Origin: a virus
Length of the DNA: 64,000 bases
Virus record (IMG/VR): IMGVR_UViG_3300017786_000008
Span: 1 to 64,000 of that record
Direction: 5' to 3' (one strand)
How positions within the stretch are numbered: the stretch's first letter is position 1; each line of letters begins with the position of its first letter. Shown here piece after piece: positions 1 through 64,000 of this stretch. Below the pieces are notes generated by a model. The model was given only the letters and a program-made list of their open reading frames with translations, was not told where the DNA came from and did no database searches. Position numbers and translations under genes: made by a program.

Positions 1-170
1 CCACCACTTTTAAACGCGTTTACGGTAGCTTCTTTAATTTTTTCATCCTTACACCATTGTGGTGCTATAGAACAAATAGATGCAATATTATAAGGTAATA
101 TGAGTTCATATTTATCATCCTCATATACAACTCTTTTATTTACCTGTTCGTTTAGCATATTCATAGTCAT
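1..170 (-). CDS. Hypothetical protein, N-terminal part (runs off left edge)
   Basis: An open frame starts at an ATG at 170 and stays open for 56 full codons to the window edge, so the C-terminus is outside. The start of the protein reads MTMNMLNEQVNKRVVYED; further in there is an APQWCKDEKIKEA segment. A second and third in-frame ATG follow within four codons, so the exact start is uncertain. A TATTTAT box lies just upstream, as for other leading genes here. I do not recognise the family and no motif gives a function. Confidence 0.6.
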   Translation of the reverse strand, partial: MTMNMLNEQVNKRVVYEDDKYELILPYNIASICSIAPQWCKDEKIKEATVNAFKSG

Positions 171-175
171 CTACT

Positions 176-182
176 ATAAATA
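176..182 (-). promoter_or_regulatory. Candidate promoter box TATTTAT
   Basis: In gene direction the sequence reads TTATATTTATAGTAG immediately before the ATG at 170. It matches the box found before many other start codons in this window. Confidence 0.4.
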
Positions 183-190
183 TAAAGTAA

Positions 191-430
191 TTACAACTTA
201 TATTTGGAATAGTTGGAAAGTCGGGTATGTTTTATTTTTTGGAGTTTGGAACATTTTTCGTACTCTTCTGTTTTTTCAAAAAAGGTAATCAATTTGTCTA
301 TGGTTTTGTGTGGTAGGTCTTTATTAACGAATTCCAAGTTTTCATAAACTTCGTCTTCTTCCATAGAACTTATAATAAATTCGTAAGCTAATCTAAAAGC
401 TGCATTTTTTTCTAAGGGGTCTAACATCAT
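191..430 (-). CDS. Hypothetical protein, 79 aa
   Basis: A small acidic, mostly helical-looking protein. It begins MMLDPLEKNAAFRLAYEF and contains EEDEVYENLEF and a lysine-rich C-terminus. Its ATG overlaps the stop codon of the upstream gene in a TAATG arrangement, which supports translational coupling and this start. No known domain is recognised. Confidence 0.65.
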   Translation of the reverse strand: MMLDPLEKNAAFRLAYEFIISSMEEDEVYENLEFVNKDLPHKTIDKLITFFEKTEEYEKCSKLQKIKHTRLSNYSKYKL

Positions 431-651
431 TAGACTGTGGTTTTTTTAAGAATTTTACCATCCCATGCAATTATTTGGTCTAATTTGTATTGGGCTCCAC
501 TTAATGTAGGGGCCCCTACAGGACCTATCTGTTGTACGTCTAAATCTAAATCCCTTATCCAAGATACCATCCATAAAAACTTTTTACGTTTTTCTATAAT
601 GTATTGTATTTTACCACTTAATCTATTTTCTTCTTTTACTATTCTATACAT
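430..651 (-). CDS. Hypothetical protein, 73 aa
   Basis: A small protein with a basic N-terminal half (IIEKRKKFLWMVSWIRDLDLD) and a C-terminal half containing QQIGPVGAPTLSGAQYKLDQ and a WDGKILKK end. It lies one base from the preceding gene and shares a TAATG junction with the next, so it sits in a tight operon. The family is unknown to me and no function is proposed. Confidence 0.65.
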   Translation of the reverse strand: MYRIVKEENRLSGKIQYIIEKRKKFLWMVSWIRDLDLDVQQIGPVGAPTLSGAQYKLDQIIAWDGKILKKTTV

Positions 652-652
652 A

Positions 653-1045
653 TTATTCTCCTTTTTTAATATAGTTATACCACCAAGTTGCGACTAATAT
701 TAATACTAGTAGTGTTCCCATTGTATATACTAGGAACCACGGTGTATGGTGTTCAACAAAAAATGCTGGTACACCCATTAATACCAACCATATTAGAAAT
801 ATAAATCCTGTATTATTTTCTAATTTTCTTTCAACTTTCACTGTTCTTTCCTGATTGATTAATCTACTTAGTGCATCTTGCATATCTTTACCATAAACTG
901 GTTGTGTATGTTTTGTCCCATCTTTTTCACCTATAGTAACCAAGTACTTAAGGTACCCTGGATTATTTTTACTTTTTTCCACGAATGTACATTCTAATGC
1001 TCTTCTTCTGTCGAACTTATATTTATGTGTAGTTTTTTTTAACAT
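653..1045 (-). CDS. Small membrane protein, 130 aa
   Basis: The N-terminal two thirds are soluble and basic, with a segment resembling a short regulatory or binding region (YLVTIGEKDGTKHTQPVYG). The C-terminal third has two hydrophobic stretches, around residues 81-97 (FIFLIWLVLMGVPAFFV) and 104-122 (LVYTMGTLLVLILVATWWY). It ends in a basic tail, so it is probably a two-helix inner-membrane protein with a cytoplasmic N-terminus. It sits in the same packed minus-strand operon as its neighbours. No family is recognised. A holin-like role is possible, but nothing specific supports it. Confidence 0.7.
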   Translation of the reverse strand: MLKKTTHKYKFDRRRALECTFVEKSKNNPGYLKYLVTIGEKDGTKHTQPVYGKDMQDALSRLINQERTVKVERKLENNTGFIFLIWLVLMGVPAFFVEHHTPWFLVYTMGTLLVLILVATWWYNYIKKGE

Positions 1046-1047
1046 TT

Positions 1048-1242
1048 TTATTTATTATTACAAGTTTTTCTAACTTTATAAACCCAACCACTATCTGAAT
1101 TTTCTGTCATCATTGTAGCTATTCTCTGAGCTTCTTTTTCATTTTTCACATCCCATATTTGAGACAGCCCATCTGTTAGTAGGATAAATGATTTATTACC
1201 TGTTTTAGGGTCTATCATTTCTTTTATTATGTTATATGGCAT
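1048..1242 (-). CDS. Hypothetical protein, 64 aa
   Basis: A short protein (MPYNIIKEMIDPKTGNKSF...) with alternating beta/helix character: FILLTDGLSQIWDV then a helix AQRIATMMTEN, then GWVYKVRK. The pattern resembles small beta-beta-alpha-beta phage proteins of unknown role that begin with a parameter-like strand. It overlaps the upstream gene by 11 bases. Confidence 0.65.
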   Translation of the reverse strand: MPYNIIKEMIDPKTGNKSFILLTDGLSQIWDVKNEKEAQRIATMMTENSDSGWVYKVRKTCNNK

Positions 1243-1429
1243 TTTTGTATTTTTTATTTAAAAGGTTAATATAAAAATCTGCTACTCCTGGCCCTAATAT
1301 GTCATTCCACTTATTTTCAAAGTTTATTATTAACTTTTTTAAAGCTGGTTTATGTACTTCTTTATTATTTTGGTTATTTAGTACTTTTAGTACAAAATCA
1401 GCATCTTTTTTAATATTAGGACTTTTCAT
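1232..1429 (-). CDS. Hypothetical protein, 65 aa
   Basis: A small charged helical protein (MKSPNIKKDADFVLKVLNNQ). It is the first gene after glnA, and its ATG lies 4 bases after a TATATTTG box, so it probably begins a transcript, possibly leaderless. No domain is recognised. Confidence 0.65.
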   Translation of the reverse strand: MKSPNIKKDADFVLKVLNNQNNKEVHKPALKKLIINFENKWNDILGPGVADFYINLLNKKYKNAI

Positions 1430-1433
1430 ACCA

Positions 1434-1441
1434 CAAATATA
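1434..1441 (-). promoter_or_regulatory. Candidate promoter box TATATTTG
   Basis: In gene direction TATATTTG lies 4 bases before the ATG at 1429. It fits the Bacteroidota minus-7 consensus TAnnTTTG. I see no clear minus-33 TTG at the usual distance. Confidence 0.4.
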
Positions 1442-1461
1442 ATAATTATTTTTTAATTATT
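1441..1461. repeat. AT-only inverted repeat at the end of glnA
   Basis: Perfect 8-base arms AATAATTA and TAATTATT are separated by five T. The repeat covers the glnA stop codon. It could form a weak hairpin at the end of the glnA message, but it has no GC in the stem, so a terminator role is doubtful. Confidence 0.3.
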
Positions 1462-2509
1462 CTACTAATTCTGGTTGGGTTTTTAAGGTCTCCAATAATC
1501 TTTTAGTTATTTTATATGGGTCACCATTACTTCCAGGTCTTCTATCTTCAACATAACCTTTCCAATTATTTTTTACTGTAGACACTGGAATTCTAATACT
1601 AGCTCCTCTATCTGATACACCATAACTAAATTTATCTATAGCTTGTGTTTCATGTAACCCCGTTAACCTTTTTTCATTATCACTACCATAATTATTGATG
1701 TGTTCTTCATGGTAAAACGATAGTGTGTCACAAATACCTTCTATCAAATCTTTGCCTCCCACTTCTCTCATTTCTTTAGTTGAGAAGTTAACGTGCATCC
1801 CTGAACCGTTCCAGTCACCTTCCACTGGTTTTGGTCGTAGGTCTACCGTTACTCCATGATTTTCTGTTATTCTATATAAAAGGTATCTACTAACCCATAA
1901 GTCGTCAGCAACTTTTAAAGCTCCTTTACCAAATAGTTGGTATTCCCATTGGCCTAACATTACCTCCGCATTAACTCCTGTAATTTCTAATCCAATGTTC
2001 ATACAAGCATCTAAATGTTGTTCTACTATTTCTCTACCAATAACTCTATCTGTACCTACACCACAATAATATTTTCCTTGTGGTTCTGGATATCCTTCTT
2101 TTGGAAATCCTAGTGGTTTACCGTCTTTCATTAGAACATATTCTTGTTCGAACCCAAACCACCAACCTTCTTGGTGTCTATGGAAGTCATAGTCTTCTAA
2201 TTGTGCTCTTTCATTAGTTTTATGTGAAATACCTTTTTCATCCAATACTTCACATAATGCAAGATATGACCCCACTCTTTGTGGGTCTGGATAAACCCTA
2301 ACTGGTCTTAGGATACAATCCGAATTATTGCCCACAGCTTGTCTTGTGGAGCTACCATCGAATGACCATTCTGGTAAGTCTTCTGGGTTTGGTGTGGTAA
2401 TAGTACTATCTAAATCTACAATTTTAGTTTTACTTCTTAAAGTTTGTTCTGGTTTATTGCCATCTAACCAGATGTACTCAATCTTTGTTTTTATTTTCAT
2501 CTTTGTCAA
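1457..2509 (-). CDS. glnA: Type II glutamine synthetase
   Basis: Forms glutamine from glutamate, ammonia and ATP in the cytoplasm. At 350 aa it has the length and motifs of the eukaryotic-type GSII family, not the 470-aa bacterial GSI. Visible motifs are WSFDGSST (48-55), the metal-binding GFEQEY (119-124), GVNAEVMLGQWEYQ (178-191), GDWNGSGMHVNFST (231-244), RLTGLHETQ (281-289), SDRGASIRIP (299-308) and EDRRPGSNGDPY (321-332). All catalytic segments appear intact. The start is at MTKMKIKTK or, less likely, the Met at residue 4. Its 5' end overlaps a small coiled-coil gene by 32 bases. In a phage it would act as an auxiliary metabolic gene supplying glutamine during infection. That role is inferred; the family call is secure. 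Confidence 0.95.
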   Translation of the reverse strand: MTKMKIKTKIEYIWLDGNKPEQTLRSKTKIVDLDSTITTPNPEDLPEWSFDGSSTRQAVGNNSDCILRPVRVYPDPQRVGSYLALCEVLDEKGISHKTNERAQLEDYDFHRHQEGWWFGFEQEYVLMKDGKPLGFPKEGYPEPQGKYYCGVGTDRVIGREIVEQHLDACMNIGLEITGVNAEVMLGQWEYQLFGKGALKVADDLWVSRYLLYRITENHGVTVDLRPKPVEGDWNGSGMHVNFSTKEMREVGGKDLIEGICDTLSFYHEEHINNYGSDNEKRLTGLHETQAIDKFSYGVSDRGASIRIPVSTVKNNWKGYVEDRRPGSNGDPYKITKRLLETLKTQPELVE

Positions 2510-2651
2510 ATTTTTTAATTAATTTATCTAACTGGGTGTTAATGTGGTTCATATCTTCCACAGATTCTTTATCTTTAACCTCAATAGTTTCTAGAAGTTC
2601 TTTTAATTCTTCTACTTGTTTTTTTAGTTCTTTGTTTGTTTCTTGTTCCAT
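2478..2651 (-). CDS. Small coiled-coil protein, 57 aa
   Basis: An open frame runs from the ATG at 2651 to a TGA at 2478 and encodes a highly charged helix (MEQETNKELKKQVEELKELL...). Leucines are spaced as in a coiled coil over residues 9-24, followed by an acidic/basic tail ending FDKDENKNKD. It overlaps the start of glnA by 32 bases, suggesting coupled translation. It shares a 19-base bidirectional start region with the plus-strand DUF192 gene. The family is unknown. Confidence 0.6.
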   Translation of the reverse strand: MEQETNKELKKQVEELKELLETIEVKDKESVEDMNHINTQLDKLIKKFDKDENKNKD

Positions 2652-2669
2652 CTAAATATTTATAATAAT
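2652..2669. promoter_or_regulatory. Candidate bidirectional promoter
   Basis: Only these 18 bases separate two divergent ATGs (2651 minus, 2670 plus). On the plus strand they read AATATTTATAATAAT directly before the ATG, matching the TATTTAT box. The minus strand carries the related TAAATATTTAG before its ATG. Confidence 0.45.
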
Positions 2670-3005
2670 ATGAATGTTATTTTAGATAATAAAGTCCTTC
2701 CTTTGGAGATTATGTCCACCCCTAATTCTATCAGTACTGGTATGATGGGTAGAGAATTTCTTGATGGTGGAATGCTTTTTATTTTTCCTGAGGTGTCGGA
2801 ACGTTCTTTCTGGATGAAAGATTGTTTAATTTCTTTAGATATAATCTTTATCATTAATAATAAAGTTACTAAAGTTCATAATAATTGTCTACCCTGTCAT
2901 GAAAATAAATGTGACTCTTATAGAGGTATTGCTGATAAAGTTTTAGAAGTCCCTTCTGGACAATATAATATTAGTGAGGGTGATTTATTAGAGTTTACTA
3001 ATTAG
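2670..3005 (+). CDS. DUF192 family protein
   Basis: A 111-aa protein from the ATG at 2670; the upstream TTG at 2643 would invade the divergent gene. It carries the DUF192 (COG1430) signature in order: early STPNSISTGMMGRE, then GGMLFIFPE, then RSFWMKDCLISLDIIFI, then a late VLEVPSGQYN followed by GD. The family usually has a signal peptide and is secreted or periplasmic; this copy has none, so it is probably cytoplasmic or virion-carried. Its biochemical function is not established. Three cysteines (NNCLPCHENKC) near the middle are an addition. It is one of three plus-strand genes and overlaps the 3' end of the convergent DHH gene by 8 bases. Confidence 0.85.
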   Translation: MNVILDNKVLPLEIMSTPNSISTGMMGREFLDGGMLFIFPEVSERSFWMKDCLISLDIIFIINNKVTKVHNNCLPCHENKCDSYRGIADKVLEVPSGQYNISEGDLLEFTN

Positions 3006-4440
3006 CGTCTATATTTTCTTTAATTTTCTTAACCATTTCTTTTTGTACCCATTTTACAAATTCTACATACCTTGTTGGTTTGGCATCTGCTTTTTTCTTA
3101 TAAGGTCCTTCTGGTTGTCTCGTAGCTCTACTAAAGAAATTTAAACCACTAATATTAGTTATACATTTATGCCCACCACTATTAGCTTGAATGACATCCC
3201 ATGCTGGTACAGTTATCTTATCTAAAACAGCTTTTTGTTTTTCACTTAACTTATCCCAAGGAGTGTCAATTATACTAACTGCCATATCGTAGTATTTTGA
3301 GTCGGTTGATGGCATGTTTTGTAGGTGGTCTTTATATAGTGCAAATAAGTCTGAAGTTTTAAATCCTATACTTTCTCCTTCTGCTTTTGTCTCCCCTATT
3401 CTTTTAATAACTGAAACTGGTACTTGGTGTTTTTTAAGTTGTGGTTCAACCTCTTTTAACACTTCCTGAGCTATATCACCTAAGTTAACACCTTTAAGTG
3501 CTCTATCTTTCTTAAAAGGATTACAAGAAGCTTGTACAAGACCCATTGGCCATGCAACCACAAAAAAGTCAGCGTCAGGATAAATTTTAAATGGTGTGTA
3601 TCTATCATAAGAACCTGGTTTAAATAATCTACCACCACCATACTGTACTATTATATTACCATCTAAATTTAGGTTATTACTTTCTTGTTGGGATTTTATG
3701 TATCCGGCTTGATTTTGTGCCATTTCTTCTGGTGAAGCAAACCCTTTTTCTTTTGCGTATGAGGTTATATTTTGGTATATATTCATTAGGGATGGTGAAG
3801 AATTCATAACTAAGTGTTCTAGAAATCCTGGTTTGTTTTTGTAAGCTAATAATAATTTATTAGTTAAAAGACCTAACATCCATCTTTTTTCATAACTTTG
3901 GTCACCTGACTCAAAATCTCTAATTAAGTTCATAACTTGTTCCGGTTCAATATCGTGTTTTGCATAATCAGCAGAATCAACAGTGTTAATCATCATTATA
4001 TCTTCATCTGTAAAAATATCACTGGGACTTATAGTTTGGGAAATAGTTTCGACATTAGACCTGGCACCTCTAAATTGTGTAGCAGTGTCATCTTCTACCC
4101 CGGCTTGTGAATCATGATGGTCTGTGTGTATTTTAAATATTGGTTTACCGTGTGCAAAATCTACTAGTACTGGCATTACATCATCACTAGCTGAGGGTTT
4201 TTTTACTGAAAATTCTTTATCCCCATATTGTATTACATGAGTATCAATAACATCTATACCATATTTTTCTAAATAATTTTTCATACCTAACGCTGATACC
4301 ACACCATCTAAGTCTTGGTGAAAGTATATCTCAGCTTTTGGGTATCTCTGAGCTAACTTATTAATATCTCTAATACCACCTTCACTTAAAAGTGATTCAT
4401 TAATAAACTCTAATTGTTTTTCTGTTATCTCGATTTTCAT
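2998..4440 (-). CDS. DHH-family phosphoesterase
   Basis: A 480-aa protein. The N-terminus is a short tag, MKIEITEKQLEFINESLL, similar to that of the next gene upstream. The DHH phosphoesterase motifs follow: HQDLDG (41-46), DFAHG (94-98), TDHHD (106-110) and DSAD (155-158). A GGHK motif near residue 440 fits the C-terminal DHHA1 substrate-binding domain. Family members (RecJ, NrnA, c-di-AMP phosphodiesterases) cut phosphodiester bonds with Mn or Mg. The substrate here is unknown; candidates are nanoRNA, cyclic dinucleotides or single-stranded DNA. I chose the ATG at 4440, not 4506, because a TATTTAT box precedes it and the longer form would run into the upstream gene. Confidence 0.8.
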   Translation of the reverse strand: MKIEITEKQLEFINESLLSEGGIRDINKLAQRYPKAEIYFHQDLDGVVSALGMKNYLEKYGIDVIDTHVIQYGDKEFSVKKPSASDDVMPVLVDFAHGKPIFKIHTDHHDSQAGVEDDTATQFRGARSNVETISQTISPSDIFTDEDIMMINTVDSADYAKHDIEPEQVMNLIRDFESGDQSYEKRWMLGLLTNKLLLAYKNKPGFLEHLVMNSSPSLMNIYQNITSYAKEKGFASPEEMAQNQAGYIKSQQESNNLNLDGNIIVQYGGGRLFKPGSYDRYTPFKIYPDADFFVVAWPMGLVQASCNPFKKDRALKGVNLGDIAQEVLKEVEPQLKKHQVPVSVIKRIGETKAEGESIGFKTSDLFALYKDHLQNMPSTDSKYYDMAVSIIDTPWDKLSEKQKAVLDKITVPAWDVIQANSGGHKCITNISGLNFFSRATRQPEGPYKKKADAKPTRYVEFVKWVQKEMVKKIKENIDAN

Positions 4441-4445
4441 ATTAT

Positions 4446-4452
4446 ATAAATA
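4446..4452 (-). promoter_or_regulatory. Candidate promoter box TATTTAT
   Basis: In gene direction GATATTTATATAAT stands directly before the ATG at 4440, supporting that start over the longer frame. Confidence 0.45.
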
Positions 4453-4465
4453 TCTCCTTATTTGA

Positions 4466-5251
4466 TTAACACGGATGTCTTTTATCCCACCAAAATATAT
4501 GGTCACCTATTTTCTTAGCTGACTTTTTATTGTTGTTATAAGATTTAGCTATAGTTCTAGTATTACCCGTACTTAAATCTACTATACTAGGGTTAACATA
4601 GTGATTAACTTTAATAACGTCTCCATCACCAAAGTCTTCAACTATTTTCAACATTTTATCAAAACCTTTAACTTTTTGGTGAGTTATCCTATTTAGTAAT
4701 TCTTGAAACTTTCCTTCTTTATTTAATGAATTGTAGTAGTTCCATGTAGAGTACTGTTTCCCTTTTAATACAGAATCTTTCATACTATACCCACATTTAT
4801 TTGCTCGGTTTTTTATTGTGGATAGGATTGCGTTTAGTTCTTTTTCTCCGGCTGTTTGATTTTCACCTACAAGGGTGGAGGCTAATATGTAATCTTCATC
4901 GTCTTCTGGTATCTCTACTTTAAGTCCTAGTTCTGTTAAAGCAAAAGGACCTAATGGTATATTATTATTTGTTTGTTTACACAAATCAATATCTAATTGA
5001 GTGGATAAGGCTTCCAACATGTCTTTACCGTAGTATCCGTCTCTACCTATACCTAGTTTTTTTTGAATTACGTATATTGGGTGAGTTTTATCTAAATCGT
5101 AATCTCCATAGTTTACCAAACTTCCATTTGTTAGTATATCATAGAAAGAAACATCCACTTCGTTAAATTGCGTTTCTCCAGTAGGTACACACCTTACCCC
5201 AACTTGTTCTACAAGTTTACTATATTGGTTTTCTGTGATTATTATACGCAT
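4466..5251 (-). CDS. SleB-type cell-wall hydrolase with peptidoglycan-binding repeat (endolysin candidate)
   Basis: A 261-aa protein. It begins with MRIIITENQYSKLVEQ, a short tag shared with the DHH protein next to it. Residues 57-85 (HPIYVIQKKLGIGRDGYYGKD then LEALS) look like a peptidoglycan-binding type 1 repeat. Residues 121-253 match the cell-wall hydrolase SleB/CwlJ family: LASTLVGEN with the likely catalytic Glu at 130, AILSTIKNRAN, NHYVNPS (216-222) and KKIGDHIFWW near the end. Such enzymes cleave peptidoglycan glycan strands. No signal peptide is seen, so membrane passage would need a holin, or the protein could be virion-borne. It is the best lysis-enzyme candidate in the window. 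Confidence 0.8.
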   Translation of the reverse strand: MRIIITENQYSKLVEQVGVRCVPTGETQFNEVDVSFYDILTNGSLVNYGDYDLDKTHPIYVIQKKLGIGRDGYYGKDMLEALSTQLDIDLCKQTNNNIPLGPFALTELGLKVEIPEDDEDYILASTLVGENQTAGEKELNAILSTIKNRANKCGYSMKDSVLKGKQYSTWNYYNSLNKEGKFQELLNRITHQKVKGFDKMLKIVEDFGDGDVIKVNHYVNPSIVDLSTGNTRTIAKSYNNNKKSAKKIGDHIFWWDKRHPC

Positions 5252-5257
5252 AAAAAA

Positions 5258-5286
5258 TCGTTTACAATAAATATAATCATAAACGA
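5258..5286. repeat. Inverted repeat upstream of the cell-wall hydrolase gene
   Basis: Perfect 7-base arms TCGTTTA (5258-5264) and TAAACGA (5280-5286) flank 15 bases that contain the TATTTAT promoter-like box (5267-5273 on the minus strand). A promoter box between inverted arms looks like an operator or an RNA hairpin, though no experimental support exists. Confidence 0.4.
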
Positions 5287-5313
5287 CTTACTCCATAAAT
5301 AAACTCTAGTTAT

Positions 5314-6210
5314 TTACATACAACTAAAATACCTTTCTCCTCTATCACACAATATAGTTATAGCATCTTTTTTATTATTATCCCTTAACCACTGGAATGA
5401 CGCGAACACGTTGGCTGCCGCACTTATCCCAATAAATAGCCCATAATTTTTAGCTAGATGTCTAGCACAAGCTTTAGCACATTCTGTACTTACTATTCTT
5501 ATTTCTGATACCCTCTCTAAATCTACTAAGAATTTACTTCCGTCTCCTATTCCTTGTATCCCATGAAGACCTGGTTCAAACCCTGACATTACAGCACTTT
5601 CTTTTGGTTCAATAGCTACTGATTTTATATTTGGCCACATTTCTTTTAAAAATTTATCCGTACCCATTAGAGTACCACCAGTACCTGTTCCAGCTACAAA
5701 CACAGCTGGGTGTGATTTTTCACCTTTAAGTTCTTTGTATTGATTATAAAATTCTGGACCTGTGGTTTGGTAGTGTGCTTGAATGTTAAGTGGGTTATGA
5801 AATTGATTGCAATTAAACCATCCCTTATCCTCACACATCTTATCTCTTAGGTCTATTGCCCCATCAAAATCACCATCCTCAACTTCTATTAATTCAGCCC
5901 CATAATATCTAAACATATTTTTACGTTCCTCGGACATATTAGAAGGCATAATTATAACCATTTTATAACCTCTTTCAGCTGCTAACATAGCGAAAGCAAT
6001 TCCACTATTACCACTAGTGGCTTCACATAAAGTACTTCCTTTGACGATTAATCCATTTTTTTCAGCGTGATTAATGATAAATGTTGCCATTCTATCTTTA
6101 ACTGAACCGCTTGGGTTCATAAATTCAGCTTTTCCCCAAACTGTATACCCCCCTATGGTTATTGGTATTAATGGGGTATTACCCACATTATCAGATAGTT
6201 TGGTTTTCAT
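5314..6210 (-). CDS. cysK: Cysteine synthase (O-acetylserine sulfhydrylase)
   Basis: A PLP enzyme making cysteine from O-acetylserine and sulfide. At 298 aa it has the usual family length. Motifs: NTPLIPI near the start, MNPSGSVKDR with the PLP lysine at 38, TSGNSG (65-70), the phosphate-binding GTGTGGT (174-180), GIQGIGDG (217-224), GISAAAN (261-267) and ILCDRGERYFS near the C-terminus. Nothing catalytic appears missing. The cysK/cysM split is uncertain from motifs alone, so the symbol is provisional. Its ATG overlaps the cyclophilin stop as TAATG, so the two are translationally coupled. It is unusual cargo for a phage and may relate to the cysteine-rich virion protein encoded at 49-57 kb. 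Confidence 0.93.
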   Translation of the reverse strand: MKTKLSDNVGNTPLIPITIGGYTVWGKAEFMNPSGSVKDRMATFIINHAEKNGLIVKGSTLCEATSGNSGIAFAMLAAERGYKMVIIMPSNMSEERKNMFRYYGAELIEVEDGDFDGAIDLRDKMCEDKGWFNCNQFHNPLNIQAHYQTTGPEFYNQYKELKGEKSHPAVFVAGTGTGGTLMGTDKFLKEMWPNIKSVAIEPKESAVMSGFEPGLHGIQGIGDGSKFLVDLERVSEIRIVSTECAKACARHLAKNYGLFIGISAAANVFASFQWLRDNNKKDAITILCDRGERYFSCM

Positions 6211-6638
6211 TAGTCTTCTATCTCTACGTTAAACTTGTCTCCCTGTTGTATATTATCTATAACATCTAATCCCTCAACTACCTTACCAAAACATGTATGA
6301 TTTCTATCTAAATGTTGTGTATTTTGTCTACCATGACAAATAAAAAATTGTGAACCACCAGTATTTCTTCCCGCATGTGCCATAGATAACACTCCTTTAT
6401 CGTGAAACTGATTTTCACCCTCTAATTCACAATCAATTTTATATCCTGGTCCACCAGCACCGGTACCATTAGGACACCCTCCTTGAACTACAAAATTAGG
6501 TATCACTCTATGAAAATTTAAATCTTTATAGAATCCCTCTTTCGTTAATTTAACAAAATTATTTACTGTATTTGGTGCGTCTTTTTCATAGAACTCTACC
6601 ACCATAGTCCCTTTATCTGTTGTAATCTTACCTTTCAT
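6210..6638 (-). CDS. Cyclophilin-type peptidyl-prolyl isomerase
   Basis: A 142-aa minimal cyclophilin that interconverts cis and trans prolyl bonds and so helps folding. Catalytic and binding motifs are present: NFHRVIPNFVVQGG (41-54) with the key Arg 44, GGSQFFI (94-100) and HLDRNHTCFGKV (109-120). There is no signal peptide, so it acts in the cytoplasm. It is coupled to cysteine synthase downstream and overlaps the DUF3310 gene upstream by 11 bases. Proline- and glycine-rich structural proteins of this phage are plausible clients, but that is inference. Confidence 0.93.
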   Translation of the reverse strand: MKGKITTDKGTMVVEFYEKDAPNTVNNFVKLTKEGFYKDLNFHRVIPNFVVQGGCPNGTGAGGPGYKIDCELEGENQFHDKGVLSMAHAGRNTGGSQFFICHGRQNTQHLDRNHTCFGKVVEGLDVIDNIQQGDKFNVEIED

Positions 6639-6906
6639 TTTTTAATTTATTTATTTCTCTGTTTATATACCAACTTGCTTTTTGCAAGTCCTCTAATATA
6701 TCTAGTTTTTTACCCGCTCTAGATATGTATTTTATTGAATTTCCTAAGTTAAACCCTAATCCCCACGCCTCGATTACTTTAATTGCTTCATAAGGATTGT
6801 TTTCCCCCCCATAGTGATTTGGGTGGTCCACCATTTCATTTTTTTTACTTTCTAACCTATTAAATGCTATTATTTCTTCTTGGGTTGGTACTCCTTTATT
6901 TCTCAT
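6628..6906 (-). CDS. DUF3310 family phage protein
   Basis: A 92-aa protein with the DUF3310 pattern: DHPNHYGG (27-34), then YEAIKVIEAWGL, then LGNSIKYISRAGKK, then ILEDLQKASWYINREI. This family is widespread in phages and is often linked with nucleotide or DNA metabolism genes, but its biochemical role is not settled. It overlaps both neighbours by 11 bases, as in an operon. Confidence 0.85.
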   Translation of the reverse strand: MRNKGVPTQEEIIAFNRLESKKNEMVDHPNHYGGENNPYEAIKVIEAWGLGFNLGNSIKYISRAGKKLDILEDLQKASWYINREINKLKNER

Positions 6907-7240
6907 TTTTATTTTTTTTAACTATATCCCTAATCTTTGTGAATGGTGTGTTTTCTAAACTTTGAGATTTATATTTAGTAAAAATATATTCTCTTAATTC
7001 TTCTATTTCTTCTGTTTTATCCCCACAAACACTAACTAGTTTTAAATCTGTTTCCTCTTCATTGGGGAACATCAATACCTCATATCCGGTTTTTTTACTT
7101 ATATCTAATGCAAATTTTTCCAAATTTTTACCTAGTCTTATGGTTGAGGGTGTGGATAATTTAACCATTAAGACAGGTGTGTAATTTTGTAATAATAAGT
7201 CATTAACAACCTCTTTAGATTTATCAAGTTTGTTTGTCAT
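6896..7240 (-). CDS. Hypothetical protein, 114 aa
   Basis: An alpha/beta protein: TPVLMVKLSTPS, then an amphipathic helix, then GYEVLMFPNEEETDLKLVSVC, then a charged helix EEIEELREYIFTKY and a basic tail. No catalytic motif is recognised. It leads the overlapping block DUF3310-cyclophilin-cysteine synthase, so it may be regulated with them. Confidence 0.7.
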   Translation of the reverse strand: MTNKLDKSKEVVNDLLLQNYTPVLMVKLSTPSTIRLGKNLEKFALDISKKTGYEVLMFPNEEETDLKLVSVCGDKTEEIEELREYIFTKYKSQSLENTPFTKIRDIVKKNKNEK

Positions 7241-7289
7241 AAATTAAAATTAATTAATTGTTAAATTATTGTCAATAAGAATATATAAT

Positions 7290-7613
7290 TTAGTTGAGAC
7301 AAAAAGGTGGGAACCCTTCTTTTATATGTACGAATACTTTTTCAATCTCTTGTTGTCTTTTAATAAACTGTTTAATGTCTAATTCTTTTTCAACATCTTT
7401 TAAAGCTAAATCTGTTACTATCTCTAACATTTCCGTACCACTTAACATAGGGTCACCATTCTTTTCATTATTAATGGTCGCTTGTTCAGCGACCATTTTA
7501 AAAAATTCTTCCATATCTACTTGTGTATGTCCAAACATATCCTCCCTAGCCTCTTTATCGTTTTCAAAAAAGTCTCTTAGTTTTTTTAAGTAGATATGTA
7601 TATTAACCTCCAT
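7290..7613 (-). CDS. Hypothetical acidic protein, 107 aa
   Basis: A mostly helical acidic protein (EVNIHIYLKKLRDFFENDKE ...) with a FGHTQVDMEEFF segment. A Met two codons upstream (7619) is possible, but the TATTTAT box overlaps that codon, so the ATG at 7613 is preferred. It ends EGFPPFCLN. No family is recognised. Confidence 0.65.
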   Translation of the reverse strand: MEVNIHIYLKKLRDFFENDKEAREDMFGHTQVDMEEFFKMVAEQATINNEKNGDPMLSGTEMLEIVTDLALKDVEKELDIKQFIKRQQEIEKVFVHIKEGFPPFCLN

Positions 7614-7617
7614 ATAC

Positions 7618-7624
7618 ATAAATA
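7618..7624 (-). promoter_or_regulatory. Candidate promoter box TATTTAT
   Basis: In gene direction AATATTTATGTAT precedes the ATG at 7613. The box covers the alternative upstream ATG at 7619, which argues against that start. Confidence 0.4.
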
Positions 7625-7909
7625 TTATGACAAATTATATTTTTTAATTAACCTCTTATCTACAGTAGTTGTTTTATCTTCTTTTTTAAGGATATCATAT
7701 ATTTTTTGTGCTGCTAGTTTGATGTCCTTTATCCCATCTTCTATCTTGGTTTTATTTTTGTAAATCATAACTTCTACATTACCTGGAGTTTTTACTATGT
7801 TACCACCTATTCTTTTAGAAGTTTCTTTAGTGATTTTTTGTCTAACTTCATAATTCACCATTTTACAGATATGGTGACCTCTTTTTTCCATTGTTGTACT
7901 TCCACCCAT
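7625..7909 (-). CDS. Hypothetical basic protein, 94 aa
   Basis: A small basic protein with RGHHICKMVNYEVRQK near the N-terminus, GNVEVMIYKNKTKIEDGIKD in the middle and a lysine-rich C-terminus. A Met at residue 7 is an alternative start. It could bind nucleic acid given its charge, but no known fold is recognised. Confidence 0.6.
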   Translation of the reverse strand: MGGSTTMEKRGHHICKMVNYEVRQKITKETSKRIGGNIVKTPGNVEVMIYKNKTKIEDGIKDIKLAAQKIYDILKKEDKTTTVDKRLIKKYNLS

Positions 7910-7922
7910 TTTATTCTATTTT

Positions 7923-8171
7923 TTAAAAATTAATACTCATCCATTTTAAATTACCACTAAAGGTAATTCTCTCATCAACCATACTATACTGATAGACACT
8001 TTTTAGATTTTCTGCTTCTTTTAATTTACCAAAAAATTTTAAATCACTATATCCAAAATTATTTTTTATAAATAAATCTAATTCTTTCCCTCCTAAGATA
8101 AGGTGAACGTGTCTAACAACCCAGTCTTGGAAATCATATGTATCCCAGTTTGATTTTTCTTTTGTTTCCAT
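7923..8171 (-). CDS. Hypothetical protein, 82 aa
   Basis: A small protein beginning METKEKSNWDTYDFQDWVVR, with ILGGKELDLFIKNNFGYSDL in the middle. A TATATTTG box ends 4 bases before its ATG, so it probably starts a transcript with little or no leader. The family is unknown. Confidence 0.65.
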   Translation of the reverse strand: METKEKSNWDTYDFQDWVVRHVHLILGGKELDLFIKNNFGYSDLKFFGKLKEAENLKSVYQYSMVDERITFSGNLKWMSINF

Positions 8172-8175
8172 AGTA

Positions 8176-8183
8176 CAAATATA
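8176..8183 (-). promoter_or_regulatory. Candidate promoter box TATATTTG
   Basis: TATATTTG in gene direction, 4 bases before the ATG at 8171, with the same spacing as at 1434-1441. It fits the Bacteroidota minus-7 consensus, and the short distance suggests a leaderless message. Confidence 0.42.
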
Positions 8184-8207
8184 CGACTTTTTTACTATTT
8201 TATTGTG

Positions 8208-8768
8208 TTATTTAGGAAAAACTTTTATCTCTTTTGTTGCACTTACTAATTCCCCCCATACACTATCTTCTTTATATCTAGTTGCTCTAACTTTATGATT
8301 ATCAATATAGTGATATGCAGTAACATCTTCATGAATTCTTGGTTTACCGAAGATTATATGATGCCATCTTACTTCGTTATCTCTTAACCATTGTTCGGTA
8401 ATTTCTCTATGTTCTTCTTTTCTAGATGTAAAAAACGTAATTATATTTCCTTCTTCATACCATTTATTAATTGTTTCTATTGCATTATGATGTGGTTTCG
8501 CGTCTGACATTCTATCAAACTGTTCATTAGGTATATCCTCACATAACGTACCATCTATATCCAAAACATAGTTAGTTTTATTAACTTGTTTTCTAATTTG
8601 TCTATAACCAACCATTTTTTTCTCCAAATACTCCCCAATATCGTATCGGTATTCCCCACATGAGGAATAAAGACATTTTTTTTGAATAACTGTTTTATTG
8701 TCTTCGGTTATGTAAACTTCAGTTATACTATTTGCGTAATGTTGTGTGTAAATTAATATTTCTTCCAT
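8208..8768 (-). CDS. HAD-superfamily phosphatase-like protein
   Basis: A 186-aa protein. The first 65 residues are an unassigned extension. Residues 66-165 carry HAD motifs: VLDIDGTL (68-75) with both aspartates, TSR (114-116) as motif II, a lysine in FGKPR (140-144) as motif III and YIDNH (154-158) as a motif IV-like acid. The cap between motifs I and II is short, as in small-molecule or polynucleotide phosphatases such as PseT-like enzymes. It probably hydrolyses a phosphate monoester; the substrate is unknown. It ends one base before the next gene of the same operon begins. Confidence 0.8.
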   Translation of the reverse strand: MEEILIYTQHYANSITEVYITEDNKTVIQKKCLYSSCGEYRYDIGEYLEKKMVGYRQIRKQVNKTNYVLDIDGTLCEDIPNEQFDRMSDAKPHHNAIETINKWYEEGNIITFFTSRKEEHREITEQWLRDNEVRWHHIIFGKPRIHEDVTAYHYIDNHKVRATRYKEDSVWGELVSATKEIKVFPK

Positions 8769-8769
8769 T

Positions 8770-8964
8770 TTATTTATTTTTATCTATTTTTTTAATTATT
8801 GTTTTTTCCATTGATATAATCACCTTTTCTAGTTTTAGTATTTGTTTTTCTAGGTGAATTATTTGTTCTCTTTTTTCTCTTCCTAGTTTTGCTTCCCAGA
8901 TTAACCACCCAAAAGCTACTACTTCTAAAATGAATAATGCTATTAATAATGTGGTTTGTGTCAT
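8770..8964 (-). CDS. Small membrane-anchored coiled-coil protein, 64 aa
   Basis: One hydrophobic N-terminal helix (residues 5-23, TLLIALFILEVVAFGWLIW) is followed by a charged helix with regularly spaced hydrophobics (IIHLEKQILKLEKVIISMEK) that looks like a coiled coil. This N-in anchor plus coil layout resembles inner-membrane spanin subunits, but it is too generic for a firm call. It is packed between the HAD and DUF4338-like genes. Confidence 0.65.
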   Translation of the reverse strand: MTQTTLLIALFILEVVAFGWLIWEAKLGREKREQIIHLEKQILKLEKVIISMEKTIIKKIDKNK

Positions 8965-8965
8965 A

Positions 8966-10141
8966 TTATCTACCTACTTCTTTGATGTATTTCTTCTGTG
9001 TTTCTTCCCAAGATAAATCAATCACATCCCAATAAAATAGTTGTTCTGGTTTAATTCTATCTTGTTCATACATATTTTTATATCTTCTTATTGCTTTTTT
9101 CTTCCACCACTTATCTGTGTATGGAATATCATCTTGGAATTTTTTCTTTATTTTTAAGTCTTTTTCTTCTATCTCTCCTCGTAAGAACTCACAACCATTA
9201 TCGTACATCATTGCAAGATAGACCCCTCTCTTAAACCCGTGGTCATAATCCGAACCCTTTATACCACAATGTTTAAAAACTTTGTTAAGGATGTTCTGTT
9301 TAGGTCCTGTAGCACTTATAGCCTTTTTATGTTCTTCTGGGTGGTTATCTTTTAACCATTTGTTCCAAGGTAGGTATGCACTGTCATCTGGTTTTAATCT
9401 AACCTTACCAGATGTTTCACCCATTGTTTTAAAATGTGGCATCCCATTGTACATTGAATTTATTCCGTACAAAGACGTTGTCCCTACAGCGATTAGTTTA
9501 TCACCGTATTTTTCTTCCCAAGCATCTCTAATTGTTTTACAGGTTGTTAATGCGGCTACTAATTTACCCATTAACATATTATACCCCCCTGGTTGAGTCG
9601 AGCATATTGTAGTAGCTATCGCGGTATTGTTTAGTTTGTGTTGGTCAAATTTGTTTGTTTTATCCCACCCTATGTAGGCATCTCTAACTTTAATACTAGT
9701 AACATCAGACCCCAAACAAATCAAACCAAGGACTTTGTTAGTTTTCCTATCTCTTACCCAGAATTTCATATTACGTCCAGGATTTGCAACCCATTCCATT
9801 GTATGGATGAGCTTACGGTGGTTTACCCATTCGGTAACACCTTTTCCTGGTGTTGCCATTTCAACGTAAGGCTCTAAATCTTCAATTTGTTTTATAGTGT
9901 GGTTTAAGTCATCTAAATCTGATGGCACCCATAGATTTGTTCGGTAATTATATAATTTATTTTTTACCTTGGCCATTTTACCACCTTTATTCATTTCTTG
10001 CCACTTTTTATAAAGTGTTTGTTCTTCTACCGACATTTCTTTAAGCATGTCTAGATTATCTATAAGATTTTGTTTATTACCCTCAAAATCAAAAATGTCT
10101 TCTTCTTCTATAATATCAAATATTGTTGTTTGTTCTCCCAT
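8966..10141 (-). CDS. DUF4338 / DruA-like protein
   Basis: A 391-aa soluble protein. Residues about 110-250 read like the DUF4338 family, which includes DruA of the Druantia defence system: VLGLICLGSD (137-146), KVRDAYIGWDK (151-161), NNTAIATTIC, MGKLVAALTT, DAWEEKYGDKLIAVGTTS (206-223) and a GMPHF..MGETSGK segment (233-246). The C-terminal 130 residues are basic and probably bind nucleic acid or the core domain. DUF4338 proteins also occur in phages, where their role is unclear. A competing view is a phage-specific relative with a replication or DNA-processing role. The match is by remembered motif order only. Confidence 0.6.
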   Translation of the reverse strand: MGEQTTIFDIIEEEDIFDFEGNKQNLIDNLDMLKEMSVEEQTLYKKWQEMNKGGKMAKVKNKLYNYRTNLWVPSDLDDLNHTIKQIEDLEPYVEMATPGKGVTEWVNHRKLIHTMEWVANPGRNMKFWVRDRKTNKVLGLICLGSDVTSIKVRDAYIGWDKTNKFDQHKLNNTAIATTICSTQPGGYNMLMGKLVAALTTCKTIRDAWEEKYGDKLIAVGTTSLYGINSMYNGMPHFKTMGETSGKVRLKPDDSAYLPWNKWLKDNHPEEHKKAISATGPKQNILNKVFKHCGIKGSDYDHGFKRGVYLAMMYDNGCEFLRGEIEEKDLKIKKKFQDDIPYTDKWWKKKAIRRYKNMYEQDRIKPEQLFYWDVIDLSWEETQKKYIKEVGR

Positions 10142-10201
10142 GGTAAAATAATAATATATTTTGATTAGGATTTCAAGTTTTATTTACTTGTTAAATTTTA
10201 C

Positions 10202-10208
10202 TATTTAT
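10202..10208 (+). promoter_or_regulatory. Candidate promoter box TATTTAT
   Basis: On the plus strand CTATTTATG precedes an A-rich run and the ATG at 10228. The box overlaps the possible upstream ATG at 10207, which favours the 10228 start. Confidence 0.38.
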
Positions 10209-10227
10209 GTTTAAAAAAAAAAATAAA

Positions 10228-10446
10228 ATGTCTTGTAAATCATGTAAATCAAAAAAAATAATGAATGAAGCTGGTAGGATTCAAAAAAACCTCTTAAATG
10301 CTTCTAGAACTATGGAAGAACAAGTATACGATAAAACTTTGGGTCAGGTAAGTCCTGGAGAAAGATTTAGTGTAATAGTATTTGGTTTTATACCTATGAT
10401 TATAGGTTATATATCTGTAATAAAATTTATTATATCCCTCTTATAA
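10228..10446 (+). CDS. Small cysteine-motif membrane protein, 72 aa
   Basis: Begins MSCKSCKSKKIMNEAG, with a CxxC pair, continues with a polar helix and ends with a hydrophobic segment (FSVIVFGFIPMIIGYISVI then KFIISLL) that could span the membrane. It is one of only three plus-strand genes and overlaps the 3' end of dnaJ by 17 bases tail to tail. The CKSCK pair could bind metal or form a disulfide. No family is recognised. Confidence 0.65.
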   Translation: MSCKSCKSKKIMNEAGRIQKNLLNASRTMEEQVYDKTLGQVSPGERFSVIVFGFIPMIIGYISVIKFIISLL

Positions 10447-11437
10447 AGTTTTCTGAATTATATAAATTCCTTAATACGTCTTCTTCTTGTTTAGTTAATC
10501 TTGTAGGCATTTTAATTGTTGGTTTGACCAGGATATCACCGTTTAATCCATTACTTTTTAAAAGTCCTTTGCCACCAACCTTAAATGAGGTGTTTGGTGA
10601 ACTACATGGTGGAATATTAGTATTTATATAACCACCAAAATATGGTATTTCTACAATTCTACCTAATAGTAAATCTAAAATGTTTATTTCTGGTTCATAA
10701 ATTAAGTCTCTATCCGATATTTTAAAATCGCTATGTCTAGCAATAACCACTTGTATTTGTAGGTCCCCTGGATGTCCATTTTCTATTTCTTCCCCCATAC
10801 CTCTAAAAGTATAAACTTGTCCTGTCATTAAATTTTTGGGTATTTCAAAATCTATAGTATTTTCTTTTTTATTTTTTCCAACACCACCACATTTGCCACA
10901 AGCATTTAATAATATTTTACCTTTACCACCACAGTTTGGGCATTGTACTTGTCTTATCTGTCTAAAAAAAGCATTACCAACAGCTTGTTCTAATATACCT
11001 CTACCGTGACAGTGCCCACAAGGTTTAGTTTGACCACCCCCGCCATTACAACCGTCACAATTCACATTTCTATTGTAACGTAACTTTTTTACCCTACCAA
11101 AAAATACATCATCTAAAGATACTGTTAATGGTATACTTAAATTCTTACCCCTCCTAACTTGTCTACGTTGTTGATTTTGTCTAAAAAAGTTATTAAAAAC
11201 ATCTTCCATATTTACATCCCCACCATTACTAAAAGGGTTATCTAATTTATGGTTGTAGTCTTGTCTTTTAGTTGGGTCACCTAGTGTGTCGTACGCTTCG
11301 GATATTTCTTTAAAAATATTTTCATCACCACCCTTATCTGGGTGATGTTGTTTCGATAAATTACGAAATGACTTTTTTACCTCATCTTGAGTCGCATTTC
11401 TATTTATATTTAGAGTTTTATAGTAATCTTTATTCAT
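10430..11437 (-). CDS. dnaJ: DnaJ (Hsp40) co-chaperone
   Basis: A 335-aa type I Hsp40. The J domain covers residues 4-62 with the HPD motif at 32-34, which stimulates DnaK ATPase. A short G/F-like linker follows. The zinc-binding domain has four CxxC pairs (Cys 127/130, 140/143, 166/169, 180/183) in the usual CxxCxGxG style. C-terminal substrate-binding beta domains follow (FEIPKNLMTGQVYTFRGMGE). It is slightly shorter than bacterial DnaJ (about 370 aa). It would recruit host DnaK for phage protein folding or replication complex assembly. Its ATG directly abuts the ATG of the divergent gene, so its upstream signals lie inside that gene. Confidence 0.95.
   Translation of the reverse strand: MNKDYYKTLNINRNATQDEVKKSFRNLSKQHHPDKGGDENIFKEISEAYDTLGDPTKRQDYNHKLDNPFSNGGDVNMEDVFNNFFRQNQQRRQVRRGKNLSIPLTVSLDDVFFGRVKKLRYNRNVNCDGCNGGGGQTKPCGHCHGRGILEQAVGNAFFRQIRQVQCPNCGGKGKILLNACGKCGGVGKNKKENTIDFEIPKNLMTGQVYTFRGMGEEIENGHPGDLQIQVVIARHSDFKISDRDLIYEPEINILDLLLGRIVEIPYFGGYINTNIPPCSSPNTSFKVGGKGLLKSNGLNGDILVKPTIKMPTRLTKQEEDVLRNLYNSENFIRGI
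11401..11407 (+). promoter_or_regulatory. Candidate promoter box TATTTAT inside dnaJ
   Basis: CTATTTATATTTAGAG on the plus strand, about 30 bases before the ATG at 11438, lies within the first codons of the divergent dnaJ gene. Confidence 0.35.
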
Positions 11438-12073
11438 ATGAGTTATAATCGTAATAAATACAAAATAGTTTTATTTAAAAATGGAGAAAGGAGTAAAGTC
11501 TTCTTTTCTTCAAATAGTAAAAAAAGTATTTTAAACAAATATAATAAACTTATCGGAGAAAAAAAGCCTAAATTCATAACAGAATATATTTCCCGTAAGA
11601 AAGTTATGTTTGAGTTGTCTATAATAACAACTGAGACAGCAAAAGAAAGTATCTTTGTTAAAGATGAACTCGGTAGAAATAAAAAGATTACTTTGGGTGA
11701 ATCTAGTTACAATATAATTAAATTATTACCTTACTGGAAGGAGGAGATGATTTATAACCACACAACAAAGAGTAAAATTTCTTTTAGTGATTTAGTAGAT
11801 TCTTACTTATCTTCTAAAGATTTTAAACAAGTTTTCACTTTAAACAATAAATTTATAATACAAAAAGATGAGGTATTTAATGTTTTTAGTTTAAAAACAA
11901 TTGCTGATTCTACTAGGTTATTAAGAATTATAGAACTGGAGTTCTTAGATAGTGGTAGATATGATTGTTTATTTGTTTCAGATACCAATACAGTGCAACG
12001 TAAACAACTTTATGATTTATTAGTGGGTGAGGGTTATAGTAGAGAATTTTTGAGGAAACAGTTCACTTATTAA
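11438..12073 (+). CDS. Hypothetical protein, 211 aa
   Basis: A basic alpha/beta protein. It starts MSYNRNKYKIVLFKNGERSK and contains KPKFITEYISRKKVMFELSI, a central FVKDELGRNKKITLGES region and a C-terminal YDCLFVSDTNTVQRKQLYDL segment. A composition of beta strands with basic turns suggests nucleic-acid or nucleotide binding, but no known motif is seen. It is divergent from dnaJ with no gap (CATATG) and overlaps the next convergent gene by 4 bases. It is the largest plus-strand gene of the window. Confidence 0.75.
   Translation: MSYNRNKYKIVLFKNGERSKVFFSSNSKKSILNKYNKLIGEKKPKFITEYISRKKVMFELSIITTETAKESIFVKDELGRNKKITLGESSYNIIKLLPYWKEEMIYNHTTKSKISFSDLVDSYLSSKDFKQVFTLNNKFIIQKDEVFNVFSLKTIADSTRLLRIIELEFLDSGRYDCLFVSDTNTVQRKQLYDLLVGEGYSREFLRKQFTY
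11454..11460 (-). promoter_or_regulatory. Candidate promoter box TATTTAT for dnaJ
   Basis: In minus-strand direction GTATTTATTACG lies 16 bases before the dnaJ ATG, inside the N-terminal codons of the divergent plus-strand gene. Confidence 0.38.
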
Positions 12074-12303
12074 TCTCTATTAAATATAAACTCTGTCCTA
12101 CCTATTGTTAGAGATATAGTTGGTTGTTCTCTATTTATACGCATTTTAACAAAATCTTCTATTTCTTTAATTATTTCTAAGTAATTTTTTGAATTTGTAG
12201 ATAGTGTGACTTTTGAAGAGGTAAATAAATTTTCTTTTTCTAGTTTTTCAGCTATGGTAGCACATTCACCTAAATACCTAAAAACTTTTTGATTTTCTTC
12301 CAT
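12070..12303 (-). CDS. Hypothetical protein, 77 aa
   Basis: A small alpha/beta protein (MEENQKVFRYLGECATIAEK ...) with a NLFTSSKVTLSTNSKNYLEI middle and an EQPTISLTIGRTEFIFN end that looks like a beta hairpin. It overlaps the tail of the plus-strand gene by 4 bases and the upstream gene by 34 bases. The family is unknown. Confidence 0.65.
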   Translation of the reverse strand: MEENQKVFRYLGECATIAEKLEKENLFTSSKVTLSTNSKNYLEIIKEIEDFVKMRINREQPTISLTIGRTEFIFNRD

Positions 12304-12458
12304 ATTCCATTTTGTTTTTTAGGTTTAGGGGTGGGGATAATTCCTTTTACGCCTTCTTTTTTTATTTGGTTGATTATTTTATTCTTGTGGTAAAGTATTT
12401 CCTTCTGGTCCTTCTCCATTTCCTTCTTTAACCAACGGCTCAATTTTTGTTCCTCCAT
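12270..12458 (-). CDS. Small basic protein, 62 aa
   Basis: A lysine-rich peptide that ends with a typical small-protein tail: IIPTPKPKKQNGIWKKIKKFLGI split by a Pro-Lys linker into a body and an amphipathic basic helix. It overlaps the upstream gene by 80 bases if the first ATG (12458) is used, or 41 bases from the Met at residue 14 (12419). The C-terminal helix could contact membrane or DNA. The overlap lowers confidence, although its 3' end links naturally to the next gene. Confidence 0.5.
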   Translation of the reverse strand: MEEQKLSRWLKKEMEKDQKEILYHKNKIINQIKKEGVKGIIPTPKPKKQNGIWKKIKKFLGI

Positions 12459-12846
12459 TTAAATTTAACATACTTGTTTTAAAATTTATATCTAGATTTC
12501 TCAAAGAATTTATATCATTTTCATGAAAAACTTTTTCTAACTCCACCATTTTTTGTTGGAGTAGTAGTTGTTTTTCTTCTCTTTCTTTGTTCCATTTTAT
12601 CACAGCTAAAACTTCTTCCTCTAATATTTCACTTTCTTGTTTATCAAAAGAAGAAAAAAATGAAATTATTTTTTGTGTTTTACTTTTACTACCTTCTTGT
12701 AGTTGTATTTTATTTCCTCTACTACCTACTATTTCTTTTATTTTCCATTCTGTAGGTAACTTTAAGTCCACCACTAGTAGACCTTCATGTAATCTAAGAC
12801 TATTAAAGTACCCACCTAATTTTGATATTTGTTCGTATAAAGTCAT
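12379..12846 (-). CDS. Hypothetical coiled-coil protein, 155 aa
   Basis: The N-terminal part is beta-rich (RLHEGLLVVDLKLPTEW; EIVGSRGNKIQLQEG). Residues 65-115 form a long charged helix (QESEILEEEVLAVIKWNKER and onwards) likely to be a coiled coil. The C-terminus is loose and glycine/proline-containing. It abuts the next upstream gene. It could be an assembly or scaffold-like protein by composition, but there is no direct evidence. Confidence 0.65.
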   Translation of the reverse strand: MTLYEQISKLGGYFNSLRLHEGLLVVDLKLPTEWKIKEIVGSRGNKIQLQEGSKSKTQKIISFFSSFDKQESEILEEEVLAVIKWNKEREEKQLLLQQKMVELEKVFHENDINSLRNLDINFKTSMLNLNGGTKIEPLVKEGNGEGPEGNTLPQE

Positions 12847-13026
12847 TTAATGTATAATGAATGTTAATGAATAGGATACACAAATACCCAATAATAGTAA
12901 TTCTACATAGTTTATTTTGTAGGGTGACGGTTCAGCTGAAAATAATTTAGTAACAACTAAAAAAATATTTCTCCCAATTACCAATAGAGAAAATATAAAC
13001 ATTAAAGTATAAATCCAACTATTCAT
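12847..13026 (-). CDS. Small membrane protein, 59 aa
   Basis: An open frame from the ATG at 13026 to the TAA ending at 12847. It encodes MNSWIYTLMFIFSLLVIGRN, a short polar linker (SAEPSPYKINY) and a second hydrophobic stretch (VELLLLGICVSYSLTFII). Two transmembrane helices in 59 residues resemble small holins or membrane modulators. The gene exactly fills the space between its neighbours, which supports it being real. The function is unproven. Confidence 0.6.
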   Translation of the reverse strand: MNSWIYTLMFIFSLLVIGRNIFLVVTKLFSAEPSPYKINYVELLLLGICVSYSLTFIIH

Positions 13027-13200
13027 TTATTTTTTACTTTCTTCTAATATTTCTTTTCTTAAAGTTTGTAGTACCGCTTTTAGTTCTTGTGCAGATTTTC
13101 TAGCTCTGATTCCAGCACTTTTATTTTTTTTGTCAAAAAATTTTTCAGCATCTACTTTAATAGATGTTACTAATGTTTCTAATTGTGTTAATGTTTCCAT
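13027..13200 (-). CDS. Histone H1-like (Hc1-type) DNA-binding protein, 57 aa
   Basis: An open frame from the ATG at 13200 to the TAA at 13027 encoding a short helical protein. It starts METLTQLETLVTSIKVDAEK and then has the hallmark stretch FFDKKNKSAGIRARKSAQEL, followed by KAVLQTLRKEILEESKK. The pattern x-KGNKAAG-x-R-x-RK-x-x-x-EL is typical of the small histone H1-like proteins of Bacteroidota. It probably binds DNA non-specifically and compacts it, or modulates transcription. Its presence supports a Bacteroidota host. The start lies one base from the upstream gene end. Confidence 0.7.
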   Translation of the reverse strand: METLTQLETLVTSIKVDAEKFFDKKNKSAGIRARKSAQELKAVLQTLRKEILEESKK

Positions 13201-13201
13201 A

Positions 13202-13417
13202 TTAATTTTTTTTATTTTCTTCTTTTTCTTTATTTATGTACGACTCCCAAGTTAATATTGTATTACTAACTTGTGTTAGTTTATTTAATAGTTCTATTGA
13301 TTTGTCAACTATTTTTTCAGTAGAAAGTTCAGTATTGTTTAAAACTCTCTCCAAATCATTTTCTAATTTTTGTTTTTCAATAATTAACTCATTACTAATT
13401 ATATTAAGTATTCTCAT
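13202..13417 (-). CDS. Small coiled-coil protein, 71 aa
   Basis: An almost fully helical protein (MRILNIISNELIIEKQKLEN ...) with heptad-like leucine/isoleucine spacing and a lysine/glutamate-rich end. It lies directly upstream of the H1-like gene. The family is unknown; it may act as an oligomerisation or adaptor factor. Confidence 0.6.
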   Translation of the reverse strand: MRILNIISNELIIEKQKLENDLERVLNNTELSTEKIVDKSIELLNKLTQVSNTILTWESYINKEKEENKKN

Positions 13418-13434
13418 ATTTTAATTTTAAAAAA

Positions 13435-13908
13435 TTATTTATTAACAGTCAAGTTATTTTCTAATATCTTATAAATTTCTGCTAACATATCTAATTCAGA
13501 CTCTGTTTTTAATTTATATAGTTGGAATAGTTCTTCTAAAAATTTTTTTAATTTGGGTATTTTCTCATCTATTTCATTATTATAAAACCCTTCGTAGAAG
13601 AAGTTATAGAAATAGTTGTAATGTTCCCCTTTATATTTAAAGTTAATATTTTCTTTTTTAAAATTTTCTAATGTTTTATTCCAACACCATAAAAAATGTC
13701 CTTCTTGTTGTTCTTCATTTTTTATTACGTCTTTTCCCAAATATGTTTCTTCTATAAGGTAGAATAAAGATATTATTAAGTCAAAGAATAATTCTGTTTT
13801 TTCTGTATTAATATTATTGACCTTAACCCATATGCGTGTTTCTTCAGGACTAATAGTCTTAGTCACATAATTTAAAAATTCTTCAGGTAATAATCTTCTT
13901 CTTTCCAT
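13435..13908 (-). CDS. Hypothetical acidic protein, 157 aa
   Basis: A helical, aromatic-rich acidic protein. It starts MERRRLLPEEFLNYVTKTIS and contains EQQEGHFLWCWNKTLENFKK and an aromatic stretch NYFYNFFYEGFYNNE. The end is a long charged helix. A box-like TCTTTATAATAA sequence lies before the ATG in gene direction, a weak version of the common promoter box. I do not recognise the family. Confidence 0.7.
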   Translation of the reverse strand: MERRRLLPEEFLNYVTKTISPEETRIWVKVNNINTEKTELFFDLIISLFYLIEETYLGKDVIKNEEQQEGHFLWCWNKTLENFKKENINFKYKGEHYNYFYNFFYEGFYNNEIDEKIPKLKKFLEELFQLYKLKTESELDMLAEIYKILENNLTVNK

Positions 13909-13957
13909 ATCTTTTGTTATTATAAAGATAGGTATAGAGATTGGTTGGTAAATAGAT

Positions 13958-14878
13958 TTATTGTGTCTTTTTATTATATGCCCACAATTTTTTCATTTCT
14001 TCTATATCCGAGCCTACACCTTCCTTTACTTGTTTTACTTTTTGTACATCTGGTGTGTAACCTCTTAAATTTGTCATTGAAGCTTTTTCATCAGCTATTT
14101 TTTTCTTTCTTCTTTCTGATGATTTTATCATTTTTTCACCTAGGTCACTTGGTACTACGTTACCTAACGCGTTCCCATCCTTATCGGTTTGTGCATTTCC
14201 TGTTTCAGATGAACCTTCTAAATAATCTACTAATTTTTCCATATTTAAATTATTAATGTCAAAGTCTATCAATCCTGGGTGTCCAAAATCTTCAATAAAT
14301 TCATCAGACTCTTCATTATTTCTGTAGTACTGAAATTGTCCGTCAGCGTTAGTTTTTGAATTTTCCTGGTGTGGGAAATCTGGACTTTCACTACCTTCAA
14401 AAGTTTCGTACTCTTTAAATTTCTTTTTAGTATCTTTCATAGCTGTGTCATTTTGATTTTTAGATTTTTTAACAGCTTTTTCATAAGCATCGTACCCAGG
14501 TACTTTACTAGCTTCGGATATATTATTTAATTTTTTATTTATTAATTTTTTAATCACACTCTTAGTTCCCTCTTCTATTTTTAATTCTTTTTTTGCACTA
14601 TTTTTATTTTCATCTTTTAGTACATCTTTTACCATGTTATCTATTGTATTCTCCAATACCATTTTTTCTGCCATTTCATCAGCAACAGCTTTTAAAGATT
14701 CTTCTATAACATCAGATTTTCTCCATTCTTTTCTATCTTCTTCTATTTCAGCTGGTTTCATTTCCACACCTTTATTATCTCTAGCTAGTGAATGGTTTTC
14801 ACCAATTCTTTTCACTGCTTTTTCTATGATTTTATTTAAATCCGGACTTGAAGCTAATACTGTATTTTTAATTGACAT
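13958..14878 (-). CDS. Hypothetical charged protein, 306 aa (possible scaffold or virion-associated)
   Basis: A highly charged, low-complexity protein: an N-terminal helix (SPDLNKIIEKAVKRIG), long lysine/glutamate-rich helices, an acidic centre (EDFGHPGLIDFDINNLNMEK) and a C-terminal part containing SMTNLRGYTPDVQKVKQVKE. It has few cysteines and no membrane segments. Its composition would fit a prohead scaffold or internal head protein, but no homologue is recognised. It is the first gene after a TATTTAT box and follows the next upstream gene by 26 bases. Confidence 0.7.
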   Translation of the reverse strand: MSIKNTVLASSPDLNKIIEKAVKRIGENHSLARDNKGVEMKPAEIEEDRKEWRKSDVIEESLKAVADEMAEKMVLENTIDNMVKDVLKDENKNSAKKELKIEEGTKSVIKKLINKKLNNISEASKVPGYDAYEKAVKKSKNQNDTAMKDTKKKFKEYETFEGSESPDFPHQENSKTNADGQFQYYRNNEESDEFIEDFGHPGLIDFDINNLNMEKLVDYLEGSSETGNAQTDKDGNALGNVVPSDLGEKMIKSSERRKKKIADEKASMTNLRGYTPDVQKVKQVKEGVGSDIEEMKKLWAYNKKTQ

Positions 14879-14892
14879 AATTTCTTTTTATT

Positions 14893-14899
14893 ATAAATA
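14893..14899 (-). promoter_or_regulatory. Candidate promoter box TATTTAT
   Basis: In gene direction GATATTTATAATAAAAAGAAATT precedes the ATG at 14878, giving the box followed by an A-rich leader with a weak AAAGAA ribosome-site-like stretch. Confidence 0.45.
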
Positions 14900-14904
14900 T
14901 CTAT

Positions 14905-15537
14905 TTATTCGTATTTTCCCCCGACATTTGAACCCATTGTGAATATTTTACCTATTGGTGTATTCATTTTACTTTTTGGTCCTAGTATAGAGGTTATTGG
15001 TGATTTATAAATGCTACGTCTTATAATCTCCTCTAAATCTTTTTTTACTAATTCTTTTATATAGTTTTTATCTTTTCCTGTTTTCTTTGAAACTTCCTCA
15101 ATAGCTTTTGTAATTTTTTTATTTTCATACAAATCTAAAGCGTTTATATCTCCTTGGTTACAATATGGGAATTTTTTACACTTATCTTTAACTTTTACAA
15201 ATTTTCCACCAGGCCATTGAGTTTTTGCTCCGCCTCTCCAATTCTTATCGTTTTTTGCCCACATTTGTGGTGTTACGTATTGACCGGAACTTGCAGATGT
15301 AGTAGCTTCACCAACCTCTTCTTTTTTCTCTTTCTTTTTCTTTGCAAATCTAGGGTCCACACCCAAAGGAGCCATAAAAGCACCTGCACTTGCAGATGTT
15401 GTAGCTTCTTCCATCTCTTCTTCCGTTTCTTTTTCTTCTAGATTATTAGCATTTTTAAGTAGAGATTTAAACCACATTTTATCTTTACCTTCTATTGCCT
15501 TATTTAACCCTTTTTCAAAATTATCTTTTATACCCAT
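14905..15537 (-). CDS. Hypothetical protein with duplicated TTSAS motif, 210 aa
   Basis: I use the ATG at 15537, which overlaps the upstream stop as TAATG; a longer form from 15567 is possible. The centre carries two copies of a motif, EEATTSASAGAF and GEATTSASSGQY, about 40 residues apart and separated by a lysine run. A block rich in W, G and C follows (MWAKNDKNWRGGAK, then WPGGKFVKVKDKCKKFPYCN). The C-terminal helix-rich part ends with a glycine-containing tail. Cysteines in KCKKFPYC may bind metal. No family is assigned with certainty; it may be a structural or packaging-associated protein. Confidence 0.65.
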   Translation of the reverse strand: MGIKDNFEKGLNKAIEGKDKMWFKSLLKNANNLEEKETEEEMEEATTSASAGAFMAPLGVDPRFAKKKKEKKEEVGEATTSASSGQYVTPQMWAKNDKNWRGGAKTQWPGGKFVKVKDKCKKFPYCNQGDINALDLYENKKITKAIEEVSKKTGKDKNYIKELVKKDLEEIIRRSIYKSPITSILGPKSKMNTPIGKIFTMGSNVGGKYE

Positions 15538-15779
15538 TATCGCACTCTTTTTATTTCTGATTGCCACATACTACGTCTAAACCAGAATGTCTTATATAGC
15601 TCTAACATAACTTTACTTACAATATCAACAATCTCTGTTCTAGTATTTCGTCCTCTTTTAATTTCATCAGCCACTACTTTTTGTACCTCATTTTTAAATT
15701 GGGGTTTAGACATGAAGTCTTTCATCTCTTTTCTCGCGATTCTTGCAATTTCGTCTTTATCTGTTTTTGTTAATGCCAT
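15537..15779 (-). CDS. Small helical protein, 80 aa
   Basis: Reads MALTKTDKDEIARIARKEMK, followed by helices VQKVVADEIKRG and EIVDIVSKVMLELYKTFWF, and a basic end. It is translationally coupled to the next gene (TAATG) and preceded by a TATTTAT box. The style resembles small phage head or adaptor proteins but no homology is established. Confidence 0.65.
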   Translation of the reverse strand: MALTKTDKDEIARIARKEMKDFMSKPQFKNEVQKVVADEIKRGRNTRTEIVDIVSKVMLELYKTFWFRRSMWQSEIKRVR

Positions 15780-15784
15780 TACTT

Positions 15785-15791
15785 ATAAATA
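15785..15791 (-). promoter_or_regulatory. Candidate promoter box TATTTAT
   Basis: GTATTTATAAGTA in gene direction directly precedes the ATG at 15779 and directly follows the stop of the upstream gene. Confidence 0.42.
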
Positions 15792-16166
15792 CTACTTAAC
15801 GTTAGATACGACCCAAGAAGCCGTAACAATTGTTGCTGCACCTAAAAAGAAGTGAACTACAGGTTTATTATACCACTTAGGTCTCAATTCTTTTGTCAAA
15901 TCTATATACAAATCTATTCTTTGGTTTAATAGGTCTGTCTTTTCATTCATAAAAGCTATATGTAGACTATCTTGAGTGTGTAGTGTTCTATAATTTGCTA
16001 TCTGGGTCTTAAGTAGATTAATCTCTAATTTTTGTAAACTATCAGTTTGTTCATACACTTGGAATAGGGAGTCCATTTCAACCACTTCTTTTTCAGTAAA
16101 AGTGTGTGTCTGAGTAAAGGCCCATACTGGGGTAAGTAATAATAAGATTAATACTAATTTTTTCAT
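15792..16166 (-). CDS. Secreted/membrane coiled-coil protein, spanin-like candidate, 124 aa
   Basis: It has an N-terminal signal peptide (MKKLVLILLLLTPVWAFTQ) without a lipobox cysteine and a central coiled coil (residues about 25-90, heptads with DSLQKLEINLLKTQI). A C-terminal hydrophobic segment follows (HFFLGAATIVTASWVVSNV, 105-123). A periplasmic coil tethered at one end is the architecture expected of a spanin or an envelope-spanning lysis helper. It lies next to an anchored lysine-rich protein and near an amidase-like gene. Lysis function is an inference from topology and context. Confidence 0.65.
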   Translation of the reverse strand: MKKLVLILLLLTPVWAFTQTHTFTEKEVVEMDSLFQVYEQTDSLQKLEINLLKTQIANYRTLHTQDSLHIAFMNEKTDLLNQRIDLYIDLTKELRPKWYNKPVVHFFLGAATIVTASWVVSNVK

Positions 16167-16167
16167 A

Positions 16168-16485
16168 TTAATTACTTTTTTTAAGTCTATTTTTTAGAGA
16201 GTTAGTTGCCTGTTTTCCTGTTTTCTTTTTTACTTTAGGTTTTTTAGTTTTAAGTTCTTTTAATTCCTTATCTGTATCAGCAATTTTTTTCTTCGTAACT
16301 TTCTTTTTCTTTTTTACGTTTTCTATCTTTTTATCAACTTCTTTTGTTTTCTTTTTGTTGGATTTAATATTTTTTTTAAGTTTCTTAACTTTTTTATCGG
16401 TGTGTGAGTTCATCATCCATACTAGACCTATAAAGAACCCTATAACACCTAATACCCATTTCCACGATTTTCTTAAAAATTCCAT
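16168..16485 (-). CDS. Membrane-anchored lysine-rich protein, 105 aa
   Basis: An N-terminal transmembrane helix (residues 10-25, WVLGVIGFFIGLVWMM) is followed by about 76 residues, 34 of them lysine by my count, predicted as a long basic coil with VTKKKIADTDKELKELK in the middle. The basic tail could contact the nucleoid, RNA or acidic envelope polymers. It is packed between the spanin-like gene and an unknown gene. No family is recognised. Confidence 0.65.
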   Translation of the reverse strand: MEFLRKSWKWVLGVIGFFIGLVWMMNSHTDKKVKKLKKNIKSNKKKTKEVDKKIENVKKKKKVTKKKIADTDKELKELKTKKPKVKKKTGKQATNSLKNRLKKSN

Positions 16486-16486
16486 A

Positions 16487-17023
16487 CTATTCGTTTTCGT
16501 CTTCCATTTTTTTAGTTGACTTTCTATCTGCCAATACTTTTGCCCATTTTGCGGAGAATATTTGGTAGTAGTCTTTTAGGTTATTTAACATCTCTAACAT
16601 TTCTGTATCTACCTTAACCATACTACCTGTAATATATACACCATTTCTTTCACCTACCGTATAAAAGAATTCTGTGTCGTATTTAACCAAAACCCCAGAC
16701 CACTCTACATTATTATCGTATATATTTAGAGAATTGTAATCTACCAAATCAGAAACTTGTTCAATAAAATCGTCCATTGTTTCTTGATATGTGTTTTTTT
16801 CTTCGTCAGTTAAAGTTATATCTGTTGTAGTATAACCATGTACTATTATTTTTCCACTAGAAACTTCATACTCTTTTATTTTTTCCTCATCTCTTTGCAT
16901 ATCTAAATTATCATCTTTTTCTACCTGTTCAAATAATTTTTTAGATTTATTTAAAAGTGACTTCATTTCATCGTACTTATCATTTTGGTACTCGGTATAA
17001 TCTTTAATAATAGCTTTTTTCAT
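16487..17023 (-). CDS. Hypothetical acidic protein, 178 aa
   Basis: A soluble acidic alpha/beta protein: N-terminal helices rich in Glu/Lys, a beta region (GKIIVHGYTTTDITLTDEEK), then EWSGVLVKYDTEFFYTVGER and a C-terminal helix. It overlaps the amidase-like gene by 4 bases (ATGA type). The function is unknown. Confidence 0.68.
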   Translation of the reverse strand: MKKAIIKDYTEYQNDKYDEMKSLLNKSKKLFEQVEKDDNLDMQRDEEKIKEYEVSSGKIIVHGYTTTDITLTDEEKNTYQETMDDFIEQVSDLVDYNSLNIYDNNVEWSGVLVKYDTEFFYTVGERNGVYITGSMVKVDTEMLEMLNNLKDYYQIFSAKWAKVLADRKSTKKMEDENE

Positions 17024-17583
17024 AATAGTTCAAAATTAAAAGATGGGTTTATGTCGGTCCAATATTCATTATAGTTACTTCTAGAAACTATACCTTTAAA
17101 ATTTTCTATTCCATCAACTAGAACATTATGCCCTATAAAATCTTGTGGTATGTTTTGTTTCTTACAAATATCTTTAACCAGTTTTAAAGTACTTTCCATC
17201 TGTTTATTAGTATAAATATCCCAAAAATGTTTACCTCTCCATTTTTTTTCATGGACTTTATTATTATAAATATCACCTAACCAGTCAACAAACTTACCAT
17301 CTACACTTCTTCTTTTTAACCAACCAACATTTTCCAAACAAACAACAACCACTCCTTTATTGGTGTATCCGTCTAAAAAATAGGGTGTCACGTCTTCTTT
17401 ATTTAAATTATTTATTTTACCACTTTTTTCTATTAGGTAATTTGGTACTTTCTTATAGTTACCGTTCAATCTAAATTTTATTGAGTTTAGGAAATCTTTG
17501 CTATTTCTGTTTGTGTTACACAAAAGAATTTGTTTACTTTCTACCTTTGTATTGGAGTGTGTTTTTATTTTTTTCATTTTCAC
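17020..17583 (-). CDS. N-acetylmuramoyl-L-alanine amidase-like protein (degenerate)
   Basis: A 187-aa protein with the outline of an Amidase_2/PGRP fold. ESKQILLCNTNR (15-26) stands at the first metal-ligand strand, KVPNYLIEKSGKI (45-57) at the catalytic loop and VVVVCLENVGWLK (78-90) at the central strand. QDFIGHNVLVDG (147-158) holds a conserved GH, and a TDINPSF near the end replaces the usual DPG. The usual first zinc histidine appears to be Asn or Cys, so activity is uncertain. It might bind rather than cut peptidoglycan. It overlaps the membrane protein upstream by 50 bases from the first ATG. Confidence 0.5.
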   Translation of the reverse strand: MKMKKIKTHSNTKVESKQILLCNTNRNSKDFLNSIKFRLNGNYKKVPNYLIEKSGKINNLNKEDVTPYFLDGYTNKGVVVVCLENVGWLKRRSVDGKFVDWLGDIYNNKVHEKKWRGKHFWDIYTNKQMESTLKLVKDICKKQNIPQDFIGHNVLVDGIENFKGIVSRSNYNEYWTDINPSFNFELL

Positions 17584-18781
17584 TTCTTACAACTTTATTT
17601 ATTAATGTTTGTGTTGTGTCGGTTAGTCTATCTAAGTCTACATTTTCATCACTATAATTAATATTAAGTACTTCGGCTAATTTTTCAAGGTCTTTTTTAG
17701 AAGGATTTATTGGAGTTGGGTTGGTTTCTTCTTCAGTCTTACCTATTTCTTTACTTAGATTTTCTATTTCGTCTTTGGTTAAATTTTCTGTTGTGGTTAT
17801 GATATTATCATAGTGTAGTCCGTCATTACCATTTTGTCCTATAATATTCATCCTTTTTTCATCTATTTCTAATTCTTCTTTTTTGTCTTGTCTTTTAAAA
17901 GCTTCCGAAACTTCTTCCATAGTATAGGGTGTGTTAAACTCTAGTCCATCTGGTGCAGACATTTTAACTTCTGGTTCCTTTCTTCGTATTTGTGTAAATG
18001 CAAAGTTTGCTGCTACAACCAATGCTATTGCTAATGGGTCGAAAACAAATATAATTAATAATAAAAACCAGTTGACTACTTGACCCATTGGGTATCCTGT
18101 TGTTTCTGCTAGATATTTAAGTGGACCTAGTTCTCTTTGTTCTTCATTACCAATTTCTAATTCTAATAGTTCTGTATCAATTCTCATTACCGAATCCATT
18201 ACAGCTTCTAATTTTAGATTTAGTTTATCTCTATCTTCTATTGTAGTTTTTAATTCTGATTGTAATGCTCTTCTTGTTGAACTAGAAGTTGTTGTTATCA
18301 CTTTTTCAGCTTCGGCATCGTAGTATGACACTTGAGCAGGATTTGAAAGAGATGTTCTTAAATCCGAAATAGTTGTATTTAATTGTGTCTTTTCTAAAGT
18401 AAGGTCTGTCTTCTGTTCCTCAAATCTACTTTGTTTAGTTTCTAAAACCACCAAAGATTTGTCTAAGAATTCCGATTTGGTTGCTGTTTCTTGATAGGCT
18501 CCGGATAAAAATCCGTATATACCACCAGATGTAATTAGTATTAAAACAAAACACGCTATAGATAAATAAATTCTGAGTACTTTATTTATGGTGTCCCAGT
18601 ATTGGTATAGTAGTGATGCTACCACTAATTTGGCAAATTCAAGACTTCCGGCCATAATAATTACCTGTGTACTAGCCCCCGCAAATAGTTTACTTAAACC
18701 GAATACGGAATAAAAAGCAGCTGAACCAGATACAGCAAGTGCTGATAGTGCTATTAATAATGGAAATAATGTTTTTTTCAT
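17534..18781 (-). CDS. Multi-pass membrane protein with large coiled-coil loop, 415 aa
   Basis: Three hydrophobic helices in the first 95 residues (about 4-25, 38-60, 71-93) are followed by a long coiled coil with heptad pattern (about 100-215). A fourth hydrophobic helix lies at 236-260 (VVNWFLLLIIFVFDPLAIAL) and an acidic cytoplasmic tail follows. The architecture resembles uncharacterised phage membrane proteins of similar length; no catalytic motif is present. It could be a receptor-exclusion or envelope-remodelling protein, but this is not supported directly. It follows the sigma-factor gene and has its own TATTTAT box. Confidence 0.72.
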   Translation of the reverse strand: MKKTLFPLLIALSALAVSGSAAFYSVFGLSKLFAGASTQVIIMAGSLEFAKLVVASLLYQYWDTINKVLRIYLSIACFVLILITSGGIYGFLSGAYQETATKSEFLDKSLVVLETKQSRFEEQKTDLTLEKTQLNTTISDLRTSLSNPAQVSYYDAEAEKVITTTSSSTRRALQSELKTTIEDRDKLNLKLEAVMDSVMRIDTELLELEIGNEEQRELGPLKYLAETTGYPMGQVVNWFLLLIIFVFDPLAIALVVAANFAFTQIRRKEPEVKMSAPDGLEFNTPYTMEEVSEAFKRQDKKEELEIDEKRMNIIGQNGNDGLHYDNIITTTENLTKDEIENLSKEIGKTEEETNPTPINPSKKDLEKLAEVLNINYSDENVDLDRLTDTTQTLINKVVRSENEKNKNTLQYKGRK

Positions 18782-18795
18782 TTATCCTTTTATTG

Positions 18796-18802
18796 ATAAA
18801 TA
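18796..18802 (-). promoter_or_regulatory. Candidate promoter box TATTTAT
   Basis: AATATTTATCAATAAAAGGATAA in gene direction precedes the ATG at 18781. The box directly follows the sigma-factor stop codon, and AAAGGA is a plausible ribosome site. Confidence 0.45.
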
Positions 18803-19600
18803 TTAATCAGTTAGGTATTCTAATAACTGATAGCTATCATTTCTTAACTTACGCAAAGCTTTTTCTTTTATTTGTCTTACCCTTTCTTTTGTTAAAGATA
18901 GTCCATCACCAATCTCTTGTAGTGTCATAGGTGTTTTATTAAGACCATAATAATCTATTATTATATTTTTTTCTCTCTCATCCAATGCCGCCATTAACTT
19001 AGTTAACTCATCTTTTAAATTTACCTCATCAGCAAAAGATTCTTCTGGGTTATCCGCGTCTTTATTAACTAAAATATCTATAAGTGTGTCACCCTCTTCA
19101 TTTATAGGTCTGTCATAATTTATAGTTGTTGGTAACATAGCTAGTTTAGTATTTAATTTACCTATTTCATCGGTAACTTTTTTTCTTTCTTTATGTAATT
19201 CTTGTATAATATTTACCGGGAGTCTTATTGTACGTGCATGTTCATTTAAAGACTGTAGTATAGATTGTTTTACCCACCAAACAGCGTATGATATAAATCT
19301 AAACCCTTTTTCCCATTTAAAATTATTAATAGCTTTTAGTAATCCGTAGTTACCTTCCGCTATTAAATCTGGTAAATCTACTCCTTGTCCTTGGTAATCT
19401 TTTGCTACACTAATTACAAATCTAAGATTTCCTTCTAATAGTTCTAAATGTATTTTTTCTCTCTCTTTTACTGAAAGTTCGTTACTTAACATCATTTTTG
19501 CCAGTTCTTTTTCTCTTGCTGGTGTTAAAACTTTTCTTTTTCTCACATCTTTTAGATACTGAGAGATTTCTGCTTGGTTTATAAATGTATTTTTTGACAT
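18803..19600 (-). CDS. Phage-encoded sigma-70 family factor
   Basis: A 265-aa primary-type sigma factor. It has region 1.2 (EISQYLKDVRKRKVLTPARE), regions 2.1-2.2 (NLRFVISVAKDYQGQG then DLIAEGNYGLLKA, 58-90), and regions 2.3-2.4 (KWEKGFRFISYAVWWVKQSI, 95-114). Region 3.0 (HARTIRLP, 121-128), a region 3 helix and region 4.2 helix-turn-helix (TLQEIGDGLSLTKERVRQIK, 226-245) follow. There is no region 1.1, so it is compact like Bacteroidota RpoD. It would redirect host RNA polymerase to phage promoters. A recurrent TATTTAT/TATATTTG box before many genes here is its natural candidate target. Such a complete RpoD-like factor is uncommon in T4-like phages, which usually carry short divergent factors. 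Confidence 0.93.
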   Translation of the reverse strand: MSKNTFINQAEISQYLKDVRKRKVLTPAREKELAKMMLSNELSVKEREKIHLELLEGNLRFVISVAKDYQGQGVDLPDLIAEGNYGLLKAINNFKWEKGFRFISYAVWWVKQSILQSLNEHARTIRLPVNIIQELHKERKKVTDEIGKLNTKLAMLPTTINYDRPINEEGDTLIDILVNKDADNPEESFADEVNLKDELTKLMAALDEREKNIIIDYYGLNKTPMTLQEIGDGLSLTKERVRQIKEKALRKLRNDSYQLLEYLTD

Positions 19601-19619
19601 ATAATTACTTTTTATTTAT

Positions 19620-19629
19620 TAAACGTTTA
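19620..19629. promoter_or_regulatory. Palindrome TAAACGTTTA near the sigma gene start
   Basis: A perfect 10-base palindrome lying 20 bases before the sigma ATG. The same palindrome occurs at 47640-47649. It could be an operator or simply chance in AT-rich DNA. Confidence 0.25.
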
Positions 19630-19669
19630 TATACTTATTTTATTACAAATAGTGTACCGTAATGGTATT

Positions 19670-19686
19670 ACTGACTTTTTGTCAGT
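19670..19686. repeat. Short hairpin in the leader upstream of the sigma gene
   Basis: Six-base arms ACTGAC and GTCAGT enclose five T (five A on the minus strand). No U-run follows on either strand, so it is not a standard terminator. It could be part of a 5' leader of the sigma message. Confidence 0.35.
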
Positions 19687-19702
19687 TTCACTAAATATTG
19701 TA

Positions 19703-19710
19703 CAAATATA
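19703..19710 (-). promoter_or_regulatory. Candidate promoter box TATATTTG upstream of sigma
   Basis: TATATTTG in gene direction, about 100 bases before the sigma ATG, in the 156-base gap between the sigma and thioredoxin-like genes. It matches the Bacteroidota minus-7 consensus. Confidence 0.4.
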
Positions 19711-19756
19711 ATAAATAAATTTGAATTATTTGTATGTTTTGGGATAAACTTATATC

Positions 19757-20122
19757 TTAGGTAAGGTATGGTGTTAGGACTTTTATTATGTTTTCTGATG
19801 TCATGTCATTTACACACTTCCCATCATCACAATTTACAGTATCTTGTACTGATGGTATATAAGATATTTCACCATTATCACTTTCTATAACGATAACTGG
19901 TGTAAACCAGTTAAAGCCATTATTGTCTCTTTCTGCATCTATAAAATCCCATCTATTAGCAGAGTTAATTTTTTTTTGTTCTTCTGAATCTACTTTAGTG
20001 GTGATACTTAAGTTGGTAAATGGAATATTGTTATCCTGTAGAATATTTTTTAAAGTTTTACAGTCTTCACATACATCTTCAGTAAATAATGATAATTTAT
20101 AATTTCCTGTATTAAATTTCAT
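19757..20122 (-). CDS. Thioredoxin/glutaredoxin-like protein
   Basis: A 121-aa protein with a thioredoxin-fold outline. A first strand (YKLSLFTED, 8-16) leads into the active-site CEDC (18-21) and helix KTLKNILQDN. A strand-loop with NIPFTNLSI and a WFTPVIVIES segment holding the cis-proline region follow. The cysteine pair close to a first beta strand fits a reducing or disulfide-exchanging role, for example with ribonucleotide reductase or in redox control. An additional CDDGKC near the C-terminus might be a second redox pair. It is cytoplasmic, as no signal peptide is present. Confidence 0.75.
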   Translation of the reverse strand: MKFNTGNYKLSLFTEDVCEDCKTLKNILQDNNIPFTNLSITTKVDSEEQKKINSANRWDFIDAERDNNGFNWFTPVIVIESDNGEISYIPSVQDTVNCDDGKCVNDMTSENIIKVLTPYLT

Positions 20123-20149
20123 ATAATAATATTTTTAAAAAGTTATTTA

Positions 20150-20707
20150 TTAAATTTTATTATATTTTTTTAAGAAATCAAGTTCTTCTTGTGTTAAACT
20201 CTCCATACCCTCATCAATAATCTTATCTAGGACGTTATCTACGTTTAAAGGTCTTAACTTGTTTGTTTTTATTTTTTCTATTGGGTTAAGTAGTGTGTCT
20301 CTTAATCTCTTAACTTTACTATCCATTAAATTCTTTAGTTGGTCTGCTAAAGCTTGTGCAACTCTAGGGTCTATGTTTAGTTGTGGGTGGAGAGGTGCTT
20401 TACCAAATAAATGATTTTCTAAATTTTTATCTAACCTATAACCTAATTTTCTAGGTTTAGGCATTAAGAAATAAGTAGATATGTGTGGTTCTAAAAATTC
20501 TTCTAGTATCTGATTTATATCTTCAAATACTAGTTCAGATTTTATACACATTATTATTACTTTGTCCCCAGTAACAAAACTAAATTCTTGTGTTGTAACA
20601 ATGGTCTCCATAATATCTCTAATATTATTCATTATTGGTGCGTTTCTTTCTATTGTTTCCCAATTTCCAAACATAAATAATAGATATTTTTTTATTCTAG
20701 GTTTCAT
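20150..20707 (-). CDS. Hypothetical protein, 185 aa
   Basis: An alpha/beta N-terminal region (IKKYLLFMFGNWETIERNAP ... FVTGDKVIIMCIKSELVFED) is followed by a helical C-terminus. That C-terminus ends NVLDKIIDEGMESLTQEELD before a basic tail, and the LDKI..EG.ESLT..E segment resembles a short tail seen in Bacteroidota membrane proteins. It lies downstream of the gp46 homologue, so it may assist recombination. The function is unknown. Confidence 0.7.
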   Translation of the reverse strand: MKPRIKKYLLFMFGNWETIERNAPIMNNIRDIMETIVTTQEFSFVTGDKVIIMCIKSELVFEDINQILEEFLEPHISTYFLMPKPRKLGYRLDKNLENHLFGKAPLHPQLNIDPRVAQALADQLKNLMDSKVKRLRDTLLNPIEKIKTNKLRPLNVDNVLDKIIDEGMESLTQEELDFLKKYNKI

Positions 20708-20711
20708 AGTT

Positions 20712-20718
20712 ATAAATA
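20712..20718 (-). promoter_or_regulatory. Candidate promoter box TATTTAT
   Basis: AATATTTATAACT in gene direction directly precedes the ATG at 20707. Confidence 0.4.
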
Positions 20719-20719
20719 T

Positions 20720-23050
20720 TTAAACAAGCTTTGAAATATTATTTTCTTTCTTAATTGTTATATTGTTATCTGCCCATTCTCTAACTAGTGGGTTGTGGGT
20801 GATTAGAAAAACGTTTTCAAAATAATCTTTTATCCTTGTAAAGAATACTCCTACTTGGTCTAGATTTTCATTACTTACCTTACCCAATACTTCGTCAAAG
20901 ACTGTAATGTTTGGTCTTGGTAGGCAGGATACTTTTGTCAATACAGTACGTATAGCTAAAGAAGATAGTGTTTTTTCAAATCCACTACCTGTAGATAGTA
21001 GTTTTTCTACGTTTGTTTGATTATCTACCATCCAGAATTCCACTTCATTTTTATCATTTACTCTTATCTCTACCATAAAATTTGTAACATCAGATAGTAA
21101 TCTCATCAATTCATTATTTAATTTAGGTACAACACTCTTAACAATTGTTTTTATTATACCATTTTTACCAAATACAGTTAGATAAGCTCTAAAAACTTTT
21201 TCTACGTTATTTTCTTTTTTTATTTTTTCTATCTTACTATTATTATCGTTAATAGAATTATCTATTGTTTCTACTCTATTAGTATTGTATTCCACCTCTC
21301 TAAATATATTTTCTTTTTTATTTTTTAATACATCAATTTCAGAGTTAATACTTAATACACCTTTTTCTAATTTAGCGTTATTTTCTAATCTTTCTTTATT
21401 TTCTCGCCACTTAATTAATTTATTTTTTAATTTTTCTAGTTCTAATTTTTTTTGTCCAACTTCTAAAATCAACCTTTCCTTTTTTAAAAGTTCTTTTTCA
21501 TACTCATCAAAAACATTTTTTTTAGTTGTTAAATTCTCTACAATAATATTTAATTTTTTTAATTCTAAGTTTTTATTTTCTATATTTAACTCTAAATTTT
21601 TTGTTTCTTCAGTTAATTTATCTATTTCTTCACTATGGTCCACATCCTTTAATGTTTGTTTACAAGTAGGGCATATTTCAGATTCTTTTAAGTTTTTGAG
21701 GGTGTTAGTTAAATTTTTTAGATTAGTCTTATTTTTTACATTTTCAATATTAAGTTCATCTCTACTTTTAGTTTTATCTCTCAATAAATTTAAATCTATT
21801 TCTTCTGGTATTTCTTTATCACCATAGACCTTTAATTTTGTACTTAAACCATTTAGCTCGTTTTCTACTTGCTCTATACTACCCTCCACCAATCTAGGGT
21901 TCACATTTTGTATTTCAGTATCTATATCAGTTATTTTCTGACTTATTAGATTATCTCTAAGGTTATTTTTTTCTTTTAACTCCTCTTCCCAAGTTTTTAG
22001 ATTTTTTTCGTTGGTTATATTGTTTTTTATTAGGTCTTCTTTTTCTTTTAAATATTTTTTTATTTCTTCTTTTAATTCTTCTGTATTATATACATTAGAA
22101 ATTAGTGTTTTAGACCATTTTGAATACATTTCTTTGCACGCTTTTTCTTTATCTTTTAAAACCTCTAAACCTATAAACCTACTAAGAACGTTACCTCTTT
22201 CAGTAGGTTTAGACTCTATAAGAGATTCTAAATTAGATGCTGTAGATAGTACAGTAAGTAAAAAATCATTCATAGTACCTATAGATTCTTTTATAAATTT
22301 TTCAGTCTCTCTTCTCTGTTCCCCAGTAAAATTTTGTAGTGAACCATCATCTTTTCTTTCTAAAAATTCTAGATTTGTACTAACTGACCATTCTCCCTTT
22401 TTTGTTTTTCTTCTTTTTATTTTTCTAACTATTATGTAATCACGACCGTCTATTTCAACTTCACCTTGTACAAAAACCTCATTTGATTTTTTAAACCTGT
22501 TAAATATTTCCCCAGCTTTACTGGATTTTGTTGTGGTATTAAAAAATAGAAATAGTATTAGGTCTACCGCTAACACTGACTTACCACCAAAGTTAGGTGG
22601 GTTAGAATCTATAACTGTTATCCCACCTAATTTTTTAACATCTAAATAATTATTGTCACCAAAAGATAAAAAATTAGAAAATTTAATATTTTTAATATAA
22701 ACTCTTTTATATTTTGTATCTATTTCTACACTATCAGCTAATTCAGCATTTACCTTATCATCCAATCTTTTTAGTAGATTTACATCTACGCCCATATCAT
22801 TTGCCATCACAAATTGTGACATTAAATTTCTTTGGTATGCTGTGTCTAAAATATTTTGTTCTAAATCTAGGTCTAATTCTTTACCTGATTTTCTATCGAC
22901 GCCTCTTGTAAGAATTGTCACATTTTTAGAATTATATTTATTTTGGAAATAACTTCTAACTCTCTTAATTCTTTCTTGTGTAAAGTTTTCTGGTATGTCT
23001 TCCCAGGTTACCTTAATAAAGGGATTTTCTAATTTTTTTAATGTACTCAT
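20720..23050 (-). CDS. SbcC/Rad50-like recombination ATPase (T4 gp46 homologue)
   Basis: A 776-aa SMC-like ATPase that pairs with the gp47 nuclease to process DNA ends in recombination-dependent replication. Residues about 1-115 are an extra N-terminal region. The ATPase N-lobe follows (YIKNIKFSNFLSFGD) with a Walker A-like NPPNFGGKS (150-158) whose first glycine is replaced by Pro. A long coiled coil carries a zinc hook CPTC near residue 460. The C-lobe has the signature LSTGSGFEKTLSS near 692 and Walker B ITVFDEVLG near 715. The start at 23050 makes an ATGA overlap with the upstream gene; an upstream ATG at 23077 is less likely. Confidence 0.9.
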   Translation of the reverse strand: MSTLKKLENPFIKVTWEDIPENFTQERIKRVRSYFQNKYNSKNVTILTRGVDRKSGKELDLDLEQNILDTAYQRNLMSQFVMANDMGVDVNLLKRLDDKVNAELADSVEIDTKYKRVYIKNIKFSNFLSFGDNNYLDVKKLGGITVIDSNPPNFGGKSVLAVDLILFLFFNTTTKSSKAGEIFNRFKKSNEVFVQGEVEIDGRDYIIVRKIKRRKTKKGEWSVSTNLEFLERKDDGSLQNFTGEQRRETEKFIKESIGTMNDFLLTVLSTASNLESLIESKPTERGNVLSRFIGLEVLKDKEKACKEMYSKWSKTLISNVYNTEELKEEIKKYLKEKEDLIKNNITNEKNLKTWEEELKEKNNLRDNLISQKITDIDTEIQNVNPRLVEGSIEQVENELNGLSTKLKVYGDKEIPEEIDLNLLRDKTKSRDELNIENVKNKTNLKNLTNTLKNLKESEICPTCKQTLKDVDHSEEIDKLTEETKNLELNIENKNLELKKLNIIVENLTTKKNVFDEYEKELLKKERLILEVGQKKLELEKLKNKLIKWRENKERLENNAKLEKGVLSINSEIDVLKNKKENIFREVEYNTNRVETIDNSINDNNSKIEKIKKENNVEKVFRAYLTVFGKNGIIKTIVKSVVPKLNNELMRLLSDVTNFMVEIRVNDKNEVEFWMVDNQTNVEKLLSTGSGFEKTLSSLAIRTVLTKVSCLPRPNITVFDEVLGKVSNENLDQVGVFFTRIKDYFENVFLITHNPLVREWADNNITIKKENNISKLV

Positions 23051-24111
23051 ATATTTTTTTTTATTGCTTCTACACACTTAATAATAATATTCTTAAAATT
23101 AATTTCGTCAAGTTTTCTTTTGTCACTATTAGCATATTCTTCAAATTTTTTATTTTTCCATTTTTCTAATTTTCCGTATAATTCACCATTCCTATTTTCC
23201 TTGATGTCTTCTAAATATAAATCCATTTCTTTTGCTGTTCTAGGCAATAAAAGGTCATATAATTCTGAAGGTACTCTTTCTAAATCCCAGTAATCATGTA
23301 CATACCTCATACCTAAATTATCTGATATTTTTTTTAAGTTTTTTATATAGATTGATTTATTAGCTAAAATCATTAAAAACCACATTATTGGAGATTTAAA
23401 TTTTTTAAATATATTTGTTTTAACTATTTTAATCTCAGGGTGTCGTAATAAAAAATTATTATGTTCTTTTACACTATAAAATTTTATTATTTCTTTTTTT
23501 AATTTTTTTTGTGTTGTACTGTTGTGTGTTATTAGAACACTAGTAGTACCACCAAAATGTAGATATTTCACCCTAATCTTTTTAATTTTTTTTCCAACCC
23601 TATGAATAGAATTAGATAATTTTAAATCCTCATAACCAAAATAACACTCCTCATCATAACCACCTATCTCTAAAAACTTATCTCTTTCCATAAACATAGG
23701 AGCTTCTTTTAAAAAAAATTTTGTTTTAAATTTTTTGTACGGGATACCTGTGGTGTGTAAATCTGGACCAACAGCGTACACATCACTTGATAGTACTTTA
23801 GTTGCCTTTAATACCCAATTATAGTCTAAGATATCTACGTCATCATGAAAAAAAGCTAAGTACTTTTTATCTGTGTTTTTTACACCTAAATTATATGCTT
23901 TTGGTATGTGGTATGGTAGTGATTTAATTACTTTTATACCTTTCATTTTAAAGTTTTGTTTTGGACCGGCATCAATTACCATTATTTCTATATCCCAATC
24001 TGTTAAATGTTTTGTGGTTCTTTTAATACTAGGTATTAATCTCTCCTTTACAAATAAATCATTTAAACAACTTAAAATAATACACGAAATACTTTTATTA
24101 CCAACCATCAT
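23047..24111 (-). CDS. Glycosyltransferase family 2 protein
   Basis: A 354-aa GT-A fold glycosyltransferase that moves a sugar from a nucleotide sugar to an acceptor. It has an N-terminal SCIILSCLN strand and an IMVIDAGP strand. A metal-binding HDDVD (89-93) and an acceptor-site GGYDEECYFGYEDL (150-163) supply the catalytic acid. A helical C-terminal region of 150 residues is unassigned. There is no clear transmembrane helix. It overlaps the sugar aminotransferase by 14 bases and is coupled to gp46 by ATGA. It may decorate virion proteins, phage DNA or host surface glycans. Confidence 0.85.
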   Translation of the reverse strand: MMVGNKSISCIILSCLNDLFVKERLIPSIKRTTKHLTDWDIEIMVIDAGPKQNFKMKGIKVIKSLPYHIPKAYNLGVKNTDKKYLAFFHDDVDILDYNWVLKATKVLSSDVYAVGPDLHTTGIPYKKFKTKFFLKEAPMFMERDKFLEIGGYDEECYFGYEDLKLSNSIHRVGKKIKKIRVKYLHFGGTTSVLITHNSTTQKKLKKEIIKFYSVKEHNNFLLRHPEIKIVKTNIFKKFKSPIMWFLMILANKSIYIKNLKKISDNLGMRYVHDYWDLERVPSELYDLLLPRTAKEMDLYLEDIKENRNGELYGKLEKWKNKKFEEYANSDKRKLDEINFKNIIIKCVEAIKKNI

Positions 24112-25267
24112 TTATAACTTTTACTATTTGTTTGATTTCTTTTTTACCTAACCACCAACCTACAGGTAAACAAATCATCTCATTAACTATTTTGTCTAGG
24201 TTTGGCAATTTTGTGTTATATTTAAACACACATGAGTGCTTATCGTTTCTTTCATGCACCCTACTAACCATTATATTGTTTTTATTCATTTTTTCCATAA
24301 ACCGTGTTTGGTTTTTTACCTTTATTGTGTATATCCAATACGATGGATTATTATTTTTATCAACTTTTAAAAGGGTAATATCCGGATTATTTCTTAATTT
24401 TTTTATATAATAATCAGCATTTCTTCTATTAATTTTAAGTAATTTATTAACGTATTTAAGATTTTCTATACCTACAGTAGCACACACATCATTCATATGA
24501 AATTTAAATCCCCATTCAGAAATATTATTTTCACACCTGAAATCTTTTGTGTTGTCATCCCTATCAATACCATACCACCTTAAAAGTTTTGCTTGTTTTG
24601 TTAAAGTATTATCTGGAAATATAATACACCCACCGTCAATACTTGTAATGTGTTTTATAGCTTGAAAACTATGAACTTTTATATTGTCGTTATCTATTGA
24701 ACTTAGTATGTGTCCTTTATATTCACTCCCGAATGCATGTGCTGAATCTTCAATTATGATAGGTCTGAATCCATATTTTTTTTCTGAATACTCTTTTATC
24801 TCTTCTATCTTTTTTAGGTCTATTGGGTTACCTCCCCAGTGAACAAGAATTATAATTTTAGTTTTTGATGATATTTTATTCTTTAAGTCACTTAGGCACA
24901 TATTGCATGTATCTCTATCCACATCGACCCACTTTAGGTTTAAATTATTAGCTAGTACTGGCCAATTAGTTGCTGTACAAGTTAGTGGACAACTTAATAC
25001 CTCATCACCTTCTTTTACAAAAGGCCAATTATATTTTTTATGTCCATGAATATTATTTTTAAGTAAATGAAGTGTTAAGTGAAGTGCAGAAGTCGCTGAA
25101 TTTGTTGTTACTAAGTTTTTACAACCTATGTATTTTTTTAAATTTTTTTCAAATAATTTTACTTGTTCACCTTCACCTATAAATCCAGATTCTAGTACTT
25201 GTTTAACTTTTTCTGGTGCGTTAGGTGACATAAATACCTTAAATAGTGGTATGTTAATTTTCTTCAT
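24098..25267 (-). CDS. DegT/DnrJ/EryC1/StrS sugar aminotransferase
   Basis: A 389-aa PLP enzyme that adds an amino group to a nucleotide-linked keto-sugar. Motifs: TTNSATSALHLTLHLL (54-69), LSCPLTCTATNWPVL (91-105), IIEDSAHAFG (171-180) and the PLP lysine in HSFQAIKHITSIDGG (199-213). The C-terminal region is family-typical (NNPSYWIYTIKV and a late CLPVGWWL). Together with the adjacent GT2 it forms a small aminosugar-transfer pair. The other enzymes of the sugar pathway are not in this window and may come from the host. Confidence 0.9.
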   Translation of the reverse strand: MKKINIPLFKVFMSPNAPEKVKQVLESGFIGEGEQVKLFEKNLKKYIGCKNLVTTNSATSALHLTLHLLKNNIHGHKKYNWPFVKEGDEVLSCPLTCTATNWPVLANNLNLKWVDVDRDTCNMCLSDLKNKISSKTKIIILVHWGGNPIDLKKIEEIKEYSEKKYGFRPIIIEDSAHAFGSEYKGHILSSIDNDNIKVHSFQAIKHITSIDGGCIIFPDNTLTKQAKLLRWYGIDRDDNTKDFRCENNISEWGFKFHMNDVCATVGIENLKYVNKLLKINRRNADYYIKKLRNNPDITLLKVDKNNNPSYWIYTIKVKNQTRFMEKMNKNNIMVSRVHERNDKHSCVFKYNTKLPNLDKIVNEMICLPVGWWLGKKEIKQIVKVINDGW

Positions 25268-25303
25268 ATTTAAAATATAAAGAATTTTAAAGTGTAAATC
25301 AAT

Positions 25304-25627
25304 TTACTGTATTCCTGGTCCTTTGTCTATTCTATTTTCTTCAAAGTATTCTATAATAGCATTTATAGCCCATACTGAACCACTAGCAAACATTCCATCA
25401 AAAAACCAATTAGTGTATGGTATGACTGTTAGTTCTGCTGTTGGTGAAAAAAATACTAATGAGAAGAAGAACCCCACCCATGTAGATGTACACATCATAC
25501 ATTGAATTAGGTCACCAAAAAATTCTGATTTTTTTATTAACCAAGTTCTTAGGTTTTCAAAAATACTACCAAACACTAATATGTTTGACATTCCGTAAGC
25601 TGTTAAAATCCAAATAAATATTTCCAT
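25304..25627 (-). CDS. DUF1360-like membrane protein
   Basis: A 107-aa protein with two or three hydrophobic segments: 3-20 (WILTAYGMSNILVFGSIF region), 45-65 (CTSTWVGFFFSLVFFSP) and 75-95. A CMMC pair (43-46, in DLIQCMMCTSTWVGF) precedes the second helix, a pattern seen in the small DUF1360 family of spore and phage membrane proteins. The function of the family is unknown. It leaves 4 bases to the next upstream gene and 36 bases to the aminotransferase. Confidence 0.6.
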   Translation of the reverse strand: MEIFIWILTAYGMSNILVFGSIFENLRTWLIKKSEFFGDLIQCMMCTSTWVGFFFSLVFFSPTAELTVIPYTNWFFDGMFASGSVWAINAIIEYFEENRIDKGPGIQ

Positions 25628-25631
25628 AGTT

Positions 25632-26072
25632 TTAATCGTAATAAGTGTCGTTTAAGTTAGATGACCTCATGTGTTTAGTTCTTCTGTTGACTGTAACATT
25701 TTTAAAGTGTTCTAACACATCATCTTGTTGTTTTATTTTATTTTTTTGTTCGTTTATTATATTATATTTTTCAGTTAATTCTTTTTTAAGTTTTTCTAAT
25801 TCTTCAATTAACTGAGTATCTTTTACCTCTTTAGTCACAATCTTTTCAATAATAACTTCTTTTTCTACCGGTATTTCTTTAATAACTTCTTTTATTATTT
25901 CTTTTTCTACTGGTACTTCTTGTATTTGTGATTTAGGTAAGAATGGTGCTATTCCGTATTTATCTAATGTTAATCCATCTTTAGCACATTTAACAATAAA
26001 ATTATCAATGTCTTCTATTTCATTTAATTGACAATAATTTTTAAACTCTTTGTGTTGTTCTTTACTAAGCAT
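25632..26072 (-). CDS. Hypothetical coiled-coil protein, 146 aa
   Basis: The N-terminal part is soluble (MLSKEQHKEFKNYCQLNEIE). The middle has a repetitive charged tract with VPVEKEIIKEVIKEIPVEKE continuing as similar Val/Ile/Glu/Lys units, then a long coil. A basic end contains NRRTKHMRSSNL. The repetitive acidic/basic units resemble extended linkers. It overlaps the gp47 gene by 8 bases. The role is unknown, possibly an adaptor for the recombination complex. Confidence 0.65.
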   Translation of the reverse strand: MLSKEQHKEFKNYCQLNEIEDIDNFIVKCAKDGLTLDKYGIAPFLPKSQIQEVPVEKEIIKEVIKEIPVEKEVIIEKIVTKEVKDTQLIEELEKLKKELTEKYNIINEQKNKIKQQDDVLEHFKNVTVNRRTKHMRSSNLNDTYYD

Positions 26073-26850
26073 TTGTTAAAATTTCTTTTTCGTTTTGGAT
26101 ATCTTCTATATCTTTTATCTTAAAATTAAGATAAGGTTGGGGATTATCAATATTAAAAAACTTATATTTTTTTGTTTCTGTGTTATACAACCCATACCCG
26201 TGGTTTTTTATACTTTCACCGAAGTTTTGATTTATCATAGACCCAATCATGTAGGCTTTTTTATTTCCTGGTATTTTAAATGTTTGTCTTTTGTGTATAT
26301 CACCCGCTAACACAACATCACAATCTTCGAATATTTCCACACTATAACCATCTTCAAACTCAAAACCAATATCTGTATATAGACCTATTATTGGTCCATG
26401 AAACAAACCTACTTTATGTTCTTCACATACTTCAGGTATATTTGGTTTGGTATTGTGTGTTAATAATGAATATACACACCATAATATATTATTGTCCTTG
26501 TAACATCCTTTATCTTTATAATATACTATATTAGGATTATTTAGACTGTCTACAACTGGTGATATAGCATCCATCCTATCTAAGTTATTTTCTAAAAAAT
26601 CATGGTTACCAATTATATAAACACATTTACATATTTTAGCTGTTTCTGTCATAAACCAAGACATTAAATTTATTAGTTCTGGTGTCATTTGGTTTTTAGA
26701 ATGTACAAAATCACCAGTAAATACTATTCTGTCGGGTGATAACTCTTTCCACTCTTTTAATGCTATTTCTAATATATTTTTGTCTCGTGTGTGTTGTTTA
26801 TAGAGTTTTAAATGTAAATCAGAATAGTGTATAATATTTTTAATCTTCAT
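26065..26850 (-). CDS. SbcD/Mre11-like nuclease (T4 gp47 homologue)
   Basis: A 261-aa calcineurin-type metallophosphoesterase acting as the nuclease partner of the gp46 homologue. Motifs: HYSDLHL (8-14), VFTGDFVHSK (43-52), GNHDF (81-85), LFHGP (149-153) and LAGDIHKRQ (181-189), giving all metal ligands. It is shorter than T4 gp47 (339 aa), lacking most of the C-terminal capping region. It is encoded in the same block as primase, RuvC-like nuclease and gp46, consistent with recombination-dependent replication. Confidence 0.9.
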   Translation of the reverse strand: MKIKNIIHYSDLHLKLYKQHTRDKNILEIALKEWKELSPDRIVFTGDFVHSKNQMTPELINLMSWFMTETAKICKCVYIIGNHDFLENNLDRMDAISPVVDSLNNPNIVYYKDKGCYKDNNILWCVYSLLTHNTKPNIPEVCEEHKVGLFHGPIIGLYTDIGFEFEDGYSVEIFEDCDVVLAGDIHKRQTFKIPGNKKAYMIGSMINQNFGESIKNHGYGLYNTETKKYKFFNIDNPQPYLNFKIKDIEDIQNEKEILTNA

Positions 26851-27532
26851 TATTCTTTTCTTTTTCTTTAAGACTAGCTGCTACACCCACGAAAAGTAGG
26901 ACACCAATTAATTTTAAAACACCACCGTAAGCTAAATAAATTATATAACAAAGTATAGTTGTCATTATAATTATAACCCTAAGATTTTTATATAAGTTTA
27001 ACCAAAGTGTGTAAATATATGGGTATTTATCTTGCCATTTTTTTTTATCAGGGTCCGCTTCGTAATTAACTGGGAATGAATAGGTATTTTCTGGAAAGTA
27101 ATTAATGGTGTACCAAATAATTGCACTTAAAATAATAGTAGCTAATAAGTTACTAATAAAAAAATACCAAAATATAACACCTAATGTTATTAAAGTAATA
27201 ATTTTAGTTATTTTACTTTTATTTTTACCTAAAACAGGTTCTACCATTCTTGTGTACAAATCTTTTAAAGCTGTTTGAGGTTTATCTTGACAGATAACTT
27301 CTAACTCATAATCTTCCCCATACATTTGTTCTAAGACTTTTATCCTGTGATTACCATTTATGATGTGGTATTTTTTATCATGTTTATAAACTATTATGTA
27401 GGAAAAATTTTCTGGTTTATATCCGTTGGTGTTTATGCTTTTTCTTAGTCTCCTCCAACTATAAAAGATTGATGATGGATTAATATCACAATGAATATCT
27501 TTTATTTTTACTTTTATTTTTTCTTTACCCAT
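26840..27532 (-). CDS. ParB/Srx-like domain fused to membrane helices, 230 aa
   Basis: The N-terminal 90 residues look like a ParB/sulfiredoxin-like fold: KVKIKDIHCDINPSSI, then FSYIIVYKHDKKYHIINGNH with the hallmark GNHR (59-62) and IKVLEQMYG. The C-terminal half has hydrophobic segments around 110-146 and 187-221. The ParB fold in phages is usually a soluble nuclease or CTP switch, so the membrane fusion is unusual. It overlaps both neighbours by 8-11 bases. It may tether phage DNA or replication complexes to the membrane, but that is a guess. Confidence 0.65.
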   Translation of the reverse strand: MGKEKIKVKIKDIHCDINPSSIFYSWRRLRKSINTNGYKPENFSYIIVYKHDKKYHIINGNHRIKVLEQMYGEDYELEVICQDKPQTALKDLYTRMVEPVLGKNKSKITKIITLITLGVIFWYFFISNLLATIILSAIIWYTINYFPENTYSFPVNYEADPDKKKWQDKYPYIYTLWLNLYKNLRVIIIMTTILCYIIYLAYGGVLKLIGVLLFVGVAASLKEKEKNNED

Positions 27533-28298
27533 CTTTATTCATTATTTTTAAAATTTCTTCTCTAAAATCATAACATTTCATAATTTTGTATGTCTCGTTA
27601 TTTTCATTAAACCATACTATATAACAGTCCCCAAGTTCTAACTCGGTATTTCTTTCCACTATTAATTTATAAAAAGATAACTGTAAAGAATACGTATTTA
27701 ATTCACAAACGTCTAGGTGAGATAATGGTTCCTTAAATTGTTGCCATTTATTTTTTTTATTTATAGCTTTATTTGTTTTCCAATCCCATATTTCTAATTT
27801 TTTAGATTTTTCATTATAAAATAACTGGTCAATCATTCCTGTCACACCCCAATCTTTATCACCAACAACAATCTCCGCCCTAACAGGTATTAGTTTACCA
27901 AAAGATGTTTCGTAAAACTCAGTAAACATTTTTGTCAATTTATTAACAGCTTGTTTACATTCTAACATATTTTCCACACTACCTAAAGCTTCGGTAATTT
28001 TATATTCTGGAAATGGAAATAATTTATTTGTTAAGAAATTTTCAGCGTACTCGTGAAAAGCAGAACCTTTTTCACAAGAAAAATCTGCCTTATATTTCCA
28101 TTCTTTTAGTATTTCTTCTTTTGTGATTCCTCTTTCATCTGCTTTTTTTTGTGACCAGTAATCTTTATCAAAAGGGTGTTTATAGTTTGATATTACCGAT
28201 GTTACTGATTTTGTTTTAACCCCATCTAGGTAATAGATATGTTCTTTATCGTGAAACTTTATATTGTTAAACTTTGCTAATTCTTTAATTATTTTCAT
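27525..28298 (-). CDS. PD-(D/E)XK nuclease (RecB/Cas4-like)
   Basis: A 257-aa nuclease of the RecB-like superfamily. Motifs: GSAFHEYAE (78-86), PVRAEIVV (138-145) with Glu 142, GVTGMIDQLF (151-160) with Asp 157, and the catalytic LEIWDWKTNK (168-177). A QLSFYK helix follows as the RecB-type Q-x3-Y-like element. No CxxC cluster ligands are apparent, so it is less like Cas4 proper. It lies between primase and the recombination nucleases, fitting a role in DNA end processing or degradation of host DNA. Confidence 0.82.
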   Translation of the reverse strand: MKIIKELAKFNNIKFHDKEHIYYLDGVKTKSVTSVISNYKHPFDKDYWSQKKADERGITKEEILKEWKYKADFSCEKGSAFHEYAENFLTNKLFPFPEYKITEALGSVENMLECKQAVNKLTKMFTEFYETSFGKLIPVRAEIVVGDKDWGVTGMIDQLFYNEKSKKLEIWDWKTNKAINKKNKWQQFKEPLSHLDVCELNTYSLQLSFYKLIVERNTELELGDCYIVWFNENNETYKIMKCYDFREEILKIMNKDG

Positions 28299-29213
28299 TT
28301 ATAATAGTTTTATTTCTTTTAGTCCTTTTAGGCCACCTAATTCACCAACATCTTTATCTTTAGGTAACTTTATTAGTCTGATTCTACCGGTTAATTTTCC
28401 ACCATCTAGTTTGCGATATAATTTTTCCGCGTCTTTCCAGGCATCTCCATCTAAACATATCACAATATTATCTTTACAATTATCATATAATTTACCCCAA
28501 AGTTTATCACTAACATTTTTACCTAATACCGGTATCGAATTATTAACAAAAAACATATCAAAAACACCCTCCACTAGATAAACTTTTTCTTCCCAGTTTA
28601 TTTGGTGTTCATTAAATATAATTTTATCTTTTTCTGCTTCAGGATTTTTATATTTATTCTTATGGCCAACATAAGAACGAGAAACAAAATAGTTGATGTC
28701 ACCATTTTCGTCAAAAGAAGGGACTATAATTCGACCCCTATATTTACCTTCTGTGGTATAACCTAAAGAATATTTTGTTATAAGTTCATCACTTATATTT
28801 CTTTTTCTTAAATAATTATAAGCTTCCCTATAGGGTATGGTTAATTTATTTCCTTTAGTAAAAGATATATATTCGTTTGGTAGTGTTACGTCTTCGTAGG
28901 TTCGTTTTTGTGTTTTAATAAAATCACCCCCTATTAATTTCCAAGTAGACTTATTTCTTTTATTACCCCACTTTAAAAATAATTTGTTTAAAGAACCATG
29001 TGTGTTATAGGTTTCTGAACATGCCCAACATTTATAAACTCCTTGTTGGTAGTTTACTTCGAAATTACCTTTACCGTCTCCTTTATCTAACCCTTTAATA
29101 TCATAGGAACAAACTGGACAATCAAATGAGATTTGTCCTTTATTTGGGTAATGTGAATTTATATCACCTAAAACATCTTGTAGTAGTTCTAATAGTAGTG
29201 GGTTGTCTTCCAT
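28299..29213 (-). CDS. DNA primase (zinc-finger and Toprim domains)
   Basis: A 304-aa primase. The N-terminal zinc finger uses CPVC (32-35) and CWAC (62-65). The catalytic Toprim core follows: YLVEGVFDMFF near residue 212 with the conserved Glu, and VICLDGDAWKDAE near residue 250 with the DGD metal site. An RNA polymerase domain strand (RGRIIVPSFDENGDIN) precedes the Toprim. No helicase domain is fused, so it resembles T4 gp61-type or short DnaG primases. It would lay RNA primers for lagging-strand synthesis together with a helicase encoded elsewhere. Confidence 0.9.
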   Translation of the reverse strand: MEDNPLLLELLQDVLGDINSHYPNKGQISFDCPVCSYDIKGLDKGDGKGNFEVNYQQGVYKCWACSETYNTHGSLNKLFLKWGNKRNKSTWKLIGGDFIKTQKRTYEDVTLPNEYISFTKGNKLTIPYREAYNYLRKRNISDELITKYSLGYTTEGKYRGRIIVPSFDENGDINYFVSRSYVGHKNKYKNPEAEKDKIIFNEHQINWEEKVYLVEGVFDMFFVNNSIPVLGKNVSDKLWGKLYDNCKDNIVICLDGDAWKDAEKLYRKLDGGKLTGRIRLIKLPKDKDVGELGGLKGLKEIKLL

Positions 29214-29248
29214 GTGATAAATGTATGGAATTTTTACTGGTTAATCAA

Positions 29249-29845
29249 TTACCAAATACCTTTTTGTTTCATAGAACCTAAAACACAGGTATAAGCATCC
29301 GCCATATCGTAATTTTCTTTTTTAAGTGTATTATTACGGGTATAAGCCCATGTTAAATGGGGTTCTCTATCAGAAACATGTTGCCAAATTATTTGTTTTT
29401 TATCACATCCAACTTCATATTTACCAAATAAAACATTTCTTCCTTTTTTATTTTCAGTAAATAGTGTTGGGAAAGCAAATTTTCTAGAGTTGTATGTAGA
29501 TATGAATTCTGGTACAATACCTAAAACATCATATATTACTCTTGTTATAAATGAATTATACCTCATTAGGGTAGCTACGGTTCTAATATTGTTTGAATTA
29601 ATTAGTGGTTCTTCTATTACCACCTGAGTAATCCCCACCTTAGTATAGTCGGCTAGTTTATCTTTAAAATGGGTGGTTTTTTCCAACATTTCTTCTATTT
29701 TACACTCCTTTGGTGGTTTGATTTTTGGTGAGAAATGGGTTAATTCTAAAAGTTGCCCATCTTGTAGGTCAAATAAAGCCCACCCTATAGTTTTTGTAGA
29801 TATGTCTAAACCTAAAATTTTAGGTCGATTTCCAATATTTTTCAT
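29249..29845 (-). CDS. RuvC-like Holliday junction resolvase
   Basis: A 198-aa RNase H-fold protein. It has ILGLDISTKTIGWALFDL (10-27) with the first catalytic Asp 14, a second acid strand VVIEEP (75-80) and a C-terminal YDMADAYTCVLG with the last Asp. These four-acid features match the RuvC family of resolvases. It would cut branched DNA before packaging or during recombination. The position in front of the primase suits a replication/recombination block. Confidence 0.82.
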   Translation of the reverse strand: MKNIGNRPKILGLDISTKTIGWALFDLQDGQLLELTHFSPKIKPPKECKIEEMLEKTTHFKDKLADYTKVGITQVVIEEPLINSNNIRTVATLMRYNSFITRVIYDVLGIVPEFISTYNSRKFAFPTLFTENKKGRNVLFGKYEVGCDKKQIIWQHVSDREPHLTWAYTRNNTLKKENYDMADAYTCVLGSMKQKGIW

Positions 29846-29855
29846 AATTAAAATA

Positions 29856-31061
29856 TTAGAATTTTAACTTCAAAGTCAAGGTTACTGGTGTGTTTTTAGG
29901 TTTTTTAATTGGTCTATCTGGTTTTGCTATAGCTAATAGTCTGTTTTGTGCATCATATAAACCTATTTCTGTTATATAGGTCGAACTAACACTGGACAAA
30001 TCCCATACTTGGTTTACTTCACCAAATGGTGTCATAAACTGTATACCGGTATCACTACCTCCCGCACCATAATAAGGTGCATCTGCACTAGAAGCCGTTT
30101 GATTTTCTGTTATAAAAAATTCTCCTGAATTGGCGACGACATTAATAGTTAACAATATCTCTCTTTCAAAAGAATAATAAGTACACGAACCAGAAGTGTC
30201 TGCCGTAAAAAACACTTGGGTAAATCCTGATTCTACACCAGTATAACCATAGTCAATTGTGGTTGCACTTGTACCAGAAGCTGAACCAGAGTATAGGAAA
30301 TTTTGTACTATTGTTGGGTCTGTTAAGACTATAAATCCTTTATCTAAATAACAAATTCCTACTGGGATATCTTGTGATTGTGCATATGCTTTAGGTGTGT
30401 TTGATGAAGAAACTGTATCGGTAAATCTAAAATTATCCACACCACCATCAGTATACCCATTAGGTATTACGTCTTGTTGCCAACCACTAGACCAACTAGA
30501 TATTGTTGTTGATGTGGCAGACATCTCAGGCCCTAAAATTTCATCTGTAAATAAAAAGGCTATATTGGTTGAGTGTAGACTAGGGTTACCTTTTACATTT
30601 TCGTTTCTTATCGATGGTCCTCCGAAATACTCTCCGTTTATCGAATTGTCTGATGAAAATGGTTCCGGTTCATAATATGAACTGTAAAAATCTAGGGTAT
30701 TACCAACCTCACCTCCACGGTATGTTCCACCCATAGGTAGTGTTAGTTTAAGTGTTCTTCCATCTATAAGTTCACCATATGTGTTAACACCTATATCAAC
30801 AACAACAACATTTTCTTGACTTAACCCACTAAACCCACTTCTAGCCCAAGAAGATTCAAATGTTTCACATTGTGCTGAAGTTGTAGGTAAGTTAAACGAT
30901 GAAAATAGGTTTGAGAATGGTCTCCCATTAGATGGGTCTCTTTGTACCGCTGTAAATGTTAGTGAAGTACCTGTTGTGGTAGTCCAACCGTTCCCCGACC
31001 AAGGAACTAATGTAGTTTCTACAAATTTTTCGTTTGCTGATATTTTTTTAAGTTTTCCCAT
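29856..31061 (-). CDS. Putative tail fibre/appendage protein, 401 aa
   Basis: A beta-rich, serine/threonine/glycine-rich protein of virion type. Its last 45 residues (YITEIGLYDAQNRLLAIAKP, then a basic-hydrophobic strand ending TLKLKF) match the end of the 807-aa protein at 34248-36671. That shape is typical of phage tail-collar or fibre proteins. A middle region contains many aromatic/serine turns. It is the last gene of the virion block. Exact placement on the particle is not known. Confidence 0.7.
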   Translation of the reverse strand: MGKLKKISANEKFVETTLVPWSGNGWTTTTGTSLTFTAVQRDPSNGRPFSNLFSSFNLPTTSAQCETFESSWARSGFSGLSQENVVVVDIGVNTYGELIDGRTLKLTLPMGGTYRGGEVGNTLDFYSSYYEPEPFSSDNSINGEYFGGPSIRNENVKGNPSLHSTNIAFLFTDEILGPEMSATSTTISSWSSGWQQDVIPNGYTDGGVDNFRFTDTVSSSNTPKAYAQSQDIPVGICYLDKGFIVLTDPTIVQNFLYSGSASGTSATTIDYGYTGVESGFTQVFFTADTSGSCTYYSFEREILLTINVVANSGEFFITENQTASSADAPYYGAGGSDTGIQFMTPFGEVNQVWDLSSVSSTYITEIGLYDAQNRLLAIAKPDRPIKKPKNTPVTLTLKLKF

Positions 31062-31062
31062 T

Positions 31063-31497
31063 TTAATTCCAATTTTTATAATTAGCTGAATTAGTGTTTG
31101 TATCTAAAGCTAAGGACGCTCTACCAGGAAAGTAAAGTTTTATCATATGAAAAGGACTAGCCTCACTCATATTATTCCCATTACTTTGTATACCAGGGAA
31201 AACTGTTCTTTTTGTTAGTTTACCGTTACTTGGATAATCAACAAACATTATTTTACCTTTATCTAACGAACTTATCACCGATAAATATTTGGACGTTTTA
31301 AATCTAGCTCCATACTCACCAGGGGTACCATAAAAATCCATTCCGTTACCACCTGTAGATACAACATCCTGATATCTATTTCTTCCACCTTTTATATTTT
31401 GATTATCAAAATATGCTATTGGTAATTTATTTACCTTTCGACTATTTTCTGTGTAGTCACTATTATTTCTATACCACTCTAATGCTTTTACGTTCAT
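31063..31497 (-). CDS. Hypothetical virion-region protein, 144 aa
   Basis: A small soluble protein (MNVKALEWYRNNSDYTENSR ...) with VSTGGNGMDFYGTPGEYGAR and a C-terminal strand with FHMIKLYFPGRASLALD. It is packed between two fibre-like genes, so it is likely a virion component, such as a fibre tip or chaperone. No family is recognised. Confidence 0.65.
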   Translation of the reverse strand: MNVKALEWYRNNSDYTENSRKVNKLPIAYFDNQNIKGGRNRYQDVVSTGGNGMDFYGTPGEYGARFKTSKYLSVISSLDKGKIMFVDYPSNGKLTKRTVFPGIQSNGNNMSEASPFHMIKLYFPGRASLALDTNTNSANYKNWN

Positions 31498-31501
31498 AAT
31501 T

Positions 31502-33388
31502 TTAAATTTCTTGTCCTGTTATTACTTTTCTAAATAATGCATCTCCACCACTTGTTGTCCAAGTAGTAGACGCACCTGAAGCGTAACCAAATCCTCTTGG
31601 GTCTGGTGAAAATGATGTCTTAGTTTCTCCTGCAGCACCATAAAACTTAAATTCTGCATCATCATATATTCTATAATAATTCTGTGAAGAAACCGTGTTG
31701 TATGATACTGAGTCAGTAACAGCTTCTTTATTAAATTTAAATCTGACAGTTACTTTACAAGGTGCTGCACTAGGTGAGTTTTGAGAGTATACTGTCCATG
31801 TTACTGGTATAGATATATTATAGTGATTAAGACTACTACCACTTAATCCACTTCTAAACCCACCACTATATGTATCAGTCCTCCAAAAGTTATTACTTTG
31901 TGACGCTACACCAACAAATATTTCGTCAGCCATTTTCATCATACGAGTACTTAGGGTATAGTAAGGTTCAGTTTGTGCCGCAACTCTACCTGAATCAATA
32001 CTCATCGCATTATCTTTAGATGGTACCACTCTAAAATATGGTGCAGAAAATCTGAGTCCATTTTGATTTGAGTTCCAGTTTGAGGTGTACTCTAGCCCAC
32101 CAACTAATAAACCAAAAGTATCCGATGGGTGAGTTGTTTTAGTTATGTTAATACCTTTAGCTTGTTGTGAGTTTATATTAATATACTTACCTTCTTCCTG
32201 ACTTAATCTTTTCATTTTTATTGGGTAATATGTTGGTGACGCATCATTACCTTTATTAATATCTAATACTATTCTTGCTGTCGGTAGGGTTGCTGTAATA
32301 TTTGAGTATCCTAGATTTGCTAAATTTTCATTAGCAACACTAGTCTCCATGTCTACACTAGAAACAAACCCTATAAAGGTATTTGTTATATCTACCATAT
32401 CTGTAGACCATCCAGTTTCTTTTGTTAACATATCAAACATAGGATATGGGGCTGTACTACTTTCATCCCAATTATTTATACCTCCACAATTTAAATAACC
32501 CATGCTGAAAGCTTCAAATCCTATACCCGCTGAACCAGAACCTTTAGTATACCTAGTTCTTCCATTATCTAGTGATGGTGAAAATACAAGAGAAAATGGA
32601 GAAGCTACATTTAAACCTTTTAGGTAGGTCCCACTAAAGTTTATACCCATATTTTCACCTCTACCCATAAAAGCTCCACCTGCCAAAGCTAATCCATTAA
32701 AATAACTATAATCTTTCATGGGTACTAGTTTAACATCTTCACTACTAAAGTCAGCTCCATTATATACTCTAATACTGTCCCAAAAATCTAGATATTGACT
32801 TATACCAAATTCTGATAGGTCATTTAGAAAAGAATTGTAGTCAGAATTAGTAATTACATTTAGTGTGTCTTGGAAGTAGTTATTTAAACTTTGTTCAATT
32901 GTTGTAGGGTTAGAGGATAGTATGTCTTTGTGGTCAGCTATGTATTTTGATGCTAATAATTTATTAAGTACAAAATAATCATGTAAATAAACATCTATTT
33001 CTACATTATCTCTATAGTATTTAACACTTCCGTTGGTTGTTTTTACTCCGACAGCTACATATGTTGTTTCATTCCCCCTAGCATTAACAGTATTAGTTTC
33101 TGGAGAAGCCCATATTATATTTTTTTGTCTATAACCATTATTAATTTGTTTTCTAAAATTTAGTAAATTACCAGTAACATATGGTATATAACCTAGTTGT
33201 GCAGAATCGTTAGTGGTAGCGTTAGTGTCTGCGTGTTGTTGTGTATTTCTATAGTCTATATCAGCATCTGAAATAGCAAACTTTTCAAATAATGAAGTTA
33301 AACTTTTACTTTCTAAAACACGTCTACGTCCCTCATCAGTTAATTGTAACTCTAATGTCGTTGTTGTTGCACTTGTTATATATGCCAT
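31502..33388 (-). CDS. Putative tail fibre protein with shared N-terminal module, 628 aa
   Basis: Residues 1-50 (LELQLTDEGRRRVLESKSLT, then KFAISDADIDYRN) resemble the N-termini of the 269-aa and 807-aa proteins just upstream, so they probably attach to the same tail site. The rest is beta-rich, S/T/G/N-rich and without cysteine clusters. A DIDYR motif precedes a region with QLGYIPYVTGNLLNFR. It is consistent with a long virion fibre or adhesin. The protein follows a short gap with TCGTTAAACGA. Confidence 0.7.
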   Translation of the reverse strand: MAYITSATTTTLELQLTDEGRRRVLESKSLTSLFEKFAISDADIDYRNTQQHADTNATTNDSAQLGYIPYVTGNLLNFRKQINNGYRQKNIIWASPETNTVNARGNETTYVAVGVKTTNGSVKYYRDNVEIDVYLHDYFVLNKLLASKYIADHKDILSSNPTTIEQSLNNYFQDTLNVITNSDYNSFLNDLSEFGISQYLDFWDSIRVYNGADFSSEDVKLVPMKDYSYFNGLALAGGAFMGRGENMGINFSGTYLKGLNVASPFSLVFSPSLDNGRTRYTKGSGSAGIGFEAFSMGYLNCGGINNWDESSTAPYPMFDMLTKETGWSTDMVDITNTFIGFVSSVDMETSVANENLANLGYSNITATLPTARIVLDINKGNDASPTYYPIKMKRLSQEEGKYININSQQAKGINITKTTHPSDTFGLLVGGLEYTSNWNSNQNGLRFSAPYFRVVPSKDNAMSIDSGRVAAQTEPYYTLSTRMMKMADEIFVGVASQSNNFWRTDTYSGGFRSGLSGSSLNHYNISIPVTWTVYSQNSPSAAPCKVTVRFKFNKEAVTDSVSYNTVSSQNYYRIYDDAEFKFYGAAGETKTSFSPDPRGFGYASGASTTWTTSGGDALFRKVITGQEI

Positions 33389-33438
33389 TTTTTTATTCTC
33401 TTATTATATAATTATCTCGTTAAACGATTTCTTTTAAT

Positions 33439-34248
33439 TTAAATACATGTTATACAATCTCCATTACATGGTGATTCTTTACCTAAGTATTCACATAACG
33501 TACAGAAAACAAATTCATCTTTACAATACTCTAGCACGTTCTCTCCATTATTACCCAAACATTTTAAAAAACTATTTAGGTCCGAGGTACCTACTACACC
33601 ATCACCATCAAAATCACCAATCAATTCATTATTTGTACTTTTATTACCCATTAAACTTAAAAAAGTTTTAAAGTCATTTATATCTACGTAACCATCTTGA
33701 TTGAAATCTGCACATATAGTACAGTAAGATGGAAAATAATTAGTAACACTCATACCCATAGACCAACAACTACTCTTTGTCCCAGAAGAAGGTAGTTCAA
33801 CTTCTTGGTGTTTTGTTGGTGGTTTGAAGGTGGACCATAATGTAGATTGTATATAGTCACTCCCTATACTACTATTAAAAAATTTTATGTTACCTTTTTT
33901 TATTTCAAATTTAGGTCCTTTCATTACAGAGGAAAGGGTTCCGTAATCCCCAGATAATACTAAAGGGTCCCCACCCCTAGAATCTGGTAAATCATAAAAA
34001 CAAGAACCTGTTAATGCACTAACACTGGTTCCTGTTATACCACAATTTCCAGTTACAGATATATTATCAACACAACTACCATTACCTACAAATCTACGAT
34101 AATCAATATCTGAATCCGATAGTCCGAATTTTTGTATAGCATCTAGTAAACTAACCTGTGATGTTAATACTGCTTTCCCATAATCGGACAGATATAACCT
34201 CATCGTATTACCGGACAAAGAATTGTTATGTATATTTAAAAATGCCAT
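33439..34248 (-). CDS. Fibre-like protein with dockerin-type calcium-binding pair, 269 aa
   Basis: The N-terminal 50 residues carry the shared module (RLYLSDYGKAVLTSQVS, then KFGLSDSDIDYRR) found in neighbouring fibre proteins. Residues 181-192 (DFNQDGYVDIND) and 212-223 (DFDGDGVVGTSD) are two EF-hand-like calcium loops, each followed by a short helix with FL, as in dockerin type I. A cysteine-rich end (CTLCEYLGKESPCNGDCITC) follows. Dockerins normally bind cohesins or stabilise secreted proteins; here calcium may stiffen the fibre or promote assembly. Its stop shares a base with the 807-aa gene start. Confidence 0.72.
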   Translation of the reverse strand: MAFLNIHNNSLSGNTMRLYLSDYGKAVLTSQVSLLDAIQKFGLSDSDIDYRRFVGNGSCVDNISVTGNCGITGTSVSALTGSCFYDLPDSRGGDPLVLSGDYGTLSSVMKGPKFEIKKGNIKFFNSSIGSDYIQSTLWSTFKPPTKHQEVELPSSGTKSSCWSMGMSVTNYFPSYCTICADFNQDGYVDINDFKTFLSLMGNKSTNNELIGDFDGDGVVGTSDLNSFLKCLGNNGENVLEYCKDEFVFCTLCEYLGKESPCNGDCITCI

Positions 34249-36671
34249 TAAAAATCAATAGTTATTGTAAATTGTTGAGTCCCCGTTCTTGTAATAGGTG
34301 ACTGCAATTTAGCAATAGCCATTAAATCTGGATTCCCATTTTCATTATCAAATAAACCAATTTCGGTTATTCTAGCGTTAGCTGCTGGTAAAGTAACATT
34401 TGCTAAGTTATAATCTACCCAAGTTGGGTTTGTTGATTGTGTGTACTGATTATTACCTAATTGTACTACATGTTTCATTTCATATATCGTTGCCATTATA
34501 TCTGTTGCTAGTGACCCATAGAAGAAATATTCGTCCCCAAATTGTAGGTGGGTGGGTTGTGTTACACTAGGGATATTTATAAAATTGTCTAAATTATAAG
34601 AAGTCATTGCAGACCAATAAGGACAAGTTGCAGTACTACCGGCTGTATAGTCTTCAGTTATATAAAAAGTGTGACCTACTAGTTGTGAAGCAGAAATTTT
34701 ATCTCCCACAGTATGATTTGTTAACTCTGCAGTCACATCTCTATAATGCCAATCTGCTGGATTTAATGTGTTTCCATTTTGGACTAGTTGTGTTAATATG
34801 TATACTTTTGTTGCTGTAAATCCAGTACCTAACTCATCGGTAATTAAATAAGGGAATTCTCTACCCAATGTAAAAGCTACATCAAAAGCGGTTTCTCCTG
34901 GTACTTTTGTTTCTTTAACATAATAATTACAGTGTAATCCAGTAGTCATTCCCGTATTAACCAACATATATGTCATATAAAGAGTATCACCAGGAAATTG
35001 CACAGCACCCCCAGTACATCCTGTGGTACACATAGTACCAGCTGGGAATTTTTCTGTTTTAGGAGCTGGTAAGGTCCAACTTCTATTTGATTTATAGGAC
35101 ATTGCTGCTAATAATTCTTCATCATCAATCACTACCATTTTATAATCTGGAAATACTTTACCTACCCTATTAGGGTTGGTTGTTCCACTACCTGAATTGT
35201 CATCCCATAAATGATAATATCTTAATCCATCATCATTCATATTAGGGTTAAGGTTGGATTGCATTAAATGTGGTTGAGCACCCACTGGGAAAACACTAAA
35301 TCCGGCTGGGTCAACATAAAAAGTTTGTCCATATTTGGTTTCGTCCCCCATTCCCGTACCCGCACCAGAACCGGTAGTACTTGTTTTTTTATGCCACATT
35401 AACCAAGGTAAATGCATTTTAAAATTACGTGCCTCACCTATTGTGGTTGCTGGGTTATAACCTACGGATTCTAAAGCAAATTTTTCACCATAGAAATCTG
35501 TAGTATTTAGGTTGGTGTAGTGTATGAATCCAGCACATTTTTGTTCTGAAGGTTTAACCCCTCTAACATTACTAAACGAATCATAATACCAAGTACCAGC
35601 AAAATAATCTTGGTAATCGTCATAAGCTGTATTACTAAATGTTTGCCCATTATCACTCTCTAAACCAAAATATTCTTTAGAACCTGAATATCCACTTGAC
35701 CCATAATGATTTACTCCTTCGTATATTGTAGGGTCTACTCCTGCCACAGTGTGTGTCCAATTAATGTTCATATTCCATATTTGAGCGTCAAATTCTGACA
35801 CGTCACAACAACTATTAAATGAGAGTGTATCGTTACACCAATAAGTAGAAGTATTTGCAGTAACATATATACTATCAGTTGTCATAGGGTCAGCTGACAT
35901 CCCAGGATAAACCCTTACCCTAGCAAAAGTTTCAGCGGAGTATGATTGGAATGCTAAATTTGCACTATTATTAAAATCAGCTATATCTCTATCTAATGTT
36001 AATGTTATAGTAGTAGTTTGTTGGTCGGATGCTACACCTCCATTATCTAAAACTTGATAGAATAGTGTAGGTGAAGGTGCGTCACAATTTAATTCAAAAC
36101 AACTAGTACCCCCTGATAGCTGGTAGGTTACCGAAATTAAATCTCCCGGCATAGGTGTGTAATCAATATCAGTATAACATTCATCAGCAAAAAGACTTGT
36201 TGTACCAGCACTTAATATTTGCATAGTTGCTCCTCCAGTCATAGCTGAGGCTGGTGTTACCCAATTTGAGTTTAGTACATATTCGAATCCTACTTCCGCA
36301 CCGAAATTACAACCTGTACCACTAAAAAACCCTCTTTGAGCTGCTGTATTGTAAACTTCTTCAAATCCTGGTTGTGGTATTGTTGGGCCAAATGTATCAC
36401 CACTAGCTATACCATCTTGTAATGGGTATTTAACATGTCCTTTATTTTTTGCTGGAAAACCTAAAAGATTTTGTGCGTTATGTTCTGCTTGTAAAATATG
36501 TGTACCGGTATCAAATGCTAATGAATTAGTGTAACAATCATAACAAAATTCACTGTCTCCCACTTGGAATAGTCCAATATTTAATTTACCTTCTGATAGT
36601 TTCTTCCTACCAGCGTCTGTTAATCGAGCTACGATAGCTCCTTGTGTACTGTTTTTAACTATATAACTCAT
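34248..36671 (-). CDS. Large putative tail fibre protein, 807 aa
   Basis: The N-terminus is the shared module (MSYIVKNSTQGAIVARLTDA, then LFQVGDSEFCYDCY). A long beta-rich, aromatic-rich middle is typical of virion fibres. The C-terminal 45 residues (ARITEIGLFDNENGNPDLMA, ending TITIDF) match the end of the 401-aa fibre-like protein. Several cysteines are scattered through it (CFELNCDAPS, CSTGCTGG-like turns). It probably functions as a tail appendage or receptor-binding fibre. It starts after a TATTTAT box and is the first gene of the fibre set. Confidence 0.7.
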   Translation of the reverse strand: MSYIVKNSTQGAIVARLTDAGRKKLSEGKLNIGLFQVGDSEFCYDCYTNSLAFDTGTHILQAEHNAQNLLGFPAKNKGHVKYPLQDGIASGDTFGPTIPQPGFEEVYNTAAQRGFFSGTGCNFGAEVGFEYVLNSNWVTPASAMTGGATMQILSAGTTSLFADECYTDIDYTPMPGDLISVTYQLSGGTSCFELNCDAPSPTLFYQVLDNGGVASDQQTTTITLTLDRDIADFNNSANLAFQSYSAETFARVRVYPGMSADPMTTDSIYVTANTSTYWCNDTLSFNSCCDVSEFDAQIWNMNINWTHTVAGVDPTIYEGVNHYGSSGYSGSKEYFGLESDNGQTFSNTAYDDYQDYFAGTWYYDSFSNVRGVKPSEQKCAGFIHYTNLNTTDFYGEKFALESVGYNPATTIGEARNFKMHLPWLMWHKKTSTTGSGAGTGMGDETKYGQTFYVDPAGFSVFPVGAQPHLMQSNLNPNMNDDGLRYYHLWDDNSGSGTTNPNRVGKVFPDYKMVVIDDEELLAAMSYKSNRSWTLPAPKTEKFPAGTMCTTGCTGGAVQFPGDTLYMTYMLVNTGMTTGLHCNYYVKETKVPGETAFDVAFTLGREFPYLITDELGTGFTATKVYILTQLVQNGNTLNPADWHYRDVTAELTNHTVGDKISASQLVGHTFYITEDYTAGSTATCPYWSAMTSYNLDNFINIPSVTQPTHLQFGDEYFFYGSLATDIMATIYEMKHVVQLGNNQYTQSTNPTWVDYNLANVTLPAANARITEIGLFDNENGNPDLMAIAKLQSPITRTGTQQFTITIDF

Positions 36672-36688
36672 AATTTTTGTCTTTAATC

Positions 36689-36695
36689 ATAAATA
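36689..36695 (-). promoter_or_regulatory. Candidate promoter box TATTTAT
   Basis: GTATTTATGATTAAAGACAA in gene direction, about 18 bases before the ATG at 36671, in a 57-base gap. Confidence 0.42.
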
Positions 36696-36728
36696 CCTTT
36701 TATTTTAGTTTGTTCACCATATTATATA

Positions 36729-39700
36729 TTAATATCCACCACCAGAAGAAATACTACCATTAGAAGTGTTTGAGATTATCGTTGAATTCTCGTTTCTTGG
36801 TGGTGAATAGAATACGTTTCTATCCATAACAAAGTTTATTGTGTCTGTCTGTGATTCACTTGTAATTGTTTGTCCCCCAATCAACGGATAGTATCTTCTT
36901 ACTAAAACATAGTAATAATAACTATCTGGGTCTGGTGGTAATAATTTAAATTCTCTAAATATATTACCTGACATATCAATATCTATTTTGTCCCTAAGTT
37001 CTTGTACTAAATTACCAGTAGAATTAAAAAGTCTAACTATTATTTCTTCTTCTAAGTTATTATTTTTTGTGTATGTTACGGGCACAATAGGGTCTTTAGT
37101 TATAGGTGCTGATATTACCCTATAAATTGTTTTGTAAAATAAAACTAACACATCACCACTACTATACGTTGATGGTTCATTTAGTAATTGTATTTTAGTG
37201 TCACTAAATTTTCTATAATCTTTTTTATCATTTTGTAATACCCCATTTATTGCCAATGTTATCGCTCCAACAGATTGTTTTTCTAGATTAACGTAATAAT
37301 ACCCATTTTCTTCATATATTCTATCGGTTGATTCGGTACTCACTGTGTCTGGGATTTCTACAGATTGTGTATACGCCCCACCTTGTGTATCATACATAAA
37401 TTGTAGGTCATCACCATTCTGTACTGTTTCTGGGTGAAATATAACACTTCTTGTATTTTCGTAAAAATAGTAATCACCATAATCGTTTGATGCAATCCCA
37501 CCTGCATTATACCCATCAGGTACTGTAGTACCACTTCTTCCTTCTTTTAAAACAACACCATTAACACTAACCATAGGTCTACTAGCTACTGGTGATTCCA
37601 GTGTGTAGTAAAATGTAGATGAAGTATACGTGGTTGCTGTAGTATCAGGTAAATCCCCGGAACCACTTACTAATTTATAAGTTTCAGTTCTTAATACCGC
37701 GTAACCTGTTATTGGTACATCAAAGTTGTCTAAATATATTTGTGGTACTGGTGGGTTTTGTAGTACCACCATATAAAAGTCTTTACCAGCATCTATGTCT
37801 CTACTTGTTGGGTATTCTGCTGTATCTACCCAAGTATCTGTTGTAGAATTTTTATCTTTATATAAATAACTAGGTCTTATTATAAATTCCCATGAGGTAT
37901 CTGTAGACAACCCTGATAATGGCATGAATGTTTCAGCACTAAATATTATAGATTTAACATCACTATCCATGTAAGTTGGCATTGTGTCAAATATCGCTTC
38001 GTAATCGGCTAATGGAGCTACTTGTTCAGTTTCAAATATATAGGGGTAAACTCTAAATTTAGGGTATGCATTTTCAAAAATCATATCTTGGTTATTACCA
38101 CCAAAATAGAATTGTATATTTTTACCTTTAGTATTTTCTAAATTGTAAACTTCTAATGCTGGTTTACCACCAAGCTCTGTAGATACTGTTGTGGTAGGTC
38201 TACTTAAACCATTAATAGTTAATGCTGGTGATGGCATTGTTTGTAATGAAGCTTTAATTGTAGGTCTTACTTGTGGTACCCCTTTTTGGGTTGTGTTATA
38301 TTTAGGTCTACATTTAGTGTTATTTATATTTACTGTTGTAGCTGTGGTAGCTGTAATACCTATGGTTTCGGTTGGTCCGTCATCCACACCACATATTGGT
38401 CCTTCTAAATATTCATTAAAAGAACCACCAGTAAATTGCATATGGTAGAATCTGGAATCATCCTGTGAACTAGCAAAAAAACCAATCTTTCTAGACCCCA
38501 AATACTTACATAAAGCATAGTTATCTACCCAATAAGGGGCTGAAGCTTTATCTCCCACCCAAGTACTTTTATCTAATAAATTAAAATCTATAGTATATGT
38601 AGAGTTATATGGATTTGTATCACCATTACCTTTTGTTATTGCACCCCCCGAAGCGTTAGCCATAGTATCTGTAAAATCAATTGTAAAAAATTCACCAAAA
38701 TCACCATATCTATTTACTCTAACCCTAGTTGCACCCATAGCACTCCAATCGGTACTAGTGGTAAATGGTGTTTTACTTGCTGTGTTACTCAATACAGTGG
38801 TTATGCCATAATTAGTTGTTTCTGAACCACTACACCCACCGTTACAGTTTCTAAATTTAGGTGTGTTATAGTTACTAAATGCATATGCGTCAGCACCATT
38901 ATTATTAGTGACTGTAGTTGTACCAGCCCTACCATTAAATAATAAATCTAAAGTATGTGTTACACCTGTAGGTCCATATTTACCCCTATCATCCCTAAAA
39001 GATGCTATAGTAATACCTATAGTATCGTCATCAGATGCTCCACTTCTAAATGTAACTTCCCAAGTGTAATTGTAGTATGAACATAAACTTTGTTTACCCA
39101 CAACACCACTAATATTTCCACTAGTAGCATAAAGTTGTGATGCACCACCCTCTAAAACTATTCCTGTCCCAACAGCTACTGTACCACCAGAATTAACTGA
39201 GTAGTCACTAGAACTAACATCTTCTATTGTTACACCATAAGATGTACCTGTTAAAGCACTAACTGCTACTGGGTTACCAAATATACCATAGTTTTGTCTA
39301 GGGTCTAATGTTCTCCAACCATAACCAGCTCCCTGTGCTGGCCACCAATATAAATATTTTTGAATTACTGTGTTATAGTAGAATTTTCCTATGTTTGCCG
39401 CGGTTGCTGCTAATGTTGTAGGTCCTAAATTGCCACCCTCTGTCATATCTATGGAGGATTCACCTAAATACCAATCATCACTACTATCTGTTAATCTACT
39501 AGCTGTTGTACCAGTGTAAAACCACACATATGGATTACTACTATAAACTTTTCCATCCAAACCTAACCCAGTATCAAAGTATGCTGCAGAAGTAGCTGGT
39601 GCTGGTCCCCACCCAGAACTAAATGGCATATCATAAGGTGCGTTGGGTACATAGGGTTCCCAACTCATACTACTACCGGAAAGGGTGTTAAGATTCCATC

Positions 39701-40289
39701 CTGCAGTACTCATTCCATTATTACCGTCGTTATAGTTATATGGGGTACACCCACTATTATCAGGTGCTATGTTTGTATTCATAGGTCTATCTTCAATAAC
39801 ACTAACAGTATATACTCCATTAGTCACACCAGAAAATATATGTGTTGTATCAGCAGTTGTACCATAATATCTATCCACAACTTTTCCATTTTTAACCAAA
39901 TCATACCTAAAACTAGATGTTGTTGTTGTTGAAGTTGTAACACTAATTTGTCCTAGTTTATTTGTGTCTAGTACGCAGTCATTATTGGATAGTGTGGCTT
40001 CTATTAGTGGTGTGGTAAATCCACTTACTTGTAGTTCAGTACTCCCAGTATTACCTCTTGAATCGGTAATAGTAGCCTCATACCAACCCTCACATAAATT
40101 TATAATATCGAAAGTATCTGCTGTATAACTATCACTACTACCAGACCAACTAACAGTATATGGTGGAATCACACTTGTATTACCAGAAACGTCAACAGAC
40201 CATATTTGCCCATTACACTTACCACTTAATGTGTGTTCTACATTATAGTTGATTAACATTATATCTCCGTTAGATGTTGCCATTGCCAT
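36729..40289 (-). CDS. Giant fibre/adhesin protein with SprB-like repeats, 1186 aa
   Basis: Residues about 20-90 (IPPYTVSWSG, then LCEGWYEATITDSRGNTG) look like a SprB-type repeat, the domain of Bacteroidota gliding adhesins with PYxxxW then GxYxxxxxDxxG. A second, looser copy follows at about 97-167 (FSGVTNGVYTVSVIEDR). The rest is beta-rich with many T/S/G residues and paired strands (YYYYVLVRRYYPLIGG near the end). The C-terminus is a glycine/serine tail (SISSGGGY) similar to that of the 1134-aa protein. It is probably a virion surface adhesin or fibre. Confidence 0.72.
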   Translation of the reverse strand: MAMATSNGDIMLINYNVEHTLSGKCNGQIWSVDVSGNTSVIPPYTVSWSGSSDSYTADTFDIINLCEGWYEATITDSRGNTGSTELQVSGFTTPLIEATLSNNDCVLDTNKLGQISVTTSTTTTSSFRYDLVKNGKVVDRYYGTTADTTHIFSGVTNGVYTVSVIEDRPMNTNIAPDNSGCTPYNYNDGNNGMSTAGWNLNTLSGSSMSWEPYVPNAPYDMPFSSGWGPAPATSAAYFDTGLGLDGKVYSSNPYVWFYTGTTASRLTDSSDDWYLGESSIDMTEGGNLGPTTLAATAANIGKFYYNTVIQKYLYWWPAQGAGYGWRTLDPRQNYGIFGNPVAVSALTGTSYGVTIEDVSSSDYSVNSGGTVAVGTGIVLEGGASQLYATSGNISGVVGKQSLCSYYNYTWEVTFRSGASDDDTIGITIASFRDDRGKYGPTGVTHTLDLLFNGRAGTTTVTNNNGADAYAFSNYNTPKFRNCNGGCSGSETTNYGITTVLSNTASKTPFTTSTDWSAMGATRVRVNRYGDFGEFFTIDFTDTMANASGGAITKGNGDTNPYNSTYTIDFNLLDKSTWVGDKASAPYWVDNYALCKYLGSRKIGFFASSQDDSRFYHMQFTGGSFNEYLEGPICGVDDGPTETIGITATTATTVNINNTKCRPKYNTTQKGVPQVRPTIKASLQTMPSPALTINGLSRPTTTVSTELGGKPALEVYNLENTKGKNIQFYFGGNNQDMIFENAYPKFRVYPYIFETEQVAPLADYEAIFDTMPTYMDSDVKSIIFSAETFMPLSGLSTDTSWEFIIRPSYLYKDKNSTTDTWVDTAEYPTSRDIDAGKDFYMVVLQNPPVPQIYLDNFDVPITGYAVLRTETYKLVSGSGDLPDTTATTYTSSTFYYTLESPVASRPMVSVNGVVLKEGRSGTTVPDGYNAGGIASNDYGDYYFYENTRSVIFHPETVQNGDDLQFMYDTQGGAYTQSVEIPDTVSTESTDRIYEENGYYYVNLEKQSVGAITLAINGVLQNDKKDYRKFSDTKIQLLNEPSTYSSGDVLVLFYKTIYRVISAPITKDPIVPVTYTKNNNLEEEIIVRLFNSTGNLVQELRDKIDIDMSGNIFREFKLLPPDPDSYYYYVLVRRYYPLIGGQTITSESQTDTINFVMDRNVFYSPPRNENSTIISNTSNGSISSGGGY

Positions 40290-40304
40290 AATTATATTTT
40301 ATTT

Positions 40305-43300
40305 TTATCCTTTACAAGGTTCTTTTTCACTTATGCATTTACCAACGCTTTCACACCAATAATAACCTTTACTACATAAACCTTCTTTTTCGACAGGTGA
40401 AATTTCACTAATTTCGTCGTCGTACTTATCTTTTACATCAGTTTTTTCATCTTCTGTATCAGTTGCAGGTTTAACTGGTCCATCACCACCTGTTGGTGGT
40501 GGGGGTGGTGGTGAACATCTTGCCACACATTCTTCAAATGAAGTATACAACCCATCAGGGTCTTCAAAACACAGTCCTTCTTTACAACCATACCTTACAA
40601 TATTTGTTGGCCTATCACCAAGAACAAAAACTCCAGTATCTAAAGTACCTCCCCCTCTTGGGTTACCTCCTCTTGGGTCGCCTCCTCTTGGGTCGCCTCC
40701 TCTTGGGTCGCCTCCTTCTGTTACAACACCTGGTTTTCCACTAGGGCCTGATGGATACCCACCTTCAGAAGATACGTCTGAACCACCAAATAGTGTAGTG
40801 GTAACAGGTGTGTTAAATGTAGTTGGTCTTAAATTGTTTATTACTTGTCCCACATAAATATTATCGTTTGCACAGTCCCCAACTAAATGTGCTGTACATT
40901 TATTATTTAAAGAAAAACAATATTCTTGTGCGTTTTTTAAACAATCATCACACTCTTTAGTTTCTAAATCGTGAAATATATTAGTTATTCCATATATTGG
41001 GTCTAACTTCAATGCTTTGGAGAGTTCTTGTCCACATTGGCAGTAGTACTTACATTTAGTACTATTAGATAAGACTTCTGGTTCAGGATTGTAATGTGAA
41101 AAAGCAGAAACTATATTAACGTCTTTACCTTTGATGTTTAATTTTCTATTTAGATTTACTAATTTCCAGTCAGCTGGTGTAGTTTTATGTATAATATCAT
41201 AAGTTGTACCTACTTTTGTTCCAGAACATGGTTTATAAAAACCACAGTCTGGTGTGACTACTATATAATGTAATAATGTATTACCGTAATAATTTTTAAA
41301 GTTATTAACTATAATATAAGACTGGCTTAATTGTGGGAAATTAAAATCACATTTTGCACCGTACTCATAACTGTTATAGGTTGGTAGGTAGAATGAGAAT
41401 AACCCGTTTTCTTTCATATGGGTCATTTGTGAATTAGATTTATCACTTAACATGTAGTCTTTTATTGTATTATTTTCTATCATTCTTTGCCAGTTATTTG
41501 TAGGTTTTTCTGTACTTATATCCCAAACCAATTTACCGTCAGGAGCTGTACTATCTACAAAATTTAAACCACCAAAGGTATTATTATCGACAAAAGGTGT
41601 TCGTATGTTACCACATTCACTATCTGACAAATAAAGTGTACCATCAAGTTCTATTGTTTGTGTAGTGTCACCAACTTTAAACTCAAATGGTAGTGATTTT
41701 TTGGTTGAATCAAAGAATAATTTTTTACTACTAACACCATTAGATGCTTTTATACCACGATAATAAGGAGATTCTAAAGTGTTCCCACTAGTATCTAATC
41801 TATGACCTAAATTTATATCTATAGCTGTTGCACCACCGGATAAGTAATAGAACCCACCTTTAGAAGTTGAGTTCCAATCTGTTTCATATTTTAATTGTAT
41901 GGTTTGTCCACTAATTAAGTTTATTAATCCCGTGTCCAATGTAACTGGTATTTGTTTGTGAAATATGGTAGATGATGTCATAGAACTTAATATACAACTA
42001 TTCATACCACTAGTAGTTAAATCATTTTTATCAACATCTAATGTTAAATAATCATTTGCAAACCCATCTGTTTTTCTACTTCTTACAACTTTAAACTCAG
42101 ATAATGTTGTTCCGGTACCACCTGTCGATGAACCTTGTATTATAGAAGCTGTAAAATTAAAGTTTAATATTCCAGTATTATCTGGTGCATCACCACAAAT
42201 ATTTTTTTCTCTCCCAGATGTACAATCTCTATATTTTTCACCAGCATTAAATTTAAAGTCTGTGTCTGTTGCTACAACTTCTTTTTCACCATCACCCGCT
42301 TGGATTATGGAGGTATTTATAAGTCTTTTAATCTCATAATCGTTACCTGGGTAACTACCTGTAAATCCGGAAGGATATGCTTTTTCTAGGTACTCACACC
42401 ACTGACTATCAGTATATTTTATATTTAAATACCCCTTATATGTAAACCTATATATACCACTAGTTAATGCGGAATAAGTAAGGTAGTTGTCCACATCCGA
42501 CTCATTAAAAATTAATGTCCCATTATTTCTACCATAAGCTTCACTAAATGTATATGGTCTGTATTCTAGAGTAGTATCACCGATTAGTTTCATTTTTGTT
42601 TGTCTCTCTATATTACTAATAGGCACTATCGTATTAGCTGAAAAAGAAGCTCCACTTAAATGTAGGTCATAGGTTTTATTAGTTATATTAGGGTCACCGG
42701 TCGTAGCTGTAAATCCTGTGTATAATTCTGTTTCATCTTTTTTATCGTATGTTGTAAAACAAAAATCTGTTACAGTGTTAGCACTAATAGGTGCTATAGT
42801 ATACAGAGCTGTGAGAAGGTCATGTGCTTTAGGACTATGTTTTGCTCCAACCATTGCACCTTTTTCTGGGTGCACATGGTAGAAACCTACATATTCTTCT
42901 CCGTTTGGTAGTAAGTATTCATTACCTGATGTATATAATCCTTCTTCCGAACCTATTTTTGTGGGGCCTACAGTACATTCTTTACTAGGACAAATAGTTA
43001 TTGTGTTAATATCACCATCGACAGTATATGTAAACCTTACATCTGTAAATGTATTTAAAGAACTTCTGTTAACCCATTGTGATATTCTAGAATAAGTTCT
43101 GGGTATATTTTGTATTTGTCCTTGCGAGTTGATTGTAGGATAATTTTCTATACTTCCGATTTGTTGTGTTTTTAATTTTTCTTCAAAAGCTTTTAATTGT
43201 GTCTTGGTAGAAAATTTTAAAGAGTAACATTTGTCAGCTTCACTAAAAAGTTCATTATTTTGTAATTCACTTGCCCAATTTAATGGGTACACATATTTTC

Positions 43301-44219
43301 CATTTTTAAATACTTTTCTACTTTCTTTAACCTCATTGTTTTCTACAAATCTAGAAATATTATATGGTATTTGTATTAAATTGTTAGCTGGTAGGTTTAC
43401 ATCATTTAAGTTAACGTTTGGTGTTAATGGGTTTTTCACCGCGTAAACTCTACTACTAATTAAATCTAAAGTCTCTGGTAAACAATTTTGTGGTGTTAAT
43501 TGTTTTTTGTAGTCGTATATCACTTCTCTATCCGACAAATCTTTAGAGTGTAGTGTTAGATAAGTTGTTTCTAATTTTATTGTTTGTGGTGGTGTTGTAA
43601 TTTGTTTTACAGGTTCTATAGTTATAATATTACCTTTAATTATTTTATCATCATCTAAATTAACCTTAAAGTCCAGTGAATGTACATATTGACCGCATTT
43701 TTCTATGAAAATATCCATATCAAAAGATAGGTTATGTATTGTATTTCTTCTAAATGTAACACCTGGTATTATCATTTGTAAGGCATGTGCTTTACCACCA
43801 ATAATTTTACCAAAAGGTTCTATAGCTCCACTATTAGGACTACTACTAAAATAGTTTTTATGACTTAGAAAAGCACCAGTCATTGAGGTGTTTATTTTTT
43901 CAAACCCAAGATTGCCTTTAGAATTTGTAAAAACTTCTAAAATTATGGGTGTGGGTTTTAACCCTATAAACTTATTTATATTATTATATTTTAGTATTTT
44001 TTCGTCAAAATATAGAAATGTTCTTTGTACACCACTTTTTATTTCTACAATAACATCTACTGGGTAATTAGTATCATAAATAAAATTAAATGACGCTCTT
44101 TTACTTATTACTTCAGAAGGAGTTCTACTATTAACATTTCCGGACATAAAAAAAACAAATTTTATTTCATCTCCTAAAACTCTTAAATCTATTTTTGTTC
44201 TATATACTTTTTCTTCCAT
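40305..44219 (-). CDS. Large virion-associated protein with JAB/MPN-like motif and Cys-rich tail, 1304 aa
   Basis: A mostly beta-rich protein. Around residues 430-470 a segment GFYHVHPEKGAMVGAKHSPK followed by AHDLL resembles the metal-binding HxHP...S..D signature of JAB1/MPN peptidases, as found in phage tail-tip proteins; the spacing is not canonical. Residues about 1190-1210 form a tandem GGDPR repeat. A C-terminal tail holds a C-x5-C-x9-YTSFEEC-x3-C motif like those in the 2634-aa protein, then polyproline and a second cysteine-rich end. It may be a tail protein that processes host envelope or interacts with it. The peptidase call is provisional. Confidence 0.65.
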   Translation of the reverse strand: MEEKVYRTKIDLRVLGDEIKFVFFMSGNVNSRTPSEVISKRASFNFIYDTNYPVDVIVEIKSGVQRTFLYFDEKILKYNNINKFIGLKPTPIILEVFTNSKGNLGFEKINTSMTGAFLSHKNYFSSSPNSGAIEPFGKIIGGKAHALQMIIPGVTFRRNTIHNLSFDMDIFIEKCGQYVHSLDFKVNLDDDKIIKGNIITIEPVKQITTPPQTIKLETTYLTLHSKDLSDREVIYDYKKQLTPQNCLPETLDLISSRVYAVKNPLTPNVNLNDVNLPANNLIQIPYNISRFVENNEVKESRKVFKNGKYVYPLNWASELQNNELFSEADKCYSLKFSTKTQLKAFEEKLKTQQIGSIENYPTINSQGQIQNIPRTYSRISQWVNRSSLNTFTDVRFTYTVDGDINTITICPSKECTVGPTKIGSEEGLYTSGNEYLLPNGEEYVGFYHVHPEKGAMVGAKHSPKAHDLLTALYTIAPISANTVTDFCFTTYDKKDETELYTGFTATTGDPNITNKTYDLHLSGASFSANTIVPISNIERQTKMKLIGDTTLEYRPYTFSEAYGRNNGTLIFNESDVDNYLTYSALTSGIYRFTYKGYLNIKYTDSQWCEYLEKAYPSGFTGSYPGNDYEIKRLINTSIIQAGDGEKEVVATDTDFKFNAGEKYRDCTSGREKNICGDAPDNTGILNFNFTASIIQGSSTGGTGTTLSEFKVVRSRKTDGFANDYLTLDVDKNDLTTSGMNSCILSSMTSSTIFHKQIPVTLDTGLINLISGQTIQLKYETDWNSTSKGGFYYLSGGATAIDINLGHRLDTSGNTLESPYYRGIKASNGVSSKKLFFDSTKKSLPFEFKVGDTTQTIELDGTLYLSDSECGNIRTPFVDNNTFGGLNFVDSTAPDGKLVWDISTEKPTNNWQRMIENNTIKDYMLSDKSNSQMTHMKENGLFSFYLPTYNSYEYGAKCDFNFPQLSQSYIIVNNFKNYYGNTLLHYIVVTPDCGFYKPCSGTKVGTTYDIIHKTTPADWKLVNLNRKLNIKGKDVNIVSAFSHYNPEPEVLSNSTKCKYYCQCGQELSKALKLDPIYGITNIFHDLETKECDDCLKNAQEYCFSLNNKCTAHLVGDCANDNIYVGQVINNLRPTTFNTPVTTTLFGGSDVSSEGGYPSGPSGKPGVVTEGGDPRGGDPRGGDPRGGNPRGGGTLDTGVFVLGDRPTNIVRYGCKEGLCFEDPDGLYTSFEECVARCSPPPPPPTGGDGPVKPATDTEDEKTDVKDKYDDEISEISPVEKEGLCSKGYYWCESVGKCISEKEPCKG
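40651..40710 (-). repeat. Tandem 15-bp repeats (GGDPR units)
   Basis: Four direct 15-base units, three of them identical (cctcctcttgggtcg on the plus strand) and the first slightly diverged. They encode GGDPR units in the 1304-aa protein. Such repeats can change copy number by slippage and so vary fibre length. Confidence 0.9.
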
Positions 44220-44227
44220 ATTATTTT

Positions 44228-47200
44228 TTAATATCCTCCACCACCTCCGCCTGAAGAACCTCCAGCTCCAGCACTTGATGAATATCCACCTCCACCTGAA
44301 GAACCAGCACTAGAAGTTGTATTTATACCCGAGGCACCACCACGTGAGGGTGGTGTAGTTGTAGTTGCTTGTTGGGTTGGACTTGTGAGTCCTCCACCAC
44401 TATTTAAATTGTAGGTTTTTAACCAACCTAGTCCTTGATTACCAAATTCTTTTAAACCATACACACATAAAAGATTATTTGTACTACCTTGTTTTGTAAA
44501 GATTGGTTCGGATTCAAATTTTCTTTTGTTTGTGTTAAATTCATTAGCTAATATTTTACCTTCTTTGACCACTAACTCACTTCCCGATATTAATGACTTT
44601 TGATTTATATCATATTCAGAAGCATAAGTGGATATTGGATTAGTTGTATTACCGGTTAGTATGTTATTATAATATATAGTATTTGGTTGAGGGGCTTCGG
44701 GTGGTGCGTTGAAACTCATCATCCTTGCTTGGAATTGTGGTGCTGGAAAAGAAGTATACCCTGTAGGATTTACTGTAAAGGTAGTTGTATACCCAGAATC
44801 ATAGGATATTCCTGACATAGAAAAACATCTATAGACAAATTTATCTCTGTGAAAATCAGAATTTTCTATTTTAACACCACTAGTCCATAGTGTTGTTGCT
44901 GGCATCATTTGTTCTACTATCCTTATCCAATAGTCACCCATGGATTGAGCGTAATCAACCATTTTAGTGTAGGTGTACTTATTATTATCACCACAACTTT
45001 TATTTAGATAATCTAGGTACATTTGTTGTAGTACTGGATACCCACCAGTTTTACCGTCATTTATAGTCATTCTATTTTTAACATCAATAAAATATTTCCA
45101 GAAATTATCTCTAAATAACTTAAAATCTAATTTTTTAGCATTAATTTGTGGGTTAGTTGAGTCCCAAGTTCCACCACTTGATGGGTATGGTGGTGGTAAT
45201 GTACCCCCACTAAACATGCAATTATATAAACTAGATTGTCTCCAAACATCGTACGTCAATCCTTGTCCTATGTTTAAATGTAAATCAACATTTTTAACAT
45301 TTAAAATTAGTTTTTCGTTACTTGTTTGGTAGTATGCACTTCTCCAATATCTATCGTTAAAACTATATCTTCTAGTTTCATCTTCTGTCTTACATCTATT
45401 TTTTTGAAACATTTCGACATATCGAATTCTACTTATAAGTATTTTTCTCCAGTTTGGGTTTGTACCCGCTGCGGTTAATTCTTCAAACTTAGCAATTAAT
45501 TTTTCTTTTCTTCTTTGTAATTGTCCACATTTTTCCCTATAAACATTGTTTTTAAAGTTTTGGTGTGTGTTATTTATTTGGAAAATGCCCATATCAGGGT
45601 CTAAATCTGGTCTATATATATCTTCCCCTATTTCTACCCAAGATTTCTTGTCGTCTATAATTCTTTCTAGGGAATACCCAAAATACATATGTGGGAATCT
45701 TCTAAATCTATCTAAATATGGTGCTTTAGGGTTGTTAGAGTGTGTACCAGTAGACCAAAATCCACCCCAAGTAAAATTATTAAATTTAGTTACTACACTA
45801 GGATTACACCCACTTAATGTTGAGGCTTCTTGATTTATAATTAAATCTGATTTATGTTCCTCTGTTCTTTCGAACCAACCAGCTCCTCTTTGGAAAAAGA
45901 AATTGTTGTTTGTTGGTGGTACTTTTGGGTACCCAGAACCGTCTATTGGGTAGTCCCCAAAATTAAAGTTATTAGTGGTTGTACCGGTAACATATGTAAA
46001 AGATGAAAATGGTATACTATATTTTATTGTTTTAGTTACATATGTCCCACCCGAAACAACAGCCCAAGTATCATAAAATTTATTTAAATTTATTTTTGCG
46101 TCCGCTAAAACTATATACTCATTAAACTCAACTAACGCTTCAGGTGCACCCATTAAACCTAATAGAAATTCTATAGATTTCCTAGTACCTTTTGATTTAA
46201 ATAGGTATCCTGTGTTAAGTAGTATCCTCCTATATAATTCTATATCTAATTCTGCTGGTGTCATACTTACACTACTACCAGAATATTCTGGTGCTGTTAC
46301 CCCTAATACGTTGTCTAGGAATGTGTTGTTATTTAGTGTGTTAGGTGTTGACCACCCTAAGGTTCTTGCAAAGTTTTTAATTAATTCGTTAGGTATGTTA
46401 TTTTTACTGTCATATGTTACATTGGTCATATAAGCTATACCATCTACAAATGTTTTTATATCATCAAAACTTCTACCATATATTTGTAGTGTTTTTTCTA
46501 TTTTTTGGTCTGTGGTATCAAATTCTTTTAGTACTGGTGCCGTTAAAAATCTAGAAACTAAGTTAGTTTTTTGTACATCTAATTCATTTCCTAAGTCAGA
46601 TAACTGAGTCAGATAATTAGTGTACCCACTACTAGTTATGTCTATATTAATAGCGTCTTGTTTAGGCCAAGTTATCATAGTATTACTATAAAATGTTCCA
46701 CCCGCACTAGATTCTTTTATTAATTTAAAAGTTGCTGTATATTCAGGTACTACATCTCTGTTCATTAAAAACCTTTCAACATAATCGAAGTTTTTGAATA
46801 CTTCGTCACTTTCTAAACTATTAGGTTTAATAAAGAATGTATCCGTAGTACTACTATTATTTATAAATGGATTACCCTCAACAGTAAAAGTTAGAAAACC
46901 TGTAGTTACAGTTTGTGGTTTAAAATCTATTATTTTATATTCTAAAGCATTTATTTCCCCACCCAGGGTTAAAACATAATTTTTATATTCTGTAGTTAAG
47001 TTTCTTAATTTAGATACTGTCCCATCTGCAACTTTAATTAATGTGTCAGCTCCATAACCAAACATTTCTAAATTATTTAAAATTTGTTCCTTACTAATAG
47101 GTGTATTAAGTAACTCACCATTTGAGGTAAATTCTATAACAAATGGATTTGATATGTGGTCTACACTTACATTAAAAGTAGTTTGGTCTGTGCCACTATT

Positions 47201-47632
47201 GTAGTTTATATTATAAGCTGTGGTATTACCACTTTGGTTAAGTGAATTTACCCCATCAATGAATAGAGCTGCGGGAAAAAAATTAATGATGCTTTGGGTG
47301 GCAACACTTAATCTCTTTTTTAATGAACCATATAAAACTAATTCGGCTATATTATTTGTATCGGTATTAATGTATACTTGGTAATTATTTTTTACAAATG
47401 CCTGTGCTGTTTTTAAGTCGTTAAAATCTAGAGACTCTAGGGTAATTGGATTAGAAAATCCTTCTAGTTTTTGAGGTGTGGATACACTTCGAGTGTATTC
47501 TTGACCAATGGAAAAATTACCCATGGTCATTTGTGAAGACCCGTCTGTTATTTGATTACCTACTAGATTATCACTAAAGGTATCTCCTCCGTGTCCTGGT
47601 GCTGGTGGATATCTAAATCTATTACTAGCCAT
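44228..47632 (-). CDS. Large virion structural protein, 1134 aa
   Basis: It begins MASNRFRYPPAPGHGGDTFS and contains a globular alpha/beta region with helices (FDTTDQKIEKTLQIYGRSF), a central part (FLLGLMGAPEALVEFNEYIV) with extended aromatic stretches, and a C-terminal glycine/serine-rich tail (GGGGYSSSAGAGG and GGGGGGY). Helical segments rich in aromatic residues resemble the large base or connector proteins of tail appendages. No catalytic motif is seen. The G/S-rich end may be a flexible attachment linker, and the 1186-aa fibre has a shorter version. Confidence 0.7.
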   Translation of the reverse strand: MASNRFRYPPAPGHGGDTFSDNLVGNQITDGSSQMTMGNFSIGQEYTRSVSTPQKLEGFSNPITLESLDFNDLKTAQAFVKNNYQVYINTDTNNIAELVLYGSLKKRLSVATQSIINFFPAALFIDGVNSLNQSGNTTAYNINYNSGTDQTTFNVSVDHISNPFVIEFTSNGELLNTPISKEQILNNLEMFGYGADTLIKVADGTVSKLRNLTTEYKNYVLTLGGEINALEYKIIDFKPQTVTTGFLTFTVEGNPFINNSSTTDTFFIKPNSLESDEVFKNFDYVERFLMNRDVVPEYTATFKLIKESSAGGTFYSNTMITWPKQDAINIDITSSGYTNYLTQLSDLGNELDVQKTNLVSRFLTAPVLKEFDTTDQKIEKTLQIYGRSFDDIKTFVDGIAYMTNVTYDSKNNIPNELIKNFARTLGWSTPNTLNNNTFLDNVLGVTAPEYSGSSVSMTPAELDIELYRRILLNTGYLFKSKGTRKSIEFLLGLMGAPEALVEFNEYIVLADAKINLNKFYDTWAVVSGGTYVTKTIKYSIPFSSFTYVTGTTTNNFNFGDYPIDGSGYPKVPPTNNNFFFQRGAGWFERTEEHKSDLIINQEASTLSGCNPSVVTKFNNFTWGGFWSTGTHSNNPKAPYLDRFRRFPHMYFGYSLERIIDDKKSWVEIGEDIYRPDLDPDMGIFQINNTHQNFKNNVYREKCGQLQRRKEKLIAKFEELTAAGTNPNWRKILISRIRYVEMFQKNRCKTEDETRRYSFNDRYWRSAYYQTSNEKLILNVKNVDLHLNIGQGLTYDVWRQSSLYNCMFSGGTLPPPYPSSGGTWDSTNPQINAKKLDFKLFRDNFWKYFIDVKNRMTINDGKTGGYPVLQQMYLDYLNKSCGDNNKYTYTKMVDYAQSMGDYWIRIVEQMMPATTLWTSGVKIENSDFHRDKFVYRCFSMSGISYDSGYTTTFTVNPTGYTSFPAPQFQARMMSFNAPPEAPQPNTIYYNNILTGNTTNPISTYASEYDINQKSLISGSELVVKEGKILANEFNTNKRKFESEPIFTKQGSTNNLLCVYGLKEFGNQGLGWLKTYNLNSGGGLTSPTQQATTTTPPSRGGASGINTTSSAGSSGGGGYSSSAGAGGSSGGGGGGY

Positions 47633-47638
47633 AACTCG

Positions 47639-48547
47639 TTAAACGTTTATTGTACTAAATGTCTTACTAAAATCTATATTGTTACCTCTATTTGCTCTAA
47701 TTTCGTATAATTGGTCATTAAATTGGTCTCTAACCTCATATAAATCGTATTGTTGATAGATATTTTGGTTAAAGTCATAAAGAGTGTAGATTCCGTCGTC
47801 TATTGATTTAGATTGGTTACCGTATAATGCAATAGCTAAAGTGTCGAAATCATGGTCTACCATTTCTACATCTAAAACAATCGGGTTAAAAAATGTATTT
47901 GTAATTATAACGTTTTGTCCCGGTTGCCCTATAAATGGAATCGCGTTAGGATTATTTGATGGGGCACTTGTTGGTGTTAGTGTACAAAATATTAAATTTG
48001 TTTCAGTGTTTGTGTAGACGTATCTTGGTGCTACCTGATTTGGGTTTGTTAGGTTTGCTGCTACTGGTTCACAATAAAAATTAGATGTTACTATTCTAAA
48101 AAAGTTATGTATTTTTTCTCCATTTGCTTGTAAGTATTCTATTCTATAACCCACTAAAGAATGGGGTTTAAATCTACTTCTATATGCTGCTGGTACATTA
48201 TTTAAATCAAAGACAAGCCCTTTTACGTTTGGTAGAGAAGCTAAGATACCACAATCTATTATAGTAGTTCTTATCTCTACTGGTCTAATATAAATTGTAT
48301 AAATTCCTTTAGATGCGAATACGTTGGACGGTAATTGTAAATCGTATAGTCCACCTAGAATTTCAACACCGTTTGCCCCACCAGTATTATTTTGGTGGTA
48401 ATGTGGTGTTAATAAGGTATTTGCTGGTAATTGTGAAACTACAAAATTAGAGGTTGCGTCCCTACTTGGTGTGTAGTGTACAATAATTTGTACGTCGTCT
48501 GGAAGTACGTCAGCTGGTCTTTTTATTCCGTATGCTCCTAATGCCAT
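47639..48547 (-). CDS. Putative virion protein, 302 aa
   Basis: A beta-rich protein with VQIIVHYTPSRDATSNFVVS, then a PHYHQNNTGG turn, LGGLYDLQLPSNVF, and a C-terminal FDTLAIALYGNQSKSIDDGI segment. It lies between large structural genes, with its stop codon inside a TAAACGTTTA palindrome. The family is unknown; it is likely a baseplate or tail subunit given context. Confidence 0.68.
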   Translation of the reverse strand: MALGAYGIKRPADVLPDDVQIIVHYTPSRDATSNFVVSQLPANTLLTPHYHQNNTGGANGVEILGGLYDLQLPSNVFASKGIYTIYIRPVEIRTTIIDCGILASLPNVKGLVFDLNNVPAAYRSRFKPHSLVGYRIEYLQANGEKIHNFFRIVTSNFYCEPVAANLTNPNQVAPRYVYTNTETNLIFCTLTPTSAPSNNPNAIPFIGQPGQNVIITNTFFNPIVLDVEMVDHDFDTLAIALYGNQSKSIDDGIYTLYDFNQNIYQQYDLYEVRDQFNDQLYEIRANRGNNIDFSKTFSTINV

Positions 48548-48549
48548 TT

Positions 48550-48771
48550 TTAAGGTTGTTTATTAATTTTATAAAACCCATATCCATGTAACTCTAACTC
48601 ACCTAAATTTGGTGTTTGTCCTAGTCTTTGGGGTTTTTCAAAGACGGTTATTTTACCTCTTTCAATAAATATGTTAGACCTGGTTTCTGGTCTTTCACAA
48701 ACATTCATTAAAACCTCTTCTTTTGTTAAAGGTGGTATACAACCATTTCTAAAAATTTTTTTAAATCCCAT
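48550..48771 (-). CDS. Hypothetical protein, 73 aa
   Basis: A small basic protein (MGFKKIFRNGCIPPLTKEEV ...) with two cysteines (C11, C25) and a C-terminal LGELELHGYGFYKINKQP. It is squeezed between virion genes and leads the next block after a TATTTAT box. It is likely a minor virion or assembly protein; no family is recognised. Confidence 0.62.
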   Translation of the reverse strand: MGFKKIFRNGCIPPLTKEEVLMNVCERPETRSNIFIERGKITVFEKPQRLGQTPNLGELELHGYGFYKINKQP

Positions 48772-48784
48772 CTATTATTTTATT

Positions 48785-48791
48785 ATAAATA
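48785..48791 (-). promoter_or_regulatory. Candidate promoter box TATTTAT
   Basis: GATATTTATAATAAAATAATAG in gene direction precedes the ATG at 48771, with no obvious Shine-Dalgarno. Confidence 0.42.
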
Positions 48792-48804
48792 TCCCAGTAA
48801 TAAT

Positions 48805-49383
48805 TTATACTGACACATTTTGTTTATAATATTTTTCTTTATATTCTTTTATTGAAATTGGTTTACCGTATTTAAAACCAAACTTATTTCTTGCTATATG
48901 TTTTTTTAGGGGAAACTCTCTGTGTATTTCCCATAAATCTTTAGTTAACTCTACCTTACCTTTATTACTATATTTGATTGCTTTTACTATGTGAGTGTCT
49001 GCGTTATTTAGTGATTGTCCTGGTTTTAACCCCCATATATCTTTTTTTCTTTGGAAACTTAGGTCCATCCAAAAATCACAATCTATTAAAGCAACCTCAA
49101 CAGATTCCAGTAAGACTCTTTTAATTAAATCGTAGTCCAATTCTTTACCTTCTTCTTGTGTTACAACCATGTCTACATCCCATGTAGGCCAAAAAGGTCT
49201 TATTTTCATTATGTGACTTGTAAAAGAACCTGTAATATAAAATTCAAAATTATTATACCATTTTTTTTTAGATATTATATCAACCCATTTATCCAACCTT
49301 TCTACTGTAGGCATATAAATTTTTTTATCTACTTTGATGTACCCTATTTCATATTTTTTATGTTTCCCATATTCCATAATCAT
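48805..49383 (-). CDS. Nucleotidyltransferase-like protein, 192 aa
   Basis: A polymerase-beta-type nucleotidyltransferase outline: FYITGSFTSHI (48-58) with the GS loop, then WDVDMVVTQ (68-76) with two aspartates, and FWMDLSF later as a third acid. Such enzymes transfer nucleoside monophosphates to proteins, RNA or antibiotics. The rest is helical and basic. It sits immediately downstream of the giant Cys-rich virion gene, so it may modify a virion or host protein. The first ATG (49383) and the one two codons later are both possible. Confidence 0.65.
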   Translation of the reverse strand: MIMEYGKHKKYEIGYIKVDKKIYMPTVERLDKWVDIISKKKWYNNFEFYITGSFTSHIMKIRPFWPTWDVDMVVTQEEGKELDYDLIKRVLLESVEVALIDCDFWMDLSFQRKKDIWGLKPGQSLNNADTHIVKAIKYSNKGKVELTKDLWEIHREFPLKKHIARNKFGFKYGKPISIKEYKEKYYKQNVSV

Positions 49384-49389
49384 TTTAAA

Positions 49390-52300
49390 TTAAAGAGGTA
49401 CTATAGATGATGAGGATGAACTATTTGCACCACCACAAGGATTATTTAGACTATTAACACCACAAGGTAACCACGCACTATTATAGGTACCATTATTAAC
49501 TATAAAATCACCAGTGTTAGGGTCACCACTACCTGGGTCCATATTAACAATTTGACAAGGTGGTGGCATTACTGAACTATATTGTGCAGACCTAGCTGTT
49601 GATGAATTTGGTCCAGCAGGGGGTTCTAAACATTTGTTATCAACAATATCCCAGCCAAATTCACAACCACAACACCAACAACAATTTTCGTTGACATCTG
49701 TAGGGTCTACATTATATATACATTCACCTACTTGAAATGGTACAGAAGTATATGCTGTATTAATTGTTTGGTGTGGGAAACTTACTGGTGTTGGTAAATC
49801 GTTATATAGTGTCGTATTACAGACATCACATTCTACAATGGTTCCAGTACCACATGGGTCATTATTAACATCAACGTTACACGGTAACCACATTCCACCA
49901 TTAATATTTATACCTATAATAGAACTAGGGTCTCCTTGACCATTTTTACAAACTGGAGGTGCGACAACTTGAAATAGCATAGTTTGTAGACTTTGAGAAG
50001 TGTATGGGTTTGTACTATTTGGTAGGGGTCCTGCTGGTACACAACAATAACAACAATTATCATCATCAGAAACTACACAATCATTTATTTGATATGTGAT
50101 AGCGGGACTATAATTTCCTAAATAGTTTGATGGTCCAGTTAAAACATTACCTAAGGTAATATCACAATCTTCACAACCTAATGATACTGGGTCTACACAA
50201 ACAGTTTGACAAGCACCCAAGGATTGGTATTGACCTAGTCCGGTTCCTGGGTCTAAACAATTACATGTTCCCGGACAATTAACACAATCCCAACTATCTG
50301 GTATAATTGTATCACAACAATTTGTTGGGTCTAGTTCACATTGTGACAGTGAACTATATACACCACTAGGGTCTTGGTAACATTCACATGGTGGTCTACA
50401 CATTTTCCTAGAAATAACCTTAAGTGCTTCAGTAGGTGCTGAAGGACCTGGATTACAAGGTATATTTTGGTCATTATTTATGGTACTAATAAGTAATGCA
50501 AGGTCAAGAAGATATCCATCAGGACTATACTGAGGACTACCCGCCTGACTCGGACTGTAAATTATATTCTGACTGGCATTGGTTATACATGAGCCCATCA
50601 TTACACTATACCAATAAGTATTCTCACTAAAGTAGATAAGAGCAGAACTAGTACCACCAAGTATAGATGGGATGGTAGTATTCACTATCAGTCTTTTCAA
50701 ACGATAGGTACCATCCGATACTTGTACAAAACAGTCAGGAGATTGTTGTAATCCTGGTTGTGTTGTATATGGAAAACATTGTACATCACTAACATAATTT
50801 GAAATACCAAAGTAGTAAGCATTAACACTAGTACCAGCCAACGTAGAATTAGGACCATCAAAATCATAACCCAACCCTCTAGCTTTAGCAAAAAACACTT
50901 GTAAAGCTGTTAGTTCATCTGGGAAATATCCTGCATTTATTATTGTATTGGCGTATGCTTGAGACTGCCCCATCGATACTAGATATTGAGCATCTGCAGC
51001 GTCTATAGTAAAATGATTTAACGCTGTAGCCCCTAGAGTATTCATCTGTATTAAATAACCATCCCAACCTGACCATCCTGATGTAGTTGCTGGATAAGGG
51101 CTACATTTCCACATTGTTGGAGTTGGTTGGTAACAACATGTACTGGTGTCACCTGTACAATCTGAGATAGTATTATACCCCACAATAGCATTTGCGTCCC
51201 ACACACAAGGACAAACTCCAGTACCTACGTTTGGATTTCCTGTGTCACAAACATAGTATCCTGTTTGTGGTGGTTGACAACAAGGAGTTGCAGTTGCTGC
51301 TATATTACATAATGCTAAATTTGGATATACACAGTTAAGTCCGCTAGTACATTGTTGACAAGAACATGGACCTATTTGTGAACATTGACAACTAGATGTT
51401 CCAGCAAAAAGCCCAATAGCGGTTTCCCCATAACTAGTCATTTCATCTCTTGCTTCTTGTACATTCATACCCGTATTAAATGTTTGTGGTAAACTTAGAT
51501 TTGCATTAACCAGATTTAATTGAGCTATAGCATCATTCCAATCAAGGAAAGTTACAGACTGGGGACATCCATTTGCTGTGGTATATATAACATTTGAAGA
51601 ATGACAATGAGGGGTTGTTCTAAATATTCCACCAGCACCACCATACTGATTAGGGTCAGGATTAGGACAGGAAGCATTGCTAGCGTTTGGACTTACGGCT
51701 TTTTTACTAGCAAATGGTGTATTTGGTGGGTAAGTTTGTACTATCCAATCAAAAAATATTTGAGGAAAGTGCCAGGAACTGGTTCCTGCATTAATACCCA
51801 TCGCTCCGAACCCAGTTGTTCCTACTGGGTTTATTGGGTATTCCAGAGTTGCGTTAGAACATACAGTATATACTGGTTGCCCTGGAAGACATTCATACAT
51901 CGTAGGAGTTGCAGCTGTGCTAGGACAACTGGTGTCACATGGTACCCACATTGGGTACCCTCCATTTGGTTGTCCACCAGGAAATGTACTAGGTGTATTA
52001 TTTGCTAATTCATTCGCGTATGCGTCATACCATTGGTGTGGATTCATAAAACTATGTAAAACGTGGTCATATTGGTCATACACCATAACAAAACAACAAC
52101 TAGTTAATGTTCCTCCACTTCCACCAGCGTCAATTACAACATCACCTATATTATAACTTATCGCCGGAGTCCATGCTGGGGTTGCAAGTACACTACCTAC
52201 TATTGGCGTTGGTATTACAACGTTACTTAACGACCAAGTACCAGTGGCGTCAATTACTGGGAATGTAACACTCCCTGCTGTTTTACAATCTTCACACGGA

Positions 52301-55300
52301 CAACATGTAGTATTGTTAGAACCTGTACCACCTAATGGGTAAGAATTGGCTGTACAGTCTGCTAAAGTATTATAAGCTGTACAAGCACCATATGGTGGTA
52401 CTGCTGAATAAAATGGTATAGTTATAAGACTGCAGTGACATGGGTCTGGTTGTGCTATAGGACCTAAATCTGGTTTACATTCTCCACATATGAAATTACA
52501 CTCGTCTTGACACTGGGTTGGTGTTGTGAATGGTCCGTGTACACAACTTGCTGGCATCGTACCAACAAAACTTATACACCCTAATGTTTCATCACAACAA
52601 TATTCTGTTGTTTGTGGACAACAAGGATATTGAGTTTGTAAACTTATACAATCTCCTATAGATAACGCACAAGAAAAGTTATACGGGTTTAAGTCACAAG
52701 TACAACTAACATTTGTGTCACAACAAAATCTACAAGCTGCTTGACAGTCCCCTAAGGAAGCGAATCCAGTAGCACCAGCTGGATAAGGTGTACCAGTACC
52801 CTGTTGTCCAAGTACTTGATTTTGGGTCCATCCTGGGAAAGGTGGTGTAGCAATCCAACTTATTATAGTAGTTTCTGGAAAACAATTTGTAGTAGTTGCT
52901 GATTGTCCAGCATTGGTATCACAAAAATAAACTGAAGGTGCTGTACAGTTACAGTTATTTGTATTTGACCAACAGTCAAAAGCTGAAGTATGTTCTGGAA
53001 ATAAATTTAATGGATTATTACCTACAAATTGACATTGTCCTCCGGTTGACGAAGGGTCACAAGCCCACTTACAATTTTGTTGACAGTCGGATAAAGTAGT
53101 ATAAGCTGCTGTGGGATACAGTGGGTCTCCAGGAAAAACTTCTATACACCCACAACCATCAGGTGCTACACAAGGGTTTAATGAACTACACCATTCAGTA
53201 TCGTCACAATGAAATTTACTAGTTGCACCAGAACAACAATTTAAATTACCTGGTGGTGGTGCTAATATACCTTGTTGACACTGCCATACACTTAAAAACC
53301 CGTACCAACTTGATGAGTTAGTCGTTACTCCATTTATAACATCCTGTTGCATTACACAATCTGTAAAATCATCCGAAGGGTCTGATGGTGTACCATTATC
53401 ATCACAAAAACAACCTGCCTTACAGTGGTCCATACATGTACTAGCAGTATAACAGTTGTTAGCTGCTTCTGAACCTAGAACAAAATTACATGGTATAACG
53501 TTAAGAACACAACCATCAATAAAGTCACAACTATAGGTATCCCCATCAACTTGTTGACATGGGTCACAACCACCAACCGTATTCCCACTTGGGGTGCTAC
53601 CACAACTAATCCAAGCATTTGGTGTTCCGTTTGGTGCGTCTGGTCCTCCAGGTATAAAATAATTACAATCATAAAATCCTGCTGGTGGACCCACGTAAGG
53701 ATTACTACCCATTGGTACGTCACAATAATAGCAACAAACATCAGGTGCTCCTACTTGCCAAGCTACATAATCATATAGTTCATAATCATTAGCTGTACTA
53801 TCCCACTCTTCTCGGTCTACACCAACACCACCAGTAAATGGGTCACACGCACACTCACAAGTTTCTCCGTCAGGAATACAACCATTTGGATTGGCTGTCA
53901 CACATTCTGTAAATGTACAATATACTGGCCCTAAAGGACTACAAGGTATATTAGCACTTCCTACTGCAACACTAGTGTAAACACAAGGCCAATATGGCCA
54001 TGATGGGTCATATAATCCACTCATTGGATTAAATATCGAAGAGTTTTCATCACACTCTATATCACAACAACCTGTTGCTATACAACAAGCTGAATAAGAA
54101 TCATAAGGGCCTCCAGGTGACCAACCCCAACCACTAGGTAATGCAACTGGGTTTGGATAATTTGCACAATTACCATAACTACTACCATTAGTTAAACTAA
54201 CTAAACAATCTATACCACCGTCTGTAGGACAATTATCATAACAATCTTGTGCAGTAGCGTAGGACCCATTTGGATATAGTAAAGCTAAGGTTGGGTCTGT
54301 AGGATTTGGATTTGCTCCAAACCCACTTAATGGTACAAGTGCTGGGTCAATAGCCCAGTCCGCCTCCCAAGTTGGTAATGGTGTGGGACAAGGTGCTAGA
54401 TTTTGACATGGTGTAGCTGAACCACTTAAACAAACCCAACAGTCAGTTAATGGTGGGTTACAATAGGTACAACAATCTGCTGAGGTATTGTATTGCCCAC
54501 AACCATTAGTATAACAAGGTACACAAGTAGTACTACCAGGAAAACCGGTACCACCACTACATGGTTGGTACCAGGGGTCATAACAGTCCCAACCACAAGG
54601 ACCTGGTAAACCACCTAGATTATTTGGGTCACTTGCACAATCACCAGAAGTGGGATAATTACCACCTGTTATTTGTACACACCCTGTGTCACAAAAATAT
54701 TCCCAAGCTGTAAAATCACAACATGCGGATATTCCTTGTCCTGGGACACCAGTTTCACAATCATTTAAAGTGTAAAATGGGTCTAGGAATAGTTGGTTAT
54801 TAGTGGCGGTTACTTGTGCTGTAGCAAGTATATAATTTGTCATTATATCATAATAGTCTGAATCTGGTAAAGCAGCACACGAAACTTCAGAACAACATGG
54901 TGTATTTGTTGGTGTTGTACATGACCAAGCTATAGGGTTACACCAGTCTTCACAATCTGTCATTGATGAAAAAGTAACTGATAGTGGGTAACCAGGATTA
55001 TTATATTGTGGATGTGTATAATCTATTTGGATACATCCAGGTGTGTCACAATTATATTGGTTTGGGCAATGCCATCTATCATCTACAGGGCAATTACCAT
55101 TATTATATGCGGTTAGACAACCTCCTGGTCCCGCGTAGAAAGTAAAACTATTAGGAGTACTCCCTGAAATTAATTCACAAACGTCAACACCAACATTTGT
55201 TAAGTCTTGTGGACACACCCAACTTGCACATCCCACGTAATCCCAACTTGTTACGTTAGTAGTGGCTGTTGGTACGATACCAGCTGGTACATTATTTATT

Positions 55301-57294
55301 GCTCTATAACAATTTCCGTCTGGACCATATATAAACTCACCAGCGTTAAAAACTTGTGTGTTATTCCACTGTCCCGCTATCCCAATAGTACCCATAGGTG
55401 AATACGCATTAAAAATATTATAAGGGTCTTCACAAGGTAAAGCACTTCCTGTAGGACAACTCACACAATCAGGTGTACAACCTTCCCACACATGTACATC
55501 AGGTCCAGTAGGATTAATATAGACACCTTGATATAGTTGGTGTGGTAGTATTCCTGCAAATGGACTGTTACCTCCAGTATTACTTGTTTGTGTTATATCT
55601 GTTACAGCAATATAACAACAGCAAGACTGGGGTGTTACATCATATACGATATCTCCTTTAACATAATCTACAAAAGGTGACCAATTAGGTGGGTTAGATG
55701 GTGGATTAGGTGTTATAGTTTCTACTGTGAGTGTAACCCTATCAATATATTCATCTTTAGTTAAACAAAATTCACAAGTTTCTTCGGGACATTCAAAACA
55801 ATCTTCACCACCAAACGCTAAAGAATTTAAACCACAACTAGTAGCTACAAAAATTGTTATTCCATTTGGAAAGTCATAAAAATCTATAGGAGTTTGTCCA
55901 TTTGCGGAAGATATTGTATATCCAGTGTATATTGCATTTGCTTCAAATATCTCACCCATCATACCTGCTGTTATAGTGTTAGTTAATGGGTCTATAACGT
56001 CACCACCAACAGGTACTGTGACAAATTTTTCAAACCCATTAGGTAAAAATCCTGGAGCTGTTGTAGATGGTACATTACTATATGTAGAAAATATACCTAC
56101 TGAACTTTCTGTGATACCCGTAAGTTCAAAACAACCTATAGAGGTACCACTATATTGATTTATGTTAGTACCAGAATCTAAAGGGTAATAGTTTGGTGTA
56201 CCAATAGTACCGTAAGTACCGTGATACGCTGTTGAGGTAAACATTGGTGGTGGTGTTACTGATGGTGTTGGGTTAGGACCACTTAAATTTACTTGATATG
56301 GGTTACCTCCTGGTGTTGTTGGTGATAGTGCTACCCCTGCTCCTACCGCAGCTCCACCCATTCCAGCTCCTGTTGGTGGTGCTGATGAAAATGGTTGGGC
56401 AAGTATCTGGGTGTAGGTTAGGTTCGGTACCGTTATTATTTGACTAACAGACGTTGGTCCCCATGGACCTTCATGTGTTATCTTAATACTATATTGTGAT
56501 GGATTTACATATTCATATTCACTTGTTAATGATGGGTATTGTAAATCTTCACAACAAGGATAACCGTTAGCATTAACTGGTATAGAACAATCACATTCAC
56601 CCCAATCAATTCTATATGGGGATTGTTGGAATTCTTTATACGAACCAAAGTTGGTTGTATTATATACTTGTATTTTCATACCATTCCCTGTAGTGTTAGC
56701 TGTAAAAGTAAAATTAGAAAATACTTGTTGTTGGTCTATTCTTCCATCCCAAATACTATAGTGCCCTATATCATTGAAGTCTTGTGTTAATGTTAGGGGT
56801 AACTTATACAAAATGTCGTCTAGTGGGTCCAAGCAACTGCATATTTCCACACTTTCACCCCAAAATGCATTAACACCTTGTGAGTTTAACGGTTGATTTA
56901 TGTTTGTATTTGTAACATCATATATTGTAATTAAATCATTATAACTACCAGTGTAGAAGGTTCCTCCAGAAGTAAGTACTAAACCTTTAAATTTAACATA
57001 ACTATACCCGTCTGGATTATAACAATTATTTGGGTTTGGACTTAATGCCGCGTCCCATAAAATAACACATGGGATTGTAGGTGAACAATCTTTTAGTTCA
57101 TCCGGAAAACTAGACATAACACCACTATCTAAAGCACTCATTATTTGAGAACCTGTTGAGTTATACATCGTGTCTCCCGAACAATTTGTACTAAGGTTTA
57201 TAGGGTAAAAATTTGTACCTCCAGTACAGGGTATTGTTCCAGTACTCCCAGTGTCCGGGGTATTTCTTCGTATTGTAAACTTTTGTATATCCAT
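49390..57294 (-). CDS. Giant cysteine-rich virion protein with carbohydrate-binding-like modules, 2634 aa
   Basis: The largest gene of the window. Most of residues about 690-2360 consist of short cysteine-rich units of the form (W/Y/F)xC(D)...C....G.Y.(S/T)...C...C, for example YFCDTGCVQITGGNYPTSGD, then C. In one stretch of 283 residues I count 32 cysteines. Interspersed are about six modules with W/Y-x-P...Y..GD.V outlines (near residues 537, 645, 1165, 1708, 2396, 2516) that resemble chitin-binding CBM5/12 domains. The N-terminal 500 residues are beta-rich and proline/threonine-rich, and the C-terminus is a serine tail. No signal peptide or catalytic site is seen. Probably an extracellular, disulfide-stabilised adhesin or tail fibre that binds surface polysaccharide. 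Disulfides would have to form outside the reducing cytoplasm or late in assembly. Confidence 0.8.
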   Translation of the reverse strand: MDIQKFTIRRNTPDTGSTGTIPCTGGTNFYPINLSTNCSGDTMYNSTGSQIMSALDSGVMSSFPDELKDCSPTIPCVILWDAALSPNPNNCYNPDGYSYVKFKGLVLTSGGTFYTGSYNDLITIYDVTNTNINQPLNSQGVNAFWGESVEICSCLDPLDDILYKLPLTLTQDFNDIGHYSIWDGRIDQQQVFSNFTFTANTTGNGMKIQVYNTTNFGSYKEFQQSPYRIDWGECDCSIPVNANGYPCCEDLQYPSLTSEYEYVNPSQYSIKITHEGPWGPTSVSQIITVPNLTYTQILAQPFSSAPPTGAGMGGAAVGAGVALSPTTPGGNPYQVNLSGPNPTPSVTPPPMFTSTAYHGTYGTIGTPNYYPLDSGTNINQYSGTSIGCFELTGITESSVGIFSTYSNVPSTTAPGFLPNGFEKFVTVPVGGDVIDPLTNTITAGMMGEIFEANAIYTGYTISSANGQTPIDFYDFPNGITIFVATSCGLNSLAFGGEDCFECPEETCEFCLTKDEYIDRVTLTVETITPNPPSNPPNWSPFVDYVKGDIVYDVTPQSCCCYIAVTDITQTSNTGGNSPFAGILPHQLYQGVYINPTGPDVHVWEGCTPDCVSCPTGSALPCEDPYNIFNAYSPMGTIGIAGQWNNTQVFNAGEFIYGPDGNCYRAINNVPAGIVPTATTNVTSWDYVGCASWVCPQDLTNVGVDVCELISGSTPNSFTFYAGPGGCLTAYNNGNCPVDDRWHCPNQYNCDTPGCIQIDYTHPQYNNPGYPLSVTFSSMTDCEDWCNPIAWSCTTPTNTPCCSEVSCAALPDSDYYDIMTNYILATAQVTATNNQLFLDPFYTLNDCETGVPGQGISACCDFTAWEYFCDTGCVQITGGNYPTSGDCASDPNNLGGLPGPCGWDCYDPWYQPCSGGTGFPGSTTCVPCYTNGCGQYNTSADCCTYCNPPLTDCWVCLSGSATPCQNLAPCPTPLPTWEADWAIDPALVPLSGFGANPNPTDPTLALLYPNGSYATAQDCYDNCPTDGGIDCLVSLTNGSSYGNCANYPNPVALPSGWGWSPGGPYDSYSACCIATGCCDIECDENSSIFNPMSGLYDPSWPYWPCVYTSVAVGSANIPCSPLGPVYCTFTECVTANPNGCIPDGETCECACDPFTGGVGVDREEWDSTANDYELYDYVAWQVGAPDVCCYYCDVPMGSNPYVGPPAGFYDCNYFIPGGPDAPNGTPNAWISCGSTPSGNTVGGCDPCQQVDGDTYSCDFIDGCVLNVIPCNFVLGSEAANNCYTASTCMDHCKAGCFCDDNGTPSDPSDDFTDCVMQQDVINGVTTNSSSWYGFLSVWQCQQGILAPPPGNLNCCSGATSKFHCDDTEWCSSLNPCVAPDGCGCIEVFPGDPLYPTAAYTTLSDCQQNCKWACDPSSTGGQCQFVGNNPLNLFPEHTSAFDCWSNTNNCNCTAPSVYFCDTNAGQSATTTNCFPETTIISWIATPPFPGWTQNQVLGQQGTGTPYPAGATGFASLGDCQAACRFCCDTNVSCTCDLNPYNFSCALSIGDCISLQTQYPCCPQTTEYCCDETLGCISFVGTMPASCVHGPFTTPTQCQDECNFICGECKPDLGPIAQPDPCHCSLITIPFYSAVPPYGACTAYNTLADCTANSYPLGGTGSNNTTCCPCEDCKTAGSVTFPVIDATGTWSLSNVVIPTPIVGSVLATPAWTPAISYNIGDVVIDAGGSGGTLTSCCFVMVYDQYDHVLHSFMNPHQWYDAYANELANNTPSTFPGGQPNGGYPMWVPCDTSCPSTAATPTMYECLPGQPVYTVCSNATLEYPINPVGTTGFGAMGINAGTSSWHFPQIFFDWIVQTYPPNTPFASKKAVSPNASNASCPNPDPNQYGGAGGIFRTTPHCHSSNVIYTTANGCPQSVTFLDWNDAIAQLNLVNANLSLPQTFNTGMNVQEARDEMTSYGETAIGLFAGTSSCQCSQIGPCSCQQCTSGLNCVYPNLALCNIAATATPCCQPPQTGYYVCDTGNPNVGTGVCPCVWDANAIVGYNTISDCTGDTSTCCYQPTPTMWKCSPYPATTSGWSGWDGYLIQMNTLGATALNHFTIDAADAQYLVSMGQSQAYANTIINAGYFPDELTALQVFFAKARGLGYDFDGPNSTLAGTSVNAYYFGISNYVSDVQCFPYTTQPGLQQSPDCFVQVSDGTYRLKRLIVNTTIPSILGGTSSALIYFSENTYWYSVMMGSCITNASQNIIYSPSQAGSPQYSPDGYLLDLALLISTINNDQNIPCNPGPSAPTEALKVISRKMCRPPCECYQDPSGVYSSLSQCELDPTNCCDTIIPDSWDCVNCPGTCNCLDPGTGLGQYQSLGACQTVCVDPVSLGCEDCDITLGNVLTGPSNYLGNYSPAITYQINDCVVSDDDNCCYCCVPAGPLPNSTNPYTSQSLQTMLFQVVAPPVCKNGQGDPSSIIGININGGMWLPCNVDVNNDPCGTGTIVECDVCNTTLYNDLPTPVSFPHQTINTAYTSVPFQVGECIYNVDPTDVNENCCWCCGCEFGWDIVDNKCLEPPAGPNSSTARSAQYSSVMPPPCQIVNMDPGSGDPNTGDFIVNNGTYNSAWLPCGVNSLNNPCGGANSSSSSSIVPL

Positions 57295-57295
57295 A

Positions 57296-58165
57296 CTATG
57301 TAGTTACGTATTCATAAAATTTTATTGGTCCTAAGACCGTTTCACCTGCTGGTGCTAATGTTATTCCAGTAGCTCCAGCTACTGAATTATACGGGTGTAC
57401 TGTATAATTATATTTTGGGTTTGTATTACCAGTTTCTATATTTAAAATTATCTGGTAATAGAAAAAATCTTCAAAACTATATTGTCCTTGTATCGGTGAT
57501 GGTAACTGATTTAACATTCTGATGACTGTGCCAGTTTTACCATTAAAAAATTTACAGGTCATGTAAAATGTATTACCAGTAAATAAATCTCTATCTTTTA
57601 ACCATTGTAAATAATAATTTTCATTAGCACCTTCAGGAGCTGATGCAGCAGAGAAAGCTGGTGTATATACATCATATTGTGGTAAGTTGATACCTTCACT
57701 TCTTTGATTCCAATATTCTTCTGGGTCTTCTGCTGGGTCTATAACTACACTTTTTTTTCTACAGTTATTGGTAGGCATTATTGTTGAGAATAGTAGTTTT
57801 TGTTCTTCTCTGACTGGTGTATCAAAAAAATCAAATTTAAAAAAACTTTTAGTGAAGGCTTGTGCGTTTTTTGCTAATTCGGAATTACTATAATCTAATA
57901 TATTAAAATCACTGACATAGGTAGAATTTGCACTATCCCAAAATTCAAATTCGTAATATATTTCAAATTTAGGTGGGTAATTAGGTGCGTATCTAGTAGT
58001 TTCATAATCTTGTATATAGTTTATATTATTTTGTAACTCTATCTCATCATACATTTCTAAAAGTTGTTCTCTACCTACTTCATCAAAAATTTGACCTAAA
58101 GGCACAACAACTTTTTTATTTTTTAATGACGCTTTTATTTGTATTCTATTCGCAGACATCGACAA
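57296..58165 (-). CDS. Putative virion structural protein, 289 aa
   Basis: A beta/alpha protein with an N-terminal IQIKASLKNKKVVVPLGQIF strand pair, a central NYPPKFEIYYEFEFWDSANS and a C-terminal YNYTVHPYNSVAGATGI segment. It overlaps the end of the upstream 605-aa gene by 20 bases. It probably forms part of the baseplate or appendage, given its position one base after the 2634-aa gene. The family is unknown. Confidence 0.68.
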   Translation of the reverse strand: MSMSANRIQIKASLKNKKVVVPLGQIFDEVGREQLLEMYDEIELQNNINYIQDYETTRYAPNYPPKFEIYYEFEFWDSANSTYVSDFNILDYSNSELAKNAQAFTKSFFKFDFFDTPVREEQKLLFSTIMPTNNCRKKSVVIDPAEDPEEYWNQRSEGINLPQYDVYTPAFSAASAPEGANENYYLQWLKDRDLFTGNTFYMTCKFFNGKTGTVIRMLNQLPSPIQGQYSFEDFFYYQIILNIETGNTNPKYNYTVHPYNSVAGATGITLAPAGETVLGPIKFYEYVTT

Positions 58166-59963
58166 ATCCTGAAACTACATTTATGCTACTAGAGCTATAC
58201 CCAAACATTATAGGTTCTATTTTAAATTCTATATTTAAATATGGATAATGTGCATCATTTAAATATGGGTAAGTGACCCCATTATCCCCATCTTCAAAAA
58301 AATCTATAGGTAATATTGGTCTCCACCTAAAAGTCCCCTCTGATAAAGAATAGGTAGCGTATGGTGGTGTTGTAAATAGACTATCTTCATAACTTATAGT
58401 TGTTGATAGTTTACGTATTGGTATTCTGTGATGTGGTTGATAGTTGTATATAGATTTTACATGTACTTGTGAACTAGATGTATTTGGGTACCCAGCAAAT
58501 TCATACATAGCATCTGTATTAAATTTTAAAGAGTGTTTGATTTCAGAAACTACCCTTTCCTTTAATTCAAAAGGGTTGTACTCAACAAAGGCACCTCTAT
58601 ATGTTGTACCACTTAAAGGTAACGGGTCTAAACCATTAGTTGTGTTTTGAAATAAGTTTGTTGGGTTGGTATCATTATTTACAAATGGGTCTACAAATCC
58701 GTTATGTCTAAAATTCCAATCCCATCCGTACCCTGCTGGGGAATTGGCTGGGGCTTCATAATGCCACATAAGATTTCTATTTGTCTGGAATATTGTTAGG
58801 TATAAGTCAGTTAATGGTCTGTTTAGATTATCTAAAAATTCTTCTACATCCACATCCATGTTTATATTCCATAAAAAAGACTTAAAATCTTCTAGTATTA
58901 CCGTTTTATCACCATAATTATCTGGTGTTTTTTTAGACTTAAAAACCCTACCTTTTTTATTGTAAATACCATTTTCAAAACCTGTCCTATCCAATGTATA
59001 GTCTGAAGAGTTAGTTATTAATGTGTGGATGTGACTACAATATCTAGAACGTGTTTCATTAATATTGTCTATGTTTATTATACGTTTTATCACACAAAAA
59101 GAGTTTGTTGGTATGGCTGTTATGTCTATCCCTTTAGTGTATATATTTAAAACGTGAGTTTCTGAATTAGCAAATTCATTACCCAAAAAATCTACGTTAA
59201 ATATGTTTTTATTGGTGGTTACGGACACATTATTTATATCTGTAGTAATTGGCACTGTTGAGACTAGTGTGGCCCCACCAAAGTTACTGATTGATGCACT
59301 ACTCTGTAATTCTACAAATTCTCCGGATGATATACCGTGGGGTGATGGTGTTGTTATTCTTATTGTTTCTTTACCGTTTGTAGTTATTACTTGTATACGA
59401 GCTGGAATCCCATCACCACTATTGAAATTTATTCCGTCTGTGCCATCGCCCACACTAAAACTCATAGTTTGACCACTGTCACAATCTGAAATATAGGATA
59501 TATAAGCAACCCAATTATCTTGGTATGAGTCCAAACTACTATACTGTGAAGCGTTTACTGTACCATATCTATATGGTGGCATAAAAGTAAATAAATCAGA
59601 TGGTGGTAATCCGACACACGGTGGACCACTCCAATAAGTTTGCCCCACACTTGCTACCGTAATATCTGGACAACCTATATAATCCGGCGTAAAATACATA
59701 TACTCCAAAACTCTATTGTCATTAGTTTCACCTGTTATCCTATTACTATATAAAACGTCTATTTTACCATATGGCCTATAAATTGTAGAATAATCTCTTT
59801 CAAAATCAAACTGGTCTCTAAGATTAAGAACTAGATTTCTATCCCCCTCAATCATTGGGCGTTGTTCTGATGTTAATAAAGGTTGTAAACTAATATCTTT
59901 ATTTTGTGAACCAGCAAATCTAGATTCGCCCCTAACAATTCTTATGTTTTTTTTATTACTCAT
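58146..59963 (-). CDS. Putative virion structural protein, 605 aa
   Basis: A long beta-rich protein with NIRIVRGESRFAGSQNKDIS at its start, a NLVLNLRDQFDFERDYST segment, a central VTTNKNIFNVDFLGNEF and a tail containing YNYQPHHRIPIRKLSTTISY. There are few cysteines and no transmembrane region. Overlap with both neighbours supports one translated block. It is likely a baseplate or tail-fibre-attachment protein by location only. Confidence 0.7.
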   Translation of the reverse strand: MSNKKNIRIVRGESRFAGSQNKDISLQPLLTSEQRPMIEGDRNLVLNLRDQFDFERDYSTIYRPYGKIDVLYSNRITGETNDNRVLEYMYFTPDYIGCPDITVASVGQTYWSGPPCVGLPPSDLFTFMPPYRYGTVNASQYSSLDSYQDNWVAYISYISDCDSGQTMSFSVGDGTDGINFNSGDGIPARIQVITTNGKETIRITTPSPHGISSGEFVELQSSASISNFGGATLVSTVPITTDINNVSVTTNKNIFNVDFLGNEFANSETHVLNIYTKGIDITAIPTNSFCVIKRIINIDNINETRSRYCSHIHTLITNSSDYTLDRTGFENGIYNKKGRVFKSKKTPDNYGDKTVILEDFKSFLWNINMDVDVEEFLDNLNRPLTDLYLTIFQTNRNLMWHYEAPANSPAGYGWDWNFRHNGFVDPFVNNDTNPTNLFQNTTNGLDPLPLSGTTYRGAFVEYNPFELKERVVSEIKHSLKFNTDAMYEFAGYPNTSSSQVHVKSIYNYQPHHRIPIRKLSTTISYEDSLFTTPPYATYSLSEGTFRWRPILPIDFFEDGDNGVTYPYLNDAHYPYLNIEFKIEPIMFGYSSSSINVVSGFVDVCE

Positions 59964-62900
59964 TATATTACACTATTAGCTAATTCTTCATCCACATATA
60001 ATCTAATAAATTTATTATAAGCTGTTTCTCCTGGCCTCAACCCAAAATAATAAAATAATGGTTGTGAGAACAACATAGAGGGCCCTGTGTTTGGTGTCAT
60101 AGGTGGGTATGCGTCACCTGGAGTTCCAGGTTGTGGTAAACTATTCAACGCACCTACATTATTTTGGTAATCCCCCGAATGTATAAGTAGTGGTGCGGTA
60201 TTGAAGAATGGTGTACCTGGTATTGTCCAATTATAAGTTTGTGATTGATATGAACCTGTGGTGTATTGCCAATCATTATTTTCTGTACCGAATCCACTAG
60301 AACCATCTACCCTCCAAAGATAATAAGGTATTATTTGTGAACTACCAGATAATTCATAAGCTAAACAATCTATTAAATCCATACCTGTCATGATGGTTGG
60401 GGTACCAGCGGTAAATAAATGAGGTCTCCATTGAATATCGTACCCCGCATTTACATTAACAGCGTAGTCAACATACACACCAGTATCATTCCAATTATTA
60501 GGTAAAGGATATTCTATATCACCTGTTGCTGGTATGCTTGGGGCTGGTGCTACACTACAATCACAAGATGTTGTAGTTGTATTAGTTTCATACCCAAACA
60601 CACCTAACATAGAATTTTGCATTAAAGCTTGTGCCATATCACCACCAATTTCTGATTCTGGTCTAGCAAATAAATCACCTAACTGTAAATTCTGTTGTCT
60701 GGCTTTCATATTATAAGCGTCAGAAACCAAGTCTGTTATATCTTGGAATGAGGTACTACCTATCTGGTCTGTTACTGAACATTCTTCAGCAAATTTTTCA
60801 TCTAAACATATTTGTTGTATACATTGGTTTCTTGACCCCATGTCAACAATCGTAGTTGGGAAATAAAGATGTCGGTCCATATCACCAGCAGAATGTTCAT
60901 TATCACTATTATTTCCACCTGTTACACCATCTGTGTCACCAATAAATTTACCTGTGGTTGCTGATTGCCATCTAAATGGTGTACACCTATAATAAAAAGT
61001 ATGGTCATTAGGGTGTAAGTATACTACTTTTTTACAGTAACTAGTCGCTGGTGTAGCGTAAGTATCGTTACCTGCATCATAAGATAGTTTAGCTCTAAAT
61101 TGGAATTGGTATAGGAACCCGTTTACCCAAGCATTTTCCCAAAAATAATTCATTATACCATTACACAATGCAGAAAATATTTTTTCTCTTCTATACCATT
61201 CTCTTATTAATACTGTATTAGTATTAAATGCGAGACATGCTACATTCATACAAATTGGTTTAACATAACAACCCCCACCAGCACCCAAATCATTATTAAC
61301 ATTGGTACTACTAGTACCTAAAGCGTTCAGTGGTGGATTAGAGGTTGTTGAATCATAACCATATGAATCTGGGCAACAAACCACATCTCTCTCAATTCCC
61401 CAAATATTAGTTGAGACTGTACAATCATCGTTACTCCAACCATACCCAGGCCCCAACAATGCCATATCATTACCATTTATTCCTTGTACATTAGTTCTAC
61501 ACATACACTCTTCACATTCTGGATATTTTTTTTGTCTTAAGGTGAATAAAATAAACCCTGAAGGTATCCCGAAAACAGTACAGGTGGGTTGACAGGAACT
61601 ACTCCAAGTTAACATGGAACATATTGTAGGTGCTGGTCCTATACCTAACATACTTGCAAGCCACCCCCAAGCACTAAGTAGGTCGTGTATCGCACATATA
61701 ACTACCATTACTATGGCGACAACCACCATTATAATACCAAAAACTGTAGCGATAATACCAATTAATGAACTCATCATCAAATATATCCCATATACAAAAA
61801 ATAGAATGAATTGATTTAAAAATATTATAGTTTTTGCTCTTCTAACCGCACTATTGATTGGGAAAAACATTGCACTTGTAGAACATTGTTGGTCTTGTTC
61901 TGGTAATATTTCTTTAACCCCAATAAATTGTCTTCTACCGTCGTGTTTAACGTGGTCATGAAATTGAGAGTACGTATATACTCTGTTAAATGACATGTCA
62001 TAAAATAAATCTTTTGCTCCTGGTATTAAATTTGCCTGAGCCCAAGGATGATAATCACTATATTCTATAGAAAAACAATATGGGTCATATCTTTTATTAT
62101 TACCGTCACCATCAACCAAATTTTCTCCTATTTCAGGATAATCACCATTAGTGTCTGTGTGTGGTCCAAATTCTCTAATTTGTGGTACTAAATGTGAACC
62201 ACGTCTTCTTTGTCTAGATGTACCAGCAGATGATTCTGGCCTAACTCTAAATCTACATCTAGCTCTTGTAGCCACCCCTAAAGTAGGGTCATTAGACTTA
62301 ACTAAATTACCAAATTCATCTGTAATAACATGGTCTAAATTCATAGGTACATGTACTAAAAAAGAACCAGTTTCGTCAATTACTCTACCACCATCATCAA
62401 AATAAAATCTTTCCATTACTGGGACTTGTCCACCACCACCACCAGTACCATCATAAGGCCATTCTGGAAAAGCTGATGTATCCTCCTTAAAAAATGGTGT
62501 GTATCTAATACAGTCTATTATTCCTGGTTGACTTGTAAGACTACATAGTTCCCCCATATGTTTTCTTGGTCTACATCTTTTGTTAACAGATTCCTTATCG
62601 GTATCTGTAGCTGTACTACCCATTAAAACTGATGTTGGCTGTATTTTAATTCCTGAGTTTGAAAGGTCGAAGTCTACTCTAGTTATAGCAGCACTACAAA
62701 ACTCTTCATCACCCCAAAATGGTCTAACATCTATAGATTTTTGTTGTCCTATAATTTGTGGTAGTGAATCTATCGCCGCATCATTTCTAAATCTAGTCCC
62801 ATCAAAATCAGAATCAGGAAATCCTAATTGTTTAAAATCTTCTGGTAACATAGAAAAACAACCAATATCACTTAAATCCACGTCCATAACTAGAGTTTGG

Positions 62901-63385
62901 TCCCCTAGTGGTACCCCATATAACATAAAGTCACCCGCTTCATTAGTTTTAGCTGTAAATTTATAATATTTATCATAAACATATTCTATTGCTTGTTTTT
63001 CTAAAACATCATTTATTGATGGGAATGACCCTACGGCTACATGACAATCAAAATTTGGGTCTTTTGATAATAGGTTATATCTTTTTCCGTCAGGAGTTGT
63101 ATCAAAGGGTTGAGTGTAGGGATATAGTTGTTGTATTACGGGGTTTTGTTCATCTTCTCTATCTATTGGAATGAATACAGATACTTTAGCATTGGGTATT
63201 CCGTAACCTCCATTAGATATTACTCTACCTACTACCACACCAAAATCAGCACACATTCTAGTGTAAACATCATTTTGTGATAGGGATAAACTTAAAATTT
63301 CTAATAAGTCAAAATCTTGTTTTAACTCAAAACTTACTTTTTGGTCTTTTCCAACTTGTGTTCTTACTCTAATAGATTTAGACAT
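59963..63385 (-). CDS. Large virion protein with internal membrane helices, 1140 aa
   Basis: The N-terminal 190 residues include a carboxypeptidase-regulatory/Ig-like beta domain (VGRVISNGGYGIPNAKVSVF and later AGDFMLYGVPLGDQTLVMDV). A hydrophobic block spans residues about 513-570 (IIFLNQFILFFVYGIYLMMS, then further segments with IIMVVVAIVMVVICAIHDLL), giving probably two to four membrane-spanning helices. A cysteine-rich stretch follows (YPECEECMCRTN). The C-terminal part is beta-rich with many aromatic residues. It is adjacent to the gp6-like baseplate gene, so it is probably a baseplate or tail-tip protein. Hydrophobic segments inside a virion protein suggest membrane insertion during DNA entry. 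Confidence 0.72.
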   Translation of the reverse strand: MSKSIRVRTQVGKDQKVSFELKQDFDLLEILSLSLSQNDVYTRMCADFGVVVGRVISNGGYGIPNAKVSVFIPIDREDEQNPVIQQLYPYTQPFDTTPDGKRYNLLSKDPNFDCHVAVGSFPSINDVLEKQAIEYVYDKYYKFTAKTNEAGDFMLYGVPLGDQTLVMDVDLSDIGCFSMLPEDFKQLGFPDSDFDGTRFRNDAAIDSLPQIIGQQKSIDVRPFWGDEEFCSAAITRVDFDLSNSGIKIQPTSVLMGSTATDTDKESVNKRCRPRKHMGELCSLTSQPGIIDCIRYTPFFKEDTSAFPEWPYDGTGGGGGQVPVMERFYFDDGGRVIDETGSFLVHVPMNLDHVITDEFGNLVKSNDPTLGVATRARCRFRVRPESSAGTSRQRRRGSHLVPQIREFGPHTDTNGDYPEIGENLVDGDGNNKRYDPYCFSIEYSDYHPWAQANLIPGAKDLFYDMSFNRVYTYSQFHDHVKHDGRRQFIGVKEILPEQDQQCSTSAMFFPINSAVRRAKTIIFLNQFILFFVYGIYLMMSSLIGIIATVFGIIMVVVAIVMVVICAIHDLLSAWGWLASMLGIGPAPTICSMLTWSSSCQPTCTVFGIPSGFILFTLRQKKYPECEECMCRTNVQGINGNDMALLGPGYGWSNDDCTVSTNIWGIERDVVCCPDSYGYDSTTSNPPLNALGTSSTNVNNDLGAGGGCYVKPICMNVACLAFNTNTVLIREWYRREKIFSALCNGIMNYFWENAWVNGFLYQFQFRAKLSYDAGNDTYATPATSYCKKVVYLHPNDHTFYYRCTPFRWQSATTGKFIGDTDGVTGGNNSDNEHSAGDMDRHLYFPTTIVDMGSRNQCIQQICLDEKFAEECSVTDQIGSTSFQDITDLVSDAYNMKARQQNLQLGDLFARPESEIGGDMAQALMQNSMLGVFGYETNTTTTSCDCSVAPAPSIPATGDIEYPLPNNWNDTGVYVDYAVNVNAGYDIQWRPHLFTAGTPTIMTGMDLIDCLAYELSGSSQIIPYYLWRVDGSSGFGTENNDWQYTTGSYQSQTYNWTIPGTPFFNTAPLLIHSGDYQNNVGALNSLPQPGTPGDAYPPMTPNTGPSMLFSQPLFYYFGLRPGETAYNKFIRLYVDEELANSVI

Positions 63386-63396
63386 CTTTTACATTA

Positions 63397-63480
63397 TATA
63401 TTGACCCAAAAAGGGTTTATGGTGTATATAAAATAAATAGTTCCACCATTAAAATTAAAAGTAAGTTATTGGTCAATATA
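63397..63480. repeat. Inverted repeat enclosing the intergenic leader of the 1140-aa gene
   Basis: Perfect 10-base arms TATATTGACC (63397-63406) and GGTCAATATA (63471-63480) enclose 64 bases. Inside are a second inverted pair ATGGTG (63419-63424)/CACCAT (63444-63449) and a TATTTAT box in gene direction. This intergenic region is about 100 bases, long for this genome. It could be an operator, a structured leader RNA or a replication or packaging signal. Confidence 0.6.
63433..63439 (-). promoter_or_regulatory. Candidate promoter box TATTTAT
   Basis: CTATTTATTTTATATA in gene direction, about 47 bases before the ATG at 63385 and inside the inverted repeat. Confidence 0.4.
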
Positions 63481-63487
63481 GTAAAGT

Positions 63488-64000
63488 TTAGGAGAAAGTG
63501 GGTTTAGAGTTTCTCTTAGTTCTTACAGCTATGTCTTTTTGAGGAAACATAATTTGTAATATTTCATCAGGTTGTGCGAAAATGGTATCATCTATTAACC
63601 CTATTTGTTTTGTGGTAGCGTTAGAGTATGGTTGTGTACTAACTGATTGTGAATATGGGTCACCTACTTTATTATAAACTCTAATATCTACTATGTTGAC
63701 GACACCAGGTTCATTCATTATTTGTTTTCTTAATTCACCTAAAGATAAATCTTGCCCCATTTCTATTTTACTAACACCAAAATAATCACCAACGATTGTA
63801 ATTACATTAGTCACCACTTCACCCTGATTTACATCATTATTTAAAACCAAATCAATTTCAAAACTTAAATCAATTACTTTTGCTGACCCAACCATTATAT
63901 AATCATTTATCATTCTATGATTTGATAGGTATGTGGCTATATTATTTTTAAGTGTAGAACTAACGTTAGATGTTAGTGTACCTTCTGGTGTGTATGATAG
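63488..64000 (-). CDS. Baseplate wedge protein gp6/J-like, C-terminal part (runs off right edge)
   Basis: The frame stays open from the stop at 63488 to the window edge, so the start is outside; an internal Met at 63913 is not the start. The visible 170 residues show the conserved baseplate J/gp6 ending. A helix with TLKNNIATYLSNHRMINDYI leads into AKVIDLSFEIDLVLN, then VVTNVITIVGDYFGVSKIEM, LGELRKQIMNEPGVVNIVDI and RVYNKVGDP. This protein forms the wedges of contractile-tail baseplates. It is the main evidence that the phage has a contractile tail. Confidence 0.72.
   Translation of the reverse strand, partial: LSYTPEGTLTSNVSSTLKNNIATYLSNHRMINDYIMVGSAKVIDLSFEIDLVLNNDVNQGEVVTNVITIVGDYFGVSKIEMGQDLSLGELRKQIMNEPGVVNIVDIRVYNKVGDPYSQSVSTQPYSNATTKQIGLIDDTIFAQPDEILQIMFPQKDIAVRTKRNSKPTFS

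Follow-up and report, generated by a model that had tools for sequence, protein, structure and literature searches.

Two adjacent genes of IMG/VR virus record IMGVR_UViG_3300017786_000008 encode enzymes that have unrelated bodies and begin with a common leader, M(K/R)IxITExQ. Judging from sequence comparison, this leader (hereafter, the tag) is probably a capsid targeting sequence (CTS), i.e. a cleavable N-terminal leader that would bring proteins of large T4-like phages into the core of the prohead. The case is built on the portability of the tag, its restriction to N-termini, the enrichment of predicted protease sites at its end, the conservation of the junctions that follow, the protease and capsid genes of related phages, and a late-promoter context. 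The window, i.e. the whole stretch of DNA analysed, comprises 64,000 nucleotides (positions 1 to 64,000 of the 80,092-base record).

In T4, the current model is that the leader directs a protein to the scaffold core, gp21 trims it, and the protein is kept in the head and injected (PMC9026906, PMC3012670, PMC5694885). CTSs are 10-20 residues long and are cut by gp21 (PMC5694885, PMC9026906); a protein can be targeted without being processed (PMC9026906). The internal proteins of T-even phages are highly diverse, the CTS alone being conserved (PMC3012670).

For tagged proteins, we infer core binding, cleavage, packaging, and delivery from their sequences. Residues 1-13 of the tag would bind the scaffold core, recruiting late-made proteins into the prohead; a phage gp21-type protease would cut after the E of (L/I/V)xE at the leader end; and the mature enzyme would stay in the head and then enter the host with the DNA. 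In the window, the cargo would be a DHH phosphoesterase, hydrolysing nucleotides or oligonucleotides, and a probable peptidoglycan hydrolase. After delivery, the former may act in the cytoplasm on nucleic acids or small nucleotides, hydrolysing them, and the latter may open peptidoglycan locally.

The tagged genes of the window

The features concerned are as follows (the arrow marks a predicted cut):

2998..4440, minus strand: DHH-family phosphoesterase ORF, 480 amino acids including the leader, ATG at 4440
4381..4440, minus strand: DHH leader MKIEITEKQLEFINESLLSE (residues 1-20), with the tag core at residues 1-9 (4414-4440)
4378..4398, minus strand: predicted prohead-protease sites INE15↓S and LSE20↓G of the DHH leader; E20 and the junction are conserved in relatives
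4446..4452, minus strand: TATTTAT element resembling a late promoter; its first T lies 12 nt ahead of the DHH ATG
4466..5251, minus strand: probable SleB-type (Hydrolase_2-like) cell-wall hydrolase ORF, 261 amino acids, with a peptidoglycan-binding-like N-terminal part
5207..5251, minus strand: hydrolase leader MRIIITENQYSKLVE, predicted site LVE15↓Q
5267..5273, minus strand: TATTTAT element resembling a late promoter; its first T lies 22 nt ahead of the hydrolase ATG

The original prediction, that two adjacent enzymes with unrelated bodies share one start, proved exact: window positions 4387-4440 (minus strand) encode MKIEITEKQLEFINESLL, the DHH ORF as a whole starting MKIEITEKQLEFINESLLSEGG, and the hydrolase ORF, read downward from 5251 on the same strand, starts MRIIITENQYSKLVEQ. 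The ORF listing places the DHH start at GTG 4506; ATG 4440 is preferred because relatives support it.

The Pfam DHH match of ORF 2998-4440 is under the gathering score (E=0.0022). Its alignment conserves the metal-binding motifs HQDLDG (HxDxDG), DHH, and GGHK, and the leading Foldseek matches of its model are all DHH enzymes (RecJ, PggH, TM1595, DhhP), albeit at low TM-scores (0.25-0.34). Having both the fold and the metal-binding motifs, the ORF is assigned to the DHH/DHHA1 phosphoesterases; a sequence search of the PDB with the DHH profile gave no match. In the AlphaFold model, pLDDT is below 50 at residues 1-5 and 11-23, and the body is confident from about residue 26. ORF 4466-5251 matches PHROG 938 (endolysin; E=9.9e-5) and, by BLASTP, a tagged protein at locus L138 (E=1e-10) that itself matches Pfam Hydrolase_2 (E=4.6e-13); a Pfam search with the ORF did not match Hydrolase_2 directly, and its AlphaFold model is unusable (pLDDT 33).

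Other minus-strand genes of the window encode host-like metabolic or folding proteins, namely a glutamine synthetase, a PLP-dependent (cysteine-synthase-like) enzyme, a cyclophilin, and DnaJ (1457-2500, 5314-6210, 6210-6638, and 10430-11437).

Distribution of the tag

The 80,092-base record contains these two tagged ORFs only; many more occur in relatives, so that the pattern is clearly present beyond the pair. An ATG-anchored degenerate pattern gave thirty-four matches in seventeen related records against one for the reversed pattern, and a second pattern, anchored at the start codon, gave 124 against two in twenty-nine records of large uncultured T4-like phages, with 1-16 matches per positive record. 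Comparing bodies from residue 23 onward only, the 201 distinct tagged ORFs fall into sixty-nine clusters, some of which may conceal distant homology; the tag is thus portable, as had been proposed.

Across IMG/VR, the tag was found in at least 120 stretches, a lower bound on its prevalence. Ninety-nine tagged starts were read among the listed loci, of which ninety-three lead into an open frame of at least sixty codons or run off the contig. When ATG was replaced by any codon not beginning with A, ninety-two stretches matched; fifty-seven of these lie again at a start (MGKIIITE, MAKIIITE, MSKIIITE), several others resemble GTG or TTG starts, and only about five hold a genuinely internal tag. 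The 84,980 species genomes of GTDB (257 Gb) yielded six matches, none of them a convincing tagged gene. Given so few internal matches and no convincing GTDB gene, the tag is N-terminal and virus-specific. The reversed-pattern, non-ATG, and GTDB controls rule out a chance origin.

These counts also bear on the idea that the common beginning reflects a small homologous domain or chance convergence and is no functional tag. In favour of it, small proteins often begin with such a strand-turn-helix. However, sixty-nine body clusters, 124 matches against two in the control, and near absence from protein interiors and from GTDB refute it, and the tag is too short for a domain and is modelled with low confidence in the DHH protein. 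We consider this explanation hardly credible.

The nearest named phages by major capsid protein (MCP) are Flavobacterium phage immuto and Microcystis phage Mel-JY01; the ITESQ tag is absent from immuto, the nearest named relative, and neither the tagged lysozyme nor the protein of cluster c4 was matched in named phages. A tblastn search with the 21-residue tag consensus gave no matches, probably because the consensus is too short. Searches of the literature for the tag or the string KIIITES returned no description.

The peptide under selection

With each cluster represented once, the consensus reads MKIIITE(S/N)Q(Y/L/F)(K/R)x(L/I), which the full leader consensus extends by xxE. Residues 10 and 13, which lie outside the search pattern, are still conserved over sixty-eight unrelated bodies (Y/L/F in 78 per cent and L/I in 94 per cent). 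The codons vary (ATA/ATT/ATC; ACA/ACT/ACG/ACC; Ser8 from both TCN and AGY; Leu13 from six codons) and the residues stay constant, which indicates that selection acts on the peptide. A start cassette acting at the DNA level was rejected as the main cause on this codon variation.

Predicted cleavage sites and head genes

T4 gp21 cuts sites of the hydrophobic-x-E class. The motif [ILVFM]xE ends at residues 12-22 in forty-nine of sixty-eight cluster representatives (72 per cent), compared with a mean of 24 per cent and a maximum of 37 per cent in control windows taken from these proteins, and its end positions peak at residues 15, 16, and 20; a clear site by residue 22 is missing in the other nineteen (28 per cent). 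Peptidase_S77 (gp21) exceeds the cut-off in twelve related records, all of which also encode gp23; the gp21 homologue of G004, for example, lies at 150869-151570. In the seven gp23 MCPs read from records of tagged phages, LINE↓A or LLNE↓S stands at residues 57-61, which corresponds to the T4 gp23 processing position. After the predicted tag cut, the residue may be S, N, Q, A, or D, a looser choice than the A or S that follows the cut in the MCP. Neither gp21 nor gp23 was found in the 80,092-base window record. This record aligns colinearly with roughly the first 80 kb of a related genome (G004), in which the head genes occupy 145-157 kb; it lacks head genes because the fragment matches only that first part of G004.

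Exchanged leaders and constant junctions

The DHH family carries leaders of 7 to about 20 residues, among them MKRIIKE, MRRLINE, MELVNTLSQILLKE, MKIIITESQYKMLINE, and the window leader. The junction [ILV]xE↓(S/G)GI(R/Q) follows in 30/30 proteins; with one FINE↓E variant from a huge phage, xE↓ is found in 31/31, and E20 is invariant in all thirteen aligned relatives. The homologues of two huge phages begin M..KY.QFINE↓E, resembling T4 ipII and ipIII, which begin MKTYQEFIAE↓A. (The product of T4 gene 61.1, NC_000866 18966-19130, begins MKTFKEFIKE↓D and likewise resembles the IPII/IPIII capsid targeting sequence.)

HVA1-like proteins have (L/I)xE↓AEY(Q/K)G in 17/17 cases under several different leaders, with FLTE↓A, LLTE↓A, and LLQE↓A among the forms. 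Their body is leaderless in the non-T4 phages Aegir and CRP-901, where it starts MAKYQGRTVKL or MATYKGKSVSL; it has a T4-type CTS in Kyanoviridae phage C48C1 (MKKFKQYIDE↓GCC...ELTE↓AEYQGKKV) and the tag at locus L189. Clusters c3, c5, and c16 likewise combine swapped leaders with a kept junction. The suggestion that a phage protease processes the tag thus gains support, at the level of sequence, from the gp21-type site at its end, the gp21 and gp23 genes of relatives, and a junction that is invariant across leaders.

It is unlikely, in our estimation, that the tag directs proteins elsewhere (to the membrane, tail, a host complex, or the replication compartment), its xE being part of an amphipathic helix only. 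Some tagged bodies are peptidoglycan hydrolases that could act at lysis, and in the AlphaFold model of the DHH protein, residues 7-19 form a helix of low confidence. Against this, bodies of cytoplasmic function (a sigma factor and a pterin dehydratase) are tagged too, and the junction is invariant under unrelated replacement leaders and matches the MCP processing site.

Probable late-promoter context

In six genomes, 17-23 per cent of ORFs have TATTTAT at most 30 nt upstream, compared with an expectation of about 1 per cent. Since it also precedes portal and protease genes, it is probably the late promoter of the group. It is upstream of 109/200 tagged genes. The frequency of the xE site at residues 7-26 of ORFs with this probable late promoter is 0.54, 0.47, and 0.57 in G004, G010, and G011, respectively, compared with 0.36, 0.32, and 0.33 in controls. 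ORFs without a late promoter show no enrichment in these three genomes and in G002; in G012, they are enriched as well.

This arrangement raises the alternative that the tag has no protein function and is an expression cassette, aiding the translation of late mRNAs whose 5' leader is very short or absent. The first T of TATTTAT lies 11-12 nt before the ATG in 81/109 tagged ORFs that have the element, a spacing that would make the transcripts near-leaderless, and the first codons of the tag are A-rich. Yet the residues are constant where the codons vary, roughly half of the tagged genes are without a TATTTAT promoter, residues 10-15 are constrained, the tag can also stand one residue after Met (MGKIIITE, MAKIIITE), and the conserved xE↓ junctions are left unexplained; this alternative appears very improbable.

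Distances from TATTTAT to the start favour 11-13 nt and about 20-25 nt (in the window, G002, G004, G010, G011, and G012), suggesting that leaderless and short-leader late mRNAs occur in one phage. The window also encodes a sigma-70-family factor (18803-19600, minus strand; Sigma70_r2 E=1.4e-15, r4 E=2.4e-16), a candidate reader of TATTTAT promoters.

Comparison with known systems

The closest parallel to a capsid-targeting tag is the CTS of T4 (IPI, IPII, IPIII, and Alt; cut by gp21). Both are short N-terminal leaders of otherwise unrelated phage proteins with diverse bodies, both have an MK start and end in a gp21-type hydrophobic-x-E site, both occur alongside head genes of the gp21 and gp23 families (in twelve related records, an S77 protease together with gp23, which in the seven proteins read bears a matching processing site), and one protein family can bear either leader. 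They differ in that the tag reads ITESQ...L, whereas T4 has TYQEF; that it is usually 15-20 residues long, compared with 10 in T4; and that dozens of protein families carry it, compared with a handful in T4. Since the ITESQ core is not similar to the T4 targeting segment (MKTYQEF), we class the tag as a functional analogue or variant of the T4 CTS and not as a sequence homologue.

The T4 gp23 site, FLTE↓A, has a counterpart at the corresponding place in the MCPs of tagged phages (LINE↓A) and in the HVA1-like junctions, but the gp23 propeptide belongs to a shell protein and the tag to putative cargo. The inner-head and ejection propeptides of phiKZ and SPN3US (protease gp175/gp245) are also N-terminal, cut after E, and often have several sites, and the diverged paralogues gp53 and gp54 have identical N-termini (PMC5694885). 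In contrast to the tag, these propeptides mostly have at least 100 residues, a common portable tag is not described for them, and they belong to another lineage with another site preference.

Tagged bodies as possible cargo

Pfam families among the tagged bodies are sigma-70, pterin-4a-carbinolamine dehydratase (Pterin_4a), M23, Phage_lysozyme, Hydrolase_2, DUF5872, and L5_gp82. We lean, by a small measure, towards the broader view that the tag family (ITESQ and LTESDL forms and shorter leaders) is a general packaging code with which large uncultured T4-like phages load dozens of unrelated enzymes into the head for injection, so that effectors would be readable from N-termini, and that this cargo includes metalloprotease-like proteins and peptidoglycan hydrolases as well as a sigma-70 factor, DHH phosphoesterase, and pterin dehydratase. 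Injected proteins are known for a few model phages only. If the broader view is right, effectors for host takeover, counter-defence, and entry could be listed from sequence in widespread large uncultured phages, and the T4 capsid-targeting principle would have been reinvented or diversified with other targeting sequences.

One tagged protein is a sigma-70 factor of 192 amino acids with Sigma70_r2 and r4 (locus L046, G011:17573-18151); packaging would turn it into an injected sigma factor. HExxH motifs like those of zinc metalloproteases were seen in several unrelated tagged proteins (clusters c2, c5, c38, c40, and c54), for three of which Pfam returned no protease family. ART-like and kinase-like readings of some other bodies were not confirmed by Pfam and were dropped.

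A second portable leader, MKKIKLTESDLYRIVRKVLLE↓Q, was observed in thirty-six IMG/VR stretches (L116, L303, and L369-L400), many of them on one 256-kb contig; its bodies are mostly repeat-rich proteins, with others among them.
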